64,000 bases of DNA, taken from the NCBI GenBank assembly GCA_945890645.1, contig CAMDCV010000007.1:1-64000 (forward strand), read 5' to 3'. The position numbers and the translations under genes are program-made. Below, piece after piece: positions 1 to 64,000 of the stretch (its first letter is position 1; the number at the start of each line of letters is the position of its first letter). The notes under the pieces were generated by a model. The model was given only the letters and a program-made list of their open reading frames with translations, ran no database searches and was not told the origin of the DNA. Source of the stretch: Akkermansia muciniphila (lineage in GTDB: Bacteria > Verrucomicrobiota > Verrucomicrobiia > Verrucomicrobiales > Akkermansiaceae).

Positions 1-118
1 TGCTGCGGTGTCGACCAAGCCGATTCGCAATCTCAGAAATCTTGATGTATTGCCCACGCATTGCAGCAACCGCATAACGCTCCTCAGTGTTCATGTGTTC
101 GTAGTTCACGCTCGACAT
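1..118 (-). CDS. IS30-family transposase, N-terminal fragment (runs off left edge)
   Basis: Reading leftward from the ATG at 118, the first 39 codons are open to the edge. They contain the IS30-type opening 'MNTEERYAVAAM', then 'IKISEIANRLGRHRS', which matches the N-terminal helix-turn-helix (HTH_38) of IS30 transposases (usual pattern: T-x-E-E-R-Y ... I-A-x-x-L-G-R-x-x-S-T-I). The DDE catalytic domain would lie outside the window, so activity cannot be judged. The element sits beside the first repeat of the cassette array, so it may mark an insertion into it. Family assignment is by motif; confidence is good despite the short piece. Confidence 0.8.
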   Translation of the reverse strand, partial: MSSVNYEHMNTEERYAVAAMRGQYIKISEIANRLGRHRS

Positions 119-119
119 T

Positions 120-147
120 CTGTCGCACTTTGGTCTTGAATCCAAGA
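120..147 (-). repeat. Possible terminal inverted repeat of the IS30-like element
   Basis: The bases just upstream of the transposase start (read on the - strand: CTTGGATTCAAGACCAAAG then TGCGACA) sit where the upstream terminal inverted repeat of an IS30 element is expected, a few bases before the ATG. The partner repeat would be outside the window, so this is a positional inference only. Confidence 0.35.
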
Positions 148-148
148 A

Positions 149-270
149 GCACAACAAGCCGCACCATCCAACCGCTAGTAGCCGTTCTGTTTCGATGATT
201 TCCCGTAACCACAACCTCAACCCTGTTTTAGTCTTCCGCCGTCGCTACTAGCGGCGGATGTGCTTTACGC
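149..270 (+). repeat. attC-like element, site 0
   Basis: It starts with 'GCACAACAAGCC' and contains a perfect 11-bp inverted repeat: CCGCTAGTAGC at 172-182 and GCTACTAGCGG at 244-254. The arms extend outward as GCAC-c-ATCC-aa (161-171) against GGATGTGC (256-263), leaving unpaired single bases. The loop between the arms is about 61 nt. An imperfect stem with bulged bases and a variable loop is how integron attC sites fold. The next ORF begins 13 nt after the element. A canonical GTTRRRY core is not seen at the right end. Confidence 0.6.
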
Positions 271-282
271 TAGCTAGATAAA

Positions 283-807
283 ATGAAGACGACTGCAAAT
301 CATACTCTGACTGTTGCGATAGTAATGGCGATAGGCGCAACTAATTTAGTTCATGGCATTGAGTGGTATGAACATGCGTCGATCACTGCCACGGAAGATG
401 CTCACTACTTGAAAGCAGTCAAGGAGTGGCATTCTGACGAGTATCTGCGAGCAAAGGGGGCTATCAACATGAAGTATTATGTCGAATCGGCGATGGTCGA
501 TGCGCTACCTGAACGAATCAAGAGCCTGAAAATTGGCATGAGCGAGGAAGATGTGCAGAGTCAGTTATCCAATGGATTTTCCTATGCGTGGGGATTTAAT
601 ACGGCTTCCCAAGGTATGATGCCAATCCCGGAGGGAACAAAACCACAAGAAATAACATTCCACTACAAGTTGACCGAGATTAATCAAGACCGTTCCGCCC
701 AGCGAAATCGCTTTGATCTTCTCATTCACTGGAAATGCCATTACGATAAAGATGGTTTTAAGATGACTTATTTAGATGCTAGACTAATCCAACCGCGAAA
801 AGGCTAA
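283..807 (+). CDS. Secreted hypothetical protein, cassette gene 1
   Basis: Protein of 174 aa with an N-terminal hydrophobic stretch (about residues 8-24, 'LTVAIVMAIGATNLVHG') that looks like a signal peptide. The middle part has 'SLKIGMSEEDVQSQLSNG' (about residues 81-98), which resembles the 'I-x-x-G-M-x-x-x-x-V' turn of SmpA/BamE-like small lipoproteins, but there is no lipobox Cys. The ATG at 283 lies just after the site 0 repeat, and the stop lies inside the next repeat (from 802). This one-gene-per-repeat layout is that of an integron gene cassette. I do not recognise a specific function; an envelope location is inferred from the leader only. Confidence 0.65.
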   Translation: MKTTANHTLTVAIVMAIGATNLVHGIEWYEHASITATEDAHYLKAVKEWHSDEYLRAKGAINMKYYVESAMVDALPERIKSLKIGMSEEDVQSQLSNGFSYAWGFNTASQGMMPIPEGTKPQEITFHYKLTEINQDRSAQRNRFDLLIHWKCHYDKDGFKMTYLDARLIQPRKG

Positions 808-884
808 CAAGCCACAACAACCGATCGCGAGAAGCCAACACAATGAATTCGGGCTTCCATCCCCACCGTAGATGACCTATGCCG
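802..884 (+). repeat. attC-like element, site A
   Basis: It opens with 'GCTAACAAGCC', close to the R'' box RYYYAAC followed by AAGC of attC sites. An apical 6-bp hairpin is formed by GAAGCC (831-836) and GGCTTC (852-857). The right box 848-879 follows the shared pattern TTCGGGCTTCC, a short run of C, then GTNGATGACCTA. The stop codon of cassette gene 1 lies in its left end. The outer stem is weaker than at site 0. Confidence 0.55.
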
Positions 885-889
885 TTGGC

Positions 890-1411
890 ATGAAAATCAA
901 TGTAATGAAATTCACGCTATTACTCCTAACCACGCTGGCAACTTCCGTCTCTGCGTCTCACCTCGGTTTGACATCGGTGAAACAGCCCGTTTACCTCATG
1001 GGCACCGAGTCGGATTCGGTAATTCACATCATTGATGTTCCGTTTGCGACAATGTGGGCGGACCCTGAATGGAGATTCACGGCGATTGCTCGGCCCTTTG
1101 TTCCGGCGACAGATGGCTCATGGAAAGAGCCCCATGATGTCAACCTTGCTTCACTTTATGGGATCACAGTAGCTGGCACCTACAAGAAGGATTCTCGTGA
1201 TGTCGAGGTGGTGATAGATGCCTCGAAGGCTGTGGTGCCACCCCGCTACCCATTCACAATCGCGCAGGTCATCGATTCTGTTACGACATGCGTGAAGCTC
1301 ATGTATCCTACGAAACCGGAGGAAGAAGGGAAATTGGAGATTAAAATTATCTCACCAAAAACCCCAGCCGAACCGGCCACGCCAACCGATGGCGAGAAGC
1401 CACCAAAATGA
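890..1411 (+). CDS. Secreted hypothetical protein, cassette gene 2
   Basis: I place the start at ATG 890 (173 aa). The longer frame opening at 872 begins inside the attC-like box, so that ATG is unlikely. ATG 905 is an alternative and gives a textbook signal peptide ('MKFTLLLLTTLATSVSAS'). The mature part is mostly beta-strand-like and ends in a Pro-rich tail ('TPAEPATPTDGEKPPK') encoded by the left half of the next repeat. No known family is recognised. It is probably a small exported protein carried as a cassette. Confidence 0.6.
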   Translation: MKINVMKFTLLLLTTLATSVSASHLGLTSVKQPVYLMGTESDSVIHIIDVPFATMWADPEWRFTAIARPFVPATDGSWKEPHDVNLASLYGITVAGTYKKDSRDVEVVIDASKAVVPPRYPFTIAQVIDSVTTCVKLMYPTKPEEEGKLEIKIISPKTPAEPATPTDGEKPPK

Positions 1412-1447
1412 ATTCGAGCTTCCATGATGTCGTGAATGACCTAGTAG
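1381..1447 (+). repeat. attC-like element, site B
   Basis: The left half (AACCGATGGCGAGAAGCCA) is nearly identical to the corresponding part of site A and also codes the C-terminus of cassette gene 2. GAAGC (1395-1399) can pair with GCTTC (1418-1422). The right box 1413-1443 ends AATGACCTA, as in site A. The ATG of the next ORF is at 1468. Confidence 0.5.
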
Positions 1448-1467
1448 TTCAGCGTATAAAATAAGAG

Positions 1468-1824
1468 ATGACCGATACGCAACTGACGATCTACTACGTT
1501 GTCCTACTTGGCCTGTCTTTTGTGGTCATACCTTTCGGCTATATTGCTCTCTGCGCACTAATGCTGTTCCGCCGTGTTCACTGGTACTCATATTTAGCTA
1601 ATTTTTTCCTCTTCGGAACCGTTGGCGGCTGGTTCCTGACGTTCGGTTTATCACCATCACCATTTGCAGCGGCGGGAATCATCTTTATGCTATTTACCTC
1701 ACCGATTTGCCTGATAACCTCTCTCTTCTTGCAGTGTCGCAAGGATCGGAATCGATTCGACTCAGTAGCGATGCTTGGCGGATATGCGTATTCAATTCTA
1801 TTGATTATAGTGTTCTTATCTTAG
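1468..1824 (+). CDS. Small polytopic membrane protein, cassette gene 3
   Basis: Protein of 118 aa made almost entirely of hydrophobic segments: about residues 8-33, 43-63, 67-88 and 101-117, so probably four membrane spans with short basic loops ('FRRVHW', 'QCRKDRNRF'). No family is recognised. The start ATG follows the AT-rich leader 'GTATAAAATAAGAG', with no clear Shine-Dalgarno site, as for the other cassette ORFs. It lies between sites B and C. Confidence 0.6.
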   Translation: MTDTQLTIYYVVLLGLSFVVIPFGYIALCALMLFRRVHWYSYLANFFLFGTVGGWFLTFGLSPSPFAAAGIIFMLFTSPICLITSLFLQCRKDRNRFDSVAMLGGYAYSILLIIVFLS

Positions 1825-1874
1825 CCCTTCATGAACATTTAGTAATATGCAAACAACACTCTCTAAATCTTACG

Positions 1875-1956
1875 AGGCGAACAAGATGCCATCCAAAGGC
1901 GGGTAACGTCCCATTTTGATTTCGGGCTTCCCTCCCCGCCGTGGATGAGCTAAACG
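1875..1956 (+). repeat. attC-like element, site C
   Basis: The left part has 'GCGAACAAGATGCC' then ATCCAAAGGCGGG (1891-1903). The right part has CCCGCCGTGGAT (1935-1946). These two pair as an imperfect stem (ATCCA..GGCGGG against CCCGCC..TGGAT) with extra unpaired bases on the left strand, as in attC folding. The right box 1921-1952 is TTCGGGCTTCC-CTCCCCGCC-GTGGATGAGCTA, the best match to the array consensus. Confidence 0.55.
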
Positions 1957-1997
1957 TACGGCAAATACTGAATCGAAACATACAAGATTATCTACCA

Positions 1998-2477
1998 ATG
2001 TCCTACAAGAGCTTATCCGCAAGATTATTTCTAGGAAGCGCTATCATACTAGCTGGTCTCTGGTTGCTATCGATTCGTTACTACTCTGAATGTGCGTTTT
2101 CATCCCGTTCTGGTAATTTTACTCTTTCCGGCACTTTCTATTCAGCCACAGTCGGAGTTGTTTTTGAACCGCACGACTCACGTGAACATCAGTTTCGCGG
2201 AACCTCAATTCCGGTTACCTCTCTACACCACCAACTTCGTGACAGAACCTCCCCGTCTGGCATTCTAAGACTCGGTCGTAGGCCCACCGAAGGCTGTGGA
2301 GCTGCCCCAGGCCACTTTGATTACTTCTTAGATATGCCAATATGGCTCATTTACATAGCTGTTGTTGGGGTAGCATTCCTGCTTGGTAGATTCTCCATAA
2401 CTCATTCCACGAGAGCCAAAGAGAAAGAATTAGCCTTACAAGCCAGCATATTCAACGGCGGCAACGCTCCTGTTTGA
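1998..2477 (+). CDS. Hypothetical membrane protein, cassette gene 4
   Basis: I choose ATG 1998 (159 aa, 'MSYKSLSARLF'). The frame is open further upstream, but the earlier GTG lies within the attC-like box. Two hydrophobic segments, near residues 12-28 and 116-134, flank a roughly 85-residue extracytoplasmic-looking loop that contains three Cys. The C-terminal residues ('LALQASIFNGGNAPV') are encoded by the left half of site D. No family is recognised. Confidence 0.55.
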   Translation: MSYKSLSARLFLGSAIILAGLWLLSIRYYSECAFSSRSGNFTLSGTFYSATVGVVFEPHDSREHQFRGTSIPVTSLHHQLRDRTSPSGILRLGRRPTEGCGAAPGHFDYFLDMPIWLIYIAVVGVAFLLGRFSITHSTRAKEKELALQASIFNGGNAPV

Positions 2478-2514
2478 TTACGGGCTTTACTCCCCGCAGT
2501 GGAAGGCCTACTCG
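2433..2514 (+). repeat. attC-like element, site D
   Basis: The left half 'GCCTTACAAGCC...TTCAACGGCGG' parallels site 0 (ACAAGCC...ATCCAACCGC). The right box 2478-2510 is TTACGGGCTTTACTCCCCGC-AGTGGAAGGCCTA. The left half lies inside the 3' end of cassette gene 4. The next ORF starts 8 nt after the element (leader TATAAAAA). Confidence 0.5.
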
Positions 2515-2522
2515 TATAAAAA

Positions 2523-3005
2523 ATGCCCTCTACTGAATCAAAATCAAAACAACATCCAGCTTGGATGAACAAGCTGTTCCCCATCGTATTTTCTATTGCT
2601 GGTATCGGATTGCTCGTTTTTGGGTGGCAGGAGCTTTTTAGTGGGTATTCAAGCAAAGACTGGAAGACGACGCAGGGAGTGGTGATTGAGTCGCGTGCTG
2701 TTGACAATGGTCGCTCTAAATCTGGTGGTAGGAACTATAAGCCTGTCATAGTTTATTCTTACGATGTAGAGCGTGACAGCTTCACATCGGATCGAATTCT
2801 TTTCGGGATGGCGTCTAAAGAGTGGTTAAGTATTTATCCAGAAGGGACTTCGGTGACCGTCGCCTATAATCCATCAGATCCAAGTCAGAGCACATTGACT
2901 GCTGGTGCCCATTATACGGCATGGATAGCGCCTTCAATGGGGGCAGCCTTCCTCGCAGCGGGTCTCTTCATGTTTCGTGCCTCTCGAAAAAAACACAAGA
3001 AATGA
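2523..3005 (+). CDS. DUF3592-like membrane protein, cassette gene 5
   Basis: Protein of 160 aa with a membrane span near residues 18-36 ('LFPIVFSIAGIGLLVFGW'), a beta-rich middle and a second span near 130-150. The middle shows the DUF3592 pattern: 'W-x-x-T-x-G-V-V' at about 46-53, then 'YKPVIVYSYDVE', and 'YPEGTSVTVAYNPSDPSQS' near 103-121. Such proteins are membrane-bound and of unknown function. It is bounded by attC-like sites D and E, so it looks like a cassette gene. Confidence 0.75.
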   Translation: MPSTESKSKQHPAWMNKLFPIVFSIAGIGLLVFGWQELFSGYSSKDWKTTQGVVIESRAVDNGRSKSGGRNYKPVIVYSYDVERDSFTSDRILFGMASKEWLSIYPEGTSVTVAYNPSDPSQSTLTAGAHYTAWIAPSMGAAFLAAGLFMFRASRKKHKK

Positions 3006-3008
3006 AGA

Positions 3009-3089
3009 ACACAACAAGCCGTGAGTGGCGATCGGCGATAATCCTACTAGGTAAACTCGAGCTTCCCACCCCGCGTGGATGGCACCCCG
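3009..3089 (+). repeat. attC-like element, site E (last in the array)
   Basis: It opens with 'ACACAACAAGCCG', as site 0 does, and ends with the right box 3055-3086 (ACTCGAGCTTCCCACCCCGC-GTGGATGGCACC). The left half is the least able to pair with the right half. It is followed by ordinary chromosomal sequence and gapA, so it probably marks the array's right border. Confidence 0.5.
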
Positions 3090-3128
3090 CATGCCATATT
3101 TTCCTCATATCGCGTATTGACGCCCTAG

Positions 3129-4214
<1,086 letters not shown>

Positions 4215-4240
4215 TTTTTCTGACGAAACTTCTATCCAAA

Positions 4241-4271
4241 AACCGACCAGTTCACGCTGGTCGGTTTTTTT
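4241..4271 (+). terminator. Rho-independent terminator after gapA
   Basis: AACCGACCAG (4241-4250) pairs perfectly with CTGGTCGGTT (4257-4266) across a 6-nt loop and runs into seven T. It lies 26 nt after the gapA stop. Confidence 0.9.
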
Positions 4272-4294
4272 GTTGGCCATTCATGATTTGGGAA

Positions 4295-4344
4295 GATAGG
4301 CGTCCTCGCCTGTCTCGGCAAACGGGCTTCCAGCCTGTTCTACG
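4295..4344 (+). repeat. Small palindromic dispersed-type repeat
   Basis: Two adjacent hairpins lie here: AGGCG-TCCT-CGCCT near 4298-4311, and a related GGGCTTCCAGCCTG unit near 4324-4337. Sequence of this 'gcgtcctcgcc / gcttccagcct' kind recurs between genes in many bacterial genomes, from general recollection. Only one copy is seen in this window. Confidence 0.45.
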
Positions 4345-4362
4345 CTTTCCATCCGTGATGAC

Positions 4363-4557
4363 ATGTCAAACAACAGAATCACAGTTTATGATGAAGGTAA
4401 GTCTATTCAAACATACTTAGATTTATGGACTGGCCAAAACCTCTTGGACGTCAAAGAATTCGAAGAAAAAACCTCATGCCAAATCAGTTCCTATACGCCT
4501 GAAAAAATAGTTGAAAAAATTGTTACACTCAATCCCTCTCGCGGAAATACTCCTTAG
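4363..4557 (+). CDS. Possible small protein ahead of the sigma factor
   Basis: A 64-aa frame ('MSNNRITVYDEGKSIQTYLD') ends 2 nt before the sigma-factor ATG, a spacing that would allow translational coupling. It is more AT-rich than its neighbours and has no recognised domain, membrane segment or Cys cluster. It could be a real leader gene or a chance frame in the sigma-factor promoter region. Confidence 0.3.
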   Translation: MSNNRITVYDEGKSIQTYLDLWTGQNLLDVKEFEEKTSCQISSYTPEKIVEKIVTLNPSRGNTP

Positions 4558-4559
4558 AC

Positions 4560-5081
4560 ATGCTGACTCAACATCAACAGGAGTGCTACCTGCGCCAATG
4601 GACTTCCGCCCAGCCTTCGGTGGCGAACTACGTGCGTGCCGTCGTAAGAGATCGCACGGCGGCGGAAGATGTGCTGCAAGAAACGGCACTGGTGCTGTTC
4701 CGCAAGTTTGCGGAGTATGACGAACAACGTCCGTTTCTAGGTTGGGCGCTGGGCATCGCCCGTTTTCAGGTAATGGGAATGCAACGGGATGCCGCACGTG
4801 GCAAGGTCGTGTTCGATGACGAAGTGTTGGCAAAATTCACCGAGTCCTGGAGTGAACAAGCATCTGAAGTATCGGAGCGCAGCGTGACGCTAGAATCCTG
4901 CATCGAACGACTGGCGGGGCATGCGCAACGGTTGGTGAAATTACGCTACTTTGAAGAGTTAAATGCGGAGCAGATCGCAGAGCAACTGGGCGGCACCGGG
5001 GCCTCCATCCGCATGACCTTGCAACGGATTCGCGAACAACTGCGCGCCTGCATCGAACGCCAAACTCAACTTGAAGGATAA
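4560..5081 (+). CDS. ECF-type RNA polymerase sigma factor
   Basis: Protein of 173 aa with sigma region 2 at about residues 14-80 ('VRDRTAAEDVLQETALVLFRKF' region, 'RPFLGWALGIARFQVM') and region 4 at about 112-165 ('LAGHAQRLVKLRYFEEL', then 'AEQIAEQLGGTGASIRMTLQRIREQL', a helix-turn-helix that reads the -35 box). The pattern matches the ECF family common in Planctomycetes and Verrucomicrobia. The stop is followed after 5 nt by the fused anti-sigma gene, so the pair is probably an operon in which the next product holds this sigma factor at the membrane. Confidence 0.9.
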   Translation: MLTQHQQECYLRQWTSAQPSVANYVRAVVRDRTAAEDVLQETALVLFRKFAEYDEQRPFLGWALGIARFQVMGMQRDAARGKVVFDDEVLAKFTESWSEQASEVSERSVTLESCIERLAGHAQRLVKLRYFEELNAEQIAEQLGGTGASIRMTLQRIREQLRACIERQTQLEG

Positions 5082-5086
5082 AATTC

Positions 5087-6853
5087 ATGAAAGACCCTGC
5101 TCAACTCATTTCCGATTATTTCGACAACGCGCTGACGGAAGCGGGGATCTCCGAGCTCAACGCGTGGCTAAACGCAGATGCCTCCCACATGCAACGCTTC
5201 ACCGAAGCGGCCATTTTTGAGCAGCAAATCAGAGAGGCTGTCCTGAAGAAGGCACAAATACCGGTGAAACATGCCTCGCCCATCGCCCGCCATAGTGCTG
5301 AGATCAAAGTCCATTCTCATCGCACCCGTTGGCTCGCCCACGCTGCTGCTTGGGTGGGAGCATTTACCATTCTCGGAAACTCCGCCAAGGCAACGACCAC
5401 AAGCACCTCCGCCACGACAGGAACCACCATTCAAACTCAATCTACCATTGCCATCCTTATGAAGAAGACCATCACATCCGTCACCGCCGCCATCCTCCTC
5501 CTCGGCGGCTCGGGCATATATATGATCCACCGCAGCAACGAATCCAGCCGACATCGGGTGGAAACCATGGAAAACGAAATCCAATCCCTGAGCAACCAAC
5601 TCGGGATCAAATCGACCAGTGTCTCTAACAGACGCGTGGGAGCCACTAACGCGCCAAAAACCGTGAGCGTCGTCCAAATACTGGCCGTTTATGAGGGTGA
5701 CAACATAATCACCAGGCAAGAAAAAGCCATTCTAGACGAGTTCAATAATCAACTCGACGCAATGGATGCGGAGGCGTTGAAAAACTTGCTCCTTGATGCT
5801 GAAAAACTCAGCAGCCCGATCAATGATCGTCTCGCGAGAGCGATCATGGAAGTATTGGTTCGGAAAGACCCTGCCGTGGCCACCCAGATCGCCAGTCAAC
5901 TCATCGGGCGTAGTTCCGAATTCCTGTTCCAAATGTCTCACTCCGCAGCGCAGGCCTTCGATGCCTGGCTGACCAAAGACCCTGCGGCGGCGGATGCCTG
6001 GTATGTCGCGACCGCAGCCTCAGGCGGTTTGAATGGCAAAAGCATTCCCATGAACGGCCTCGAAGACCTTGCCATTGACCGGAGCTTCGCCCGCTCGCGG
6101 TTCACGACGCAGTTGCGGGTAAATCCAGCAGAAGCGGCCGCCATGTTAGCCACCATGCTGCCTGCCGATGTCACCGCCGCGCTGAAGTCCGTCACCGATC
6201 CCGATGCCTTGCGGCACATTCTCCCCAAACTCTCTCCAGAGCAGAAAGGCCCCGCCGCCGAAGGCGCCATCAAAGCCATGGCAGCGAACGATCCGAACGC
6301 CGCGTTCACCTGGGCGAAATCGCTGGGCATGGGCGACCAGGAGCGCGACAACCTGATGGCAACCGGCATCGAAGCTGCCGTATCCAGCGGCAAACTCAAT
6401 CTAGCCGGAGTGGCAGAGTGGTCGAAAAATCTCGATTTGGCTGCCAAAACACGCTCAAAGATGCTAGTCTCCGCAGCCACCAGTGTTTCTTTAATACCAC
6501 GCGAAAACGAAAACCGCATCGATGTCAATAATAGCGTGGTTTGGGATCGCGTCGCCGAACGTATTGACTGGCTGCGTAAGGAAGCTCCTGCCGATGCGGC
6601 TGAAAAGATGGTCGGAGATTATCTCGGAAACCTCTCTTACAGGAGCCACAATTTAGATAAGTCCCTCGAAGCATACCAGAACGAAGTGACCAAACTGGGA
6701 AGAATCGATCCCGACCTCACCATTGCCTTCGCCTTCCACCTTCAAATCCAACAAAATGATAGAGCGAAAGCCGCAGCCTTGAAGCTTCTTAACACGCTTC
6801 CCCCAAGCGAAAAAAGAGATCATGCGATTCGAACCACCGAGTTGAACCGTTGA
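5087..6853 (+). CDS. Putative anti-sigma factor fused to a membrane-anchored helical-repeat protein
   Basis: Protein of 588 aa. Residues 1-60 ('ISDYFDNALTEAGISELNAWL') resemble the short helical anti-sigma domain found beside ECF sigma genes in this phylum. A Thr/Ser-rich linker follows, then a membrane span at about 127-146, a coiled coil ('METMENEIQSLSNQLG' region, about 155-175), and about 400 residues of alpha-helical repeats of the form 'W-x-x-x-D-P-x-A-A' (for example 'AWLTKDPAAADAWYV'). Codon 125 is an ATG (5459) followed by 'KKTITSVTAAILLLGGSG', just like the free-standing start of the next gene, so this looks like a fusion of two proteins. It is inferred to be an inner-membrane protein with its repeats outside the cytoplasm. 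Confidence 0.7.
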   Translation: MKDPAQLISDYFDNALTEAGISELNAWLNADASHMQRFTEAAIFEQQIREAVLKKAQIPVKHASPIARHSAEIKVHSHRTRWLAHAAAWVGAFTILGNSAKATTTSTSATTGTTIQTQSTIAILMKKTITSVTAAILLLGGSGIYMIHRSNESSRHRVETMENEIQSLSNQLGIKSTSVSNRRVGATNAPKTVSVVQILAVYEGDNIITRQEKAILDEFNNQLDAMDAEALKNLLLDAEKLSSPINDRLARAIMEVLVRKDPAVATQIASQLIGRSSEFLFQMSHSAAQAFDAWLTKDPAAADAWYVATAASGGLNGKSIPMNGLEDLAIDRSFARSRFTTQLRVNPAEAAAMLATMLPADVTAALKSVTDPDALRHILPKLSPEQKGPAAEGAIKAMAANDPNAAFTWAKSLGMGDQERDNLMATGIEAAVSSGKLNLAGVAEWSKNLDLAAKTRSKMLVSAATSVSLIPRENENRIDVNNSVVWDRVAERIDWLRKEAPADAAEKMVGDYLGNLSYRSHNLDKSLEAYQNEVTKLGRIDPDLTIAFAFHLQIQQNDRAKAAALKLLNTLPPSEKRDHAIRTTELNR

Positions 6854-6884
6854 AATCACCCTGATTTACCTACCGTTATCCACC

Positions 6885-8174
6885 ATGAAAAAGCATCACA
6901 TACTTCTCATTCTTCTCATTGTCGGCATCGCCGCGTATTTTCTAAACGAAAACCGCAACCTCAAGGGTAGCGAATCCATCGCCAACGAGGAATTGAACCT
7001 GCTGCGCGACGCCGTGAAAAGATCTCCCGGAGCCGCCCCTTCATTCGCTCTCGCGGGGAAAAGCAGCCGTCCACCTGCCATCGACACTACGAAGTTCACT
7101 GCCGAGCTGACTGACATTTTGAAAGCCGCTCCCAGCCCGGAAAACGGGAAAAAATTGCAAGAGCTTCTGACCGCATATGGTCCCCAGCTCGAGTCCGCCC
7201 CGCTATCGAAGCTCAAGGAGATCAGCGATTTTCTGGAGAAAAATTTCCCATTTGATCAGGCCGGCACCGAGGGTGCTCAACTCGTGTGGTTTGGCGTGGT
7301 GGGACTCGCCGCAAAATCCGATCCCGCATGGGCCTTTGCCAAGCTCGACCAAGCCGCTTCCACCACCAGAATCCCCGTCCACATGCAACTCGGCATGCTC
7401 AAGAATCCGCCCAGAAGAGAAGGAGAATCAATGGGCCTGGCCTATGCGGCAGCCTTGCAGAAATGGCTGGAAGCCGCGCAAGCAGCGGGCCGGATCGAAG
7501 GAACCGATCCTCTCGTCATGGAACTCCGCGCGGACATCGCCGCCGCTCGAGGCGATCAATTCGCCGCCGTGAAACAGATTTCCCAGCTACCCTATCAGAG
7601 TCAGCGGAAAGCCGCCATCGAGTATGTCAAAGACTTGCAAACACCGGATGCGCGGCGGCAAGCGATGGAAGAACTCAGCACTGTTCTAGACATCCAGAAT
7701 TTTCCCCATTTTGTTAGGACACTTGCAGAACAACAAGGATTCGACGCCGCGCGGGAAATTCTACTTTCAGCATCGCTCGCGCCGGAGAAACACGACCTGG
7801 CCGCCGCCAGCATCGCCGCCGCAAACATCGGACCCGAAACTCCAGCCAAGGCCAGATGGTTGCTGGAGTCGATTCGCGGTGAGGGCGGTCGCGCCATCAC
7901 CGGATTCGCGGATCGTTGGACCCACGCCGACTATCAAGGCGCGGCGCAATGGTTGAATTCGCTATCGGCAGGCAAGCAGCGCGATGCCGCCATCTCTGGC
8001 TTCGCCCCCATCGCCGCAAAGATCGACGGAGCCTCCGCCGTGGATTGGGCACTCACCGTCTCAGATCCCGCCCAGCGCGACTCCTGCCTCGGGGACGTAG
8101 TCCGCAACTGGAAGGAGATGGATGCGGCAGCGGCAACTGCGTATATGAAGGAAAAAGGTTTGATTTTGAAGTAG
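6885..8174 (+). CDS. Membrane-anchored alpha-helical repeat protein
   Basis: Protein of 429 aa: an N-terminal anchor ('MKKHHILLILLIVGIAAYFL') followed by helical repeats with recurring 'DPAWAFAKL', 'W-L-x-x-x' and 'D-A-A-A-A-T-A-Y' units. It has the same architecture as the C-terminal part of the preceding gene and as the pair at 35856-39223, so these four form a paralogous family. It lies 31 nt after the anti-sigma gene, likely in the same operon. No enzyme motif is visible; a scaffold or protein-protein binding role is a guess from the repeat type. Confidence 0.6.
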   Translation: MKKHHILLILLIVGIAAYFLNENRNLKGSESIANEELNLLRDAVKRSPGAAPSFALAGKSSRPPAIDTTKFTAELTDILKAAPSPENGKKLQELLTAYGPQLESAPLSKLKEISDFLEKNFPFDQAGTEGAQLVWFGVVGLAAKSDPAWAFAKLDQAASTTRIPVHMQLGMLKNPPRREGESMGLAYAAALQKWLEAAQAAGRIEGTDPLVMELRADIAAARGDQFAAVKQISQLPYQSQRKAAIEYVKDLQTPDARRQAMEELSTVLDIQNFPHFVRTLAEQQGFDAAREILLSASLAPEKHDLAAASIAAANIGPETPAKARWLLESIRGEGGRAITGFADRWTHADYQGAAQWLNSLSAGKQRDAAISGFAPIAAKIDGASAVDWALTVSDPAQRDSCLGDVVRNWKEMDAAAATAYMKEKGLILK

Positions 8175-8267
8175 AATTACCGAACGGGTGAGCCCACAAA
8201 AAAATTTTGCGAAATGCGGTGATGCATGGGGGGAAACACAATTCCGCATCTGATCCCAACCCCTTCG

Positions 8268-11054
8268 TCACGGCCCGGCAAGCGGGCGCATCGCTTTGAC
8301 GCGATAGAACTTGCGGGTGGCTGCGGGTCCGTTGAAGTTCACGCTGGTGAAATTTGCTTCTCCAGGGATGGTGCCTAGGCCGACGTCTTGCCATGAGCCG
8401 CCGCTGAGGGTGGCGCTGTCATGCACTTGATAGAAGCGGGTGGTTTTACTGGTGAATTCAAGGCTTACGAAACCGCCGTTATTGATTTGGCTGAAGTTGG
8501 TGATGCGGAACCGGTCGTTGCCGTCGAGCGGATCGGTGTCGGTGGCGAATTCGGCGAGATCGCTCTGGCCGTCGCCGTCGGCGTCACTGGGGTTACCGAG
8601 GGTGGCTAGATTTCCGCTGGCATTCTCATTTTCCCAGGCGTCGGAAATGCCGTCGGCGTCGGTATCGAGGATGGCGAGCTGGGTGGTGGTGGCGGTGCTG
8701 AGGTTGATCCAGCCGATGTTTTGGCCCCAAGCGTAGCCGGTAAGCTGGCCAGTGGTGAGATCGACGGCAGGGGCACCGGTGTTTTCAAAGTTCACCCAAC
8801 CGATGTTTTGGCCCCAGGCGTAACCACGCAAGGTGCCGTCTGGCATGACATTCACGCCGTAGTCGCTGCCAGTGTTCGTGTAGCGGATGCCGTTGGTCGG
8901 CTCGCCGGTGCCGGCGTGGATCCAGCCGATGTTCGCCCCCCAGAGGAAGCCAGAGCAAACGTTGTCGCCGGTGCGGAAACCGTAACTGGTAGTGGGTTTG
9001 GCGTTGATCCAGCCAGCGTTGGCAGCCCACAGGAAATTGTTGGCATTTCCGAAGGTGGTGTCGCTGGCCATCAGGTTGAAATCGAGGTTCGTTCCGCTGC
9101 CGGTTTGATTCGAGCTATTGGTGGCGCTGGTGGTGTAGGTGATGGCTTGGCCGGGTATGACCCCTGCGTTGAAATCGAAGGACACCGTGACCGGCTCGGT
9201 TCCAGCAGGAACGGTCCTCGTTCCCACCGCAGTGCCACCGACGTAGAAAGTGACGGTCGTCTGCACCTGATTCGGGTCCACGGTGGCCTGTAGTTTTGCC
9301 TTGGTTGGCGTGACCATAGACGGCGCGAGTGTGGTGACGCTCGGCGGCCCGCCGGGAGTGGTGAAGGTTTCGCTGGTGAGGTTGTTGGTAGTTCCGGCGA
9401 TATTCGACGCGCCGATGGAAAAAGTATGGGTGGAGCCCGGTACAAGGCTGTGGGGGTAATAGGAAACCTGAACCGGCTCACCGCCAGCGGGGACAAGCTG
9501 GTTTCCCACGATCATTCCATCCAAAACAAACCAGTAGAGCGTCTCCGCCCACTTCGGATTTACGGTGCCATTCAGCGTGGCATAGGTCGGGAAAACTGCG
9601 GTGGCTGGCGACACGGCGACCACGGGCAACTCCGGCGGCGGAAACACGTTGAGGACAAATTCTTCCCGGCTGTTGCTGGTGCCATCGCTCACGATGAGGG
9701 TGACGATGGTGGAGCCAACCTCGCCCGCTGCCGGCGTGATGGTCACCCCTCGATTCGACCCGCTGCCGAAAAAGCCGATGTTCACCTCGGGAACCAAGGT
9801 GGGATTGGACGATTCCGCAGTGACCGTCAGCAGTGCCGGAGCGGTGTCTGCATCCGTGAGGATGAATGCCATGGCGGCAGAAGTGTCCGGCAGGATCGTG
9901 GTATCCGCGATGCTCGAAATCGCTGGCGTCGGTGGAACGATCGGCAGCAAAGCACGAAAGGCTTCGGTTTGAGCATTCATGTTGATGCCGGTGCCCACGA
10001 TGGTCAGGCCATCAGCGGAAATGCCGTTGGCCGCCTCCAGTGAGGACCAATTCGCTTGCGGATTCGCTCCCACACTCATCAGCGCGGTTCGCAGGGGCCG
10101 CTGGCCGTTGTTCGCATCCCAGACGAAAGCCGTGCTGCTGCCGAAAAATCCGCTGCCGATAGTGCCCACGATGCGACTGCCATCCGCAGAGACCGCCTTG
10201 GCCTCCGTGGGGCTGGTGGGGAACGATGAATCAAGTTCCTGCACGACGTAGAGATTCGTCAGTCCATCCCGCACCCAGCGCACGGCCTTGGGGATGCCGG
10301 GGTGCGCACCTGCATCGCTGTAGCCGACGATGACCCCGCCATCGGCGGAGACCGCATTGGCTCTGGCGTGAGTGCCACCGGTCAGAGGGTCCAGGGTCAG
10401 CAACTGGGATGGGGGGAAAAAGGCATCCGGCCAGTAACAGGCAGAGGTGCTGGCACCGAGGTAAAATCCCGGGTAGTAGTCACCATGATATCCCACGACC
10501 GTGCTGCCATCGCTGGAAATGCTCGTGGCGGAGACCTGCGTCGCCAAGCCTCCTTTATCGAGATTCTCGATTCCATTCGCCTGGGTCCAGCGCACGGGCT
10601 GATCCGCCACATTTACCGAGAAAGGCAGCGGATTTGACTGATTCAAGTGGCCGACTGCCACGGCGCCATCGCCAGAAAGCCCGTTGAGTTGGAAAGAGTC
10701 CGGCAAAGCGTAAAACGAGCCGTTATTGAAATTCCACAGGTAAGCCACCGGGTTTGCGGTCGCAAACATGTCGTCATACCCAGCGATCACATTGCCATCC
10801 GTCGAGATGCCGGTCGGGGTGATCTGGCTGGCTCCATTGGGGAATAGATTCAACAGTTCCATGCCGCCCGCAGTAGTCCAGCGGAAGGGATTTCCGCTCG
10901 ATTTCCCCGCAACCACCGACCCGTCGGCGGAAATCTCCAGAGCGGCGGAATTCGTGTTCCCCGGATCCAGAAAGCCAAGACCGGAAATGGTAGCTGTCTG
11001 TGCGGAGAGGGCGCATGGGAGCACCAGCGTGAGTAAAATGACAAATCGTTTCAT
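8268..11054 (-). CDS. Secreted HAF-repeat / Ig-like adhesin-type protein
   Basis: Protein of 928 aa with a signal peptide ('MKRFVILLTLVLPCALSAQ'). Residues 30-370 carry HAF-type repeats, marked by 'I-S-x-D-G-S-x-V-V-G' (for example 'ISADGSVVAG', 'VSADGGVIVG'), which are beta-propeller blades. Several Ig/fibronectin-like modules follow (about 375-660), then four 'GYAWGQNIGWI' repeats (about 670-785). Near residue 795 a calcium-binding stretch 'DTDADGISDAWE ... SDADGDGQSDLAEF' appears, and the tail ends 'RKFYRVKAM', as in many secreted Verrucomicrobia proteins. It converges with the helical-repeat gene. A cell-surface or exported location is well supported; the substrate is unknown. Confidence 0.75.
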   Translation of the reverse strand: MKRFVILLTLVLPCALSAQTATISGLGFLDPGNTNSAALEISADGSVVAGKSSGNPFRWTTAGGMELLNLFPNGASQITPTGISTDGNVIAGYDDMFATANPVAYLWNFNNGSFYALPDSFQLNGLSGDGAVAVGHLNQSNPLPFSVNVADQPVRWTQANGIENLDKGGLATQVSATSISSDGSTVVGYHGDYYPGFYLGASTSACYWPDAFFPPSQLLTLDPLTGGTHARANAVSADGGVIVGYSDAGAHPGIPKAVRWVRDGLTNLYVVQELDSSFPTSPTEAKAVSADGSRIVGTIGSGFFGSSTAFVWDANNGQRPLRTALMSVGANPQANWSSLEAANGISADGLTIVGTGINMNAQTEAFRALLPIVPPTPAISSIADTTILPDTSAAMAFILTDADTAPALLTVTAESSNPTLVPEVNIGFFGSGSNRGVTITPAAGEVGSTIVTLIVSDGTSNSREEFVLNVFPPPELPVVAVSPATAVFPTYATLNGTVNPKWAETLYWFVLDGMIVGNQLVPAGGEPVQVSYYPHSLVPGSTHTFSIGASNIAGTTNNLTSETFTTPGGPPSVTTLAPSMVTPTKAKLQATVDPNQVQTTVTFYVGGTAVGTRTVPAGTEPVTVSFDFNAGVIPGQAITYTTSATNSSNQTGSGTNLDFNLMASDTTFGNANNFLWAANAGWINAKPTTSYGFRTGDNVCSGFLWGANIGWIHAGTGEPTNGIRYTNTGSDYGVNVMPDGTLRGYAWGQNIGWVNFENTGAPAVDLTTGQLTGYAWGQNIGWINLSTATTTQLAILDTDADGISDAWENENASGNLATLGNPSDADGDGQSDLAEFATDTDPLDGNDRFRITNFSQINNGGFVSLEFTSKTTRFYQVHDSATLSGGSWQDVGLGTIPGEANFTSVNFNGPAATRKFYRVKAMRPLAGP

Positions 11055-11113
11055 GGGATGAGAGGTGTTTGATTAGGTCGGGATGGAATGATCGTTCGTT
11101 TGGAAGTGAGCCC

Positions 11114-11224
11114 TCATGGCATGGGAAGGCGGGCAATGGATTCACCGCCCCGGTTCAGCCGACGGGTGGAAGCAGTGCCGGTGAGGGCGATGGCGATGGC
11201 GAGTAGGACGTGGTTCTTTTTCAT
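11114..11224 (-). pseudogene. Remnant of a third signal-peptide/propeller paralogue
   Basis: A 36-codon frame starts at ATG 11224 with 'MKKNHVLLAIAIALTGTAS' and then runs into unrelated codons and a stop. The leader is closely related, in protein and DNA, to the leaders of the two genes immediately upstream (the shared 'ALTGTA' segment, coded by a GGTGCCGGTGAGGGCG-type stretch on the + strand). No propeller body follows. It is best explained as the leftover 5' end of a deleted tandem copy. A real 36-aa peptide is possible but less likely. Confidence 0.5.
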
Positions 11225-11264
11225 AGAATTTGTCGCAGTGATGGTTTCCCGCTAAAGGGCTGTA

Positions 11265-12563
11265 TCAGTAGTTTTGCACGGCGAGGCGGACGCGGTCTCC
11301 AGTTGCGTCGTAGAAGATGATCCATGCTTTTCCATTCGGTGCGAAGGCAAGACTGATATCGGAGGAGTCGCCAAGCGCGACAATGCTCCCTCGTTCGCCC
11401 GCTTTGGCAAAACGGACGCCGGAATCCGAGGGTGCACTCTGTCCGTTGGTATTGTAGCCGAAGTTGACATTCGCATGGAATGCGTAGCCGAGCTGACCGG
11501 TAGGCGAATAGGCAACGGAGGCCCATTTTGAGAGAGTGACCAGCCCATTGGCAGGAGCTATGGCGTCACTGATGGTGAATGTGGGTGCCGAGGTGAACTT
11601 CGGATTGCCTCCGGACCTACCGAAAATCAATGAGGCTGTGCCCGATGGGGCGATGGCTAGTCCAGGGTGACCAAAACTGGGGATATTGCTTAGCCCGGCC
11701 ACAACGGAGGAATTCCAGACTTCTCCAGTTCGAGTGGCGAGAAATACTAGACCCTGAGTTCCGGTAGCAACATATGCAGTGCCGTCGCTATGATATGCCA
11801 GTCTCGGCCTTCCTTGATTCAGCGCAATTGATTCACTGCCGGGAGGATTGGGCACCGCCACGGGCGCCCCCCAAATCGCGCCGGACTTTTCCACCACATA
11901 AACCTGCGTCGTCGGGGAGGTTGGATCCTGGTAAGCGATGCCGACATTGCCCGCTGGCGAAAAAGCCACCGACCCGAGTTCGGGGAAGGTGCTGTTCAGA
12001 GGGACCGTGGATACGAGTTCTACCTGCCAGGCACCTGCTGTGCGTGCCGCATAGTAAATCCGGCCTGCTTTTACATACGCGACAACGGGTGAGCCGTCCG
12101 GGGCAAAGGTCAGCGAACCGCCTGTGCCCTCATCAATCGTAGTCCGTATCCAGCTACCCTGGACCATCTCCATAAAGACCACGCCATTGTCATTTCCCGA
12201 AGGGCTGGGGTAACGATGAGTGTAGCAAACCGCCGGTGCGCCGCTTGGACTGAACGCCAGGGAGCTTGCGGGCTGCGCTTCCGCCTGCCCGGCGATGTTG
12301 GAGATGATCCAATCCGGTGTCGTCCCACCCGCAGTGAGCGTGGTGATGAGCATGGTTTGTTGTTGGATCGTGGCTTGCTGCGCCGCCACCTGCGTCTCCA
12401 GCCCACCGATCTTGTCCCAGATCTGCTGGAAGGATTTCATTTCAGGGCCGGGGATGCCGGGCGGGGCGGTGAGCGGGCCTTGGGCGAGGGCGGTGCCGGT
12501 GAGGGCGGTGCCGGTGAGGGCGGTGCCGGTGAGGGCGAGGAGGATGGTGGATGAAGTTTTCAT
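11265..12563 (-). CDS. Secreted beta-propeller-like protein with in-frame repeated signal peptide
   Basis: Protein of 432 aa. The signal peptide contains LTGTA three times ('ALTGTALTGTALTGTALAQ'), coded by perfect 15-bp tandem repeats. A short conserved segment follows ('GPEMKSFQQIWDKIGGLETQ', about 40-60) that begins a coiled coil ('VAAQQATIQQQTML'). The rest consists of repeats of the type 'LAFSPSGAPAVCY', 'SVAFSPAGNVGIAYQD', 'SVAYSPTGQLGYAF', which look like propeller blades. It is a tandem paralogue of the next gene upstream (12586-13869). Exported; function unknown. Confidence 0.7.
   Translation of the reverse strand: MKTSSTILLALTGTALTGTALTGTALAQGPLTAPPGIPGPEMKSFQQIWDKIGGLETQVAAQQATIQQQTMLITTLTAGGTTPDWIISNIAGQAEAQPASSLAFSPSGAPAVCYTHRYPSPSGNDNGVVFMEMVQGSWIRTTIDEGTGGSLTFAPDGSPVVAYVKAGRIYYAARTAGAWQVELVSTVPLNSTFPELGSVAFSPAGNVGIAYQDPTSPTTQVYVVEKSGAIWGAPVAVPNPPGSESIALNQGRPRLAYHSDGTAYVATGTQGLVFLATRTGEVWNSSVVAGLSNIPSFGHPGLAIAPSGTASLIFGRSGGNPKFTSAPTFTISDAIAPANGLVTLSKWASVAYSPTGQLGYAFHANVNFGYNTNGQSAPSDSGVRFAKAGERGSIVALGDSSDISLAFAPNGKAWIIFYDATGDRVRLAVQNY
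12491..12535 (-). repeat. Three perfect 15-bp tandem repeats in a signal-peptide coding region
   Basis: The unit CGGTGCCGGTGAGGG occurs at 12491-12505, 12506-12520 and 12521-12535. The unit length is a multiple of three, so a change in copy number would lengthen or shorten the hydrophobic core of the signal peptide without a frameshift. Confidence 0.95.
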
Positions 12564-12585
12564 GGTGATTTCTCAGATGGATGAT

Positions 12586-13869
12586 TCAGGGCGTGTTGGG
12601 ATTTCTTGTGGCGAAACGGATGTTGCCCAAGCCGTCGATATAACTGACGGCCGGCCAGCCGGTGGGATCGATGGCCATTACAGATTGAAAGGGGGCGGCA
12701 TCGTCCTCATCGTGGATGCGGGTCTGTGCGGCGGGCGTGCCAATCGAAGTTCTCCGTTCCACATCAAGCGGGGAAATGTCAGAAGAATTGCGGCCCAGCG
12801 CGAGGTGGAAGCGTCCCAGCGTGTCGAATGCACCATCCGCGGAGTTGGGATTGTCCCCGCCGACTATAGGAGCGAGGCTGGTCCAGTTCTGTACGCCATA
12901 AATCCAGTAATGAAAACCAGCGGAAGCCACGGAGGCCACCATTGCCAGCGGTCTGCCTGTCGGCGTGAAAGTGAGGCGAATGCTGCGAGGCTGCACATGC
13001 GAGATGTTATAGTCGCCTAAGTTGTTTTCATTCTGCCACGCGGCTCCGTTGCCACAGGAGGAAAAGCGGATGGAGGGAAAGCTCCCGTCGTGGTGAATCC
13101 AGACCATGGCACGGGTGTTGTTAGCGGAGCATTCCAGATCGATGGGAAGGGTCACGGATGCCACGGTCGGGTTGGTTTCGATTTCGGTGAAAACCCAGGA
13201 GCCGCTGATGCGTTCGGCAAACATCGTCTTGGCTTGGCCCACATCGAAAAAGGCGATCAATGGATTTCCATCCGGGCTGAATGCAAGATCACAGCCGCGC
13301 CCGACATCACCCGCGCTGGCGACGGTGGTGATGACCCAGCCGCCGCTGCCTTGCTCAGCGTATTTCAAGTCGCCATTCGAGACATTGTAATAGGCGATCC
13401 CAGGCAGCCCAGTGAGCGGATGATGCTGGATGGAGCAATTTCCTCCGCTCGTGCCGCCGATGGTGTTATCGATCACGGAAACCACCCACCCGCCATCGCT
13501 TTGGGTAATGAGTTTCAAGGCTCCATCCAAAGCAGCCACCTGCGCGAGTCCGGATGGGGAAATGGACAGCGAGTGAGAGTGGACGCTTCCGGCATAAATC
13601 TGCCGCGTCGACCAGGAAGGGTTCACCAAGCCGCTTTGCTCGGCCTGCGCGGCGGTGAGTGCCTTCTGGTTCTGAAGCGAGGCTTCTAGCTGACGGTTTT
13701 GCGATTGCAAGGCCGACACCTGCGTCTCCAACCCGCCGATCTTGTCCCAGATTTCCTGGAGGGATTTCATTTCCGGGCCGGGGGTGCCGACCGGCGGGGT
13801 CAGCGGTCCTTGGGCATGAAGAGCGCCGGTGAGGGCGAGGAGGATTGAGAGGATGTGGCGTGGTTTCAT
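12586..13869 (-). CDS. Secreted beta-propeller-like protein
   Basis: I start at ATG 13869 (427 aa, 'MKPRHILSILLALTGALHAQ', a good signal peptide). A longer in-frame start at 13959 would bury the leader. The segment 'GPEMKSLQEIWDKIGGLETQ' and its coiled coil ('VSALQSQNRQLEASLQNQ' region) match the next gene downstream. The body has blades such as 'LAFSPDGNPLIAFFDV', 'LTFTPTGRPLAMV' and 'MAIDPTGWPAVSYID'. The pair is a tandem duplication with 22 nt between the genes, probably one transcript. Confidence 0.7.
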   Translation of the reverse strand: MKPRHILSILLALTGALHAQGPLTPPVGTPGPEMKSLQEIWDKIGGLETQVSALQSQNRQLEASLQNQKALTAAQAEQSGLVNPSWSTRQIYAGSVHSHSLSISPSGLAQVAALDGALKLITQSDGGWVVSVIDNTIGGTSGGNCSIQHHPLTGLPGIAYYNVSNGDLKYAEQGSGGWVITTVASAGDVGRGCDLAFSPDGNPLIAFFDVGQAKTMFAERISGSWVFTEIETNPTVASVTLPIDLECSANNTRAMVWIHHDGSFPSIRFSSCGNGAAWQNENNLGDYNISHVQPRSIRLTFTPTGRPLAMVASVASAGFHYWIYGVQNWTSLAPIVGGDNPNSADGAFDTLGRFHLALGRNSSDISPLDVERRTSIGTPAAQTRIHDEDDAAPFQSVMAIDPTGWPAVSYIDGLGNIRFATRNPNTP

Positions 13870-14059
13870 GATCTGATGGTTTGGATGGATCGGTTCAGAA
13901 GGCAAGCCGGCACGCGGCGAATGACTGAATGGTTCTTTTGATAGGGGCGGAAAGGTCATCGACTGACCGAGTCCGAACGCCAGGGAGGAGAAAAGCGCTC
14001 GGTCGAGACGACGTCTCTCTCTACTCCATAAGGATTTTTTCCGGCGGGGTGGCGCGGGA

Positions 14060-14083
14060 AGAAAAAAAAACTTCGGTTTTTTT
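14060..14083 (-). terminator. Weak hairpin terminator after the GH74-like gene
   Basis: Read on the - strand, GAAAAAAACCG-AAG-TTTTTTTTTC forms an A/T-rich stem and ends in a T run, 14 nt after the stop at 14097. The stem has few G/C pairs, so its efficiency is doubtful. Confidence 0.4.
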
Positions 14084-14096
14084 CGAATCAGCTGAT

Positions 14097-16757
14097 TCAG
14101 GGTTCCGGCAGGGTCATTTCGAGCCGATAAAATTCTTTGCTCTGCCCCGTCACTGGGCGGTAGCGCAGGAGCTGGGTGGCGGGATCGGCGGTGAGTGAGA
14201 CCCCTGGGCTGAACGAGGTAGGCAACGCTGTCGCGCCGGTGAAGGTGTGGCGGGTGGTCCAGTCGCTTAGATTGGTGGAACTTCTAATGCGGTACGTCAT
14301 CTCGCTGGCTGCGGGATTGCGGCGGAACTGGAAATCCCAGGCCGCGGGGGTCGTGGCGACCAACTTTGGCAATCCGGAATCGAATTGGGAGGGACTGCGA
14401 GGATTGAGGGCGAGGCCGAATTCCTGAAGATTGCCGAAGGTGTCTAGATCAGGATCGGCGGACGCTCCGGAGACCGCTGGGTCGTTAAGTTCTTGCGAGG
14501 AGAAATGCGTCTGCTGCCAGGCTCCGAAATTTCCCGGGGTGAAGCGGGCATACGAGCGGCCATTAGAAGCCACCCAGAATTGGCCGGGCCGGTGGGGATC
14601 AAGGGCTACGTAGGTGGTCGTGGGCAGCCGATGGCCGCTGTTGGTGCATTCGCGCCAGATTGCGCCATTGTCTTCGGAAAGGTAGATTTTCAGATAGGTG
14701 TCGCCGTAGCGTTTTCCGCAGATGAGAACACGACCGTTGTGGGCATCGAGGGCGCGGATTTCAGAGAAGCCGGTGTTGGAAAACGGTGTGTCGAGATAAG
14801 TCCAGTTGGTACCGTTGTTCGACGACCAAGCGAGGCCGAGGTGGCCGCTCGACCCGCCAAACCAAAGCCGACCGCTGGAGGAATCGCGGCAGAAAACGCC
14901 CCATGAATTCCAGTCGTAGAGTTTGTTGTTCGTCGGGCCGCCGCTGGAGTGCCCGGCGGGTATCCAGCTCTGGCCGCGATTGATGGAAATGAGGAAACCC
15001 ACGCCATTGAGCCAGGCGAAGCGACGGGAAGCATCGGTGGAATCGGCTTCGAGAAAACTGAAGTGGCTGAATTCATCGCCCCAGTTTCCCCCGGCGGGAA
15101 TGCCGGTGGATTTGATGAAGGAGACTCCACCATCGGTGCTGCGATAGATGCCGGAGTTTACGTTAGACGTGTCATGCACGGCGATGAGGATTTCATTGGC
15201 GTTGTCCGGAGCCACGCAGCCGCCGATGATTTCGCTTCCGGAGGGAAGACCGGTGCCGGCGACTCCGGCGACGTGGACTAAGGCCCATGTTTGACCATCG
15301 TCGCTGGTGGTGAGAATCGAGGCGCGGCCGGCATTCGGGCCAAAGAACGATCCGCCGACGAAATAGACTTTCGGCGAAGCATTTCCGACCACGGGCCCGA
15401 CGAGGGCCTTGGTGGCGTAGGTCATGCCGACGTTGCCATTGATCACTGGTAGGCTGCGGCGGGGATTGCGCGGGGCGTTTCCGGTCGCGCCGCCATCGGT
15501 GACGACAAATCCGATGAGATCGGCGACGGGCAGATAGACTTTGTTCCGGTCATTCGGATGAAAGGCGGGTTTCCATGTCACCACCTCGCCGATGCCGCGG
15601 GTCATGTAATCCACGGTGTTTCCCGCATCGGTACTGCGGAAGGGGCCGAAACCGTTCGGAAGATACCAGCGATTGGGTTCGATCGGGTCCTGATGAATCG
15701 AACCGCGTGACCAACCCGGGCCACCGCCGGTGGTGAGCATCGCCGGTGGGCGGGTGGGAGAAACGGTTAGGTTGACCGTGCTCCAAGTGCTGCCACTGTT
15801 CGTACTCTTGCGAGTGGGACCGCCAATCCAGCCAAGAATGACCGTAGTGCCATCTCTCAGCACATGACACATGCCGACCGGGCCGTTAGCGGATAAGCCG
15901 CCGAGCACGGTGCCCGTGATGTTGGTCCAGGTGGTTCCGGTGGTGTTTGATTTGTAGAAGCGGTTGGAGCTTCCATCCTGCACGGCTGCGAAAATTTCTC
16001 CACTGGGCAGCCGTGCGAGACGAGAAACGGTAGTGGTGGCGGCGTTGATGGTGACGGCGGACCAGGTGATCGTTCCTCCGACACCGCGCACGCCTTTGAA
16101 AAGCGCGCTAGCTGCGGTGCCTTTTACCCCTCCTACGAAAATTTCGTTTGGAAACGATGGATGCATGTGGACCACATGACCCGTCATGCCGTCGAAGGCC
16201 GTGCCATTCTGTTTCGACCACGAACCACTGCCACCGCCCGTGGTACTTCGCATCAAGCCGCCCTGACGGGTAATGGCGAAGATTTCCTGATCGAGTGAAC
16301 CGGGCGTGATCGCGAGACACTCCCCTTGCCAACGGAGGTCGTCGTTTCCGGAGAAATTCTTGCCCGTTAACACTTGCGTCCACGAGGTGCCACCATCCAT
16401 GCTGCGCCAGATACCGCGCCCCGAATCGCTGCCGAGATAACTCACGCCCACCGCCTGAAAGACGATGTCGGCGCTGGTTTCGCCCACGGCGAGTCCTTGC
16501 ACGGCATGAGCGGCGGAGGATGTCATGGAGCCCGATAGAAATCGCCAACTATCGCCCCGGTCATCACTGCGATAGACACCGCCAACGTCGGTACGGGCAT
16601 ATAAACGGCCGCCGGAATGCGAGGCGAAGCCTGTGAGCCAGCCACCCGCATCCAGGTCCGTTTGGCGAAATGCCCCAGGAATTGGCTGGCTGACCGAGGA
16701 TGCCCGGAGGGTGGATACGAGCAAGCTGATCAGCAACGAAAGATGGAATAGTTTCAT
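14097..16757 (-). CDS. Secreted GH74-like / Asp-box beta-propeller protein
   Basis: I start at ATG 16757 (886 aa), which overlaps the kinase stop as ATGA and begins a signal peptide ('MKLFHLSLLISLLVSTLRA'). The N-terminal 'RLYARTDVGGVYRSDDRG' matches the opening of GH74 xyloglucanase-type propellers, including the Asp of 'T-D-x-G-G', a catalytic acid position in that family. Many Asp-box blades follow ('RSMDGGTSWTQ', 'KSTNSGSTWST', 'TTSDDGQTWAL', 'LSEDNGAIWRE'). A 'DPDLDTFGNLQEF' stretch near residue 790 and a C-terminal 'RIRSSTNLSDW' domain are shared with other exported proteins of this phylum. Hydrolase activity is possible; a sialidase-like or binding role cannot be excluded. Confidence 0.7.
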   Translation of the reverse strand: MKLFHLSLLISLLVSTLRASSVSQPIPGAFRQTDLDAGGWLTGFASHSGGRLYARTDVGGVYRSDDRGDSWRFLSGSMTSSAAHAVQGLAVGETSADIVFQAVGVSYLGSDSGRGIWRSMDGGTSWTQVLTGKNFSGNDDLRWQGECLAITPGSLDQEIFAITRQGGLMRSTTGGGSGSWSKQNGTAFDGMTGHVVHMHPSFPNEIFVGGVKGTAASALFKGVRGVGGTITWSAVTINAATTTVSRLARLPSGEIFAAVQDGSSNRFYKSNTTGTTWTNITGTVLGGLSANGPVGMCHVLRDGTTVILGWIGGPTRKSTNSGSTWSTVNLTVSPTRPPAMLTTGGGPGWSRGSIHQDPIEPNRWYLPNGFGPFRSTDAGNTVDYMTRGIGEVVTWKPAFHPNDRNKVYLPVADLIGFVVTDGGATGNAPRNPRRSLPVINGNVGMTYATKALVGPVVGNASPKVYFVGGSFFGPNAGRASILTTSDDGQTWALVHVAGVAGTGLPSGSEIIGGCVAPDNANEILIAVHDTSNVNSGIYRSTDGGVSFIKSTGIPAGGNWGDEFSHFSFLEADSTDASRRFAWLNGVGFLISINRGQSWIPAGHSSGGPTNNKLYDWNSWGVFCRDSSSGRLWFGGSSGHLGLAWSSNNGTNWTYLDTPFSNTGFSEIRALDAHNGRVLICGKRYGDTYLKIYLSEDNGAIWRECTNSGHRLPTTTYVALDPHRPGQFWVASNGRSYARFTPGNFGAWQQTHFSSQELNDPAVSGASADPDLDTFGNLQEFGLALNPRSPSQFDSGLPKLVATTPAAWDFQFRRNPAASEMTYRIRSSTNLSDWTTRHTFTGATALPTSFSPGVSLTADPATQLLRYRPVTGQSKEFYRLEMTLPEP

Positions 16758-19700
16758 GGATTGTCGGTTGGTGGGATCGTGTTTCCTCCCTCCCGCGGGC
16801 AGGGAATCACCATGACTTGCCCGGCAGTAGGTGGTGAGGAGGGCGGGCAAGTGGTGACGGCGAGGCTTTGGCCGTCTGGCGAGAAGACGAGACTTTCGCA
16901 AACATCTGGCAGGGAGATGCGCATGACTTCGCGATGGGTATCGAGCCGCCAGAAGCGCAGGCCGATGCCGATTTCCGAGGAGACGAGCGTGCGGCCATCG
17001 GGAGAAATGGCGAGGCCGGAGACTTCGGAGAGATGGCCGCTAAGTTTCCAGACGAGGGTGAAATCCGGCACTCGCCAGAGCAGGATGTGGCCATCGATGC
17101 CACCGGTGGCCATCAGAGTGCCATCCGGGGAGAAGACGATGGTTTTCGCCCAATGCGGGTCGTTAGGAAGGCGGGTGGTTTTCCCCGTGGAGAAATCATG
17201 AATCATGAGTTCGATCCAAGTGGCCGCCGCGAGGAAACGCCCGCCGGGTGAGAGGGCGGAAGCGGTGGGGACTTCCCGGCAGAAATCCTGAATCACACGA
17301 ACGTTTCCAGTGGCGAGTTCCACAGTGGCGGCATGGCCAGATTCTGAGAATTGATAGAGATAGTGGCAGGCGTTGGATGAGCCATGATTGCGCGTGCTCG
17401 GTGCGGCTGGCCATGTCTCACGAGGAACCGCAATCGGAACGGGACCCTGAGATTCTCGCTGGACGATTATCTGATGGGTCTGGTCGTCTCGCCAAGCTGC
17501 GTTGCCAGCGGGATCGATGCAGGACGGGTAGAAAATGAAGTCCGTTGCTATGGTTTTTTCCGACTCACTGAATTTCCAGGCGACGGTTTGCCACTCTGGT
17601 GAGGTCTCGTTAACATATAATAGTGAGGAGTCTGGCGAAAATACGGGCCGCGCATAGCGGAAATGCGAATGCCCGGGAAAGGTGGCGAGTGGCGCACTGG
17701 GGAGCGGTAGCGGATAGATCTTGAGAGTCCCGTCCTTGTCGCCGGTGGCGACCCGCATACCGGACGGATGGATCGCGGCGGCCCAGATTTCATTGTCGTG
17801 TGAGAGTGACAGCACCCGGGGTGAGCCACCTGTCATAGAAGAAAGGCACAGTGAGCGGTCCGATGAGGTGGTGAGAAGTGAGTGGGAATCCGCCGTGAAA
17901 GTCGCGGACCAAATGCGTGCGGTGTGTTGGTTGGGCAAAATTAGCTCGTTACCCGATGCGGTTTCAAACCCATGGATGCGGGAGTCTGCGGACTGAGTGG
18001 TGGCGACGAGCCGGGTGGAATCGGGCGAGAATGTGAGGCTGAGAATCGCGCCGGATGTCTCGAGGTGGCGAGGTGGCGCGTCGGGCGATGTCAGGTCGAT
18101 CAAATCGAGATTGCGTTCCTCGTCATGGTGACCATGCAGGGGCCGTCCGATGGCAAGCCAGCGGCCATCTGGCGAGATCGCCACGGCGCGGGCGGGTTTT
18201 GGTAGAGTGCGGCGGAGCGCGGGTTTGCGGGAGATTTCCGACGGCATTTCCCACAACGTGACCTGCCCAGGCGGCTCGAAGAAAAATACGCCACCGGTGG
18301 ATACTGCCAAGGCACGGCCATCGACTGTTAGTGAAAATTGTCTGCCTGGGATCTCCCACAGCGGATGGGATTCGCCCAGTTTCCGACAGCGGATCAATTC
18401 GTTCTCAGCGCATAGAAATGCACCGCTGTCTGGCAGCCATTGGATTTTATGGAGTCGTCCGTTTCCTGTTTTGAGAATTTCTTGGTCCAACTCCAAGCCG
18501 TGATCGCCCGCTGGTTTCCATGATTTCAAAGAGCCATCGTGACCGCCGCTGAGCAATATGTCGCCCGTTGGATTCCACGCCAATGCCGTGAGGATGTGTT
18601 CGTGCGCCTCCGTGGAAAACAATTCCTGACGCGCCAGCAAGCGGTCCAACAGAAACCACTCGCAGCCCCGGAGATCGGACTCCCCTGTTTCCGGGCGACA
18701 CTGCTTGAGAAGCTGCCGCGCTTGGATGCGGTTTCCGGCGTCCATCGCGGCGGAGGCAGCAGCCATGTTCCCCGAATAGAGTTCGATGCGCCGCTTTTCC
18801 GCCATCTCGCGGAAGGCCGTGGCATTATTCTCAGCCCGCTGCCAGCCGAACAGGGAGATCGCAGTGGCGCAGGTGATGGTTAGAAGTAGCGCCGCGATGA
18901 GGCTCGCCAACACGGGCTTACGCCGGATCAATCGGAAAAGATGATTCAATGGTGAAAGTGGTCGGGCAAGAATGATCTCGCCACGGATAAATCGGTCTAA
19001 CTCATCGGCTACATCCGCTGCGCTCGAATATCGAGCAGAGGGAGACTTTTCCAAACACTTCAAACAGATCGTTTCCAAATCCTGCGGAACCGACGGATTG
19101 AGGCGGCGAGGAGCCACGGGTTCTGATTCGGACACGGCGGAGAGTAAGGCGCTCAGCGAGTCCGCGACAAAAGGTGGACGACCCGTGAGACAATGATAGA
19201 GCACGGCGCCCAGTCCATAGACGTCTTCTGCCACGGGGTTCTGTCCATTTCCCGGCGATACCCTTTCGGGTGGCAAGTAGGGAGGAGAACCCATCATGTC
19301 CAACGTGATGCCTTCACGGGACTCCAGATCGAAAAAGCAAGCCAGTCCAAAATCCGTAAGAACAGGAATATTTTCAGGCGTGAGCAGAATGTTTGAGGGT
19401 TTCAGATCGCGATGCGCCACCCCCTGATGGTGAGCGTGATCCACCGCATGCGCCACTTCGCGGAGAATCTGCGCTGAGAACTCCGGTGTCATTTTGGATT
19501 CCGCTAGCCGCGAAGCCAACGATGGACCTTCGATGAAATCCATGGACAGAAAAGGCTGGCCTGCTGCCTCTCCGATTTCGTGCACCGCGACGATGCTCGG
19601 GTGTTTGAGACGGGCTGCGGTTTCTGCCTCGCGCTGGAATCTTGCGCGGAAAGTAGCCGAAGAGAAAGCCGCACCAGGGAGTACTTTTAGCGCAACGATT

Positions 19701-19930
19701 CGGTTTAGCCCGGCCTGTCTTGCGCGGTAAACCACTCCCATACCACCGCGCGCGATTTCGCCGAGCAACGTGTAGGTGCCCATTCGCAAGTCGCCGGAAG
19801 GCTCATCGGCGGCTACCAAATCATCAGTTTTCTCGGTAAGTGCACAAACCGGGCATAGCAGTACCCCCGTTCCCCTCGGCACGATGCTGCCGCATTGCGG
19901 GCACCGTTTCAGATCATTGAAATCTCGCAT
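16754..19930 (-). CDS. Membrane Ser/Thr protein kinase with zinc ribbon and WD40 propeller
   Basis: Protein of 1058 aa. A zinc ribbon opens it (C-P-Q-C-G near residue 10 and C-P-V-C near 31). A Hanks-type kinase domain spans about 52-315: glycine loop 'GEIARGGMGVVYRARQ', Lys in 'IVALKVL', catalytic loop 'HRDLKPSNILL', and 'DFGLA'. A single membrane span lies at about 342-365. The C-terminal 600 residues are WD40-type blades ('ALAWNPTGDILLSGGHDGSL', 'VFSPDGTLMATGGIDG'). The gene overlaps the GH74-like gene by 4 bp and lies 45 nt after the sigma-factor gene, so the three appear to form one unit. The propeller is probably the sensor or docking part. Confidence 0.92.
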   Translation of the reverse strand: MRDFNDLKRCPQCGSIVPRGTGVLLCPVCALTEKTDDLVAADEPSGDLRMGTYTLLGEIARGGMGVVYRARQAGLNRIVALKVLPGAAFSSATFRARFQREAETAARLKHPSIVAVHEIGEAAGQPFLSMDFIEGPSLASRLAESKMTPEFSAQILREVAHAVDHAHHQGVAHRDLKPSNILLTPENIPVLTDFGLACFFDLESREGITLDMMGSPPYLPPERVSPGNGQNPVAEDVYGLGAVLYHCLTGRPPFVADSLSALLSAVSESEPVAPRRLNPSVPQDLETICLKCLEKSPSARYSSAADVADELDRFIRGEIILARPLSPLNHLFRLIRRKPVLASLIAALLLTITCATAISLFGWQRAENNATAFREMAEKRRIELYSGNMAAASAAMDAGNRIQARQLLKQCRPETGESDLRGCEWFLLDRLLARQELFSTEAHEHILTALAWNPTGDILLSGGHDGSLKSWKPAGDHGLELDQEILKTGNGRLHKIQWLPDSGAFLCAENELIRCRKLGESHPLWEIPGRQFSLTVDGRALAVSTGGVFFFEPPGQVTLWEMPSEISRKPALRRTLPKPARAVAISPDGRWLAIGRPLHGHHDEERNLDLIDLTSPDAPPRHLETSGAILSLTFSPDSTRLVATTQSADSRIHGFETASGNELILPNQHTARIWSATFTADSHSLLTTSSDRSLCLSSMTGGSPRVLSLSHDNEIWAAAIHPSGMRVATGDKDGTLKIYPLPLPSAPLATFPGHSHFRYARPVFSPDSSLLYVNETSPEWQTVAWKFSESEKTIATDFIFYPSCIDPAGNAAWRDDQTHQIIVQRESQGPVPIAVPRETWPAAPSTRNHGSSNACHYLYQFSESGHAATVELATGNVRVIQDFCREVPTASALSPGGRFLAAATWIELMIHDFSTGKTTRLPNDPHWAKTIVFSPDGTLMATGGIDGHILLWRVPDFTLVWKLSGHLSEVSGLAISPDGRTLVSSEIGIGLRFWRLDTHREVMRISLPDVCESLVFSPDGQSLAVTTCPPSSPPTAGQVMVIPCPREGGNTIPPTDNP

Positions 19931-19975
19931 GCTACTGAGTCATAAGGAAATTTTCCATGGAAGTGGCGAACAAAA

Positions 19976-20698
19976 TTAGGCCTGAAGTAATTCAATGAGA
20001 TAGACCATCTCCTCAGCAGCCTCGTCTGGAGAACCCACAGTATCTGCGATTTCACGCTCCAGAGTCTCCCTAAAGCGCCGCCTCGCGCGTTTCACGAAGC
20101 TCTTCACCGCTTCCTCAGTGCTCCCCAGTTCCGCCGCGACTTCGGCGTAGGAGGCGCCGGCCTGCGAACCAACTGCCAACTCATACCATTGTTCCTTTCC
20201 TGCCGCTTGATACTCAGATCGTAGCGATGCCGTAGCCCTATCGATCAGATCGAACGCCCACTGCCGATCAAAGGCCTGCTCGGGAGTAAGCTCCATCGAA
20301 GGCGACAACGCGTTGATCTCCGCGAAATCGATGTCGAAGGATAAATGCACCGCTCCCGAGCCTCGTCGGGCAGCACTCGCGCGATCGCCTTGATCTGAAA
20401 TAAAGTGCTTGAAGGATGTAAGAAGAAACCCTCGGAACCGACCACGTGCTGGATCGACCACCCGCAGCGTATCCCGTGCTAGCAAGTGCTCGAAAAATGC
20501 TTGGGTGAGATCCTCAGCATCTTCGACTTTACGGCCTTTATTCAAACAATACACGAACAGCGGCTTCCAATAAAGACGGCAGAGTTCATCCAAGGCGGCA
20601 TGCTTGCGCGCCCCTTCTCCCCCCCCTGCCTGAAGAACCATCGACCACAGGGTGGTGTGGAAATGGCGATCATTCGTAATCTGTGACACTGGTAACAT
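19976..20698 (-). CDS. ECF-type sigma factor, kinase-linked
   Basis: Protein of 240 aa, long for an ECF sigma. The opening 'HFHTTLWSMVLQAGGGEG' and region 2 ('LCRLYWKPLFVYCLNKGRK', 'AEDLTQAFFEHLLA', 'RFRGFLLTSFKHFI') are the pattern of the sigma factors found next to Ser/Thr kinases in Verrucomicrobia, Planctomycetes and Acidobacteria. Region 4 has 'GASYAEVAAELGSTEEAVKS' and 'FVKRARRRFRETLE'. No anti-sigma gene is adjacent. The kinase gene lies immediately downstream, so control by phosphorylation rather than by an anti-sigma factor is a reasonable inference, as proposed for kinase-linked ECF groups. Confidence 0.88.
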   Translation of the reverse strand: MLPVSQITNDRHFHTTLWSMVLQAGGGEGARKHAALDELCRLYWKPLFVYCLNKGRKVEDAEDLTQAFFEHLLARDTLRVVDPARGRFRGFLLTSFKHFISDQGDRASAARRGSGAVHLSFDIDFAEINALSPSMELTPEQAFDRQWAFDLIDRATASLRSEYQAAGKEQWYELAVGSQAGASYAEVAAELGSTEEAVKSFVKRARRRFRETLEREIADTVGSPDEAAEEMVYLIELLQA

Positions 20699-21258
20699 TC
20701 CTATCGAATGAAGCTACGCCCGTCAAGCTTCGTTTGGAACAACTCATCCAAGGCGATCAATCTAGGGATAAAACGAAACGTGATCAAATCTTACGCCTAT
20801 CAAACGAGCTCACAAGAGCACTCATTGCTCGCCCGTTTTTTCAGCCGTGTGGGACAGAATTTCAGAATTTTTCAGAATGAACAGAATTCAAAAATCTGAG
20901 AAATCTGATTAATCGGTGGTTCTCTGGTTTCGTCGTTTGTTTTACTCAGTGGCTGCGGTGGTAAAAAACGGCCTGAATCGCAGTCGTCAATCTTTTCCCT
21001 AGCAATATAACCGTGCACCATGAGTTCGACACGAGTGCATCATTTCGTCTGTAAAAGGACAAAGCGTCGGTCAACCACGCGGGAGAGTCGAGTATGTCCT
21101 GTGATGATTCCGTAAGTGCCTTGTTCCGTGCCAATCTGTGTTATCCGTGGTTGGTTTGAAGCCGTAACAAGATGCTATGCCGAAGAATCAACAAACATCG
21201 GCCTGACCCCATTTCACCTGGCCGCAATCCAGCATCTAGCCGCCTAGCCCCTTCAGCA
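20699..21258. other. Gene-poor stretch with degenerate dispersed-type sequence
   Basis: About 560 bp without a convincing gene. The part near 20860-20940 is AT-rich with repeated 'CAGAATTT' and 'AAATCTGA' words. Near 21128-21160 there is 'CCAATCTGTGTTATCCGTGG', a phrase that resembles a widespread bacterial intergenic repeat (general recollection). The upstream end should contain the promoter of the sigma-factor gene. Short frames here have no recognisable domains. Confidence 0.5.
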
Positions 21259-24051
21259 TTAATCGTTTGAGAGTACGTTGGGGTTGGCACCACACCCATG
21301 CTGGTTCGTCCATTCGATCCTCAACTTTCTTGAAAATCCTACATGGGGGTACAAACGGGTGTTAGTGTTGCACATGGACAGCGATACACTAGTACAGGAT
21401 TGGACCCTCACCTTGCTTGAAAATCCCACGTTGCGCTGGAGGGTAGAGCCAGTGCGGGGATCGAAATTCCGGTGTTCGTGGGCGGACTGGAAGTTGGTGT
21501 CCACGCGCGATGGTATTCCACCTGATCTGGCATAAAGGCCGGTTTCCTCGTCATACTGAATGCCACCAAACAAATACACATTCCCCACCGCGCTGCCAGA
21601 GATGGCACTGCCCGATCCATCGAAAAAGGCCGGTTCGCCGTAGTCGGCGTAGTCGTAGCGCTCGGCCACGGTGGCGTTGTCCAGCGTCAGGGCCATCGTG
21701 CTGCCATTGGCATCGGTCGCCGGCCAGTAGTTGGTGCCGTTGCGCTTCGTTGTGACGATGCGGCCGGTGTCCCAGGCAAGCTGTGTGTAGTGGCCACAGA
21801 CTTTGCCCGTCGTAACCGTTGCCGTGACATTGCCGCCGCCATCCCGTTCTTCAATCACCTCGTCACCATCATAAACATATCGGGTGGTGTTGAGGGTGGC
21901 TCCGGATTGCGTGCCCTTCAGGATGCGTCTGCCCAGGGCGTCGTAGCCGTAAACGGCGATGGGGGCGCCGGTTGAGCCACTATTGATCGCCACGAGGCGG
22001 TTGGCATAATCGTAGCTGAAGGTTCGCAGTGTGGTGACTCCCGATGTTTCCGCAGTGCGGTTGCCGTTTTTATCATAACTGAAATTGCCGACGGGCGTAG
22101 TGGTGTATTGATTCACCTGGAAGTCCGCCGGCTCGGGCAGGGTGTTGCTCAGGGTGTAAGCGCCGGGATGATTGTCGCCGGTGACGTTCAGGCGGTTGCC
22201 CGCTTTGTCCAGGGTGTAGGTGATGTTAGCAGTCTGGGCTCCATTGGTGGTCACCACGGTGTTTGCCAGTCGATCTGCGGCATCGTATTGATAAACTTTT
22301 GCGGTCACCTTGCCGGGGAAACTGTTGGTTTTGCCCGTTTGGTTCTGCGCGGCATCGTAACGGTAAGTCGTGTCGTCGATCACCGCGCCGCTGGTGAAAT
22401 TGACGGTTTGCACGCGACTGATCTGACCCCAGCCGGAATCTCCCAGCAGATTGGCAGTGCCCGCGACCCCGTTGTAGGAATAACTGGTGCGGCTGTTGTT
22501 GCGGTTGTCCACCCGCTCGAGCTGGCCGCCGACGTAACGGTTGGTGCTCAACACGCCGGGAGTTTCGCCGTCGCCGCTGGCTAACAGGGAAACGGTGGTG
22601 GGAAGATTCGCGGCATCGTAGGCATAACCGATGGTGCGACCGCCGGGATAGGCGACCGTCAAACGGTTGCCCGCTGCATCGTAGGTGCTGGTCACGGTCA
22701 GGCCGTTCTGGGTCTCGGTGAGGGGGCGCCCGAGGGAATCATAGGTGAAGGAAGTGGTGGAGGCATTGTTGTTTGCTTGAGTCATCCGGCCCAGGCCGTC
22801 GTATGCGAAGGTTTCCATGGTGGTGGTGGTCGCAACTCCGACTGCCGGGACAATGGTTTTTTGCAGCAGACGGTTGTTCAAATCATAGTTGTAGGTCGTC
22901 ACCGTGCCGTTCGCATCGGTGGAGGAAACGACGTTGCCGTGAACATCATAGGTCGCCGAGTGGGCAGTCCCGTCGGCGGCGATGGTCTGGGTCAAGCGGT
23001 CGAGTGAATCGTAGGCATAGCTGGTGACGTTGCCGTTCGGGTCGGTCTGCGAGGTAAGTCGTGAATTGGCGTCCCAAGTTTGCGTGGTCACGATGTCCAC
23101 CGGGTCCAGGGTCGAGCCATTGTTGTTCATGTCGCGTCCGAAACGGGTCAGCCGGCTCAGGCCATCGTATGCAAACTGCGAGACAATGCCGCGCGCATCG
23201 GTGGATCTGACGACGTTGCCGCGCGAATCGTAGGCTAAACTCTCCGTGTTGCCGACATTGTCCGTAGCGCTGGTGCAGCGGTTGAGTTTGTCGTAGCCAA
23301 AGCTCTTGGCAAAAACGAGATCGGGATTTCCCAGATCGGATTTCAAGGTGTTGGTCACGGTGGTCACGTTGCCATTGGCATCGTAGGCGTAGGCGGTGGA
23401 GTTGCCTTTGGGATCGCTCACGCTGCTCAATCGACCGATGGTATCGTAGGTGAAGGTGGTGTCGTGGTCCAGCGCGCTGGTGCTGGCAGTGATCTGGCCG
23501 TTGTCGGCCCGCAGGAAGCTGGCCTCATATTCTGCTGCGTCGTCCCCTATGCTGTCTGACTTGCTGCGGGTTTTGTCCCCTTGCGCATTGTATGTGAATT
23601 CAGTTCTAGCCAGCAAAACATTGCCCGCGCTGCCGGGAACGTCATTCAATTCGCCTCTGTGCTCCGCACGGGTGAGGTTGCCGCTGGCATCGTAGTGGAA
23701 CTCCGTCACGTTGCCCATTGGGTCGGTGATGCGGGCGGGACGATCGCCCAGCATTGCAAACATTCGCACTGACCGTCCGTTGAAATTTCCGAATGGATGA
23801 ACGGAAATGACCTCCCCGTCAGGATTTTCCCGCCACTGGGGTGGGGGCGCATAAGCCTCTTGAGGGTATCTGAGGTAGGAGCCTGCGAAGGTATAAAAGG
23901 GGCCGCTGGGCAAAACCGCGAAGTTGGAACCCCTTTCGTCTTCGTCATTATTAAGGACAAAGATTCTTATCGGTCCTCCTTTTGCAGAATCGGCAAAGTA
24001 GGGGCCGGTGCCGCCGCCCGTCATATCGGAAAGCATATTGCTCCCCTTCAA
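21259..24051 (-). CDS. RHS/YD-repeat protein, C-terminal half (split gene)
   Basis: A 930-codon frame that opens at a TTG (24051) overlapping the stop of the upstream half. It carries tandem YD repeats from about residue 110 on ('TEFHYDASGNLTRAEH', 'TSYAYDSLDRLTQTI', 'TTYNYDLNNRLLQ'). Near the end is the RHS core region 'NVYLFGGIQYDEETGLYA', interrupted by about 20 foreign residues before 'FDPRTGSTLQRN'. The roughly 55-residue tip has Cys but no toxin domain that I recognise. It has no signal peptide of its own and reads as the continuation of 24048-27221, so it is probably one gene broken by a -1 shift at the G9 tract. Confidence 0.8.
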   Translation of the reverse strand: MKGSNMLSDMTGGGTGPYFADSAKGGPIRIFVLNNDEDERGSNFAVLPSGPFYTFAGSYLRYPQEAYAPPPQWRENPDGEVISVHPFGNFNGRSVRMFAMLGDRPARITDPMGNVTEFHYDASGNLTRAEHRGELNDVPGSAGNVLLARTEFTYNAQGDKTRSKSDSIGDDAAEYEASFLRADNGQITASTSALDHDTTFTYDTIGRLSSVSDPKGNSTAYAYDANGNVTTVTNTLKSDLGNPDLVFAKSFGYDKLNRCTSATDNVGNTESLAYDSRGNVVRSTDARGIVSQFAYDGLSRLTRFGRDMNNNGSTLDPVDIVTTQTWDANSRLTSQTDPNGNVTSYAYDSLDRLTQTIAADGTAHSATYDVHGNVVSSTDANGTVTTYNYDLNNRLLQKTIVPAVGVATTTTMETFAYDGLGRMTQANNNASTTSFTYDSLGRPLTETQNGLTVTSTYDAAGNRLTVAYPGGRTIGYAYDAANLPTTVSLLASGDGETPGVLSTNRYVGGQLERVDNRNNSRTSYSYNGVAGTANLLGDSGWGQISRVQTVNFTSGAVIDDTTYRYDAAQNQTGKTNSFPGKVTAKVYQYDAADRLANTVVTTNGAQTANITYTLDKAGNRLNVTGDNHPGAYTLSNTLPEPADFQVNQYTTTPVGNFSYDKNGNRTAETSGVTTLRTFSYDYANRLVAINSGSTGAPIAVYGYDALGRRILKGTQSGATLNTTRYVYDGDEVIEERDGGGNVTATVTTGKVCGHYTQLAWDTGRIVTTKRNGTNYWPATDANGSTMALTLDNATVAERYDYADYGEPAFFDGSGSAISGSAVGNVYLFGGIQYDEETGLYARSGGIPSRVDTNFQSAHEHRNFDPRTGSTLQRNVGFSSKVRVQSCTSVSLSMCNTNTRLYPHVGFSRKLRIEWTNQHGCGANPNVLSND

Positions 24052-27000
24052 CCTTTTGAACCTTTCCCCCCCCCGATTGCGACGACAGCAACACCGGGAT
24101 CAGAAAACCCATCACTTTCCATCGTCACGGCGGGGTCGGTGCGGTCGTTTGATAGTCCACCAACATTAGATCGGCATGTTGACGAGCTGTGCGAGAACTT
24201 ACATCGTCTGGCATAAGCTAGGCCATCATTCTCAACCGTCGTGGGGCCAGTGCCGCCGCCCGGATTTACGAGTTCAAGAACATAAATGCCTGAAAAATTC
24301 CTTTCGTTCGCTAGTATCGCTCTGAGGCTGGCGCGGCCAAAACCCGCAAACCCATCCGCCACCAACGTCGTAATCTGCGGCGTTCCCTCCAGCCCTTCGC
24401 TCACTCGGCTCAAGTTGCCGTTGGCGTCGTAATCGTATTGCGTGGTGCTTTGGTCGGGGCTGCCGGCGGCGGAAATTTCCTGGAGCGGCAGACCGCGTTC
24501 ATCGTATTGGGTTTGCACGGTGTTGAAGGGGGCCGCACCACTCACTGCCAGCGGAGAAAGCGCCTTTGTCACCTGACCGTTGGCGTCATATTCAAACTGC
24601 GTCACCGTGGAGGCAACGGCGCTCACTTCGTCGGTCACGCTGGTTAACTGGCCAATGGAATCGCGCCCGTAGATGGTGGAGAGCTGCCCGTCGCCGATGG
24701 GATTGCCGTTCTCATCGAAGTTGGAAACGTCTTTGCGAATCAGGCTGAATCCGACGTAAATACTGACACCAATGCTATGCATTTTTCCAACGCAATCGTT
24801 ACCCATAGCCGCAATTCCATCTCCACAAACACCCACGCAATAACGATCAACACCCGGGCAATCCGCATTGCAGACAGTGGAAGACGAATAACTGTAATCC
24901 ACCTGCTGCCGCGCCCCACCACCCCCCGGCGCGGATTTTACTTGCATCAACTGATCCAGTTGATTGAAGACGAACTGCGTGTCATTGCCGCGTGGATCGG
25001 TGACGCTGGTGACGTTGCCGACGGCATCGTAGGCATAAGTGGTGGTGAGCGCGAGACCGCCTGCCCCTGCGTCCTCGACGGCAGTTTGCAATTGTCCCTT
25101 TTGCGTGCCGTTGGAATAATAGCTGAAGGTGTCGCGCTTGCGGCGGCCATTGGCATCGGCCGGATGAACGTGCGCGGTCAACTGCCCAGCGGCGTTGTAT
25201 TCAAACGAGTCGCCGGTGGCGATGCCCGGTGCTTGAGAACTGGTTAGGTTGCCCTTGGCATCAAATTGGTTCGTCCAGACATTGCCACGCGGGTCGGTGT
25301 GCTTGGCTACACCAAAGATTTTCGCTTTGAACTTAAAGGCAGCCTCGTCATCCAGCGTCCCAAACCCCGGAGCATACTCAAACTTCTCCGTGATCTGCGC
25401 CTGATCGCTCGGCACGCCGGGCGCGGGCGTTTGCGTGGCTTGGCGTAGGTTGCCACGTTCCCGCACCGGTGTCGCGCGGCTGAGATCGTAGGCGTAGGTC
25501 ATCGTCATGCTGTTGCCGCGCGGCTCGGTGATTTGGGTCACTTGGGAATCGACGTTGTAAGCCAGCGTCGTTTCAAAAAACGCCGGGTCGCTGGCCCGCA
25601 GTTTGTTGGTGGGTTGGTTGCCCACTGCCGTCACCGGAAAGCCGGGTGTGGCGCGTCCGGTCAGTTCCTTGATGCTCACCGGGCGGTTCTTCGAGTCATA
25701 AAGCGTTTCACTGACATTGCCCACCGGGTCGTTCATCGTGACCTTGGTCTTGGCATAACGATTGGCGGGCGAGGGCGTCAGTGGTTCGCAGGAAAACACG
25801 GTCGCTGGATTCGCCCCGAGCGCGATGGAAACAGAGCGGTCAAAATCGAAGTGGGTCGGGTTCAATTCCGTCGTGTAGGTGATGGTCTGGACCTGCACTC
25901 CGGTGTTGTCGATGACACCGGTGAGGTTGTGGTTGAGCCGCTCGTCGGCGAAGCCCTTGGTGTAGGTGTAGGTGATCGTTTTCCCGAGCGGGAAATCATT
26001 GCCATTCGGTGTGCCGGTGACGGCGGGGCTGGTCATGCTTTTCAAATCGCCCGCGGAACCGCCCGGCTCGCTGGCGCCGTAGTAGGCATAGGTGACGCTG
26101 CGACTGGCGAAATCCGTCACGCCGACCAGTTGGCCGGAGCCATTGTAGGAAAACTGACAGGTCCGCCCCAACGCGTCGGTGACTTGCTCAAGCCGCCCAC
26201 TGACACCGTAACTGTAGGTCATCGCATTGCCATTGCGGTCGGTGATCGCGTCGATTTTACCCGGTGCCACGGCAGCATTGAGAGCGCGGAAGGTCCAGAT
26301 GGTTTTGTCGGCCAAAGTCAGCGTGAAGATCTGACGGTTCAAACTTCCCTCGCGGAAAAACTCCGAACGCTGGAAGCTGCCGTTCGGCTGGCGGAAAAAC
26401 TTATCGGAGCGACCGAATCCATCGTTCACCACCACATCAGCCCCGTCCATGGCCACGGAAATGTTGCAGGAAAAATCCCAGGCCGTGCCGAAGGGCGATC
26501 CGACCGCGTCATGGCGCGAGCGATGGGTGCGGGCGATGACAAAATCCGGCCCCACGGGGCAGTCGATCTGCAAATCCACCTGCGTGAGATTGATCTCTCC
26601 GGTGGCCGTGCGACCCTCCGCCATGCCCGGGGGGACTTCCAAGCTGGCGAGCGGAGTGCTTTCCACCGTCAAACCTTTCGACAACGTGAAACCGGCAGGA
26701 CCAGACGCGCCATTGACCACCGCCACATCGTAGTGACCCGAGCCTAGGGCGGCGACGTTGACCAGCAACAAGGTGGAATCGACAAAAGTCACCGAACCTG
26801 CCGGCACGCCGTTGAGGCTCACCGTGCTGTTTGCATCGAAATTCACACCCCTCACGTAGAGCGTGCCGCCCGAGGTCGCCAGGAAGGCGGGTTCCACCCC
26901 AGAAATCGTCGAGACTTTTTTCAATCGAAAGAACGACTTGTCCAAGTTCCCCGCCACCGTATGCGGACTGGTGGCTTCGGGCAGATCGACCCAGTCGCCG

Positions 27001-27221
27001 TTCAAGGTCTGCGAGGTTTGCAACACCACATCGGGAACGCTCCAAGTCAGCACCAGATCATCGTTCGACCGAGTGATATGAAGGCTGAAATCATTACTAG
27101 TGGTGCCTTCCCCTCCGCTATGAAAAGCAGTCCATCCTAACAACACGATCATGGCAGCCATCACGCCACGCAGTTTCTTATGGTGGAACATAAATGAGAA
27201 TGTATGCTTTTGATTTTTCAT
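24048..27221 (-). CDS. RHS/YD-repeat protein, N-terminal half (split gene)
   Basis: A 1057-codon frame starting 'MKNQKHTFSFMFHHKKLRGV' with an export signal. An IPT/TIG-like Ig domain lies at about residues 105-185 ('GGTLYVRGVNFDANSTVSLN'). An RHS N-terminal domain lies near 205-320 ('LQIDCPVGPDFVIARTHRSR', 'GTAWDFSCNISV'), then YD repeats ('MTYSYGVSGRLEQVTDALG', 'TTYAYDAVGNVTSVTD'). A Cys-rich insertion (six Cys, about residues 770-800) interrupts a repeat. The last about 100 residues leave the repeat pattern and end just after a run of nine G. RHS proteins form large hollow beta-cocoons, often delivering a C-terminal toxin; the target here is unknown. Confidence 0.85.
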   Translation of the reverse strand: MKNQKHTFSFMFHHKKLRGVMAAMIVLLGWTAFHSGGEGTTSNDFSLHITRSNDDLVLTWSVPDVVLQTSQTLNGDWVDLPEATSPHTVAGNLDKSFFRLKKVSTISGVEPAFLATSGGTLYVRGVNFDANSTVSLNGVPAGSVTFVDSTLLLVNVAALGSGHYDVAVVNGASGPAGFTLSKGLTVESTPLASLEVPPGMAEGRTATGEINLTQVDLQIDCPVGPDFVIARTHRSRHDAVGSPFGTAWDFSCNISVAMDGADVVVNDGFGRSDKFFRQPNGSFQRSEFFREGSLNRQIFTLTLADKTIWTFRALNAAVAPGKIDAITDRNGNAMTYSYGVSGRLEQVTDALGRTCQFSYNGSGQLVGVTDFASRSVTYAYYGASEPGGSAGDLKSMTSPAVTGTPNGNDFPLGKTITYTYTKGFADERLNHNLTGVIDNTGVQVQTITYTTELNPTHFDFDRSVSIALGANPATVFSCEPLTPSPANRYAKTKVTMNDPVGNVSETLYDSKNRPVSIKELTGRATPGFPVTAVGNQPTNKLRASDPAFFETTLAYNVDSQVTQITEPRGNSMTMTYAYDLSRATPVRERGNLRQATQTPAPGVPSDQAQITEKFEYAPGFGTLDDEAAFKFKAKIFGVAKHTDPRGNVWTNQFDAKGNLTSSQAPGIATGDSFEYNAAGQLTAHVHPADANGRRKRDTFSYYSNGTQKGQLQTAVEDAGAGGLALTTTYAYDAVGNVTSVTDPRGNDTQFVFNQLDQLMQVKSAPGGGGARQQVDYSYSSSTVCNADCPGVDRYCVGVCGDGIAAMGNDCVGKMHSIGVSIYVGFSLIRKDVSNFDENGNPIGDGQLSTIYGRDSIGQLTSVTDEVSAVASTVTQFEYDANGQVTKALSPLAVSGAAPFNTVQTQYDERGLPLQEISAAGSPDQSTTQYDYDANGNLSRVSEGLEGTPQITTLVADGFAGFGRASLRAILANERNFSGIYVLELVNPGGGTGPTTVENDGLAYARRCKFSHSSSTCRSNVGGLSNDRTDPAVTMESDGFSDPGVAVVAIGGGKGSKG
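24066..24074 (-). repeat. G9 homopolymer at the RHS frame break
   Basis: Nine consecutive G on the coding (-) strand. The upstream frame passes through it as ATC-GGG-GGG-GGG-AAA and stops 15 nt later. With one more G the frame would join the downstream one (ATC-GGG-GGG-GGG-GAA-AGG-TTC-AAA) and continue to 21259. Confidence 0.9.
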
Positions 27222-27492
27222 GAGTAATTAAGAGTTAATTTCATTTTTTCAAATATATCGGGAACTCGTCCAGAAAAAAGTTTACAAGTATTTGTCACAA
27301 ATGCCGTTTGTGGCTGTTAGCCCGTATTTCTCCTAGAGGCTGTCTTAAAATTGGAGCGCGGATCTTTAGTCTGCCCGTCGGGGTCGGCTCGTGAGACCAG
27401 AATCCAAAGACAACAATCCACTCGCGAGCGTCTCCCTCCTGCAACCAGCCATTCCTTGACAAAATTCTGGTAACTGATTCCTTTTACCGCGC
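27222..27492. promoter_or_regulatory. Divergent promoter region between the RHS and MBL-fold genes
   Basis: 271 bp between two genes read outward. The RHS side is very AT-rich (27222-27300). On the + side a perfect TTGACA lies at 27456-27461, but no good TATAAT follows at 16-18 bp, so the exact + promoter is unclear. Confidence 0.4.
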
Positions 27493-28113
27493 ATGAATTC
27501 TGATTCTATTTTCCTCACCTATACGGGAGGCATCGCCGAGACCAACGGCTATTTCTTACCCACGGCGGAAGGCGGCATTTTGATTGATGCTCCCGAGGGA
27601 GTTGCCGATTGGCTTTCCGCAAAAGGTCTTCGCGCCAGTCATTTGCTTCTCACTCATCAACACTTCGATCACGTGATGGATGCGGCGGCGGTGCAGGAAC
27701 TCGGAGCTCAGCTCTATGCCTTCGCCGACTACAATGCCCAACTGACCTTGGAAAACGTTACTCGCTCCTGGGGCATGCCGGATGTGGTGGCATTTACCGT
27801 TGATCAGTTGTTAGACCCCACCCAACCCTTGCAAATTGACGATCTCACCTTTTCTCTCGCTCATGTGCCCGGTCATTCGCCGGACTCGATCACATTTTAC
27901 CTTGCGGAGAAAGCCACTCTGTTTTCCGGTGATACGCTGTTTCAGCAATCGATCGGACGCACCGACATCCCCGGACACGGAGATCACCGTCTATTGCTGC
28001 AAGGCATCCGCGATAAGCTTTTGACACTGCCCGCAGAGACCAGCGTCTATCCGGGACACGGCGGCTCAACCACCATCGGTCGTGAAATCCGTAGCAATCC
28101 CTATCTTGAGTAG
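27493..28113 (+). CDS. MBL-fold metallohydrolase (YcbL/glyoxalase II type)
   Basis: Protein of 206 aa, the usual length for this group. The zinc motif H-x-H-x-D-H is present as 'LLTHQHFDHVMD' (about residues 52-63). Further ligands are the His in 'VPGHSPDSI', the Asp in 'LFSGDTLF', and the C-terminal His in 'VYPGHGG'. Members hydrolyse thioesters such as S-lactoylglutathione or related compounds in the cytoplasm; the true substrate cannot be read from sequence. It converges with the SGNH gene, the two stops being 5 nt apart. Confidence 0.88.
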   Translation: MNSDSIFLTYTGGIAETNGYFLPTAEGGILIDAPEGVADWLSAKGLRASHLLLTHQHFDHVMDAAAVQELGAQLYAFADYNAQLTLENVTRSWGMPDVVAFTVDQLLDPTQPLQIDDLTFSLAHVPGHSPDSITFYLAEKATLFSGDTLFQQSIGRTDIPGHGDHRLLLQGIRDKLLTLPAETSVYPGHGGSTTIGREIRSNPYLE

Positions 28114-28118
28114 AATGA

Positions 28119-28892
28119 TCAGCGCTTCCCATTCGCAGCGGCGGTTTTCTGCAACTCCGCTGCGAGTTCCTCTGTGAGATTGCCCCGATAGGCCATCTTC
28201 ATCGTGGCCGGTTGATAGATCGATTGATAAATCACGAGCGCCGCGAGATAAGAACCGGCAAAGGTCGGGTGCGAGTTGTCACCCGTATGCAGTTCTTTGC
28301 CAGGGTGTGCTTTATAATACATCGCCCACGCCTCCCCTACCCGTGCCACCATGCTTTTGGGGACACTTTTCGCCAGTGCGTCATACGATGCTCGATTGCG
28401 GGCCATCATCTCTTCCGGTAACTTCCCTACAGCCAGATCCGGGGTCTTCGCTTTCCAATAGTCCGGATGTCGCGCCCACGTTTGATACCACACGATGCGC
28501 GCTTGGGGGCTTTTGCGATGGATCATCTCGCAAAGAGCTTTCCCACCATCCATGAAACTTTTCCGCATGTTCTCATACTGCTGTGCCATCGCGGCTTCTT
28601 GGCTCTGTCCTTGAATGATTACTACGTCCCAGCCGCCCTCCTCGATGAGCGTTTGCGTGCTTTTTACCCCCAGATGTTGTTCCAACGTTTTCCCACCTGG
28701 GTTCGATGATTTGATGACGGGAGCGGCATGCCCACCACTGGCTACGACCTCTTTAAAAAGATTCGGCAGCTGATTATTGCCCGTGTAGCTATTGCCGATG
28801 AATAGAATTTTTGCGGGCGCTTTTTCCGCTGCACACAATGGCAGGATAAAAAAGACATTTGTTAATCCAATGCGTATCAAGTTTCGAAGCAT
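28119..28892 (-). CDS. Secreted SGNH/GDSL-family hydrolase
   Basis: I start at ATG 28892 (257 aa, 'MLRNLIRIGLTNVFFILPLC', a signal peptide); the frame extends further upstream but without a leader. Block I is 'KILFIGNSYTGNNQLPNLF' with the nucleophilic Ser, block II/III is near 'VVIIQGQSQEA', and block V is 'DNSHPTFAGSYLAA' with the Asp-x-x-His pair. The family includes esterases and carbohydrate deacetylases acting outside the cytoplasm. It is divergent from the metallopeptidase gene, with about 70 nt between the starts. Confidence 0.8.
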   Translation of the reverse strand: MLRNLIRIGLTNVFFILPLCAAEKAPAKILFIGNSYTGNNQLPNLFKEVVASGGHAAPVIKSSNPGGKTLEQHLGVKSTQTLIEEGGWDVVIIQGQSQEAAMAQQYENMRKSFMDGGKALCEMIHRKSPQARIVWYQTWARHPDYWKAKTPDLAVGKLPEEMMARNRASYDALAKSVPKSMVARVGEAWAMYYKAHPGKELHTGDNSHPTFAGSYLAALVIYQSIYQPATMKMAYRGNLTEELAAELQKTAAANGKR

Positions 28893-28961
28893 GAATGAAA
28901 ACCTACACTTCCCCTGTTCATTGTCATGATAAATATCAGTCTGAGCTCGCGTAACACAACC

Positions 28962-29669
28962 GTGAAAAAACTTCGCCTCATCCCCTCTATTCTCTGCCTG
29001 TTTGCCGCCATCGCTTTCACCGCGGATCCTTCTTTGCCTCAGCAACACCAACCGCGTCAAATCGAAGGCTGGACGGTGCGCGTCGATCAAAGGCTCATCG
29101 AAGGGGAGCATCAAGCCAAAGGCGAAAAAGCGCTGCGATTGCTGCAATCCAAGCTCGTCGCGATCACCACACTGGTTCCGGAAAAACCGCTCGCGGAGTT
29201 ACAGAAAGTCACCATCCAGATCGATCTCGACTACGGCAAAATGCGCGCTATGCAATACCACCCGAGTGCCGAATGGCTCAAAGAAAACGGCTATAGCGAA
29301 CAACTCGAGCGATGTGTCCACATCCCGAACATCGAGGGACTTCTTTCCCGTTCTTCCAATCGTCGCATGCCACTCGTCGTTCTCCACGAACTGGCTCACG
29401 CGTATCACGACCAGGTGCTTGGCTTTGAGGACAAGCGGGTCATGGAGGCTTGGAAAAAGTTCAGCGCTAGTGGCAAGTATCAGTCCACCCTCACCTACGG
29501 CGGCTCCATGGGAAAACATTACGGGCTCACAGATCAAAAAGAATTTTTCGCCGAAATGACCGAAGCCTACTTTGGTTCTAACGACTTCTACCCCTTCGTC
29601 GGCGGCGAACTCAAACAAGCCGAACCAGAAATCTACAAGCTGATGGAAGAAATCTGGGGCGCGCTTTAA
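28962..29669 (+). CDS. Secreted zinc metallopeptidase-like protein
   Basis: I choose the GTG at 28962 (235 aa), which puts the signal peptide at the very N-terminus ('KKLRLIPSILCLFAAIAFTA'); an in-frame ATG at 28926 is possible. The zinc site H-E-x-x-H is 'VVLHELAHAYHDQ' (about residues 142-154), and a downstream Glu in 'KEFFAEMTEAYFG' is the likely third ligand (gluzincin style). The sequence after it ('FYPFVGGELKQAEPEIYKLM') is typical of exported Verrucomicrobia and Planctomycete proteins of this kind. The substrate is unknown. Confidence 0.75.
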   Translation: MKKLRLIPSILCLFAAIAFTADPSLPQQHQPRQIEGWTVRVDQRLIEGEHQAKGEKALRLLQSKLVAITTLVPEKPLAELQKVTIQIDLDYGKMRAMQYHPSAEWLKENGYSEQLERCVHIPNIEGLLSRSSNRRMPLVVLHELAHAYHDQVLGFEDKRVMEAWKKFSASGKYQSTLTYGGSMGKHYGLTDQKEFFAEMTEAYFGSNDFYPFVGGELKQAEPEIYKLMEEIWGAL

Positions 29670-29697
29670 CTCGCTCGAAAATAAGGCAAGCCCTGCG

Positions 29698-29717
29698 AGC
29701 TCTGCGGTGAGCTTTTT
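29698..29717 (+). terminator. Possible terminator after the metallopeptidase
   Basis: AGCTC (29698-29702) and GAGCT (29709-29713) form a 5-bp stem followed by five T in all. It is short but well placed. Confidence 0.5.
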
Positions 29718-29774
29718 CATTGACTCAATCTAACCTACGGCTAGGATGTTTCCCTAACAAAGAAGGAGGATTGC

Positions 29775-29987
29775 GTGGACAATGGATTGTTGCATACAGA
29801 GAAAATTTTAGCGGATCGCAAAACGTTTTATATGGATCTGAAGGAAAACGCGCGCGGCATGGTGGTAAAGATCACTGAGGACGTCGGCGGCAACCGCGAT
29901 ACCATCATGGTGCCTGCGGAAATTCTTGCTGACTTCATCCAAGCCTTACAAGAGATTAAGGAAACAGCGGATCAACACGCCCCTTAA
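29775..29987 (+). CDS. PUR-alpha-like nucleic-acid-binding protein (DUF3276 type)
   Basis: Protein of 70 aa that starts with GTG, preceded by one of the few strong ribosome sites in the window (AAGGAGGA at 29763-29770). 'ILADRKTFYMDLKENARGMV' then 'VKITEDVGGNRDTIMVPAEI' matches the beta-beta-beta-alpha PUR repeat of small bacterial PurA-like proteins (in Bacteroidetes, Spirochaetes and Verrucomicrobia), which bind single-stranded DNA or RNA. A single repeat implies it works as a dimer. The strong ribosome site suggests high expression. Confidence 0.8.
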   Translation: MDNGLLHTEKILADRKTFYMDLKENARGMVVKITEDVGGNRDTIMVPAEILADFIQALQEIKETADQHAP

Positions 29988-30019
29988 CTCACTGATTTCT
30001 TCTATCGATCACCCAACCC

Positions 30020-31114
30020 ATGCATACACCCGCCTCTGTTACTGTCGCCCGACTCACGTATATACTCATCTGCGAATTGCTGGCGGTGGCGGTATCCCTC
30101 ACTTTCTCCGATGCATTGCCCCTGTGGGTCGCGCTAGTCGGCGGATTGATGGTCGCCGCATTATTTATTCTCATCGAGAGCACGCTCAAGGGCTTCACGT
30201 TGCGAGGATTCTCTACTGCCACCTTCGGCTTAGGCGTCGGTTTGTTTTGTGCGTGGCTGATCACCCGCGTGGACATCGCGGAACTAGTCGCCAACATGGT
30301 GCGCGAAAACGCTCCCGTGGGTCAGGATGAAAGCAGCATGGAACAGCGGATGATTATGAACGAGCGCGCCGATGCGGTTCGCTTGGCGATCAATGTCTCT
30401 CTCTATGCCAGTCTGGGATTTTTGGGTGCGGCCATCGCCCTGCGGAGCAATCGCGACGATTTCGCCTTCATCATTCCCTTTGTTCGCTTTCGTCAGGAGG
30501 GAACCCAAGGTCGACCCGTTGTACTCGATGCCGATGCGGTCACCGACAGTCGGGTCATCAACATTGCGAAAGCGGGATTTCTCGGTGGCCGCCTCATCGT
30601 TCCCAGCTTCATTATCCAGGAACTCCAAACACTGGCCTCTTCCCACAACCTCGCCCAGCGCATGCGCGGGCAACGGGGTGTGGACATGCTAGAGCAAATG
30701 CGCAGCGATACATCCACGCAAATCGCCATTCATGAGTCCGGAAAATTGGGCGACGATGCCACACTACACACGCGCATGATTGAAATCGCTCGACTTCTCG
30801 ATGCCCGCCTACTTACCAGCGAGGAAACTCTCGCCAAGGTGGCGCGACTCCAAGGGATATCCGTTTTAAACCTTCATGAACTCACCGATGCACTCAAGCC
30901 TTCGATCGTAGTGGGTGAAAAAATGCGTCTTGCTCTCGTTAGACCCGGAAAAGATGAACACCAAGGGGTTGGCTACCTAAGTGATGGGACCATGATCGTA
31001 GTGAACCATGCGGCCGCACTGATCGGCACAACCCAGACAGTCCATGTCATCAGCACTCTACAAACCAGCAATGGGTTGATGGTGTTTGCCGAGTTAGAAA
31101 CTAACGGCGAATAA
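30020..31114 (+). CDS. YacL-like membrane PIN/TRAM-domain protein
   Basis: Protein of 364 aa with four membrane spans in the first 145 residues (about 10-28, 36-54, 64-84, 120-138), then a PIN domain ('VLDADAVTDSRVINIAKAG' near 170, 'LTSEETLAKVARLQGI' near 270) and a TRAM-like beta-barrel at the C-terminus ('GQGVGYLSDGTMIVVNHA' region). This is the order of Bacillus YacL. PIN domains are Mg-dependent RNases, and the acidic residues at the start of the domain and at 'DDATL' are present. A clear terminator follows. Confidence 0.88.
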   Translation: MHTPASVTVARLTYILICELLAVAVSLTFSDALPLWVALVGGLMVAALFILIESTLKGFTLRGFSTATFGLGVGLFCAWLITRVDIAELVANMVRENAPVGQDESSMEQRMIMNERADAVRLAINVSLYASLGFLGAAIALRSNRDDFAFIIPFVRFRQEGTQGRPVVLDADAVTDSRVINIAKAGFLGGRLIVPSFIIQELQTLASSHNLAQRMRGQRGVDMLEQMRSDTSTQIAIHESGKLGDDATLHTRMIEIARLLDARLLTSEETLAKVARLQGISVLNLHELTDALKPSIVVGEKMRLALVRPGKDEHQGVGYLSDGTMIVVNHAAALIGTTQTVHVISTLQTSNGLMVFAELETNGE

Positions 31115-31129
31115 GGGGCTGAAATAATT

Positions 31130-31165
31130 GTCGCCGAGCGCCCCCCGGCACTCGGCGACTTTTTT
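31130..31165 (+). terminator. Rho-independent terminator after the yacL-like gene
   Basis: GTCGCCGAG (31130-31138) pairs with CTCGGCGAC (31151-31159) across a C-rich loop, followed by six T. Confidence 0.92.
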
Positions 31166-31608
31166 CCCATGAAACCCAAGAGCGTTATTGCGAGCAACAC
31201 TACTCTTGGAGGAATCTTTAGCTTGCGCTTGACTAAACATACACAAGTGCAAGAATTTCGCAAGAAGATTTCCATCGATCGCTGGAGTTTCTCAAAGCTT
31301 CGACGCGGGCATAGGGAAAATCAACGTTTCAGCGCTCCAATCGTTTCGCAAAAATCCTTTGGATCCGTAATTTGCGCGACAAAACCCTGCATTTTCTGGG
31401 AAATTATCCCAATTTTCGGTCCACTTTCGGTCATTGTATTAAAAAAGTTTATAGGGTTAAACCCTTATGCTCGGGTGTTTTTTGGTGAATGTGACAGGAT
31501 GTATGAAAAAAAGTACTTGAGGAGGGAACGAAAGCTGCTTTGTTCGTCGCGGTCTTTAGACTCCGCAATTCCTGCTATTCCAACTCGTAGCTCCGATTGA
31601 TTTTTCCT
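31166..31608. promoter_or_regulatory. Intergenic region with a short palindrome
   Basis: About 440 bp. A 143-codon frame from 31169 spans most of it but has no family features and unlikely composition, so I do not call it. A near-perfect palindrome AGGGTT-A-AACCCT at 31453-31465 could be an operator or a small hairpin. A purine-rich GAGGAGGGA occurs near 31519 without a start codon at the right distance. Confidence 0.35.
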
Positions 31609-32211
31609 ATGTTTGATTCTCCGACCCCACTCAACCGTCGCAAAGTTCTTGGCACTCTCGGTGCACTCAGTGCTTCTGCCATTGCTTGTAGCTCACCGGC
31701 TTCGGCTTTCTTTTTTCGCCGCCCTGCCAGCCCCGCTCTTCATGTTGATAACCTCCCTGCCGAGTGGGCCGATCTTCAAGGTCGCAATCTCACAAACTAC
31801 GCCGATTACCTCGCAAATCTCAATTTGGAAAAAGTAGCCGTGCAGCAGGTCATTGAGGCGCATGCCAAACAACATGGCAATGTCTGGAATTCGTTGCCGC
31901 CCCAATCGCTTTGGAAAAATATCGGTATCACCCTCAAAGTCGTGGACCGCATCGCCCGCGAGATTGACACGCCAGTGAAGGAAGTGATTTCCGTTTATCG
32001 CTCACCTGCCTACAATGCGCGCTGCGCTGGCGCCAAAAGCTCGTCTTGGCATCAGGCCAACTTTGCGATGGATGTCTCCTTCCCTATTTCCTCGCGCGTG
32101 ATCACCAACACCGTGCGCAATTACCGCAATCGCGGTCTGTTCCGTGGCGGCGTCGGTGGTTACTCGAACTTCACCCATGTCGACACCCGCGGCATGAATG
32201 TCGATTGGTGA
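31609..32211 (+). CDS. M15A-type (DUF882) murein peptidase, Tat-exported
   Basis: Protein of 200 aa, started at ATG 31609. The leader 'NRRKVLGTLGALSASAIA' has a twin-Arg and a hydrophobic core and points to Tat or lipid-type export. The peptidase M15 zinc site is present: 'VYRSPAYNARCAGAKSSSWH', 'ANFAMDV' (His then Asp seven residues later) and 'YSNFTHVDTRG' (the H-x-D pair). Relatives (YcbK/DUF882) cut or bind peptidoglycan cross-links in the periplasm. Confidence 0.85.
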   Translation: MFDSPTPLNRRKVLGTLGALSASAIACSSPASAFFFRRPASPALHVDNLPAEWADLQGRNLTNYADYLANLNLEKVAVQQVIEAHAKQHGNVWNSLPPQSLWKNIGITLKVVDRIAREIDTPVKEVISVYRSPAYNARCAGAKSSSWHQANFAMDVSFPISSRVITNTVRNYRNRGLFRGGVGGYSNFTHVDTRGMNVDW

Positions 32212-32308
32212 TCGATCGCCCTACTACCTGCGTGGAAATTTTTTCCGCAATCAAGGCTGAGCGCTCGACACAGCTTGTTTCCCCTGCATAGTATCGGATT
32301 CAGTAACA

Positions 32309-33400
32309 ATGTTTCGCATTTCCGATCGCTATCTCTTTTGGCAAATTTTCAAAGCCACGCTTTACGCCGTTGTGGCACTGAGCCTTTTTCTAGTGATCGG
32401 CCAAATTTTCCAAGAAATCCGCCCACTGATTGTTGATAAACGCGTTCCTCTGATATTGGTGGGGAAATTTATCCTCAACGTGTTTCCGATGTCTCTGATG
32501 TTCACCATCCCGTGGGGCTTCATGGCGGCCGTGCTGCTGGTGTTTGGTCGCTTATCGTTAGAGCAGGAACTGAATGCCCTGCAGCTCGGCGGACAGAGTT
32601 TGCCTCGCATCGCCATGCCGGTGTTTGTGCTCGGCGGGCTTCTCTCGGCCCTGTGTCTCTGGGTCAATGTGGAGGTCGTCCCCCGTGCCAATGCACGCAT
32701 GGACAACATCGTCTATGAGGCCGTAGAGCGTGATCCCAAGTCGCTAATCAAACCGGGAATGATCACCTCGCAGTTGGACAACCTGCGCATATTCGTGCAG
32801 AAAAAAGACGAAGAGAAACTACACAGCCTGCATTTGTATCGCCTTCCCGATCCGAAGAAACCCGGCAGTGTGGGCGAATATGTCTATGCCGAAGACGCCT
32901 CTTTGGGCGTCGACCCCGAAAAAAAGCAAATCAAGTTGACTCTAACCTCCGCCTACATCGAGAGCACCGACAAGTCCGGTCAACTCAATATCTACGTCGC
33001 TTCGGCCGCGCCATGGAAAGTCGATCTCACACGAAGGAAAAAATATCGTGCCAGCAGCATGACAGAGGGAGAAATCACCGAGCTATTGAAAAATCCACCT
33101 GAGTCGTTCGATACCAAACAAAGCACGAAATATCTGTCCAGCATCACGCAGCGCTATTCATTCGCCATGGCAAGCCTAGCCTTCGCATTCATCGCAGTCC
33201 CGCTCAGTCTCGCAAAACGCCGCAAGGATTCGACCTCCGGCATTTTGACCGCGCTATTGTTAGGTGCTGGCTATTTCATCTTTTCCCTGCTCGCCCAGAA
33301 ATCCAACGACCCCACACTGGCAAGTGTCATGCTCTGGACGCCAAACGTCCTCTGCGTAATCTTCGGTCTCTATCTCTTCCATCGCGTTCGTTTTCTCTAA
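32309..33400 (+). CDS. LptF/LptG-family permease
   Basis: Protein of 363 aa, the usual length. Three N-terminal membrane spans (about 12-35, 52-85, 102-122), a beta-jellyroll-type periplasmic domain (about 140-255), and three C-terminal spans (about 278-355) fit the lipopolysaccharide-export permeases. 'DRYLFWQIFKATLYAVVAL' and 'LSLEQELNALQLGGQSLPRI' (coupling helix) are characteristic. It implies an LPS-bearing outer membrane. The partner permease and the ATPase LptB are not in the window, and it cannot be assigned to LptF or LptG by eye. Confidence 0.9.
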   Translation: MFRISDRYLFWQIFKATLYAVVALSLFLVIGQIFQEIRPLIVDKRVPLILVGKFILNVFPMSLMFTIPWGFMAAVLLVFGRLSLEQELNALQLGGQSLPRIAMPVFVLGGLLSALCLWVNVEVVPRANARMDNIVYEAVERDPKSLIKPGMITSQLDNLRIFVQKKDEEKLHSLHLYRLPDPKKPGSVGEYVYAEDASLGVDPEKKQIKLTLTSAYIESTDKSGQLNIYVASAAPWKVDLTRRKKYRASSMTEGEITELLKNPPESFDTKQSTKYLSSITQRYSFAMASLAFAFIAVPLSLAKRRKDSTSGILTALLLGAGYFIFSLLAQKSNDPTLASVMLWTPNVLCVIFGLYLFHRVRFL

Positions 33401-33409
33401 CAATTCCTT

Positions 33410-35278
33410 ATGACGTCTCGCCATCCAGTCCGACGCATCTATCAGGGGGTGAAAAACTTTTTTTACGGCGAGCATTTGTCTGCGCTACCATGGGTCGGCC
33501 CGCTCCAACGCTACGACGTGCCCAAATTAAAAGCGGACTTCCGCGCTTCGCTCAACGTGACCATGCTCGCGGTCTTGCAAGGGATTGCATTCGCCGCCAT
33601 CGCTGATCTACCTATCGTCTTTGGCATCATCAGTTCTGTGGTTGCATCAATCGTCGCACCATTTTTCGCCGGCTCACGCCACACGATTCTCGGCCCCACG
33701 AATGCAACGGCATTCATGCTCTTTTCCTTTTTTGCCGCCTCACCTTTGTTGCGCGAACGCGAAGTAGAGCTGATCCCCCTTCTCGTGATGATGGTGGGCC
33801 TATTTTGCTTGTTGGGCGCAGTCCTGCGGGTGGCTGACTTACTGCAATACATTTCCCGATCCGTGCTCGTCGGCTATGTCGCGGGGGCCTCAATTTTGAT
33901 TCTCGCCAACCAGTCGAAACATGTGCTGGGAGTTTCACTCGACGAAGAAAACACCCGAACATTTTTCGGTGGTCTCATCGAACTGGCGAAAAATCTCCCA
34001 TACACGAAGTGGCAACCACTAGTGGCGGCAGCGACGACTTTAGTCGCCTACCTGATCCTCACGCGAAAACGTCCCCGCTGGCCGAATTTTGCCATCATGC
34101 TCATTCTTTCGTCGCTGCTGTGGGGCACCCTCTCATTTCATAATGTTGGACCATTTGGTGGTCTCGAACGTTTTCAAACTTTCTCGCTTGAAGACCTTTT
34201 GCCCAAGGGCCCAAACTTGAGCCGCAGCGGTGTTTTTGATGACATTAGCAGCCTGATGGGTCTTGCCTTCGCGCTCGCCTTTCTCGCTTCACTTGAAAAT
34301 ACTATCATGGCCAAAACACTCGCCGCGCGCACCGGCGAAGTGCCGAAAGTCAACCAAGATATGTTTGCTGTCGGCATGGCGAACTTCGCCTGTTCCCTCA
34401 CCGGTGGCATGCCCGCTTCGGGATCTTTGACTCGTTCGGCACTCAATGAGTCGTCAGGCGCACGCACACGATTTTCGTCATTATTCGCGGGACTCATGAC
34501 ATTGGCCGTCTGCCTGCTCATCGCCCTCTCTCCGAATTGGGGCGTGCCCTTGATCGACTTCGTGCCAAAGGCCTGCCTGAGTGCCTTAATCGTGGGACAA
34601 GCCTTCACACTTTTTAATATTCCAAACATTCGTGTCTGCCTTCGTTCCACCCCCGATGATGCCGCTGTTTTGATCGCCACCTTTGCGGCTTCTCTGATTG
34701 CGCCGCTCGACACCGCCATCTTTCTGGGCGTCGCCGTCTCAATCGCTCTCTTCTTGCGTCGTGCCAGTCGCCCGTACTTGGTAGAATACAATGCTTCCGA
34801 TAGCGGTGATCTGTGCGAAATCCACGGCCCAAAAAATCGCACCAATCCCTCGATCTCATTAGTCCACGTCGAAGGCGATCTGTTTTTCGGCGCAACGGAA
34901 ATTTTCCGCTCACAGATCCAGCGCATCACCGATGATCCAACTTTGAAAGTGATCATCCTGCGCTTAAAAAACGCCCGCCATCTCGATGCCACCTCGGTCA
35001 TGGCATTGCAGGAACTGGTCTATTTCGTACGATCACAGAAACGTCATCTGCTCTTGTCCGGATGCCCGCGCTCCATCTATCGGGTGCTTAAGAATTCCGG
35101 GCTCTTGAAAGTGTTACAGGCCGACTGCGATCCAGCACTGGGGGAAACCAATGTTTTTACAGAAATCCCCAGCAACCCCAATTTGTCCACACGGGGAGCG
35201 CTCAAACGTGCCCAACAACTGCTCGGAACCGACAAGGCCGAGGTGGTGATTTATGTGGATCAGAAAAAATCTTTGTGA
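33410..35278 (+). CDS. SulP-family anion transporter with STAS domain
   Basis: Protein of 622 aa. The membrane domain (about residues 45-460) has the SulP signature region 'GIAFAAIADLPIVFGIISSV', 'GPTNATAFML' and 'GGMPASGSLTRSALNESSGA'. A STAS domain occupies about 490-585 ('HVEGDLFFGATEIFRSQI', 'VIILRLKNARHLDATSVMAL', 'SGCPRSIYRVLKNSGLL'). These proteins carry sulfate, bicarbonate or dicarboxylates across the inner membrane; the ion cannot be told here. It lies 9 nt after the permease gene, probably co-transcribed. Confidence 0.93.
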   Translation: MTSRHPVRRIYQGVKNFFYGEHLSALPWVGPLQRYDVPKLKADFRASLNVTMLAVLQGIAFAAIADLPIVFGIISSVVASIVAPFFAGSRHTILGPTNATAFMLFSFFAASPLLREREVELIPLLVMMVGLFCLLGAVLRVADLLQYISRSVLVGYVAGASILILANQSKHVLGVSLDEENTRTFFGGLIELAKNLPYTKWQPLVAAATTLVAYLILTRKRPRWPNFAIMLILSSLLWGTLSFHNVGPFGGLERFQTFSLEDLLPKGPNLSRSGVFDDISSLMGLAFALAFLASLENTIMAKTLAARTGEVPKVNQDMFAVGMANFACSLTGGMPASGSLTRSALNESSGARTRFSSLFAGLMTLAVCLLIALSPNWGVPLIDFVPKACLSALIVGQAFTLFNIPNIRVCLRSTPDDAAVLIATFAASLIAPLDTAIFLGVAVSIALFLRRASRPYLVEYNASDSGDLCEIHGPKNRTNPSISLVHVEGDLFFGATEIFRSQIQRITDDPTLKVIILRLKNARHLDATSVMALQELVYFVRSQKRHLLLSGCPRSIYRVLKNSGLLKVLQADCDPALGETNVFTEIPSNPNLSTRGALKRAQQLLGTDKAEVVIYVDQKKSL

Positions 35279-35357
35279 TTTCCCGCAACCTTTTGTGACT
35301 CGTGTTGTTCCACATCTCAGAAAGCATTCCACGCTCTCTGCACAACAACACAACACT

Positions 35358-35774
35358 ATGAAAGCACTATTCAACACAATCATCGCTTCTGCATTGCTCA
35401 GCGCAGCGTATGCTCAGGCACCTGAAGGCAAAGAAAAAAAAGGCCCTCATGGCCCCCCTCCCAAAGAAATTCTTGAAAAATTCGATAAGGACGGCGACGG
35501 CAAACTCAACGACGAAGAGGCTGCCGCTGCTCGCACAGCCATGCAGGCCAAACGTGCCGAAATGGAAGCCAAATTCGACAAAGATGGCGACGGCAAACTC
35601 AGCGACGAAGAGAAAAAAGCCATGATGGAAGAACGCAAGGCGGAAATGCTCAAGCGTTTTGACAAAGACGGCGACGGAACTCTCAGCGATGAAGAGAAAA
35701 AAGCCATGCGCGAAGCAATTGGCGAACATCGCCCGAAAAAGCCTCGTCCCGGCGGCCCGAAAAAGGGTGAATAA
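35358..35774 (+). CDS. Exported EF-hand protein
   Basis: I start at ATG 35358 (138 aa, 'MKALFNTIIASALLSAAYAQ', a signal peptide). Three EF-hand loops follow: 'DKDGDGKLNDEE', 'DKDGDGKLSDEE' and 'DKDGDGTLSDEE', each with Asp at 1, 3 and 5 and Glu at 12. The spacers are highly charged and near-identical ('KKAMMEERKAEMLKRF'), so the gene arose by internal duplication. The C-terminus is Lys/Pro-rich. It probably binds Ca2+ outside the cytoplasm. A terminator follows. Confidence 0.88.
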   Translation: MKALFNTIIASALLSAAYAQAPEGKEKKGPHGPPPKEILEKFDKDGDGKLNDEEAAAARTAMQAKRAEMEAKFDKDGDGKLSDEEKKAMMEERKAEMLKRFDKDGDGTLSDEEKKAMREAIGEHRPKKPRPGGPKKGE

Positions 35775-35820
35775 TTTCCCATGAAACTGGGCTCGTAATG
35801 CGGGCCCGAAATTACCCCTC

Positions 35821-35853
35821 AACCCGGTCACGGTAACGTGCCCGGGTTTTTCT
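35821..35853. terminator. Bidirectional terminator between convergent genes
   Basis: AACCCGG-t-CACG (35821-35832) pairs with CGTG-c-CCGGGTT (from 35837) around GTAA, followed by T residues. It lies between the EF-hand gene (+) and the helical-repeat gene (-). Confidence 0.8.
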
Positions 35854-35855
35854 TA

Positions 35856-37214
35856 TCACTGCCCCTGCTGCAGCTTCTGCAATGCCGCAGCTTTAGCGGG
35901 CGTATCGACCTGCTCTTCAATCCATTGCTTAGCCGCTGCGTAATCTCGCAAGGCCCAGCGATAGATCGCCGCCGGCAGATAATCTTCCTGCTCGGCAGGG
36001 GTCGCTTTCTCCACCATATACTCTGCCGCATCGATGGGACTCTCTTCAGCCCAGGATGCGAGAACTTCATCCCGCATGTCCGCGCGCAAGGACGCCTGGC
36101 TAAGTGTTTGAATCCATTGCATCGCTTTTTCGCCATACATGTCATCCACCACATCATCAGCCCATGCTCGCTGTAATCGTATAGATTGCTTTGGCAACCA
36201 TGCCTGTAGTTCTTCACGAGAAGGATCGCCCCCCTTGCCCGAGTGATTCGGGGTGTGATCCGGAATTTCATCCACCACAGCCAACACTTCAGAAACTCGT
36301 GCAAGCCACGCCTCTGCCGTTTCATCATCCACCATCCGCCGCTCTAAAATATCACTTAAGATTCGCATTCGACTTTCCTGCGATTGCACAACACGCAGGA
36401 TGGTCGCGATTTCCGCAGCTGCTAGATTCCGCGTCTTTATATCCTCAATGATGTCATTGCACTTTTCACGCTCCAAATCTTCTGGGCTTTTTTGTTGCTT
36501 TTGCGTTTCAGTTTTTTCTGCCAATTGCGTGTCCTGCTTGAGCCTCATCCTTGCTTCTAGAGCTGAACGAAGTTTCTGATCTTTAAGTTCGGGCAATAAT
36601 TGTTCCAAGATCTCATCTCTCATCGATCCTGTCTGAACTATCATGTTCTGCTTTTGCATATTCAGTTGGGAGAAACTTTTCAGCATTTCTGGTAATTTTT
36701 GGGGCCATTCTTGATACACCGAGTCTAACCACTGCTCGCAAAATTCACTTATCGATCGTGTTTCATCCTTATCAAGATAAGCAAGGCAAGCTGTCAAGTC
36801 GCAGGCAGCCCATGACTGAATGACCTTACTCGCCATCTCGCTATTCATGGCAACATTCGTCGGACGCCCAGCGTAGTAAGTGATCGCCTCCACCGGATAC
36901 AGTTTTGCTAACTTTTCCGCTACCATCATCAAAGCATTTTCACCGAAATAACCTTCACCCACCAGCTTTTCCGCAAGTCCTAGAAGAGAACTCAGCGTAT
37001 TCGCCTGGTCCAGAAGAAGTTGCAATTTTTCCTCGTCATCAAACATCACCGCTTCGTATTCAGAAAACGAATCATCCAAGCGACTGCTGGACTCAAGCGT
37101 TTGATTAGCAATTTTCACATCCGACACCTCTACTGCCGATGACTTCTTTCTCGATGCAAGCAACAAATAGCCTAACAAAAAGGCAGCAGCAAAAACCAGA
37201 ACATTTCGTTTCAT
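35856..37214 (-). CDS. Membrane-anchored alpha-helical repeat protein
   Basis: Protein of 452 aa with an N-terminal anchor ('MKRNVLVFAAAFLLGYLLLA'). The rest is predicted all-helical and contains 'VIQSWAACDLTACLAYLDK', 'VLASWAEESPIDAAEYM' and 'IYRWALRDYAAAKQWIEE', the W-A-x-x-D/S-P-x-x-A repeat seen also at 5087-8174 and in the next gene. A roughly 30-residue charged segment lies near 240-260. The start overlaps the stop of the upstream gene by 4 bp, so the two are coupled. Function unknown. Confidence 0.6.
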   Translation of the reverse strand: MKRNVLVFAAAFLLGYLLLASRKKSSAVEVSDVKIANQTLESSSRLDDSFSEYEAVMFDDEEKLQLLLDQANTLSSLLGLAEKLVGEGYFGENALMMVAEKLAKLYPVEAITYYAGRPTNVAMNSEMASKVIQSWAACDLTACLAYLDKDETRSISEFCEQWLDSVYQEWPQKLPEMLKSFSQLNMQKQNMIVQTGSMRDEILEQLLPELKDQKLRSALEARMRLKQDTQLAEKTETQKQQKSPEDLEREKCNDIIEDIKTRNLAAAEIATILRVVQSQESRMRILSDILERRMVDDETAEAWLARVSEVLAVVDEIPDHTPNHSGKGGDPSREELQAWLPKQSIRLQRAWADDVVDDMYGEKAMQWIQTLSQASLRADMRDEVLASWAEESPIDAAEYMVEKATPAEQEDYLPAAIYRWALRDYAAAKQWIEEQVDTPAKAAALQKLQQGQ

Positions 37215-39223
37215 CGCGGCACCTCACTTTCCATTCGTTCCAGCCACAACGATTTTTCGTGCTCATCAAGAGAAGAATTCTCGATATTGCTCCGAATGCC
37301 TTCCATCATGAAAGTATCTCGTATGGCATCGTCATCGGCTAACCATGCTTCTAAAACAACACGCATCTTCTTCGAGCGATCAACTCTCGCTGAAATCTCC
37401 GTCGCCCAATACATCGAGCTTACGTAATCATTATCTCGAGTCATTGCCAACTCAGCAAGTGACTGGGCAGCAGCATTGCGCACATCACCCTCCGGCAAGG
37501 ATTCCACCATATCTTGAATTTCTGCCCCATACATTTCATATCCTGCGGAAATCACACTCTGCCACTCACTCACGCTCGACTGGGTATCTTGGGCAATATG
37601 TTTGAGTACCTCAGCAGGTTGCTCTTTCATCCAATACTCATAAATCCCACTGTAATCCAAGCTGTCTCCACCCAACTCCTTAGCACTATCCCTAACAGAA
37701 ACTACGGGCACATGATTTTCTAACAAAATAGCGATATAATTCTCTGCTACAGCATCCCGCAAGGGACCAGGTTTCAGTGATAGCGCATCTTGTCGTGCCT
37801 GATCAGAAGAGGAATAGTCGAAGTCTGCCACCAAAGAAGCAATCTGCTCGCGACTCATCTTTGCGGTATAAGGTTCGATCCATTGGACAGGTGGACCAAG
37901 AACTGCTTTCAGCTCGTTAAAATTTTCCTCTATTAAACTTGGATAGTACTGCGGATGAATTTGTTCCATCAGATCATTCACCTCCGTTTTACCGACGCCT
38001 GCCGCAGGACCAAGTTCAAGGTAGGATCGAATGACACTCGTTAAGCCGGAGTAATGCGATTCAAAAGGATCAACAGAGATCCCAATGGAACTCGGCAATG
38101 AGTTATTTGTAAAAATATCACTTTGTTTTTCAAACAACGGTAATGCCTGCCGAAGCGCGGGCAGAATAAACTCTATCGCTTTTCGAGGATCAGTTTCTGC
38201 AATCACGTTAGCAATCTCACTGCGCGCCACCAGACGATGCGTAGGGTTTGTAAGTAATTCATCGATTAATGTTTGTGCCAAAGCGTCGTCGCGTTGGGCT
38301 AGGGATAACAATCCCCTGTCAATCCAGTGCCATTGATTGCCCGGTTCACACAAATTCGCAAGATAGCGGACAGACGATGCCGTCACATCCGCTTGTTCGC
38401 AAATGGTAGACATCAGATGTTTTTGCTCATCCACTGGACGCGCTTGCATCCACTGCATGCAAGCAGAAGCATCATGACGTAACCACCCGACACAAACAGA
38501 ATCAACTTTAGATGGAACATGCGCCAAGCACCACTCCATCGCAGCAACAGGAGAACTCTCTGCTAAACTCATCAACATCTTTTCCACTAAAGACAACGAT
38601 TCCGGTGGTAAAAATGGATCAAAGGTCTCGAACGTATCGAATTGTAGACCCCATTCAGCAATGAGATTTAGTCCTATACCCGGATGGCTTTCCGCACACG
38701 CTTTGAGCATCACTCGTTTCTCATCATCTGTAATTTCCTCCCCCGCCGCTCTCACCGCCGATGTCGGATCGATCATGGCCCACTGACGCAGCGCCGCCTC
38801 ACGCAACGGTAGCTCTTCATTATGATTCGCTAGCACAAACTCCCAAGCCGACTGCGGTGCTACTTTCATCCAGCGCTTGAACAACCCTTCCCAAGCACGC
38901 TCAGGCAAATACTCTTCACGTATTTCCCAAGTTGGGTCATCCGAAAATGGATCGTTCGGAAAATTCACTTTAACCCGCTTCGCCAACATCTCTTTGGCCA
39001 AAGCAGCGCATTTTTCTGCATCAGCAGCAGGCAATTGCCTCGCCAATGCCGCGCCAGCTTCCGTTTCTCCCGCCGTGGCAAAACTTGCCACATCCAATTC
39101 CGGCACTACCTCTGCCACTGTCGAACGATTGCTTCGCAAACCCTTCCTCCCATACCCTGCCGCACTACCCAGCACCAGACCGGACAGCATCACGAGTATC
39201 AATTTCCCCTGCCCACGAAACAT
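37211..39223 (-). CDS. Large alpha-helical repeat protein with N-terminal anchor
   Basis: Protein of 670 aa. A hydrophobic N-terminal segment ('LILVMLSGLVLGSAAGYG') is followed by helical repeats such as 'ALRQWAMIDPTSAVRAAGEE', 'SPVAAMEWCLAH' and 'VCVGWLRHDASACMQWM'. It is paralogous in layout to the 452-aa product with which it overlaps by 4 bp, and to the two proteins encoded near the ECF sigma gene at 4560. No catalytic motif is seen. The pair has no sigma-factor gene beside it, unlike the first pair. Confidence 0.6.
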   Translation of the reverse strand: MFRGQGKLILVMLSGLVLGSAAGYGRKGLRSNRSTVAEVVPELDVASFATAGETEAGAALARQLPAADAEKCAALAKEMLAKRVKVNFPNDPFSDDPTWEIREEYLPERAWEGLFKRWMKVAPQSAWEFVLANHNEELPLREAALRQWAMIDPTSAVRAAGEEITDDEKRVMLKACAESHPGIGLNLIAEWGLQFDTFETFDPFLPPESLSLVEKMLMSLAESSPVAAMEWCLAHVPSKVDSVCVGWLRHDASACMQWMQARPVDEQKHLMSTICEQADVTASSVRYLANLCEPGNQWHWIDRGLLSLAQRDDALAQTLIDELLTNPTHRLVARSEIANVIAETDPRKAIEFILPALRQALPLFEKQSDIFTNNSLPSSIGISVDPFESHYSGLTSVIRSYLELGPAAGVGKTEVNDLMEQIHPQYYPSLIEENFNELKAVLGPPVQWIEPYTAKMSREQIASLVADFDYSSSDQARQDALSLKPGPLRDAVAENYIAILLENHVPVVSVRDSAKELGGDSLDYSGIYEYWMKEQPAEVLKHIAQDTQSSVSEWQSVISAGYEMYGAEIQDMVESLPEGDVRNAAAQSLAELAMTRDNDYVSSMYWATEISARVDRSKKMRVVLEAWLADDDAIRDTFMMEGIRSNIENSSLDEHEKSLWLERMESEVPR

Positions 39224-39287
39224 ATCATCATCCTATACCTCCCCAAAAATCTATCAAGACCATTCGATCTAGAACAAGGTCGCCCCA

Positions 39288-40055
39288 TCAATCATCACTC
39301 GATTCACCCGTCCTGTAGCCGACGACAAAAAGAATCATGACCCCAAACAGCAAGCCGCCCATGAAGATGAACCAAAATCCCTTCGTCGCAAAGGCCGGCA
39401 GCTCGATGTTCATCCCCATCAAACCACCCAAGGCCACCAGCGGCAGGAAAAACCCCGCCAACAAGTTCAACCGAAAACCCAAGCGCGCTAATCGATCGCT
39501 CGACTTCGCTTGTTCTTCGGCCCGCTCGGCACGGATGAATTCCAACGTCACCTGCGCATCCGCGTAAAGCAAATCGGCAGCACGTTCATTTTCATGCGAC
39601 CGATCTCTCGCCAAACGAAGATCACGGTCCTTCGGCAGCTTCGTCGCGGCATCTAGCACCGCGTGGTAGAGGTTGCGCGTTGATCGTGCCAAGGGAGCCG
39701 CGTGGCGAATCAGATCAAAAATTTCCTTCGCCGTGTCAGCATCGTCGATAATCGCTTCCTGCTCATCAATGGCCTTAGCGTAATCGTCCAGTAATCGAGC
39801 CAACCCCTGCAAGCCCGCACTTTCACTGCCATGCCAGACACCTTTTGTATCGTGCCAGAAAAACAAGGCCTTGCGCTCCGGCACACCTGGCTTCGGCACA
39901 TCATGCAACACCAGCAACATCTGCCCCTGATCGCCAATCAAACATCGCTGACATCCCGTGCGACTGCTCAGCTGATCTAGTAAATCGGACTCAAGCAAAA
40001 ACGAATCTGGCAAATACGGCAACTCGTGAACCATGCAACCACTCTGCCCAATCAT
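39288..40055 (-). CDS. CorA-like divalent metal channel
   Basis: Protein of 255 aa, on the short side (CorA is about 315). The N-terminal cytoplasmic part is mixed alpha/beta, then a long helix ('ERAADLLYADAQVTLEFIRAE') leads into two C-terminal membrane spans (about 195-215 and 225-245). The CorA signature GMN is present as 'LGGLMGMNIELPAF'. ATG 40034 ('MVHELPYLPDSF') is an alternative start. The family transports Mg2+, Co2+ or Zn2+. The lack of the usual 'YGMN' aromatic places it among divergent CorA/ZntB-like proteins. Confidence 0.82.
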   Translation of the reverse strand: MIGQSGCMVHELPYLPDSFLLESDLLDQLSSRTGCQRCLIGDQGQMLLVLHDVPKPGVPERKALFFWHDTKGVWHGSESAGLQGLARLLDDYAKAIDEQEAIIDDADTAKEIFDLIRHAAPLARSTRNLYHAVLDAATKLPKDRDLRLARDRSHENERAADLLYADAQVTLEFIRAERAEEQAKSSDRLARLGFRLNLLAGFFLPLVALGGLMGMNIELPAFATKGFWFIFMGGLLFGVMILFVVGYRTGESSDD

Positions 40056-40135
40056 CGCGAAATAACGAGCAGAAAATGTTTCTCGAACCCGACTCTACCC
40101 TTGCCAGCCACGTCAAAACAATCCAAGTTACCTTC

Positions 40136-40615
40136 ATGAAAAACGCTTTCACGCGCCTTCTGATCGCTATGGTGCTTTTGTCTCTCCCTGTCTGGGGTGG
40201 TGGCAAAAAGGAGAATAACATGGCCGTTTCTTTTCACATGGAAACTGAGGGCACCAACAATCCCAAGATGATTTTCGAGCAGGATGTTGCCGGAAGGAAA
40301 CGCTTTTTCCAACGTTCGCCCGATTTCTCCACCAAGGACATCGTCGCATTCAGTCCGTTTCTCGCTGACAATCAGGTCGATTTTGGCGTGGTTTTCCAAC
40401 TCCGTCCTTCCGCTGCCACGCGCTTGGAAAACCTCACCGCTGCCAATCAAGGCCGCTTATTATTAGCTACTTGCAACGGTCGCGTGGTGGACGTGGTCGA
40501 AATTGACAAACCGATTAAGGATGGATTCCTGGTTATCTGGAACGGTATCCAAGATGCTGAAATCAAGGAGTGCGACAAAGTCGCGCCACGCATCGGCAAA
40601 GATAAGAAAAAATAA
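40136..40615 (+). CDS. Exported protein with a SecD periplasmic-domain-like fold
   Basis: I start at ATG 40136 (159 aa, signal peptide 'FTRLLIAMVLLSLPVWGGG'). The C-terminal about 90 residues ('VVFQLRPSAATRLENLTAAN', 'GRLLLATCNGRVVDVVEIDK', 'IKDGFLVIWNGIQDAEIKEC') follow the pattern of the P1 head of SecD/SecDF ('F...A...F...T...G..LAI.LDG.V...P.I...I..G...I'). No membrane channel part is present, so it is a free-standing relative, not a translocase subunit. The role is unknown. It is followed after 14 nt by an M23 peptidase gene. Confidence 0.65.
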   Translation: MKNAFTRLLIAMVLLSLPVWGGGKKENNMAVSFHMETEGTNNPKMIFEQDVAGRKRFFQRSPDFSTKDIVAFSPFLADNQVDFGVVFQLRPSAATRLENLTAANQGRLLLATCNGRVVDVVEIDKPIKDGFLVIWNGIQDAEIKECDKVAPRIGKDKKK

Positions 40616-40629
40616 CTACGATCCTTCTC

Positions 40630-41667
40630 ATGCGTCTGTTCTTCGCTGCGTTCTTCTGTTGTCAAACGGCTTTCGCCCAACTCGATCTACAACTACCGAC
40701 CGAAAATCATCACCTTTTTTCGGGTCAACCGGAAAAGTTTTACATGTATGTCGATCGCTACTTCGAAGGCACGCATACACAGCCTTGGGAGGCAGGTTCC
40801 TACGGATATGTCCGCACCAGCGTTCGCATCGGTGATCAGATCTTACAAACGAAATTTCACGAAGGCATCGATATCGCGCCGATCAAACGCGACAAAGCGG
40901 GCAACCCTCTCGATCTCGTCTCGGCGATCGCTACGGGAAAAGTGGTTTATGCCAGCGCAATTTCAGGACGAAGCAACTATGGCAAGTACGTGGTGATCGA
41001 GCACAATTGGGAAAATACGCCGGTGCTCAGCCTCTACGCTCACCTTGCTGAAATCACCTGCAAAGTGGGTGATCCCATTCCCAAGGGAGGAATCGTTGGA
41101 CGTATGGGCTACACAGGTGAAGGCATTTCTCGCGTGCGCGCTCACCTCCACTTGGAAATTGCCCTGATGCTGAGCGGACGTTACCAAGACTGGGAACCAA
41201 AAATGCTCAATTATCATGGACTTTACAATGGAATGAACCTTGCCGGCCTCGACGTTGCCGCTTTTTTACTCGCGCACAAAGCCAAACCCGACCTCACTCT
41301 GTCACAATTTCTCACGAACTATCCTCCTTATTACAAAATTACGATTCCGAATCAAGGTCCCGTAGAATTAGCCACACGCTACCCTTGGTTACTAAAAACC
41401 CCCGCAAGTGCGAACACCGCTTCGTGGGAAATTTCTTTCTCGGAAACCGGCATGCCGCTCTCCATCCGCGCCAGCGAGCGCGCTGTCAGCCAAGCCATCG
41501 TCACCATGGTAAAGCCTTCTGAAGTTCCCCATCGCTACAAAACGCGCGGCCTGATCAGCGGCGAAGGTTCACAAGCCAGTCTTGCCCGCGATGGCACCAA
41601 CCTTCTCAACCTACTCACGGGAAATTTCCCCGTTCCCCCACCCACAGCAGCTCCTGCTCCCCGCTAA
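40630..41667 (+). CDS. Exported M23-family (LytM-type) peptidase
   Basis: Protein of 345 aa with a short signal peptide ('MRLFFAAFFCCQTAFAQ'). Zinc ligands of family M23 are visible: 'KFHEGIDIAP' (H-x-x-x-D) and the distal 'VRAHLHLEIAL' (H-x-H). The core motif 'YVVIEHN ... VLSLYAHLAEI' is intact. Members cut peptide cross-bridges of peptidoglycan. The C-terminal half ('TLSQFLTNYPPYYKITIPNQ') is an unassigned extension, and the tail is Pro/Ala-rich. Confidence 0.9.
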   Translation: MRLFFAAFFCCQTAFAQLDLQLPTENHHLFSGQPEKFYMYVDRYFEGTHTQPWEAGSYGYVRTSVRIGDQILQTKFHEGIDIAPIKRDKAGNPLDLVSAIATGKVVYASAISGRSNYGKYVVIEHNWENTPVLSLYAHLAEITCKVGDPIPKGGIVGRMGYTGEGISRVRAHLHLEIALMLSGRYQDWEPKMLNYHGLYNGMNLAGLDVAAFLLAHKAKPDLTLSQFLTNYPPYYKITIPNQGPVELATRYPWLLKTPASANTASWEISFSETGMPLSIRASERAVSQAIVTMVKPSEVPHRYKTRGLISGEGSQASLARDGTNLLNLLTGNFPVPPPTAAPAPR

Positions 41668-41732
41668 AAAAATCTGAAATCAAAAATTCCAGCCTTCCTT
41701 TCGCCATTCACTCTTCACCATTCACTCTTCCC

Positions 41733-42188
41733 ATGACCGCTACACAAAATCTCGCTCGACTCGGACTCACTCTCCCCACCGTGCCCACTCCTATCGCTGC
41801 CTACGTGAACTGCGTACGCACCGGCAACTTGCTTTTCCTCTCCGGCGGACTTCCCATCGATGGTGATAAAAAAGTCATCGGCCAAGTGCCGCGCGATGTC
41901 TCCATCGAGGAAGCCCAAGAAGCCTCACGCATGGCCATTCTCAACCGCCTCGCTGTCATCGAATCAGAAATCGGCAGCATCGATCGCGTCACTCGCATCG
42001 TAACTCTGAATGGCTTCGTCAGTTCCGCCGCCGACTTCTACGATCACCCGAAAGTCATCAATGGTGCTTCGGAGTTGTTGTTAGAAATTTTCGGGGAAAA
42101 AGGAAAACACTCACGCACCGCCTTGGGTGTCTCGTCCCTACCGCTCAACGTCGCCGTAGAAATCAATCTCATCGTCGAGGTGGAATAA
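41733..42188 (+). CDS. RidA/YjgF-family protein
   Basis: Protein of 151 aa of the longer RidA branch ('LGLTLPTVPTPIAAYVNCVR'). Core motifs 'TGNLLFLSGGLPI', 'VTRIVTLNGFVSSAADFYDH' and 'GKHSRTALGVSSLPLNVAVE' are present; the Arg in 'SRTALGV' matches the substrate-carboxylate Arg. RidA proteins hydrolyse reactive enamine/imine intermediates in the cytoplasm; members of this long subgroup are less well defined. Confidence 0.88.
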   Translation: MTATQNLARLGLTLPTVPTPIAAYVNCVRTGNLLFLSGGLPIDGDKKVIGQVPRDVSIEEAQEASRMAILNRLAVIESEIGSIDRVTRIVTLNGFVSSAADFYDHPKVINGASELLLEIFGEKGKHSRTALGVSSLPLNVAVEINLIVEVE

Positions 42189-42199
42189 ATTTTTTCGGT

Positions 42200-42436
42200 A
42201 TGGTGTTTCTTCGATCACGAGCATTGCCAGTGGCAGGCATGATTCTCATGCTTTGTGGATTTTTCTATGATGCAACTTATGTCAGCATTCCCTACCAAGA
42301 TGCGACACCAGAAATGATTGCAGATTATCAGCATCACTCGAAAATTGCCACATTACAAATACGGGGAGGATTAACAATAGGAGTGTTAGGCACGGTCTTG
42401 CGTATGATTCTTATAAAACGAAGCCGCATGGCATGA
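42200..42436 (+). CDS. Small two-span membrane protein
   Basis: Protein of 78 aa with hydrophobic segments near residues 9-24 ('PVAGMILMLCGFFYDA') and 56-70 ('GLTIGVLGTVLRMIL'), and a polar middle loop. The stop overlaps the TatD-like start (ATGA at 42433-42436), which supports it being translated. No family is recognised. Confidence 0.55.
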   Translation: MVFLRSRALPVAGMILMLCGFFYDATYVSIPYQDATPEMIADYQHHSKIATLQIRGGLTIGVLGTVLRMILIKRSRMA

Positions 42437-43221
42437 CCTGCATTGATGCCCACAATCACCTGCAAGACCCGCGCTTCGGTGCGGACCTACCGCAGGTCAT
42501 CTGCGAAATGCAACAAGCGGGCATCCAACACGCCATCGTCAACGGTACTTCGGAGAACGATTGGCCGGCAGTGTTGGCATTGCACCACGATAATCCTTCT
42601 TTTCTCTCCCCTGCCTTCGGACTTCACCCCTGGCGTGTCAAAACCCGCAGTGCCGATTGGCACATTTTACTGCGGGAATTGTTAGAAGCCACGCCGGCCA
42701 GTTCCATCGGCGAATGCGGGCTCGATTTGTGGATGGAAAATGCCGACCTCGCTGAACAATTACTAATTCTCCGCGTCCATTTCGATCTCAGTCGCGAGTT
42801 CGGAAAACCGCTCACTCTCCACTGCCTCAAAGCTTGGCCCCCATTGCTACAAGCCCTGCAAAACACCAAAGCACTACCACCTTTCCTGCTTCACAGCTTC
42901 GGCGGACCACCGGTCATGATCCCCGCCCTTGTCAAACTCGGTGCCCATTTCTCGCTTTCCGGATATTTTCTCCACCCCCGCAAACTGAGGGCCCTGCAAG
43001 CCTTCGCTGACATCCCCGCGAATCGTATCCACGTCGAAAGCGACGCCCCCGATATGGCACCACCTCTCGAATACCAAGCCCCCTATCATCGCGAGCACTA
43101 CCACCACCCCGCAGACATTTCCCGTTGCATCACCGCCCTCGCCAGCGTGCGCCAAATTTCCTCCCAAGAATGCGCTGCGCTCTGCCAACAAAATACCAGG
43201 CAGCTCTTTCAGTTATCCTAA
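42433..43221 (+). CDS. TatD-family metal-dependent hydrolase
   Basis: Protein of 262 aa, typical length. Metal site 1 is H-x-H in 'CIDAHNHLQDPRF'. Later ligands are Glu in 'IGECGLDLWM', His in 'LTLHCLKAW', His in 'LLHSFGG' and the C-terminal Asp in 'HVESDAPDM'. TatD enzymes are DNases or hydrolases of the amidohydrolase superfamily. The gene overlaps the small membrane-protein gene by 4 bp. Confidence 0.9.
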   Translation: MTCIDAHNHLQDPRFGADLPQVICEMQQAGIQHAIVNGTSENDWPAVLALHHDNPSFLSPAFGLHPWRVKTRSADWHILLRELLEATPASSIGECGLDLWMENADLAEQLLILRVHFDLSREFGKPLTLHCLKAWPPLLQALQNTKALPPFLLHSFGGPPVMIPALVKLGAHFSLSGYFLHPRKLRALQAFADIPANRIHVESDAPDMAPPLEYQAPYHREHYHHPADISRCITALASVRQISSQECAALCQQNTRQLFQLS

Positions 43222-43340
43222 CCCGTGGCAAAGGCACGTGCCGCAAAACCTCAAATAAAAACGGCACCTCTCCCCGCTTTCCCGATGCCGCATTTTTCGC
43301 TTTCCATCCTCTGACGTTTCTGTTTCTTTCTTTTCAGCAC

Positions 43341-43610
43341 ATGGCTATCACACGCGATCTCACCATTCAGAACAAACTCGGCATTCATGCACGACCTGCC
43401 GCTCAGTTTGTGAAAATTGCCAATCGTTTCAATTGCGATGTTCGCGTTGAAAAAGACGGCGAGGAAGTCGAAGGCAAAAGCATCATGGGCTTGATGATGC
43501 TCGCCGCCGGACACGGCTCGGTGATCACCGTGACCACCGACGGTGCCGATGAAGAAGCGGCCATGACCGCGCTCAATGATCTGATCGACCGCAAGTTCGA
43601 GGAAGATTGA
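43341..43610 (+). CDS. ptsH: Phosphocarrier protein HPr
   Basis: Protein of 89 aa, started at ATG 43341. The active-site His lies in 'LGIHARPAAQFVK', and the regulatory Ser site 'GKSIMGLMMLAA' is intact, so both the enzyme I and HPr-kinase sites are kept. No enzyme I or PTS permease is in the window; in such genomes HPr often serves regulation rather than sugar uptake (inference). It is followed after 18 nt by nadB. Confidence 0.92.
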   Translation: MAITRDLTIQNKLGIHARPAAQFVKIANRFNCDVRVEKDGEEVEGKSIMGLMMLAAGHGSVITVTTDGADEEAAMTALNDLIDRKFEED

Positions 43611-43628
43611 TTTTTTCCACTCACGGCT

Positions 43629-45239
43629 GTGACAGCAGACTTTTTGATCATCGGCTCTGGCATCGCAGGGCTGTCTTTAGCCATCCGCGCCGCAAAACAT
43701 GGCAAAGTCATTTGCTTGACCAAAGGCACCATGCTCGACTCAAACACCGCCTGGGCGCAGGGCGGCATCGCAGCAGTTCTTCCCGAAACATTGCGAGATC
43801 CGGGCGATACCTGTGAACTCCACATCGCTGATACGCTCGATGCCGGTGCAGGCCTTTGCGTAGAATCGGTCGTGAGAACGATCATCGAAGAAGGTGCGAA
43901 TACCATCGATGACCTCATGAACTACGGTGTTGATTTCGATGCTCATGATGGCCACTATTCTCTCGGCAAAGAAGGCGGTCACTCGAAACGCCGCATCCTT
44001 CATGCCCGCGACACCACGGGACGCGAAATTGCAGAGGCTCTCGTCGCTTCCGCTCGCAACACGCCGAATCTCATTCTGTTAGAAAATCATTTTGCTATCG
44101 ACCTGATTACCACGGGCAAGCTTGGCATGGTCACCGATGACCGCGTGCTCGGCGCCTATGTGCTCAATCGCGAAACCGGCGAAGTGGAAATATTCCGCTC
44201 GGACCGCGTCATCCTCGCCACCGGCGGATGCGGAAAAGTCTATCTCTACACCACCAATCCCGACTCCGCCACCGGCGACGGCGTGGCGATGGCTTGGCGC
44301 GCCGGGGCGACTATCGCGAACATGGAATTTATCCAGTTTCACCCGACATGCTTTTATAACCCAGCCGCCAGTGGTGCCGAGGCGCGATCCTTTTTAGTAT
44401 CAGAAGCCTTGCGCGGCGAAGGTGCGATATTGATCAATCAAAAAGGCGAGGACTTTACCGTAAAGCACGACCCTCGTGGCTCTCTTGCACCCCGTGATAT
44501 TGTTGCCCGCGCCATCGACCACGAAATCAAACGTACGGGCGCGCCCTGCGTCTATCTCGATGTGCGCCACAAGCCAAAAGGCTTCATGAAAGAACGTTTT
44601 CCCTTCATCTACGAAACGCTGCTGCGCTTCGGCCTCGATTGTGAAACGCAACCGATCCCTGTAGTTCCCGCTGCCCATTACCAATGTGGTGGCGTTGTCA
44701 CCGACATCAATGGCAAGACCACACTTCGCGGGCTTTACGCCGTCGGTGAAGTCGCCTGCACTGGCCTGCATGGAGCCAATCGATTGGCATCAAATTCTCT
44801 TCTTGAAGGCAACGTCACCGCCCGCCGCGCCCTCGATGAAATGCTCGCTCATTTAAATCCGCAGCGGGAATCCGAGCTTTTCGAAATCCCCGTATGGGAA
44901 CACGGCGACACCGCCGCCCCTGATGAATTAGTGGTAATCTATCACAACTGGGACGAGATCCGCCGCCTGATGTGGGACTACGTTTCCATCGTCCGCACCG
45001 ATAACCGCCTGCGCCGCGCTGCGACTCGCCTGCGCAATTTAAAAAAAGAAGTGCGAGAATTTTACTGGGGTCATCGCGTTAATGCTGATATTCTCGAATT
45101 GCGTAATCTTGTTTCTGTCGCGTCGATGATTGTCGATTGCGCCGTGAAACGCAAGGAATCGCGCGGCCTGCACTACACGACCGATCATCCGAAAACAAAG
45201 GAAAGCCTCGCCCAGGATACCCGAATTCGTAAATTTTAA
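43629..45239 (+). CDS. nadB: L-aspartate oxidase (NAD biosynthesis)
   Basis: Protein of 536 aa beginning at a GTG. The FAD-binding motif 'FLIIGSGIAGLSLAIRAA' is N-terminal; then come 'NTAWAQGGIAAVLPE', 'EGGHSKRRILHARDTTG' and the catalytic-cap segment 'AAHYQCGGVVTDINGKT', followed by 'GANRLASNSLLEG'. It oxidises L-aspartate to iminoaspartate, the first step of bacterial quinolinate synthesis. NadA and NadC are not in view. The length and the helical C-terminal domain ('RRLMWDYVSIVRTDNRLRRA') are normal. Confidence 0.95.
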   Translation: MTADFLIIGSGIAGLSLAIRAAKHGKVICLTKGTMLDSNTAWAQGGIAAVLPETLRDPGDTCELHIADTLDAGAGLCVESVVRTIIEEGANTIDDLMNYGVDFDAHDGHYSLGKEGGHSKRRILHARDTTGREIAEALVASARNTPNLILLENHFAIDLITTGKLGMVTDDRVLGAYVLNRETGEVEIFRSDRVILATGGCGKVYLYTTNPDSATGDGVAMAWRAGATIANMEFIQFHPTCFYNPAASGAEARSFLVSEALRGEGAILINQKGEDFTVKHDPRGSLAPRDIVARAIDHEIKRTGAPCVYLDVRHKPKGFMKERFPFIYETLLRFGLDCETQPIPVVPAAHYQCGGVVTDINGKTTLRGLYAVGEVACTGLHGANRLASNSLLEGNVTARRALDEMLAHLNPQRESELFEIPVWEHGDTAAPDELVVIYHNWDEIRRLMWDYVSIVRTDNRLRRAATRLRNLKKEVREFYWGHRVNADILELRNLVSVASMIVDCAVKRKESRGLHYTTDHPKTKESLAQDTRIRKF

Positions 45240-45251
45240 GCACTTACGTTC

Positions 45252-45392
45252 ATGAAATCAAACATCCTCATCACCATCGGAATGCTGATTCTTCTGAGCG
45301 TAATCGTCACCGCTTTCAGCATCTGGTATTTGAGCAATACCTCGGAGTTTTCTCGCAAAGACCCATCGGCGCCGGTGACAACAAAACCTTAA
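45252..45392 (+). CDS. Small single-span membrane protein
   Basis: A 46-aa frame directly after nadB (12 nt): 'MKSNILITIGMLILLSVIVT' and on to 'FSIWYLSNTSEF', then a polar, Pro/Thr-rich tail. One clear membrane span with a short basic N-terminus argues for a real small membrane protein. No name can be given. Confidence 0.5.
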   Translation: MKSNILITIGMLILLSVIVTAFSIWYLSNTSEFSRKDPSAPVTTKP

Positions 45393-45538
45393 GAACGTAT
45401 TGAGTTCCATGGGACCGTTTTAAAACGCATTCATGGCTTCTTTTACTACCAGGAACACTCTTGCACACAAGTGATCCATTCCGCTATACTTCGGCACACA
45501 GTTTGCTTACTAGTTGCCACTCTCACATTTTTCATCCC

Positions 45539-48331
45539 GTGCCCAACGATCCTATCGCCCGCCAACGCCTTCGTCTGGAAGGTTTCGAACTCATCGATGA
45601 AACGCTCAGCTTTCTGATCGACTGCCTCGGCGATGCCCTGGAACAACTCGGTGAAAAAGAACTACTCCCCTACTTGCCGTGGTCGGGCCATCCTGCACCG
45701 ACGGAAGCGCCGCCAGAAGGCATTCAGCAACTTTACTCCATCGGTTTCCAACTCCTGAATATGGTCGAGGAACGGGTAGCCGCCGCAATTCGTCGTGAGC
45801 GGGAAAAAGAACTCGGCGCCACCTCAATTCGCGGACTGTGGCCACAGGCATTGCGCGATATGCAATCGATCGGCCTCAAACCCGAAGAAATTTTGCAAGT
45901 GCTCGCCGATGTCGATGTACAACCCGTTCTCACCGCTCACCCGACCGAGGCAAAACGCGCATCGGTGAGAGAACGCCACCGTGCCCTCTACGATGAACTC
46001 GTGCGCTACGAGTTCCCTAAATTTACTAGTCGTGAAAAACGTCGCATCCGAGATCGCATCGTCACGGCTCTGCAAACCTTGTGGCGCACGGGAGAAATCC
46101 ATCTCACCCGGCCAGACATTTTCCGCGAGTTGCGCGATGCCATTCACTACCTGCGCGATCTTTTCCCCGCCGCGCTCGACCGCCTCGACCTGCATTTCAC
46201 TGAAGCGTGGCGCGACGCCGGCTATCCGCTCGATATGCTGCGAGCAGCGGGAAACATTCCGCATCTCAGCTTCGGCACCTGGATCGGTGGCGACCGCGAT
46301 GGTCATCCATTAGTCACGCCGGAAGTGACAGAAAAAACTTTACAGATGCTGCGCCGTGCTGCGTTTCAACTTCTCCAACGAGAACTTGCCGAGCTTTCCA
46401 ACAACCTCACTCTCTCCGAGCACCTCAATCAAATCCCGAACGCGGTTACTCAACGCATTAGCGAACTGCGCGCTGTCATACCGGAAGAATTTACCCCAGA
46501 AATTTTTGATCGATTTAGCGAAGAACCATGGCGCCAACTCGCGAGCTTAATGATGGTCGCCATACGGGAGTCAATCGAGCTGGATGGCTCTCTTACACTC
46601 TACCGACATCCGGAACAAGTCGATGCCGATTTGCAATTGCTTGCCACCACGATCAGAGAAGGTGGCTGCGATATGATCGTCGAACAACACATTCGCCCGC
46701 TGCGTCACAAGTTGCAGATTTTTGGCTTTCACCTAGCGACGCTCGATGTCCGCCAGAACTCGGAGTTTCATGATCAAGCCATCGCGCAACTTCTCCATGC
46801 CGCTGGCATTGCCGATGGCCAAAATTATGCGCAATGGGAGGAAAGCCGCCGCGTCGAATTTCTGACAAACGAGCTCAATTCTGCACGGCCGTTCTTGCAC
46901 GACAGTGCCAACGTCGGCGAGCAGGCCGACCTCGTGCTGCGTGCCTTTCGCGTGGTGGCAACGCACCGTCGAGCCCACGGCTCAGCTGGCATCGGTGCTT
47001 TGATTGTCTCGATGACACGCCAAGTCAGCGACTTGTTAGGGGTTCACGTTCTCGCTCGTGAAGCGGGTCTCATGAATCTCAGCGATGAAGGTTTATGGTG
47101 TCCTTTAGAGATCGTACCATTATTTGAGACCATGGATGACCTCGACCGGGCACCGCAGATCATGGAGCAATACCTCGCGTTGCCCATTGCGATGCGTTCG
47201 ATCTTACTACGCCACCGCAGTTGCAGTGGGCTCGCCTGCACTGCCGGACCTGCCTCACAGCAAATCATGCTCGGTTACTCGGATTCAAACAAGGACTGCG
47301 GCATCCTCGCCGCGCAATGGGCCTTGCATCGTGCCGAAACACGACTGACTGCAACTGCGAAGCAATACGACCTGCATTTCCGCTATTTCCATGGTCGCGG
47401 TGGTACAATTTCGCGCGGCGCTGGTCCCACGCATTGGTTCATGGCATCATTGCCCCACGGCTCGATGAGCGGCGGCTTCCGCATGACCGAGCAAGGCGAA
47501 ACCATCGCGCAGAAATACGCCAATCTCGCGAACGCGACATACAACTTAGAATTACTACTCGCCGGTGCTGCCATCACCACGGCACGGCACAAGCACGCGG
47601 AAGCCCCCAATCAAGACGACGATCTCTTCGCGATCCTCAATCACCTCTCGAGCACCAGCACAGCAGCTTATCAAGAATTTTTGCGCAAGCCGGGCTTCAT
47701 CGATTTTTACCGCCAAGTCACCCCTATCGATGCCCTGGAAAACGCTCGCATCGGTTCGCGTCCCGCTCGACGCACGGGCAAAAAAGGACACAGCATCGCC
47801 GACCTCCGCGCGATCCCATGGGTCTTCTCATGGACACAAGCGCGCTTCTACCTACCTGGCTGGTTCGGTGTCGGTTCCGCATTAGAGGCCTTGCAAAACG
47901 AGCAACCTGCGCAATTCGCGGCACTGAAAAAAGCCCTGCATCACACGCCCTTCGTTTCCTATCTTTTCACCAACGTCGAAACCAATCTGCATTCAGCAAA
48001 TCGTACGATCATGGAATCATATGCCGCTCTGGTCACCGATGAAACCCTTCGTAAGACTTTCATGGATCTCATCATCGCCGAGTTTGAACGCACCCGCGAG
48101 CAACTGGCCGATATCTTTGATGGCGGCATGGAAACCCGACGCCCGCGCATGATCAAAACCCTCACGATCCGCGACGAACCACTTGCCGTACTGCACCAGC
48201 AACAAGTTGCTCTCCTGCGCGAGTGGCGTCAGCAAATCGCATTCGATGACAGTAACGGAGCCGAAAACATTCTGCCCAAATTATTGCTTTCGATCAACGC
48301 GATCGCCTCAGGACTCAGAACGACGGGCTAA
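45539..48331 (+). CDS. ppc: Phosphoenolpyruvate carboxylase
   Basis: About 930 aa from the GTG at 45539; a TTG at 45461 would add 26 residues that look non-coding. It forms oxaloacetate from PEP and bicarbonate. Conserved motifs are all present: 'VLTAHPTEAKRASVRERH' (catalytic His), 'GTWIGGDRDGHP', 'GYSDSNKDCG', 'FHGRGGTISRGAGPTH' (PEP loop; the family norm is GRGG-x-x-G-R-G-G, here 'TISRGAG', slightly changed), 'MTEQGETIAQKY' and 'IPWVFSWTQ'. The C-terminus 'INAIASGLRTTG' replaces the usual N-T-G end with T-T-G. Confidence 0.93.
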   Translation: MPNDPIARQRLRLEGFELIDETLSFLIDCLGDALEQLGEKELLPYLPWSGHPAPTEAPPEGIQQLYSIGFQLLNMVEERVAAAIRREREKELGATSIRGLWPQALRDMQSIGLKPEEILQVLADVDVQPVLTAHPTEAKRASVRERHRALYDELVRYEFPKFTSREKRRIRDRIVTALQTLWRTGEIHLTRPDIFRELRDAIHYLRDLFPAALDRLDLHFTEAWRDAGYPLDMLRAAGNIPHLSFGTWIGGDRDGHPLVTPEVTEKTLQMLRRAAFQLLQRELAELSNNLTLSEHLNQIPNAVTQRISELRAVIPEEFTPEIFDRFSEEPWRQLASLMMVAIRESIELDGSLTLYRHPEQVDADLQLLATTIREGGCDMIVEQHIRPLRHKLQIFGFHLATLDVRQNSEFHDQAIAQLLHAAGIADGQNYAQWEESRRVEFLTNELNSARPFLHDSANVGEQADLVLRAFRVVATHRRAHGSAGIGALIVSMTRQVSDLLGVHVLAREAGLMNLSDEGLWCPLEIVPLFETMDDLDRAPQIMEQYLALPIAMRSILLRHRSCSGLACTAGPASQQIMLGYSDSNKDCGILAAQWALHRAETRLTATAKQYDLHFRYFHGRGGTISRGAGPTHWFMASLPHGSMSGGFRMTEQGETIAQKYANLANATYNLELLLAGAAITTARHKHAEAPNQDDDLFAILNHLSSTSTAAYQEFLRKPGFIDFYRQVTPIDALENARIGSRPARRTGKKGHSIADLRAIPWVFSWTQARFYLPGWFGVGSALEALQNEQPAQFAALKKALHHTPFVSYLFTNVETNLHSANRTIMESYAALVTDETLRKTFMDLIIAEFERTREQLADIFDGGMETRRPRMIKTLTIRDEPLAVLHQQQVALLREWRQQIAFDDSNGAENILPKLLLSINAIASGLRTTG

Positions 48332-48348
48332 CAACGCGACTGGTATTC

Positions 48349-48365
48349 GTTAGATAATGTCTAAC
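48349..48365. other. Short inverted repeat after ppc
   Basis: GTTAGA-taatg-TCTAAC is a perfect 6-bp stem with a 5-nt loop, 17 nt after the ppc stop. No T run follows, so it may be an mRNA 3' end structure or chance. Confidence 0.3.
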
Positions 48366-48442
48366 ACCTGCCTGATCATGAAACTGCGTGATAATCCGGA
48401 TTTTCCCTTGCGAGAAAACCTGATCTGTTGCAGGGTAACACT

Positions 48443-48736
48443 ATGCAAACAGTGACCAATCAACTTCGTTCTTTTCTGCAGTATTACGCCGTGCAGTTGA
48501 TTGAGCATCCAGAACAAGCGCAACTCCGTGTCGCCGAATTAGGTCCGAATCGATTGCGTTTTCGACTCATCCTCGCCTCTACCGATGTGGCGCTACTGAT
48601 TGGTCGCAACGGCTTCACCGCTTCTGCAATCCGCAGTGTGATGAAAGCTGCTGCCGACCGAGAAAACGTACAATTCACGCTGCAAATCCATTCTCACGAG
48701 GAAGAAGCAGAACGCGCACTTCGCGAAGATGCGTAA
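48443..48736 (+). CDS. khpA: KH-domain RNA-binding protein (KhpA-like)
   Basis: Protein of 97 aa. A single type II KH domain with the G-x-x-G loop 'ALLIGRNGFTASAIRSVMKA' (about residues 51-70) and the flanking strands 'RLRFRLILASTDV' and 'ENVQFTLQIHS'. KhpA proteins bind RNA broadly in the cytoplasm and often pair with KhpB/Jag. It is longer than usual at the N-terminus (helix 'LRSFLQYYAVQLIEHPEQ', which fits 'L-x-x-Y-A-x-x-L-V-x-x-P-E' of KhpA). The opposite-strand tRNA terminator lies just downstream. Confidence 0.88.
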   Translation: MQTVTNQLRSFLQYYAVQLIEHPEQAQLRVAELGPNRLRFRLILASTDVALLIGRNGFTASAIRSVMKAAADRENVQFTLQIHSHEEEAERALREDA

Positions 48737-48753
48737 AAATATCGCCCTCTAAC

Positions 48754-48781
48754 AAAAAACACGACCCTCGTAAGGATCGTG
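48754..48781 (-). terminator. Rho-independent terminator of tRNA-Leu
   Basis: On the - strand CACGATCC pairs with GGGTCGTG (one G-T pair) around TTACGA, followed by six T (48759-48754). It begins 14 nt after the tRNA 3' end. Confidence 0.88.
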
Positions 48782-48794
48782 CTTGTTCCGAAAG

Positions 48795-48874
48795 TAGCGG
48801 CTGTGGGACTCGAACCCACACACGTAAGTACTCGATTTTGAGTCGAGCGCGTCTACCAATTCCGCCAAACCGCC
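48795..48874 (-). tRNA. tRNA-Leu (anticodon CAA)
   Basis: Read on the - strand from GGCGGTT: D arm 'GCGGAATTGGTAGACGC', anticodon arm CTCGA-CTCAAAA-TCGAG with anticodon CAA (decodes UUG), an 11-nt class II variable arm, T arm GTGGG-TTCGAGT-CCCAC, then acceptor strand AGCCGCT with discriminator A. The acceptor stem has two wobble pairs. CCA is not encoded. The long variable arm and discriminator A fit leucine. Confidence 0.93.
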
Positions 48875-49012
48875 GTCCGGGAGGGCGAGAGAATACTATG
48901 CGCACTCACATTTCAATCGCAAAACGCAAAATCTCACGATTTTTTTTTCGAACGTCCCCATTTCTTCGCATCTTGCTCTTGCGTGAGCACGCTTTCGCCG
49001 CATACTCCTGCT

Positions 49013-50401
49013 GTGAAAATTTTATCTCCCATCTTCGTGCTGAGCTTGCTTTGCCTAGGATGCACAACCGTGGGCCCAAATCATGAAAGCCCGCAAATGG
49101 ACTTGCCAGCGTCTTTCTCGAAAAATGGCGTGCAGTGGAAACGCACCAGCACTCCCAAGGTCTATGAAACCAGCCGCTGGTGGAAAGTGTTTGGTGACCC
49201 TACACTCAATGAATTGGCAAGCGCCACTGCCTCCCAAAATCTCAGCCTCCAAGCCGCCGCCGCACGACTGCGCGAGGCACGCGCGATCAGCCGCTCCAGC
49301 CGCACTGCCGTATTACCCGCGCTGGATTTTAATGGTGACCTCAGCCGCACAAATAATAGCGTTTTTGGCGGAGTTGGCACCGTCAAGCGCGACACAGTAA
49401 CGCTTCCACTCGACCTCTCCTACGAAGTCGATTTATGGGGCAAGGTACGTCGTCAGGTCGAAGGAGCCGATGCCCGCGAGGCAAGCTCACAAGCAAGCTA
49501 CGCCGCCACGCAACTCACTCTCACAGCTGACACCGCGCAGACCTATTGGGCATTGCGTGCACTGGATGCGGATCGCGCTTTGTTGGTCAATAGCATCGCA
49601 TTGCGTAAGGAGACGCTTGGCTTGATCGAAGCACGTTTCCGCGCTGGTACCGTCAATGCGTTGGACGTATCGCGCGCCCAAACCGAAGTCGCAAATGTCG
49701 AAGCGGAACTGATTGGTGTCGATCGTGATCGGTCCGAATTAGTAAATGCATTGGCTGTCTTGACAGGTCGCAACGCCGGTAGCTTGTCGCTCTCCGCACA
49801 ACCGAAATTGCAGAAACCACCCAGCATTCCAGCCGGTGTTCCCGCCGACTTGCTGCTTCGCCGTCCCGACCTCTATGCCGCTGAGCGCAATGTAGCCGCA
49901 GCTAACGCCGACATTGGCGTCGCCAAAGCGGCATATTACCCAAGCCTGCGCCTGCGCGCGCGTGGCGGTGCGGAAACCGGAGAATTTACCGAAGTCTTTG
50001 ACACCGACACCTTGATTTGGTCTCTTGGCTCCTCACTCACCTACCCGATCATTGGGCAGAAAAAAATCCGCGCCGACTTCGATGCAGCCGTCGCACGTCA
50101 TCAAGCGGTCTCACTGGATTACAAACAATCCGTTCTTGTCGCCCTGCGCGAAGCAGAGGATGGCCTCAGTGGTCTTGAATACCTACGCCGCCAAGAAGAA
50201 GCTCAGAAAAAAGCCGTCGATGCCGCACAAAACACACTCAACATTTCCCGCCAACGATTTTCCGCAGGCCTTGTCAGCTTTCTTGAAGTGGTCGATACCG
50301 AACGCACCCTGCTGACGAATCAACGCCTCGCCGCTTCCTTTCAGGCCCAGCGCCTGGCCGTCACAGTCAATTTGATTAAGGCGCTTGGCGGTTCCTGGTA
50401 A
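49013..50401 (+). CDS. TolC-like outer-membrane efflux lipoprotein (NodT/OprM family)
   Basis: Protein of 462 aa from the GTG at 49013. The lipobox 'FVLSLLCLGCTTVGPNH' gives a lipid anchor at Cys and the family's 'VGPNYxxP'-type start. Two OEP repeats follow: 'LQAAAARLREARAISRSSRT', 'YEVDLWGKVRRQVEG', 'RFRAGTVNALDVSRAQTEVA' and, in the second half, 'LLLRRPDLYAAERNVAAANA' and 'RFSAGLVSFLEVVDTERTLL'. It forms the outer-membrane duct of tripartite efflux pumps. The inner-membrane pump and adaptor genes are not adjacent. Confidence 0.92.
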   Translation: MKILSPIFVLSLLCLGCTTVGPNHESPQMDLPASFSKNGVQWKRTSTPKVYETSRWWKVFGDPTLNELASATASQNLSLQAAAARLREARAISRSSRTAVLPALDFNGDLSRTNNSVFGGVGTVKRDTVTLPLDLSYEVDLWGKVRRQVEGADAREASSQASYAATQLTLTADTAQTYWALRALDADRALLVNSIALRKETLGLIEARFRAGTVNALDVSRAQTEVANVEAELIGVDRDRSELVNALAVLTGRNAGSLSLSAQPKLQKPPSIPAGVPADLLLRRPDLYAAERNVAAANADIGVAKAAYYPSLRLRARGGAETGEFTEVFDTDTLIWSLGSSLTYPIIGQKKIRADFDAAVARHQAVSLDYKQSVLVALREAEDGLSGLEYLRRQEEAQKKAVDAAQNTLNISRQRFSAGLVSFLEVVDTERTLLTNQRLAASFQAQRLAVTVNLIKALGGSW

Positions 50402-50412
50402 ACTAACAATTC

Positions 50413-51264
50413 ATGAGTGCACTGATTCAATTGCCCGCATTTGGCGCGACCCGCGACCGCGAACTCCTCAAAGACTCCACAACGTTTTGCTACAAAGAGA
50501 CAAACAACGGGCCATTGCATGCTCACGTTTTTTTCCCGCCGTATCAACAACCCGAACTACCGACGACGCTACTCATCTTCTTTCACGGCGGATTCTGGGA
50601 CGCAGCCGCGGCCACCCAATTTGCCACGCAATGCCTGCACTTCGCCGAACTCAATTGCGTTTGCATCGCGGCGGAAACTCGCGTTAGTTCCCGCCACCAG
50701 AGCAGCCCCGTTGATTCAATCGAAGACGCTCAAGACCTGATTATCGCAGCGAAAAAAAATCACGAAACCTTGGGCATCGACCCACAAAAAGTGGTGCTTG
50801 TCGGCGCTGCTGGCGGTGCGTTTCTCGCTCTACATGCCGCCATGGCGAAGTCACCACGCATTGATGATGGGAGCGATCCACGACCACAGGCATTAGTGCT
50901 CTTCAGTGCTCTCGTTGATACAACGCCAGGCACAGACCACGCGTCACGCTTTTCTAACAAATCGCAAGCAAAGGCCTTAAGCCCCACGAAAATGATGCGT
51001 CGCAAACTTCCGCCCATGCTGTTTCTGCATGGAAAAAACGACCGTATTACACCAGCAGAACCTGTGCACTCGTTCCGCCGTTGGATGCGTTGGAAAGGAA
51101 ATAAAGTCGAGGTCATCGAATACGAAGCCGCGGACCACCGGTTTTTTAATTTCAATTTCAATCCCGTGCATCACGACCTCACCTTACAAGCCATGGAAGC
51201 TTTTTTGCATCGCTGGAAATTATTGCCGGAAGAAGCAAAAAAAGATCATCGAGTTAAGGATTAG
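50413..51264 (+). CDS. Alpha/beta-hydrolase-fold protein lacking the nucleophile
   Basis: Protein of 283 aa. The oxyanion motif H-G-G is present in 'TLLIFFHGGFWDA', and the nucleophile-elbow strand is 'VVLVGAAGGAFLALHAA'. The elbow should read G-x-S-x-G, but the Ser position is Ala. The C-terminal 'PMLFLHGKNDRITPAEP' and 'YEAADHRFF' keep the acid and His. It is therefore either inactive as an esterase or works by another route. It lies 11 nt after the TolC-like gene. Confidence 0.75.
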   Translation: MSALIQLPAFGATRDRELLKDSTTFCYKETNNGPLHAHVFFPPYQQPELPTTLLIFFHGGFWDAAAATQFATQCLHFAELNCVCIAAETRVSSRHQSSPVDSIEDAQDLIIAAKKNHETLGIDPQKVVLVGAAGGAFLALHAAMAKSPRIDDGSDPRPQALVLFSALVDTTPGTDHASRFSNKSQAKALSPTKMMRRKLPPMLFLHGKNDRITPAEPVHSFRRWMRWKGNKVEVIEYEAADHRFFNFNFNPVHHDLTLQAMEAFLHRWKLLPEEAKKDHRVKD

Positions 51265-51290
51265 CTCGTTACGATCCAGATCCTTTGTTT

Positions 51291-51761
51291 TTACGGTTGC
51301 GGGGGTATGTCTTCTAAAAGGCATACGATCAATTGAACGCCGCCTTTGTCTGTCAATCCTTTGAGGGTGATAGACCCGTTCCTCGATAAGCCCGTAAAAA
51401 CGAAACGGTAATCCGTCTTATCGCTCGTCGGATCGGTCGACAGAATTTTGTAGCCATTTGCCGTAAGCCCCTCGGTAACCGCCGTACAGGCCGATTTCAG
51501 AACTTCTTTGCGACTGTCGTCTGCTTCGCTACGGATGAAAAAAATGCATCCAGAGGGAGCTGTGGGTGAGAGTTTGTGCGCAAATTCTTCTTGAATCTCA
51601 ATGGGACTACCTGTGCTGGTTTGAAGACTACTGATGAAGCGATTCACATCGATAGGCCAGCCACTGTAATCGGATGCTACCTTCACGGAAGGTCCCTTGC
51701 AGGAAGACAAAATGCTGAAGAACAATAATAGGAGAAACTTCGACATCGTCAGAAATTTCAT
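51291..51761 (-). CDS. Small putative lipoprotein
   Basis: I start at ATG 51761 (156 aa); ATG 51746 is also possible. The lipobox is 'LLLLFFSILSSCKGPSVK'. The mature part is beta-rich ('SGCIFFIRSEADDSRKEVLK', 'YRFVFTGLSRNGSITLKGL'). No family is recognised. The reading frame overlaps nothing, and the gene lies just downstream of the FAH-family gene on the same strand. Confidence 0.55.
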   Translation of the reverse strand: MKFLTMSKFLLLLFFSILSSCKGPSVKVASDYSGWPIDVNRFISSLQTSTGSPIEIQEEFAHKLSPTAPSGCIFFIRSEADDSRKEVLKSACTAVTEGLTANGYKILSTDPTSDKTDYRFVFTGLSRNGSITLKGLTDKGGVQLIVCLLEDIPPQP

Positions 51762-51777
51762 GAAATGATAAGTCATT

Positions 51778-52629
51778 TTAGCCCGCCACGATTCGCTGCG
51801 CCATTTCGCCAAGACCATCAATTCCAAGCTCCACGTAGTCACCGGGTTGCAGATATTTAGGGGGATTCATGCCCATCGCCACGCCCGCAGGTGTTCCAGT
51901 AGCCACCACATCTCCGGGTAGCAATGTCATAAAACGACTGATGTAACTCAGCACCATCTTGACCGGAAACATCATATCGCCGGTGTAGCCATTTTGACGA
52001 AATTCGCCGTTGACCTTCGTCCACAATCGCAAAGCTTGCGGGTCGGGCACTTGTGACGCAGGCACCAACCATGGCCCCATCGGCCCGAATCGATCATAGC
52101 TTTTCCCCTTCATCCACTGCCCGCCCATCTCTTTCTGGTAGGCACGCTCGGAGTAATCGCAAAACACTGAATAACCCGCGACACATGACAAGGCGTCTTC
52201 TTCACTGACGTGGCTCATGGTTTGACCAATCACGATGGCAAGCTCGACTTCGTAATCGAGCTTCTCCGCACCACGAGGGCGAATCACTTCGTCGAAGGGA
52301 CCAGACCAGCACGAAGACGCTTTCATAAAGAGGACAGGCTCGGTCGGAATGCCTTCGCCAAATTCTTTTGCATGATCGAGATAGTTTTTCCCTACACAAA
52401 CGATTTTCGAAGGCCGATCAATCGGCGCACCGATCCGCACAATCGAAGGAATTTCCCGTCCGCCGACGCAACCATCCTCGACCCATTGCGCCAAAGACTC
52501 CATGCCACCCATCGCGAAAAAACCCTCATCGTAATCATTGAATTCCTCACTCGCATCGATGCGTCTGCCGTCCGGCAATAATACGCCCGGTTCTTCACGT
52601 CCAATTTCTCCATGTCGGATCAATTTCAT
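51778..52629 (-). CDS. Fumarylacetoacetate hydrolase (FAH) family protein
   Basis: Protein of 283 aa, started at ATG 52629 ('MKLIRHG'), the family's normal N-terminus. FAH core motifs are 'KIVCVGKNYLDHAKEFG', 'KLDYEVELAIVIG' (two metal-binding Glu), 'VFCDYSERAYQ' and 'LPGDVVATGTPAGVAMG'. Members cleave C-C bonds in acylpyruvates or hydrate 2-oxo acids in sugar or aromatic breakdown; the close match to the ureidoglycolate-lyase / 2,4-diketo-3-deoxyfuconate hydrolase layout is suggestive only. Confidence 0.9.
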   Translation of the reverse strand: MKLIRHGEIGREEPGVLLPDGRRIDASEEFNDYDEGFFAMGGMESLAQWVEDGCVGGREIPSIVRIGAPIDRPSKIVCVGKNYLDHAKEFGEGIPTEPVLFMKASSCWSGPFDEVIRPRGAEKLDYEVELAIVIGQTMSHVSEEDALSCVAGYSVFCDYSERAYQKEMGGQWMKGKSYDRFGPMGPWLVPASQVPDPQALRLWTKVNGEFRQNGYTGDMMFPVKMVLSYISRFMTLLPGDVVATGTPAGVAMGMNPPKYLQPGDYVELGIDGLGEMAQRIVAG

Positions 52630-52771
52630 GGCGGTAGAGTATCGACTGCTATCCAATTTGACAAGAACCGAGTCCATACAGAACTCACACACATAAGCTC
52701 AGTTCGGATGTCCATTAATTTAGCAAGAATCAAGGTGACACCCACGGATGGATGGTTTACTCTGCTTCCAC

Positions 52772-53575
52772 ATGGCGGAAATTGGCAAATGGATCTCAGA
52801 ACACTGGAGTAATGCCATCGAGATTTTAATTCTCGCACTGGGGGTCTATCAGATTTTCCGTGCGTTTAAATCGACCCGCGGTGCCCGGATATTGGTGGGT
52901 CTCGCGTCGATCCTGATTTTCCTCACGCTGATCTCGCAGTTGTTTTCTTTCGAAGTCATTGGCTGGATCATCACACGCGCCGCCGCCGCACTTGCACTCG
53001 CCTTGATTGTGATTTTCCAACCGGAACTCCGCAATGCGCTCGCCAAGCTCGGAAGTAGTCGTCTGTTTCTTTTTTCCACCAATCGCAAACTTGCATTCCT
53101 CGAAACATTCGCCGATGCTGTTGTCACTCTATCAAAAAAACGCTTCGGCGCGCTTTTCGCCATCGAGCGGGGTATCAGCCTGCGTCAGTTTCTTGATACA
53201 GGCGTGAAACTTGATGCGATCTTTTCTCCTGAACTTGCGCTGGCTGTTTTTTATCCGAAGGCGCCACTGCACGATGGCGCGATGATCATTGCACAAGATC
53301 GTGTGGCCGGTGCCGCCTGCGTTTTTCCCGTGAGTCAAAAAGAGCTCGGTGATCGCTCGATCGGTTTGCGCCATCGCGCAGCCATCGGTGTTTCGGAAGA
53401 AACGGACTGCGTTGTCATTGTCGTCTCTGAAGAAACAGGTAGCATTTCAATCTGTGTCGATGGGGAAATGACGCGCGCCACGAGTGCCGAAGATTTCCGC
53501 CAACGCCTTGAAGCTTTATTCCTATCCACCCCTGCCGCTGATGAAAAACTCTCTGATCAAGAACTGGCCCGCTAA
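52772..53575 (+). CDS. cdaA: Membrane diadenylate cyclase CdaA
   Basis: I start at ATG 52772 (267 aa). Three membrane spans occupy about residues 12-85 ('NAIEILILALGVYQIFRAF', 'GLASILIFLTLISQLFSF', 'AAALALALIVIFQPELRNAL'). The DisA_N domain follows with both catalytic motifs: D-G-A in 'APLHDGAMIIA' and R-H-R in 'GLRHRAAIGVSEETDC'. It makes cyclic di-AMP from ATP at the membrane. The next gene, overlapping by 35 bp, is in the place of the regulator CdaR. Confidence 0.95.
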   Translation: MAEIGKWISEHWSNAIEILILALGVYQIFRAFKSTRGARILVGLASILIFLTLISQLFSFEVIGWIITRAAAALALALIVIFQPELRNALAKLGSSRLFLFSTNRKLAFLETFADAVVTLSKKRFGALFAIERGISLRQFLDTGVKLDAIFSPELALAVFYPKAPLHDGAMIIAQDRVAGAACVFPVSQKELGDRSIGLRHRAAIGVSEETDCVVIVVSEETGSISICVDGEMTRATSAEDFRQRLEALFLSTPAADEKLSDQELAR

Positions 53576-53846
53576 AATCGCGTCACTGCTTGCCGCCTAT
53601 GCGATCTGGCATGTGATCTATCGCCATATCAATGAGGGGATCGATTTTAAATTTATCAGCGAGCAAGCACTCAATCAACGGAAACAACAACAAATCCTGC
53701 AGGAGGAACTGCAACGAAAACAGTTAGAAGTTTCCATCCTTCAAGACCGAATCACGCAAAGCAAGATTGATGAAGCTCAAAAAGCTATTGTAGTCGAGGA
53801 GGCTGAGAAAAAGCCGGCGCAACCCGAAGAGACGCCTCCGCCGTAA
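53541..53846 (+). CDS. Minimal CdaR/YbbR-like membrane protein
   Basis: I start at ATG 53541 (101 aa), 35 bp inside cdaA. The N-terminus 'NWPAKIASLLAAYAIWHVIY' matches the single-span start of YbbR/CdaR proteins, but no YbbR domains follow; instead there is a coiled coil ('ILQEELQRKQLEVSILQDRI', about 48-75) and an acidic, Pro-rich tail. By position and start it should partner CdaA. The missing YbbR domains are notable. Confidence 0.65.
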   Translation: MKNSLIKNWPAKIASLLAAYAIWHVIYRHINEGIDFKFISEQALNQRKQQQILQEELQRKQLEVSILQDRITQSKIDEAQKAIVVEEAEKKPAQPEETPPP

Positions 53847-53863
53847 TCATACATCGCACTCTC

Positions 53864-54493
53864 ATGAATTGCTTCATTGCCGGAACAGATACCGGCGTGG
53901 GAAAAACCCACGTCACAAAAATTTTGTTAGAGTCCTTGCGTGCCGATGGCATCGATGCGGTGGGATACAAACCCATTGTCTGCGGAGATCGCGATGATGC
54001 ACGCATTCTCGCTGCAGCATCGGGTGGCCTACAACTTGACTTGGTAAATCCAGTTTGGCTGAAAACAGCCGCCGCTCCCTGGGTCGCTGCTCAACTCGAA
54101 AATGTCAGCATTGATCTAACAGCATTGATCGCGGGATATCAAATCCTTGCCGCGGAACACGAAATCGTATTGGTCGAAGGCATCGGCGGCTGGGAAGTTC
54201 CCATCACGGCCGACTACTCCACGGCCGATCTCGCTGTTGCACTCGGGCTGCCCGTTGCACTGGTGGTCGCCAACCGCCTCGGTGCCATTAACCACACGAT
54301 CCTTTCTTGCCAATCCATTCGCATGCGGAAACTCGACTTGCGCGGTATCATTCTCAACCATCTTGTTGATGAACTGGATACTGCCACGATCGCCAACAAA
54401 AATTGCATTCCTCAGCTTGCGAAACTCCCCTTATTAACCGAGGTCATTCATTCACAGGATTGGATCGACACAGATTGGCTGACCGATCGCTGA
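53864..54493 (+). CDS. bioD: Dethiobiotin synthetase
   Basis: Protein of 209 aa. The P-loop is 'FIAGTDTGVGKTHVTKILL', followed by 'VGYKPIVCGDRDDA', the substrate Glu/Gly loop 'LVEGIGGWEVPI', and 'PVALVVANRLGAINHTILS'. It closes the ureido ring of dethiobiotin using CO2 and ATP. Other bio genes are not in the window. The 'GIGGWEVPI' loop replaces the more common 'GAGGLxVP', but its shape is kept. Confidence 0.9.
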   Translation: MNCFIAGTDTGVGKTHVTKILLESLRADGIDAVGYKPIVCGDRDDARILAAASGGLQLDLVNPVWLKTAAAPWVAAQLENVSIDLTALIAGYQILAAEHEIVLVEGIGGWEVPITADYSTADLAVALGLPVALVVANRLGAINHTILSCQSIRMRKLDLRGIILNHLVDELDTATIANKNCIPQLAKLPLLTEVIHSQDWIDTDWLTDR

Positions 54494-54550
54494 CTAGCTC
54501 AGCAAAATCGCTTTTGACAATGGTCAACAATCTGGTTCATTGTCTGCGCG

Positions 54551-55747
<1,197 letters not shown>

Positions 55748-55829
55748 TTTGGGCGTGCGCATGATCTAACAGCATTCGAGGGAAATCACAGTAGATTGCC
55801 CTTCCCATGCGACGTTTTTTTCGCATAAT

Positions 55830-55851
55830 ACAAACCACAAATTTGGTTTGT
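55830..55851 (+). promoter_or_regulatory. Inverted repeat just before the Type ISP start codon
   Basis: ACAAACCA (55830-55837) and TGGTTTGT (55844-55851) form a perfect 8-bp stem with a 6-nt loop, followed by CCTTTTT and, 7 nt after the stem, the ATG at 55859. It could end trpB transcription, mask the ribosome site, or be an operator. Confidence 0.6.
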
Positions 55852-55858
55852 CCTTTTT

Positions 55859-58800
55859 ATGCTCTACAACGTGACTCCACTCCAGAAACTTCTCGCTCAC
55901 TACCGCAAGGAATCCCGCACCGAGCGGGAAAAAGGCACGTATTTCGAGGAACTCATCCGCACGTATTTCCGCCACGAGCCCCGCTTTGCCGATCTTTACT
56001 CGGATGTATGGTTGTTCGCCGATTGGGCGAAAGAGCACGGCTATTCCGCCAAAGATACCGGCATCGACCTCGTCGCGAAGACCCGCGGCACGGAGGAGTT
56101 CCACGCCATCCAGTGCAAGTGTTACGCCGAAGGCCACCGCGTGCGCAAGGCGGACATCGATAGCTTTTTCACTGCTTCCGGCCAAGCTCCCTTCACCCAG
56201 CGCATCATCGTCACGACCACCGACGACTGGTCGGAAAATGCCCTGCACGCCCTATTCGCGCAAACGCCCCCAGTGTATAAGATCGACCTCCACGATCTCG
56301 AAAACTCGCTGATCGATTGGGCCAAGTACCAGCCCACCACCGCACCCGTCCTCAAGAAGAAAAAAGAACTGCGCCCCCACCAGGCCAGCGCCGAGGGCAA
56401 GGTTGTCACCGGCCTTGAATCGGCCGATCGCGGCAAGCTGATCATGGCATGCGGCACGGGTAAAACCTTCACTAGCCTGAAGATCGCCGAAAAAATCGCC
56501 GGCCCCGGCAAGCGCGTGCTTTTCCTCGTCCCCAGCCTCAATCTGCTCTCGCAAAGCCTCACCGAATGGACGCAGGAAAGCGCCACCCCGCTGCACAGCT
56601 TTGCCGTTTGCTCCGATGCAGAAGTCGGCAAGAAGCGTAACAAAGACGAGGACATCGTCGAGACCTTCGCCCACGAACTGCGCTACCCCGCCACCACCGA
56701 TGCCAAACGCCTCGCGATGGAGATGAGCAAACGCCACGATGCCCTGCACATGAGCGTCGTCTTTTCCACCTACCACTCGCTCGAAGTCATCAGCCGCGCC
56801 CAGCACCTGCACGGCCTGCCGCCCTTCGATCTGGTCATCTGCGATGAAGCGCACCGCACTACTGGCGCCAGCTTCGAGGGCGACGAGGAAAGCAGCTTCG
56901 TCAGAGTCCACGACAATGAATTCCTCCGCGCCGCGAAGCGCCTCTACATGACCGCTACCCCGCGCATCTATGCCGATGTCGCCAAGGCCACTGCCGCGAG
57001 GGACAATACCATCCTCTACGACATGAACGATGAGGCGCAGTTCGGCAAGCAACTCCACGTCATCACGTTCTCAGAAGCCGTGCAGTTAAAATTACTCACC
57101 GATTACAAAGTGATCGTCCTCACCATCAGCGAGGAACACGTCAGCTCGCGCATCCAGGACCTGCTCAAGGATGAAAACAATCAACTCAAAGTGGACGATG
57201 CCGCCCGCATCATCGGCTGCTGGAAGGCACTCTCGAAGCAAGGACTCGCCGAAGATCTCAGTGGCGATGCCGAGCCGATGCGCCGCGCCGTAGCCTTCTG
57301 TCAAATCATCGAACGCTCCACCGGACGCAGCCACAAGGTCAGCTCGAAACAAATCGCCGCGATGTTCTCCGCCGTGGTCAAGGCCTATCAAGAACAGGAA
57401 AATTCCGATAACGATCTACTCTGCGAAGCCGCCCACGTCGATGGCTCCATGAACGCTACCGAAAAGGAGCAAAAACTCGATTGGCTTAAGGCCGAGCCGC
57501 CGCTCCATACCTGCCGCATCCTCAGCAATGTCCGCTGCCTCTCCGAGGGCGTGGACGTCCCCGCACTCGATGCCGTCCTCTTCCTTACCCCGCGCAATTC
57601 ACAGGTGGACGTGGTTCAGTCCGTCGGTCGCGTCATGCGCAATGCCCCCGGAAAAAAGCGCGGCTACGTCATCCTTCCGGTCGTCATCCCCGTCGGCATG
57701 GAGCCGCACGAAGCCCTCAATGACAACAAAATCTATAAAGTCGTCTGGCAAGTTCTCCAGGCACTCCGCTCCCACGATGACACCTTCGATGCGATGATCA
57801 ATAAGATCGATCTCACCGGCCACGATACCCGCAAGATGGAAGTCATCGCCATCACCGATAAGGCCCAGAAAAAATCCACCCCCACGAAAAATTCCACCAG
57901 CAATGTCAGCGGGAAAAACCAAAGCACCATCGGCAGCCCCGAGACCCCGTATCGTGCCGAAGTCCAGACCGATCTCCAGTTTGAAGTCGGCGAGCTAGAG
58001 CGCGCCCTTTACGCCAAGGTCGTCAAGAAATGCGGCAATCCCAATCACTGGGAAGAATGGGCCAATGACATCGCCAAGATCGCGAACACCCACATTTCCC
58101 GCATCACCCAGATCGTCGGCAATTCAGAAAACACCAAGGAATGCCACGCCTTCTCCTCCTTCGCGAATGAACTGCGTGATGACCTAAATGACTCCATCAC
58201 CGATGCAGAAGTCATCGAGATGCTTGCCCAGCACCTCATCACCAAGCCCGTGTTCGATGCCCTATTCGAGGACTACAGCTTCGCCAGCCACAATCCCGTC
58301 TCCCAGGCCATGCAGCAAGTCCTGGAAGTCCTCCAAGAGCACCACCTCGAAAAAGAAGCGGACACCTTGGAAAAATTCTACACCAGCGTGAAAATGCGCG
58401 CTGCCAAGATCGATGATGTCACCGCCAAACAAAAAATCGTCGTCGAGCTTTACGACAAATTCTTCCGCAATGCCTTCCCGAAAATGACCGAGCGCCTCGG
58501 CATCGTTTATACCCCTGTGGAAATCGTCGATTTCCTCATCCACAGCGTCAATGACCTACTGCTTCAGGAATTCGGCATCAGTCTCGGCAGCAAAGGAGTC
58601 CACATCATCGATCCCTTCACTGGCACCGGCACCTTCATCACCCGCCTGCTCCAAAGCGGCCTCATCAAGCCCGAGGAACTCGAGCACAAATACAAACACG
58701 AAATCCACGCCAACGAAATTGTTCTGTTAGCCTACTACATCGCCGCCATCAACATCGAGGCGGTTTACCACAGCCTCGTGAAAAAGAACGCCGCAGGCGA

Positions 58801-60892
58801 CTACCCATCTTCAGCCCCAACGGGGCGCAAGACGATAGCCCAGGGCAACGCCCTGGGTCCTGAATCCCCAGAAAATCAGAGCCCTGTAGGGGCGACACAA
58901 TCCGGCATCCCTTACACGCCCTTCGAAGGGATTTGTTTAACCGACACCTTCCAAATGTATGAAAAAGGGGACCTCATCAGCGACCTGATGGAAGACAACT
59001 CCGCCCGCCGCAAACGCCAAAAAGCCCTCGACATCCGCGTCATCATCGGAAATCCGCCATACTCCGCTGGTCAACAATCCGCCAATGACAACAATCAAAA
59101 CGTCGCCTATCCCAATCTAGACGAACGTATTCGGGAAACTTATGTAGCTGGCACCTCGACTACTTCGATCAAAAACAATTACGACTCCTACATTCGCGCC
59201 ATCCGCTGGGCTAGTGATCGTATAGGCGATACAGGCATCATTGGCTTTGTATCGGGTAGTGGATGGATTGAGCGTTCCTTCGCCACTGGCTTGCGCAAAT
59301 GCCTCGTCGAGGAATTTTCCTCACTTTATGTCATCCACTTACGTGGCGACATTCGCAAGAACATGCTTTCCAAAGGAGCAGCCAAAGAAGGCGGAAATGT
59401 ATTTGATTCAGGCAGCATGACGGGGATCGCCGTCTATTTTTTAATCAAAAACCCCAACTCAAAGGATGTCGGCAAAATTTACTTTCATGACATCGGTGAT
59501 GACCTTACCGGAGCGGCTAAGAGAGAAAAGATGCGAGACTGGCAAAGTGCAGTGACGATTACGAAAAACCAACTTTGGAGAAATCTTATTCCCGATCTTC
59601 ATCACGATTGGATTGGTCAACGCGATACCAACTTTGAAACCTACCCGATTCTGGGCGACAAGAAAAACAAAGATGCCCTGGCAATATTCCAGAATTATTC
59701 ACTAGGCGCGAATACGAATCGTGATTCATGGATTTACAATGCATCAAAAACTCAAGTTACGCAAAACATGCAGCGCATGATTGAAACCTACAACACTGAA
59801 TTGGAAAAGAATATTGACCAAAAAGACGCAACGAATGACCCCGCCCTCATCAAGTGGTCGAGTAGTTTGGTGGCGAACTTCGAGAGGAAAAAACCTGCGA
59901 AATTTCATTCAAAGTATTTATTATTGGCCACTTATCGTTTGTTTACAAAATTTTGGTTATATTTTGATCCAATGTTCATTCATCGCGTAGGGCAGAACAA
60001 TAAAATTTTTCCTAATTCGAATTTAAAAAATATAGTAATATTAGTCAATGGAATCGGATCAAGAAATGGCGTCAGTGCTTATATAAGTAATGTTCTAGTT
60101 GATTTAAATGCATTGGAGGCAGGAGCCCAATGCTTCCCCCTCTATCTCTACGAAAAACAAGAAGAATCCGGTGACGACGAATTGTTTTCACAAGACACCA
60201 ATGAAGAGGGTGGCTACACCCGCCGCGATGCCATCAATGACGCGGGCTTGCAGCATTTCCAAAATGCCTATCCCGCATCAGACGAGGGCATACTCATCAC
60301 CAAAGAAGACCTCTTCTACTACATCTACGGCCTGCTGCATTCCCCCGACTACCGCAGCCGCTACGCCGACAACCTCAGCAAAGAACTCCCGCGCATCCCC
60401 GCCGTCAAAACCTACGCTGATTTCCGCGCCTTTGAGAAAGCGGGTCGTGAGCTCGCCCATTGGCACCTGAACTATGAAACCGTCGCCTGCCATCCCGGCG
60501 TCAGCGTCGAGACCAGCGCCACCGCGACCAGCCTGCCGCCCGAGAAACGCTACCGCGTCACCAAGATGAAATTTGCCAAAGCCAAAGACCACGGCACCGG
60601 CAAAAGCATCAACGACAAAACCACCGTCATCTACAACGAGCACATCACCCTAAGAAACATCCCCCTAGCAGCCTACGACTACGTAGTGAACGGCAAACCC
60701 GCCATCGAGTGGGTCATGGAGCGCCAAAGCGTCACCACCGACAAAGACAGCGGCATCACCAACGACGCCAACCTCTACGCCACCGAAACCATGAACGATC
60801 CCCAATACCCCCTAGAACTCCTCCAAAGAGTCATCACCGTAAGCCTGGAGACAAACAAACTCGTTGCGAACCTGCCGCCTCTCAACATATAA
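55859..60892 (+). CDS. Single-chain Type ISP restriction-modification enzyme
   Basis: Protein of 1677 aa, close to LlaGI-type enzymes (about 1,570-1,600 aa) plus an insertion. Order: Mrr-like nuclease (about 1-165; 'KDTGIDLVAKTRG ... AIQCKCY', the D and Q-x-K residues); SF2 helicase (about 180-650; 'MACGTGKTFT' Walker A, 'DLVICDEAHRT', 'MTATPRIY', 'DVVQSVGRVMRNAPGKKRG'); coupler; gamma-class adenine methyltransferase ('DPFTGTGTFITRL' near 918, 'VIIGNPPYSAG' near 1063); target-recognition part to the C-terminus. It methylates and, using ATP to translocate, cuts unmodified DNA. Residues about 984-1014 derive from a DNA repeat, and the region about 1340-1420 is unusually AT-rich. Confidence 0.93.
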   Translation: MLYNVTPLQKLLAHYRKESRTEREKGTYFEELIRTYFRHEPRFADLYSDVWLFADWAKEHGYSAKDTGIDLVAKTRGTEEFHAIQCKCYAEGHRVRKADIDSFFTASGQAPFTQRIIVTTTDDWSENALHALFAQTPPVYKIDLHDLENSLIDWAKYQPTTAPVLKKKKELRPHQASAEGKVVTGLESADRGKLIMACGTGKTFTSLKIAEKIAGPGKRVLFLVPSLNLLSQSLTEWTQESATPLHSFAVCSDAEVGKKRNKDEDIVETFAHELRYPATTDAKRLAMEMSKRHDALHMSVVFSTYHSLEVISRAQHLHGLPPFDLVICDEAHRTTGASFEGDEESSFVRVHDNEFLRAAKRLYMTATPRIYADVAKATAARDNTILYDMNDEAQFGKQLHVITFSEAVQLKLLTDYKVIVLTISEEHVSSRIQDLLKDENNQLKVDDAARIIGCWKALSKQGLAEDLSGDAEPMRRAVAFCQIIERSTGRSHKVSSKQIAAMFSAVVKAYQEQENSDNDLLCEAAHVDGSMNATEKEQKLDWLKAEPPLHTCRILSNVRCLSEGVDVPALDAVLFLTPRNSQVDVVQSVGRVMRNAPGKKRGYVILPVVIPVGMEPHEALNDNKIYKVVWQVLQALRSHDDTFDAMINKIDLTGHDTRKMEVIAITDKAQKKSTPTKNSTSNVSGKNQSTIGSPETPYRAEVQTDLQFEVGELERALYAKVVKKCGNPNHWEEWANDIAKIANTHISRITQIVGNSENTKECHAFSSFANELRDDLNDSITDAEVIEMLAQHLITKPVFDALFEDYSFASHNPVSQAMQQVLEVLQEHHLEKEADTLEKFYTSVKMRAAKIDDVTAKQKIVVELYDKFFRNAFPKMTERLGIVYTPVEIVDFLIHSVNDLLLQEFGISLGSKGVHIIDPFTGTGTFITRLLQSGLIKPEELEHKYKHEIHANEIVLLAYYIAAINIEAVYHSLVKKNAAGDYPSSAPTGRKTIAQGNALGPESPENQSPVGATQSGIPYTPFEGICLTDTFQMYEKGDLISDLMEDNSARRKRQKALDIRVIIGNPPYSAGQQSANDNNQNVAYPNLDERIRETYVAGTSTTSIKNNYDSYIRAIRWASDRIGDTGIIGFVSGSGWIERSFATGLRKCLVEEFSSLYVIHLRGDIRKNMLSKGAAKEGGNVFDSGSMTGIAVYFLIKNPNSKDVGKIYFHDIGDDLTGAAKREKMRDWQSAVTITKNQLWRNLIPDLHHDWIGQRDTNFETYPILGDKKNKDALAIFQNYSLGANTNRDSWIYNASKTQVTQNMQRMIETYNTELEKNIDQKDATNDPALIKWSSSLVANFERKKPAKFHSKYLLLATYRLFTKFWLYFDPMFIHRVGQNNKIFPNSNLKNIVILVNGIGSRNGVSAYISNVLVDLNALEAGAQCFPLYLYEKQEESGDDELFSQDTNEEGGYTRRDAINDAGLQHFQNAYPASDEGILITKEDLFYYIYGLLHSPDYRSRYADNLSKELPRIPAVKTYADFRAFEKAGRELAHWHLNYETVACHPGVSVETSATATSLPPEKRYRVTKMKFAKAKDHGTGKSINDKTTVIYNEHITLRNIPLAAYDYVVNGKPAIEWVMERQSVTTDKDSGITNDANLYATETMNDPQYPLELLQRVITVSLETNKLVANLPPLNI
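58809..58900 (+). repeat. Palindromic dispersed-type repeat absorbed in frame into the methyltransferase
   Basis: Three palindromic pieces lie in tandem: GCCCC-AAC-GGGGC (58814-58826, one flank looser), CCCAGGGC-AAC-GCCCTGGG (58839-58857, perfect 8-bp stem), and AGAGCCCTGTAGGGGCGACA (58878-58897). This type of sequence normally occurs between genes in PVC genomes (general recollection). Here it is read as protein, starting 'SSAPTGRKTIAQGNALG', between 'NAAGDYP' and 'YTPFEGICLTDTFQM'. Confidence 0.75.
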
Positions 60893-60907
60893 TCACCGCA
60901 CAACCTC

Positions 60908-61726
60908 ATGCCAGAGACAACTTCATGGAAACCAAAACGCATCAGGCGCGTGGCGAATGCCATCCCGTCCGGCACATCGGTTGTGGAGGTAGTTACTGAT
61001 GCGGGTGCTGGCTACGTGAAATTTCTTGGCAATCGCGAAGGTCCCCATGTTCTTGCGGCGGAATACGTCGGCACCCGGCTGGCCGCAGAGCTTGGTTTGC
61101 CCACGCTGGACTGGAGTTTACTAGAATACGATGGAATTCCAGAGATCACACTCAAGCCCTCCGGAAAAGCCTTGCCCGGAACTGCCTGGAGTACTCGCAA
61201 GGTGGAAGGCTCTATCTGGAGCGGCGAATGCAAAGATCTAGACGTCATTGAAAATCAAGAAGATCTGGCGAAGCTTGTGCTTTTGGATCAGTGGACTCTG
61301 AACTGTGACCGTTATCGTCCACTGCCGCCACCTCCTCGTATCAACTACGGCAATGTCTTTTTTTCCCGTGAATCCATCCAGTCGTCGAAGCTCCGTTTGC
61401 TAGCGATTGATCATTCGCATATTTTCACTTGCGGCAATCCCTTCCGCCCTGACATGGCGCGCATTGACAAAGTTCGTGAAAATACAGCCTTCGGAGTCTT
61501 TCCTCACTTCACGAGCAAAATGAAACGTCAGGATGCGCAAGCCGCTGTAGACGCCATGAACCGCGTACCTATGGACACCATTCGTGCAATCGTCACTGAC
61601 ATCCCCACTGATTGGGAGGTTTCTGATGACATTCGAAGGGCTATGATTGAATTTTTAAGTGATCGGCGTAATTGGTTGTCTGCCCATTTTACTACCTCGC
61701 TATTTCCGCAAAACGAACTATTTTAA
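60908..61726 (+). CDS. HipA-like kinase (HipA_2 type)
   Basis: Protein of 272 aa, shorter than HipA (about 440). The N-lobe has 'VEVVTDAGAGYVKFLGNREG' and 'EYVGTRLAAELGLPTLDWSL'. The catalytic part has 'LVLLDQWTLNCDRYRPL' (Asp of the catalytic loop), 'INYGNVFF' (metal Asn) and 'LLAIDHSHIFTCGNPF' (the DFG-equivalent Asp). It starts 15 nt after the Type ISP stop and is followed after 3 nt by a DUF3037-type gene, the usual neighbour of this kinase group. It may regulate or act as the effector of the unit; no HipB-like antitoxin is visible. Confidence 0.8.
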   Translation: MPETTSWKPKRIRRVANAIPSGTSVVEVVTDAGAGYVKFLGNREGPHVLAAEYVGTRLAAELGLPTLDWSLLEYDGIPEITLKPSGKALPGTAWSTRKVEGSIWSGECKDLDVIENQEDLAKLVLLDQWTLNCDRYRPLPPPPRINYGNVFFSRESIQSSKLRLLAIDHSHIFTCGNPFRPDMARIDKVRENTAFGVFPHFTSKMKRQDAQAAVDAMNRVPMDTIRAIVTDIPTDWEVSDDIRRAMIEFLSDRRNWLSAHFTTSLFPQNELF

Positions 61727-61729
61727 GAC

Positions 61730-62536
61730 ATGAAGGACGCTTACACAGGTTACTACGCGATCATTCAATACTGCCCCGACCATTCTCGCTTGGAGAGTGC
61801 CAACGTGGGTGTCGTGTTGGTCTGCCCTGAAATCAACTATCTCAATTGCCGGATCAACATGAAGAACGAGCGCATTCGCAAGTTCTTCGGTGATCAAGTG
61901 GGTGATCTGTATCAAATCAAAAGCATGAAACAGGGCTTGATGAATCGTCTTTTGAATGATCCAGCGCTCACAGATTTGGAGAATTTCAGGAAATTTCAGT
62001 CACTTCTCGCGAATGAATTACAAATTTCCGAGTTACGACCCGTGCGGGTGCAGAACCCTCAAGTAGAGCTTATCCAACTTTACGCAGAACTCGTGGATGC
62101 AGGAACCAAACAAGAGAAAATCGTGGCCCCAGCCTTGTTTGAGCGCCTTGATCAAATGATGCATTCTGAGCGCCTCAAAACCTTGGTGCAGCGCAATGTG
62201 AAAGTGCGCTTGCCTATTATCGATCAACCGATTGAAGTTCCTTACGGCTATCAGAATGGTCGTCTTAACCTCATTCAAAAACAGAATTACACTCACGAGA
62301 GCGATACCCCTATTTTCAGGGCAGCGAGCCAAATCGCAGTCCAAGGCCATTTGTTGGCGAAACATGAGGTCGTAGGTAAAGGACGATGCCAAATGGTTGT
62401 CGTGGGCTCTTTTGGCGCCCATAATTCGGTGGTAAAATCAAAAGTCCAACAATTGCTTCATGAGCACGATGTCTTGCTGTATCACGAGGATACACTCGAT
62501 GAACTGGAAAATATCATCCTTCGCACCGCTCATTAG
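61730..62536 (+). CDS. DUF3037-family protein
   Basis: Protein of 268 aa. The N-terminus 'GYYAIIQYCPDHSRLESANV' and 'GVVLVCPEINYLNCRI' is the DUF3037 signature (a strand with 'Y-x-P-x-x-x-R-x-E-x-x-N-V-G-V-V-L'). The rest is mixed alpha/beta with no catalytic motif that I recognise. It lies 3 nt after the HipA-like gene and is probably translated with it. The next gene is a distant relative. Confidence 0.8.
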   Translation: MKDAYTGYYAIIQYCPDHSRLESANVGVVLVCPEINYLNCRINMKNERIRKFFGDQVGDLYQIKSMKQGLMNRLLNDPALTDLENFRKFQSLLANELQISELRPVRVQNPQVELIQLYAELVDAGTKQEKIVAPALFERLDQMMHSERLKTLVQRNVKVRLPIIDQPIEVPYGYQNGRLNLIQKQNYTHESDTPIFRAASQIAVQGHLLAKHEVVGKGRCQMVVVGSFGAHNSVVKSKVQQLLHEHDVLLYHEDTLDELENIILRTAH

Positions 62537-62615
62537 TTGCGTTACTACTTCTCCACATTGGACGCCAGCAGCTTTATTACCCTATATTCCGCACCCTGAC
62601 CACTTGCCTCCACTC

Positions 62616-63476
62616 ATGAACCAGCCCCACTACAGTGCCAGTTACCTGCGCTACGTGCATGACCCCGTGACGGGGGAATTTGCCAACGTAGGGGTATTGG
62701 TGTGGGCACCACTGAGCCGGGAATTGTACTTTGTGGGAACGGCGCGGACGCAGCGGCTTGGACGATTTTTCCACGACTTTTGCGACGAGGATCACCAGAA
62801 GATCATCGGCTATGCTCAAAAGGAATTCGCGAAATTGGCGGAAAAACTGCGCAAGCAGGCGGAACTGCCCTTCGATCTCTCCGCTGCGTGCGCACGCGAT
62901 CTGGGCCTGATCGTGATTCCCTTTGATGATGCGACTTACCAATGGAGCCCCTCTTTTGGTGGCTATACCGTCGATGCCAAGGCCATCGCGGAAGAAATTT
63001 TCCAAGAAGCCATCGGTGTGCACCAGAAAAAAGCGCCAGGCTCAGCTAGACGCAGTGAACAAGTCATCTACAAGGAGCATTACCAAGCGACATTTGAATC
63101 AGAGCGGGTCAAGCCATTCATCCTTCCACATCTTGTGGAAGCTCCGCGTGTGGCATACGAGTTTCAACGTGCCTACCAAAACGGCGTCTGGAATTGTTTT
63201 GAAATCGTGTCTCTGGATTACCACAACCCCGAAACGATCGAACAGCGCAGTCTCCAGTGGGATGCGCGGGTGAGACATTTGCAAGATGGGAGCGACAAAG
63301 CCAAAATCCACCTGTTGCTCGGCAAGCCATCAGAGGGCATGCTACGGGAATACGCCAAAGCCAAAGACCTCATGGGATCTTCAAACAATGCGGAAATCAT
63401 CGAGGAGGATGGAGCCGCTGACTTCTGCAAGGAACTGGAGGAAAAAGTGTCAAAACTCACCATCGCGGAAGCATGA
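62616..63476 (+). CDS. Second DUF3037-like protein
   Basis: I start at ATG 62616 (286 aa, 'MNQPHYSASYLRYVHD'); a longer frame from 62460 overlaps the previous gene without reason. 'YLRYVHDPVTGEFANVGVLV' repeats the DUF3037 pattern (tyrosine-rich strand, then 'N-V-G-V-L-V'). A long basic helix follows ('GYAQKEFAKLAEKLRKQAEL'). It is probably an old tandem copy of the preceding gene, now divergent. Confidence 0.7.
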   Translation: MNQPHYSASYLRYVHDPVTGEFANVGVLVWAPLSRELYFVGTARTQRLGRFFHDFCDEDHQKIIGYAQKEFAKLAEKLRKQAELPFDLSAACARDLGLIVIPFDDATYQWSPSFGGYTVDAKAIAEEIFQEAIGVHQKKAPGSARRSEQVIYKEHYQATFESERVKPFILPHLVEAPRVAYEFQRAYQNGVWNCFEIVSLDYHNPETIEQRSLQWDARVRHLQDGSDKAKIHLLLGKPSEGMLREYAKAKDLMGSSNNAEIIEEDGAADFCKELEEKVSKLTIAEA

Positions 63477-63489
63477 TGGATGATTGCCC

Positions 63490-64000
63490 ATGACGCCGCC
63501 ATTTCCAGAACAAGCTAAAAACTTCCTTTTCATCCTTGAGGAGGATAGGGAGCATTATGTGGATAAATTTCTCGGATCATACAAAAACGTAAATGTCTGT
63601 GTTTTTAAATCGTTTGCCCACGATGTGTCCGACTACGAGGTTGCGGAAGATGCGCAGTCCTTGGAATATACCGATGTGATCGAAGGGCAGAAGACCGAGT
63701 GGGAGAACATTTTCTCGCGTCGGCTAAAGCATGTGTATCAGGTGATTAGGGAAGTCGCATTCGATCCCTATGTTGTGGATGAGGTTCCTCCACCCGAGGA
63801 GGAGTCGGGCGAAGTCATGCTGAATGATGAAGAACGCGAGCCGGGCAAAATTCCTGCCAGCATCAAACAAAAGCAGGCTCACTCTCGCTATCTGTTTCTG
63901 TATCACGAGAGCGTGGATTTCACGGTTGATCGTTCTTTCGGCTGCTACGAAAACCGGCATATCCCCTTCTTCCAAAATCTCCGTGCTGACATGGAAGACG
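63490..64000 (+). CDS. Unknown protein, cut by the right edge
   Basis: Open from ATG 63490 to the end (170 codons so far), 13 nt after the second DUF3037-like gene. It begins 'MTPPFPEQAKNFLFILEEDR' and contains an acidic stretch 'VPPPEEESGEVMLNDEE'. No family is recognised. The tight spacing suggests it is a further member of the restriction/HipA unit, so its full sequence matters for judging that unit. Confidence 0.65.
   Translation, partial: MTPPFPEQAKNFLFILEEDREHYVDKFLGSYKNVNVCVFKSFAHDVSDYEVAEDAQSLEYTDVIEGQKTEWENIFSRRLKHVYQVIREVAFDPYVVDEVPPPEEESGEVMLNDEEREPGKIPASIKQKQAHSRYLFLYHESVDFTVDRSFGCYENRHIPFFQNLRADMED

Follow-up and report, generated by a model that had tools for sequence, protein, structure and literature searches.

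REPs of the GTAG and CGTC families were reportedly described inside ORFs by Di Nocera et al. in 2013. According to the available text of one catalogue, REPs lie inside the ORFs of many genes, where dimers and groups encode 20-30 residues; Opitutus terrae (Verrucomicrobia) carries the most intragenic GTAG repeats, two Xanthomonas recB genes hold different REPs at about the same site, and GTAG types are RAYT-associated, CGTC types such as RPE-4 and RPE-6 having no transposase link (PMC3733652). The occurrence of REPs inside ORFs is thus already published. The repeat analysed here resembles these elements in being a short palindrome that reads through an ORF, and differs from those in the available text of PMC3733652 in its three hairpins over 90 bp and in a tag that appears degenerate. 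The earlier note on this DNA had presented a translated palindrome as a rare way of making protein sequence; because REPs within ORFs have already been catalogued, as far as the available text of PMC3733652 goes, such events are less rare than first thought. It had also drawn a parallel to Rickettsia palindromic elements, which are likewise palindromic repeats kept in frame in conserved proteins. This parallel holds as an analogy of description: the present family is found in other bacteria, adjoins Y1 transposase genes, and is RAYT-associated and Acido-Lenti-1-like.

Two further systems are relevant to the locus. Acido-Lenti-1 is tabulated as a probable RNA that occurs in Acidobacteria and Lentisphaerae and is not cis-regulatory (PMC2864571, 2010, available text), and little is known about it according to the available part of a later source that names Weinberg et al. 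2010 (PMC13298647, 2026). LlaBIII and LlaGI (4xqk, 5ffj) are the solved relatives of the host enzyme, with a fold in common and a likeness that runs from the nuclease or the ATPase to the specificity domain. In the available text on LlaGI, its DNA-recognition loops I to VI all lie away from the position that, by an estimated numbering offset, corresponds to our insert (PMC4872093).

The window, i.e., the whole stretch of 64,000 nucleotides that was analysed, contains the following features:

55859-60892, + strand: Type ISP restriction-modification enzyme gene, 1677 aa, with Mrr nuclease, helicase-like ATPase, coupler, MTase and specificity domain
58610-58636, + strand: MTase motif I, DPFTGTGTF (motif string)
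58787-58810, + strand: extra loop residues NAAGDYPS outside the repeat (loop comparison)
58811-58900, + strand: REP-like repeat of 90 bp with three hairpins, residues 985-1014 in frame; 95.3 bits with a covariance model whose 17 sequences include this copy
58813-58857, - strand: match to Rfam RF01687 (Acido-Lenti-1), 40 bits (gathering 37)
58814-58826, + strand: hairpin 1, GCCCC-AAC-GGGGC, both-side changes in 4/5 pairs
58839-58857, + strand: hairpin 2, CCCAGGGC-AAC-GCCCTGGG, both-side changes in 5/8 pairs among copies chosen by this hairpin
58881-58893, + strand: hairpin 3, GCCC-TGTAG-GGGC, both-side changes in 3/4 pairs
59051-59062, + strand: MTase catalytic motif NPPY (motif string)

The product of the host gene, a phage-defence enzyme, matches Mrr_cat_2, ResIII, Helicase_C, ISP_coupler, N6_Mtase, Eco57I and Type_ISP_C (Pfam), and a single chain carries nuclease, ATPase, coupler, MTase and specificity in the order that marks Type ISP enzymes. 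The motif strings sought in the 1677-aa protein (GTGKT, DEAH, motif I and NPPY) were all found, so the gene, judged from its sequence, looks whole. Its reading frame stays open across the repeat. The earlier note had described a block of about 90 bp with three palindromes, read through in frame and adding about 30 residues between motif I and NPPY, and each of these points was borne out: the block, at nearly the coordinates first given, spans exactly 30 codons (peptide SAPTGRKTIAQGNALGPESPENQSPVGATQ) and lies after motif I (58610) and before NPPY (59051), a palindrome kept in frame within a conserved protein. The translated palindrome is therefore confirmed as an observation, and its first interpretation is supported.

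The loop that holds the repeat measures 49 aa, compared with 8 aa in most homologues and 7 residues between the two corresponding aligned stretches of LlaBIII and LlaGI; about 41 of its residues are extra and 30 of these derive from the repeat. An empty site is seen in a relative with identities of 86% and 76% on the two sides (L149), which has an 8-residue loop and is without the entire 90 bp as well as about 11 further loop residues present in the window. Because the loop around the repeat exceeds empty loops by these additional residues, the insertion point is not fixable to the base. In a 995-residue structure model the insert region (residues 300-333) has a pLDDT under 50, suggesting that the 30 residues are probably disordered, and the site falls about 50 residues N-terminal of LlaGI loop I, the numbering offset being an estimate.

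Within the window, the covariance model finds a single full-length copy (a complete 90-position match), and hairpin 2, taken as a 20-base pattern with up to 3 mismatches, has one match, with no match in any of 100 shuffles. A stem as long as that in the window loop occurred in 0/300 windows of the same gene and a summed stem as large in 1.7% of them; the summed stem was equalled in 0/200 shuffles. The earlier note had taken the block for an intergenic type of repeat and had proposed a search for copies elsewhere in the genome; such copies exist, and neither of the two outcomes that it named as refuting its reading occurred. Blast gave 2 clear further copies in the same genome, a hairpin pattern search gave 2 more with matched changes in both arms, and the covariance model gave 19 matches at E 0.01 or better, the window copy included. 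Among ten other copies of this genome viewed in context, eight overlap no ORF of at least 100 aa and two overlap only ORFs of 102-133 aa. Each of the 10 genomes searched within the genus also gave model matches (2 to 52 per genome), and blast detected the repeat in 32/57 genomes, including its own. The family thus consists, like REPs, of a short palindrome in many, mostly intergenic copies. Avoidance of stop codons, noted earlier as a trait of the insert, was rejected as a property of the family: copies have on average 2.35 of 6 frames open compared with 2.60 in shuffled sequences, and the window copy has 2.

The stems of the repeat are held by covariation. The alignment comprised 17 copies from this and related genomes, chosen by hairpin 2; L033 was left out, as were L028 and L036, in which hairpin 1 aligned poorly, an omission that favours structure. 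Over all three hairpins 98.6% of cells are paired, with both-side changes in 12/17 pairs (28 cells), a level reached by 0/500 shuffles, and slid versions of the structure gave at most 3 pairs with both-side changes. Since the copies were chosen by hairpin 2, hairpins 1 and 3 provide the fair test, and 100% and 97.1% of their cells are paired.

Y1_Tnp (IS200-like) genes are present in 35/38 genomes, including that of the window. From the genus we took 22 such genes with E below 1e-15, and among the best 150 of 234 repeat matches at least 8 of them have a copy within 400 bp, at least 6 on both sides; with a per-gene chance of 0.7%, this gives a binomial p of 1.5e-12 for these same best 150 matches. 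The other 14/22 have no copy within 400 bp among the matches listed (again the best 150 of 234). The window's own genome contains one such arrangement, with a Y1 gene (L246:1599-2051) between copies at 1496-1586 (+) and 2085-2175 (-). Inspection of 11 Y1 loci, selected for nearby copies, revealed a nearest left copy on the + strand and a nearest right copy on the - strand in eight (L246, L248-L252, L254, L255), with distances between copy and gene down to 4 bases; the exceptions have a left copy only (L253), + copies on both sides (L256) or the opposite arrangement (L257). This family therefore flanks IS200/RAYT-like Y1 genes as REPs do, and the inverted flanking is the REP/RAYT arrangement. 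The GTAG tag appears degenerate: with a strict anchor, 55 copies showed GTAT (17), GCAT (4), GTAG (2), GTCT (1) or none (31) beside hairpin 1, the GTCT being, by eye, the window copy, and GTAG is visible by eye in further copies. No rule for target sites emerged. As a multicopy family with covarying stems and copies that flank Y1 genes, the repeat is best read as a REP-like mobile element, a reading that is part of the explanation weighed below.

On the minus strand, the match to RF01687 spans hairpins 1 and 2 and exceeds the gathering threshold. At gathering, RF01687 was found at 8 sites in 17 loci of the family, including the copies that adjoin Y1 genes in L254 and L256, and most of 64 family matches, largely from the same loci, score below it. 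Compared with the published Acido-Lenti-1, the repeat flanks transposase genes, adds a third hairpin and is translated.

Other copies of the family are translated as well. The one most like the window copy over its full length (84%) lies in a related genome (G054) near the start of a Type I hsdS gene, a specificity subunit (Methylase_S, 5e-18) whose start codon overlaps the stop of the preceding ORF, and is read there in the same frame as in the window (SQAPKGRNKTAQGNALGNAPPEDQSPEGAGQSG). A copy in G007 reads through a 732-aa ORF with a PADLOC match to Type III restriction (E 9.7e-18) and no match in Pfam. Among 56 distinct places we judge these three, the window, G054 and G007, to lie in conserved genes; 14 others fall in open frames of at least 200 codons that look spurious by composition, and one of these (L025) directly precedes a Y1 gene. 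That all three are restriction genes is only suggestive, because the copies were fetched for resembling either the window copy or the model.

The same loop has received inserts in other lineages. Of 112 homologous loci, 105 were parsed and 7 were missed by the script; at least one gene is present twice among the 105 (L149 and L174), and L057 and L058 are identical in the tree rows. In 98 of the 105 the loop has 29 residues or fewer, mostly 8, so the extra residues are not a feature of the enzyme family. The remaining seven have 40-49 residues: the window, L055, L062 and L086 from Nitrosovibrio/Nitrosomonas, L122 and L051 from Verrucomicrobiaceae, and L148 from another family of the phylum. What is unique to the window enzyme is the sequence of its insert, not the presence of one in this loop. 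In all seven, the summed hairpin stem lies above at least 96% of windows of the same gene. Judged by the length of the longest stem, the window is the one exceptional case (0/300); 5 to 15% of same-gene windows match the longest stem of the other six, in which the excess is one of summed stems, L148 being the weakest (3.7% of same-gene windows, 1.5% of shuffles). At gathering, Rfam matched a family in 0/7 loci of other lineages that carry other palindromes or, as in L169, an inverted repeat.

The inserts differ between lineages. That of L122 is an inverted pair. A search with it gave 40 matches in the L122 genome, the insert counted among them, and G060 gave 35; these counts come from 40 scored candidates per genome and tally both palindrome strands and both halves of one place separately. 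For the L051 insert, its own genome yields 9 additional matches, which fall at about 7 places. In the Nitrosomonadaceae the insert starts with CGTC and ends with GACG, and L055 and L086 carry CGTC-type dimers that resemble the CGTC dimers in the available text of PMC3733652. Their half-element occurs twice in an array in the genome of L086, the draft genome of L055 has only its two enzyme copies, and similar in-frame copies occupy the other two length-variable sites of the same genes; the multicopy claim for this lineage rests on the two array copies together with those in-frame copies. The L148 insert runs from GTAG to CTAC, like a GTAG dimer, and the genome of L148 has few and weak further copies (the best at E 5e-4, the next at 0.15 or worse). 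Finally, the 29-residue loop of L169 contains an inverted repeat that fails the short-hairpin test and has weak relatives in its own genome, the inverted repeats of L197-L200 (E 0.025 to 0.09). In all, one loop of one enzyme family has taken up members of some six repeat families, of which two have weak support.

In an alignment of 37 homologues, which lacks L051, L122, L148 and L169, no other site in the C-terminal half shows insertions as long or as frequent as those at the insert site. The alignment contains 7 insertions of at least 20 residues, found at three sites and confined to three genes (window, L055, L086), all palindromic repeats by eye. Between the Nitrosomonadaceae enzymes 42-43 of 48 loop residues are conserved, compared with 258-261 of the preceding 266 and 188-210 of the following 264-266. 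The loop is therefore less conserved than the stretch before it and more than that after it, which fits weak constraint.

We consider it probable (roughly 0.82) that the insert arose when a REP-like mobile palindrome, itself non-autonomous, left a copy in frame in a tolerant loop. Most likely, an IS200/RAYT-like Y1 (HUH) transposase of this genome and its relatives spread the family. Such an enzyme would recognise the hairpins as single-stranded DNA and would put copies at exposed strands, and one 90-bp copy would have arrived in frame by chance in the surface loop between motif I and NPPY. Because a surface loop would tolerate extra residues, selection would not have removed the copy, and the enzyme would have gained 30 disordered residues. 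Inserts at one position in several genes might instead descend from a single ancient insertion, altered since then by divergence or by later repeats that overwrote it. The window and L051 indeed have SSAPxGR in the same frame and a hairpin-1-type palindrome in common, L122 has SSAPT, and the carriers are somewhat clustered, as few changes being found in 5/500 label shuffles. However, on a tree built without the loop by a quick method (103 rows, of which 8 bear inserts of 28 residues or more), the insert state has to change 6 times, and branches with an SH-aLRT of at least 95 impose 4 of these changes; the position of L169 is unsure. The families are also genome-specific, with L122 and L051 each matching multicopy repeats of their own genomes and L055/L086 carrying CGTC-type dimers. 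We regard a single origin for the long loops as doubtful; since all show SSAP, a first insertion common to the window, L051 and perhaps L122 may nevertheless have occurred.

An arrival by chance in a tolerant loop has also to be weighed against repeats that target the loop by its DNA sequence or are favoured in restriction genes, and are not merely tolerated there. The copies in the Type I hsdS and the Type III Res-like gene of related genomes speak for this alternative, but insertion points within the loop vary by lineage with no common flanking motif by eye, and SNF2, serine dehydratase and PSCyt2 genes are read through by repeats of other families; we consider the alternative unlikely. Hairpins kept for a role at the RNA level, either as Acido-Lenti-1 RNA or as an mRNA hairpin setting the pace at which the MTase/specificity half is translated, with the peptide as a by-product, would explain the strong covariation and the minus-strand match to an Rfam sRNA family. 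Yet that match is antisense to the enzyme gene, a DNA hairpin bound by Y1 predicts covariation equally well, and copies flank Y1 genes. Moreover, the other lineages bear different palindromes, or in L169 an inverted repeat without a short hairpin, and none of seven such loci shows an Rfam family at gathering; we consider an RNA-level role quite improbable. An assembly artefact or chance palindrome might be suspected in a draft of 66 contigs, but the frame is preserved through the insert, homology to the left and to the right places both flanks in one enzyme, the match to the family covers all 90 positions and independent assemblies contain parallel cases; this is extremely improbable. Beyond the mobile-palindrome reading itself, we tentatively suggest, at rather less than even odds, that in Type ISP enzymes the motif I-NPPY loop serves as a standing entry point at which unrelated mobile palindromes have time and again been made into protein, that restriction-modification genes in general are a preferred sink for translated repeats and that Acido-Lenti-1 is the recognition end of an IS200/RAYT-like transposase.

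The recurrence at one loop and the link between Acido-Lenti-1 and a transposase appear to be new, as neither was found in the literature searched. Among titles and the beginnings of abstracts we found no REPs in Type ISP enzymes and no Acido-Lenti-1 as a transposase-linked repeat, and the words "restriction" and "methyl" are absent from the main text of PMC3733652, the supplementary tables of which may list such a case. The locus amounts to a natural replicate experiment in which several unrelated mobile repeats were made into protein in one loop of one enzyme family, and it opens to test the question of whether a restriction enzyme simply tolerates translated REPs or is altered by them in its behaviour. 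Furthermore, the orphan Rfam RNA Acido-Lenti-1 becomes open to rereading as a transposase-associated repeat.

Several minor observations concern the repeats and the loop. The loop of L111 (SLPRAREG, which resembles a beta-proteobacterial repeat) was dropped as a case of repeat origin, having weak matches in its own genome (best other E 0.0185) that are coding-like where read. The loops of plasmid homologues L145 and L146 are longer yet not palindromic; the plasmid survey covered the matches listed of 218 records, judged by match length except for these two. The best match of the L169 inverted repeat, in L196 (0.014), is not repeat-like. Close inverted pairs are common among the copies of the window's family in the covariance-model listing. 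The loop of L048 (RTDHCSLNT), which was not counted, looks as if built of heptamer repeats, and an intergenic stretch in the window's genome agrees with it at 19 of 20 bases.

The copy that most resembles the window repeat over its full length is part of a Type I hsdS gene (L019:1439-2995, genome G054). It is translated close to the N-terminal end, in the same frame as in the window, and the peptide is similar. Another copy is read through in a 732-aa Type III restriction-like ORF from the same genus (L022:3-2198, G007).

The Y1-flanking repeat (IS200-like transposase) is overlapped by the Rfam family Acido-Lenti-1 (RF01687) in the window (58813-58857, minus strand; hairpins 1 and 2), at the loci around Y1 genes L253, L254, L256 and L257, and at L019. 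This RNA family may in fact be a mobile DNA element.

The Type ISP genes of the Nitrosomonadaceae loci L055 and L086 carry CGTC-type palindromes at two additional sites in their C-terminal part:

L055:5332-5403, first additional site, in frame
L086:5326-5442, first additional site, in frame
L055:5725-5799, second additional site, in frame
L086:5755-5829, second additional site, in frame

In L048, the nearest homologue of the window enzyme on the tree, the loop (L048:3847-3888) encodes RTDHCSLNT and has the appearance of heptamer repeats; a near-identical stretch is intergenic in the window's own genome (L006:6679-6698).

Repeats of other kinds also occur inside ORFs: one of the L169 kind is read through in an SNF2 helicase ORF (L198, about 1400-1560; G255), and L051-kind palindromes are contained in long ORFs of G060 (L189, L192, L194; DUF7133/HEAT, serine dehydratase, PSCyt2).
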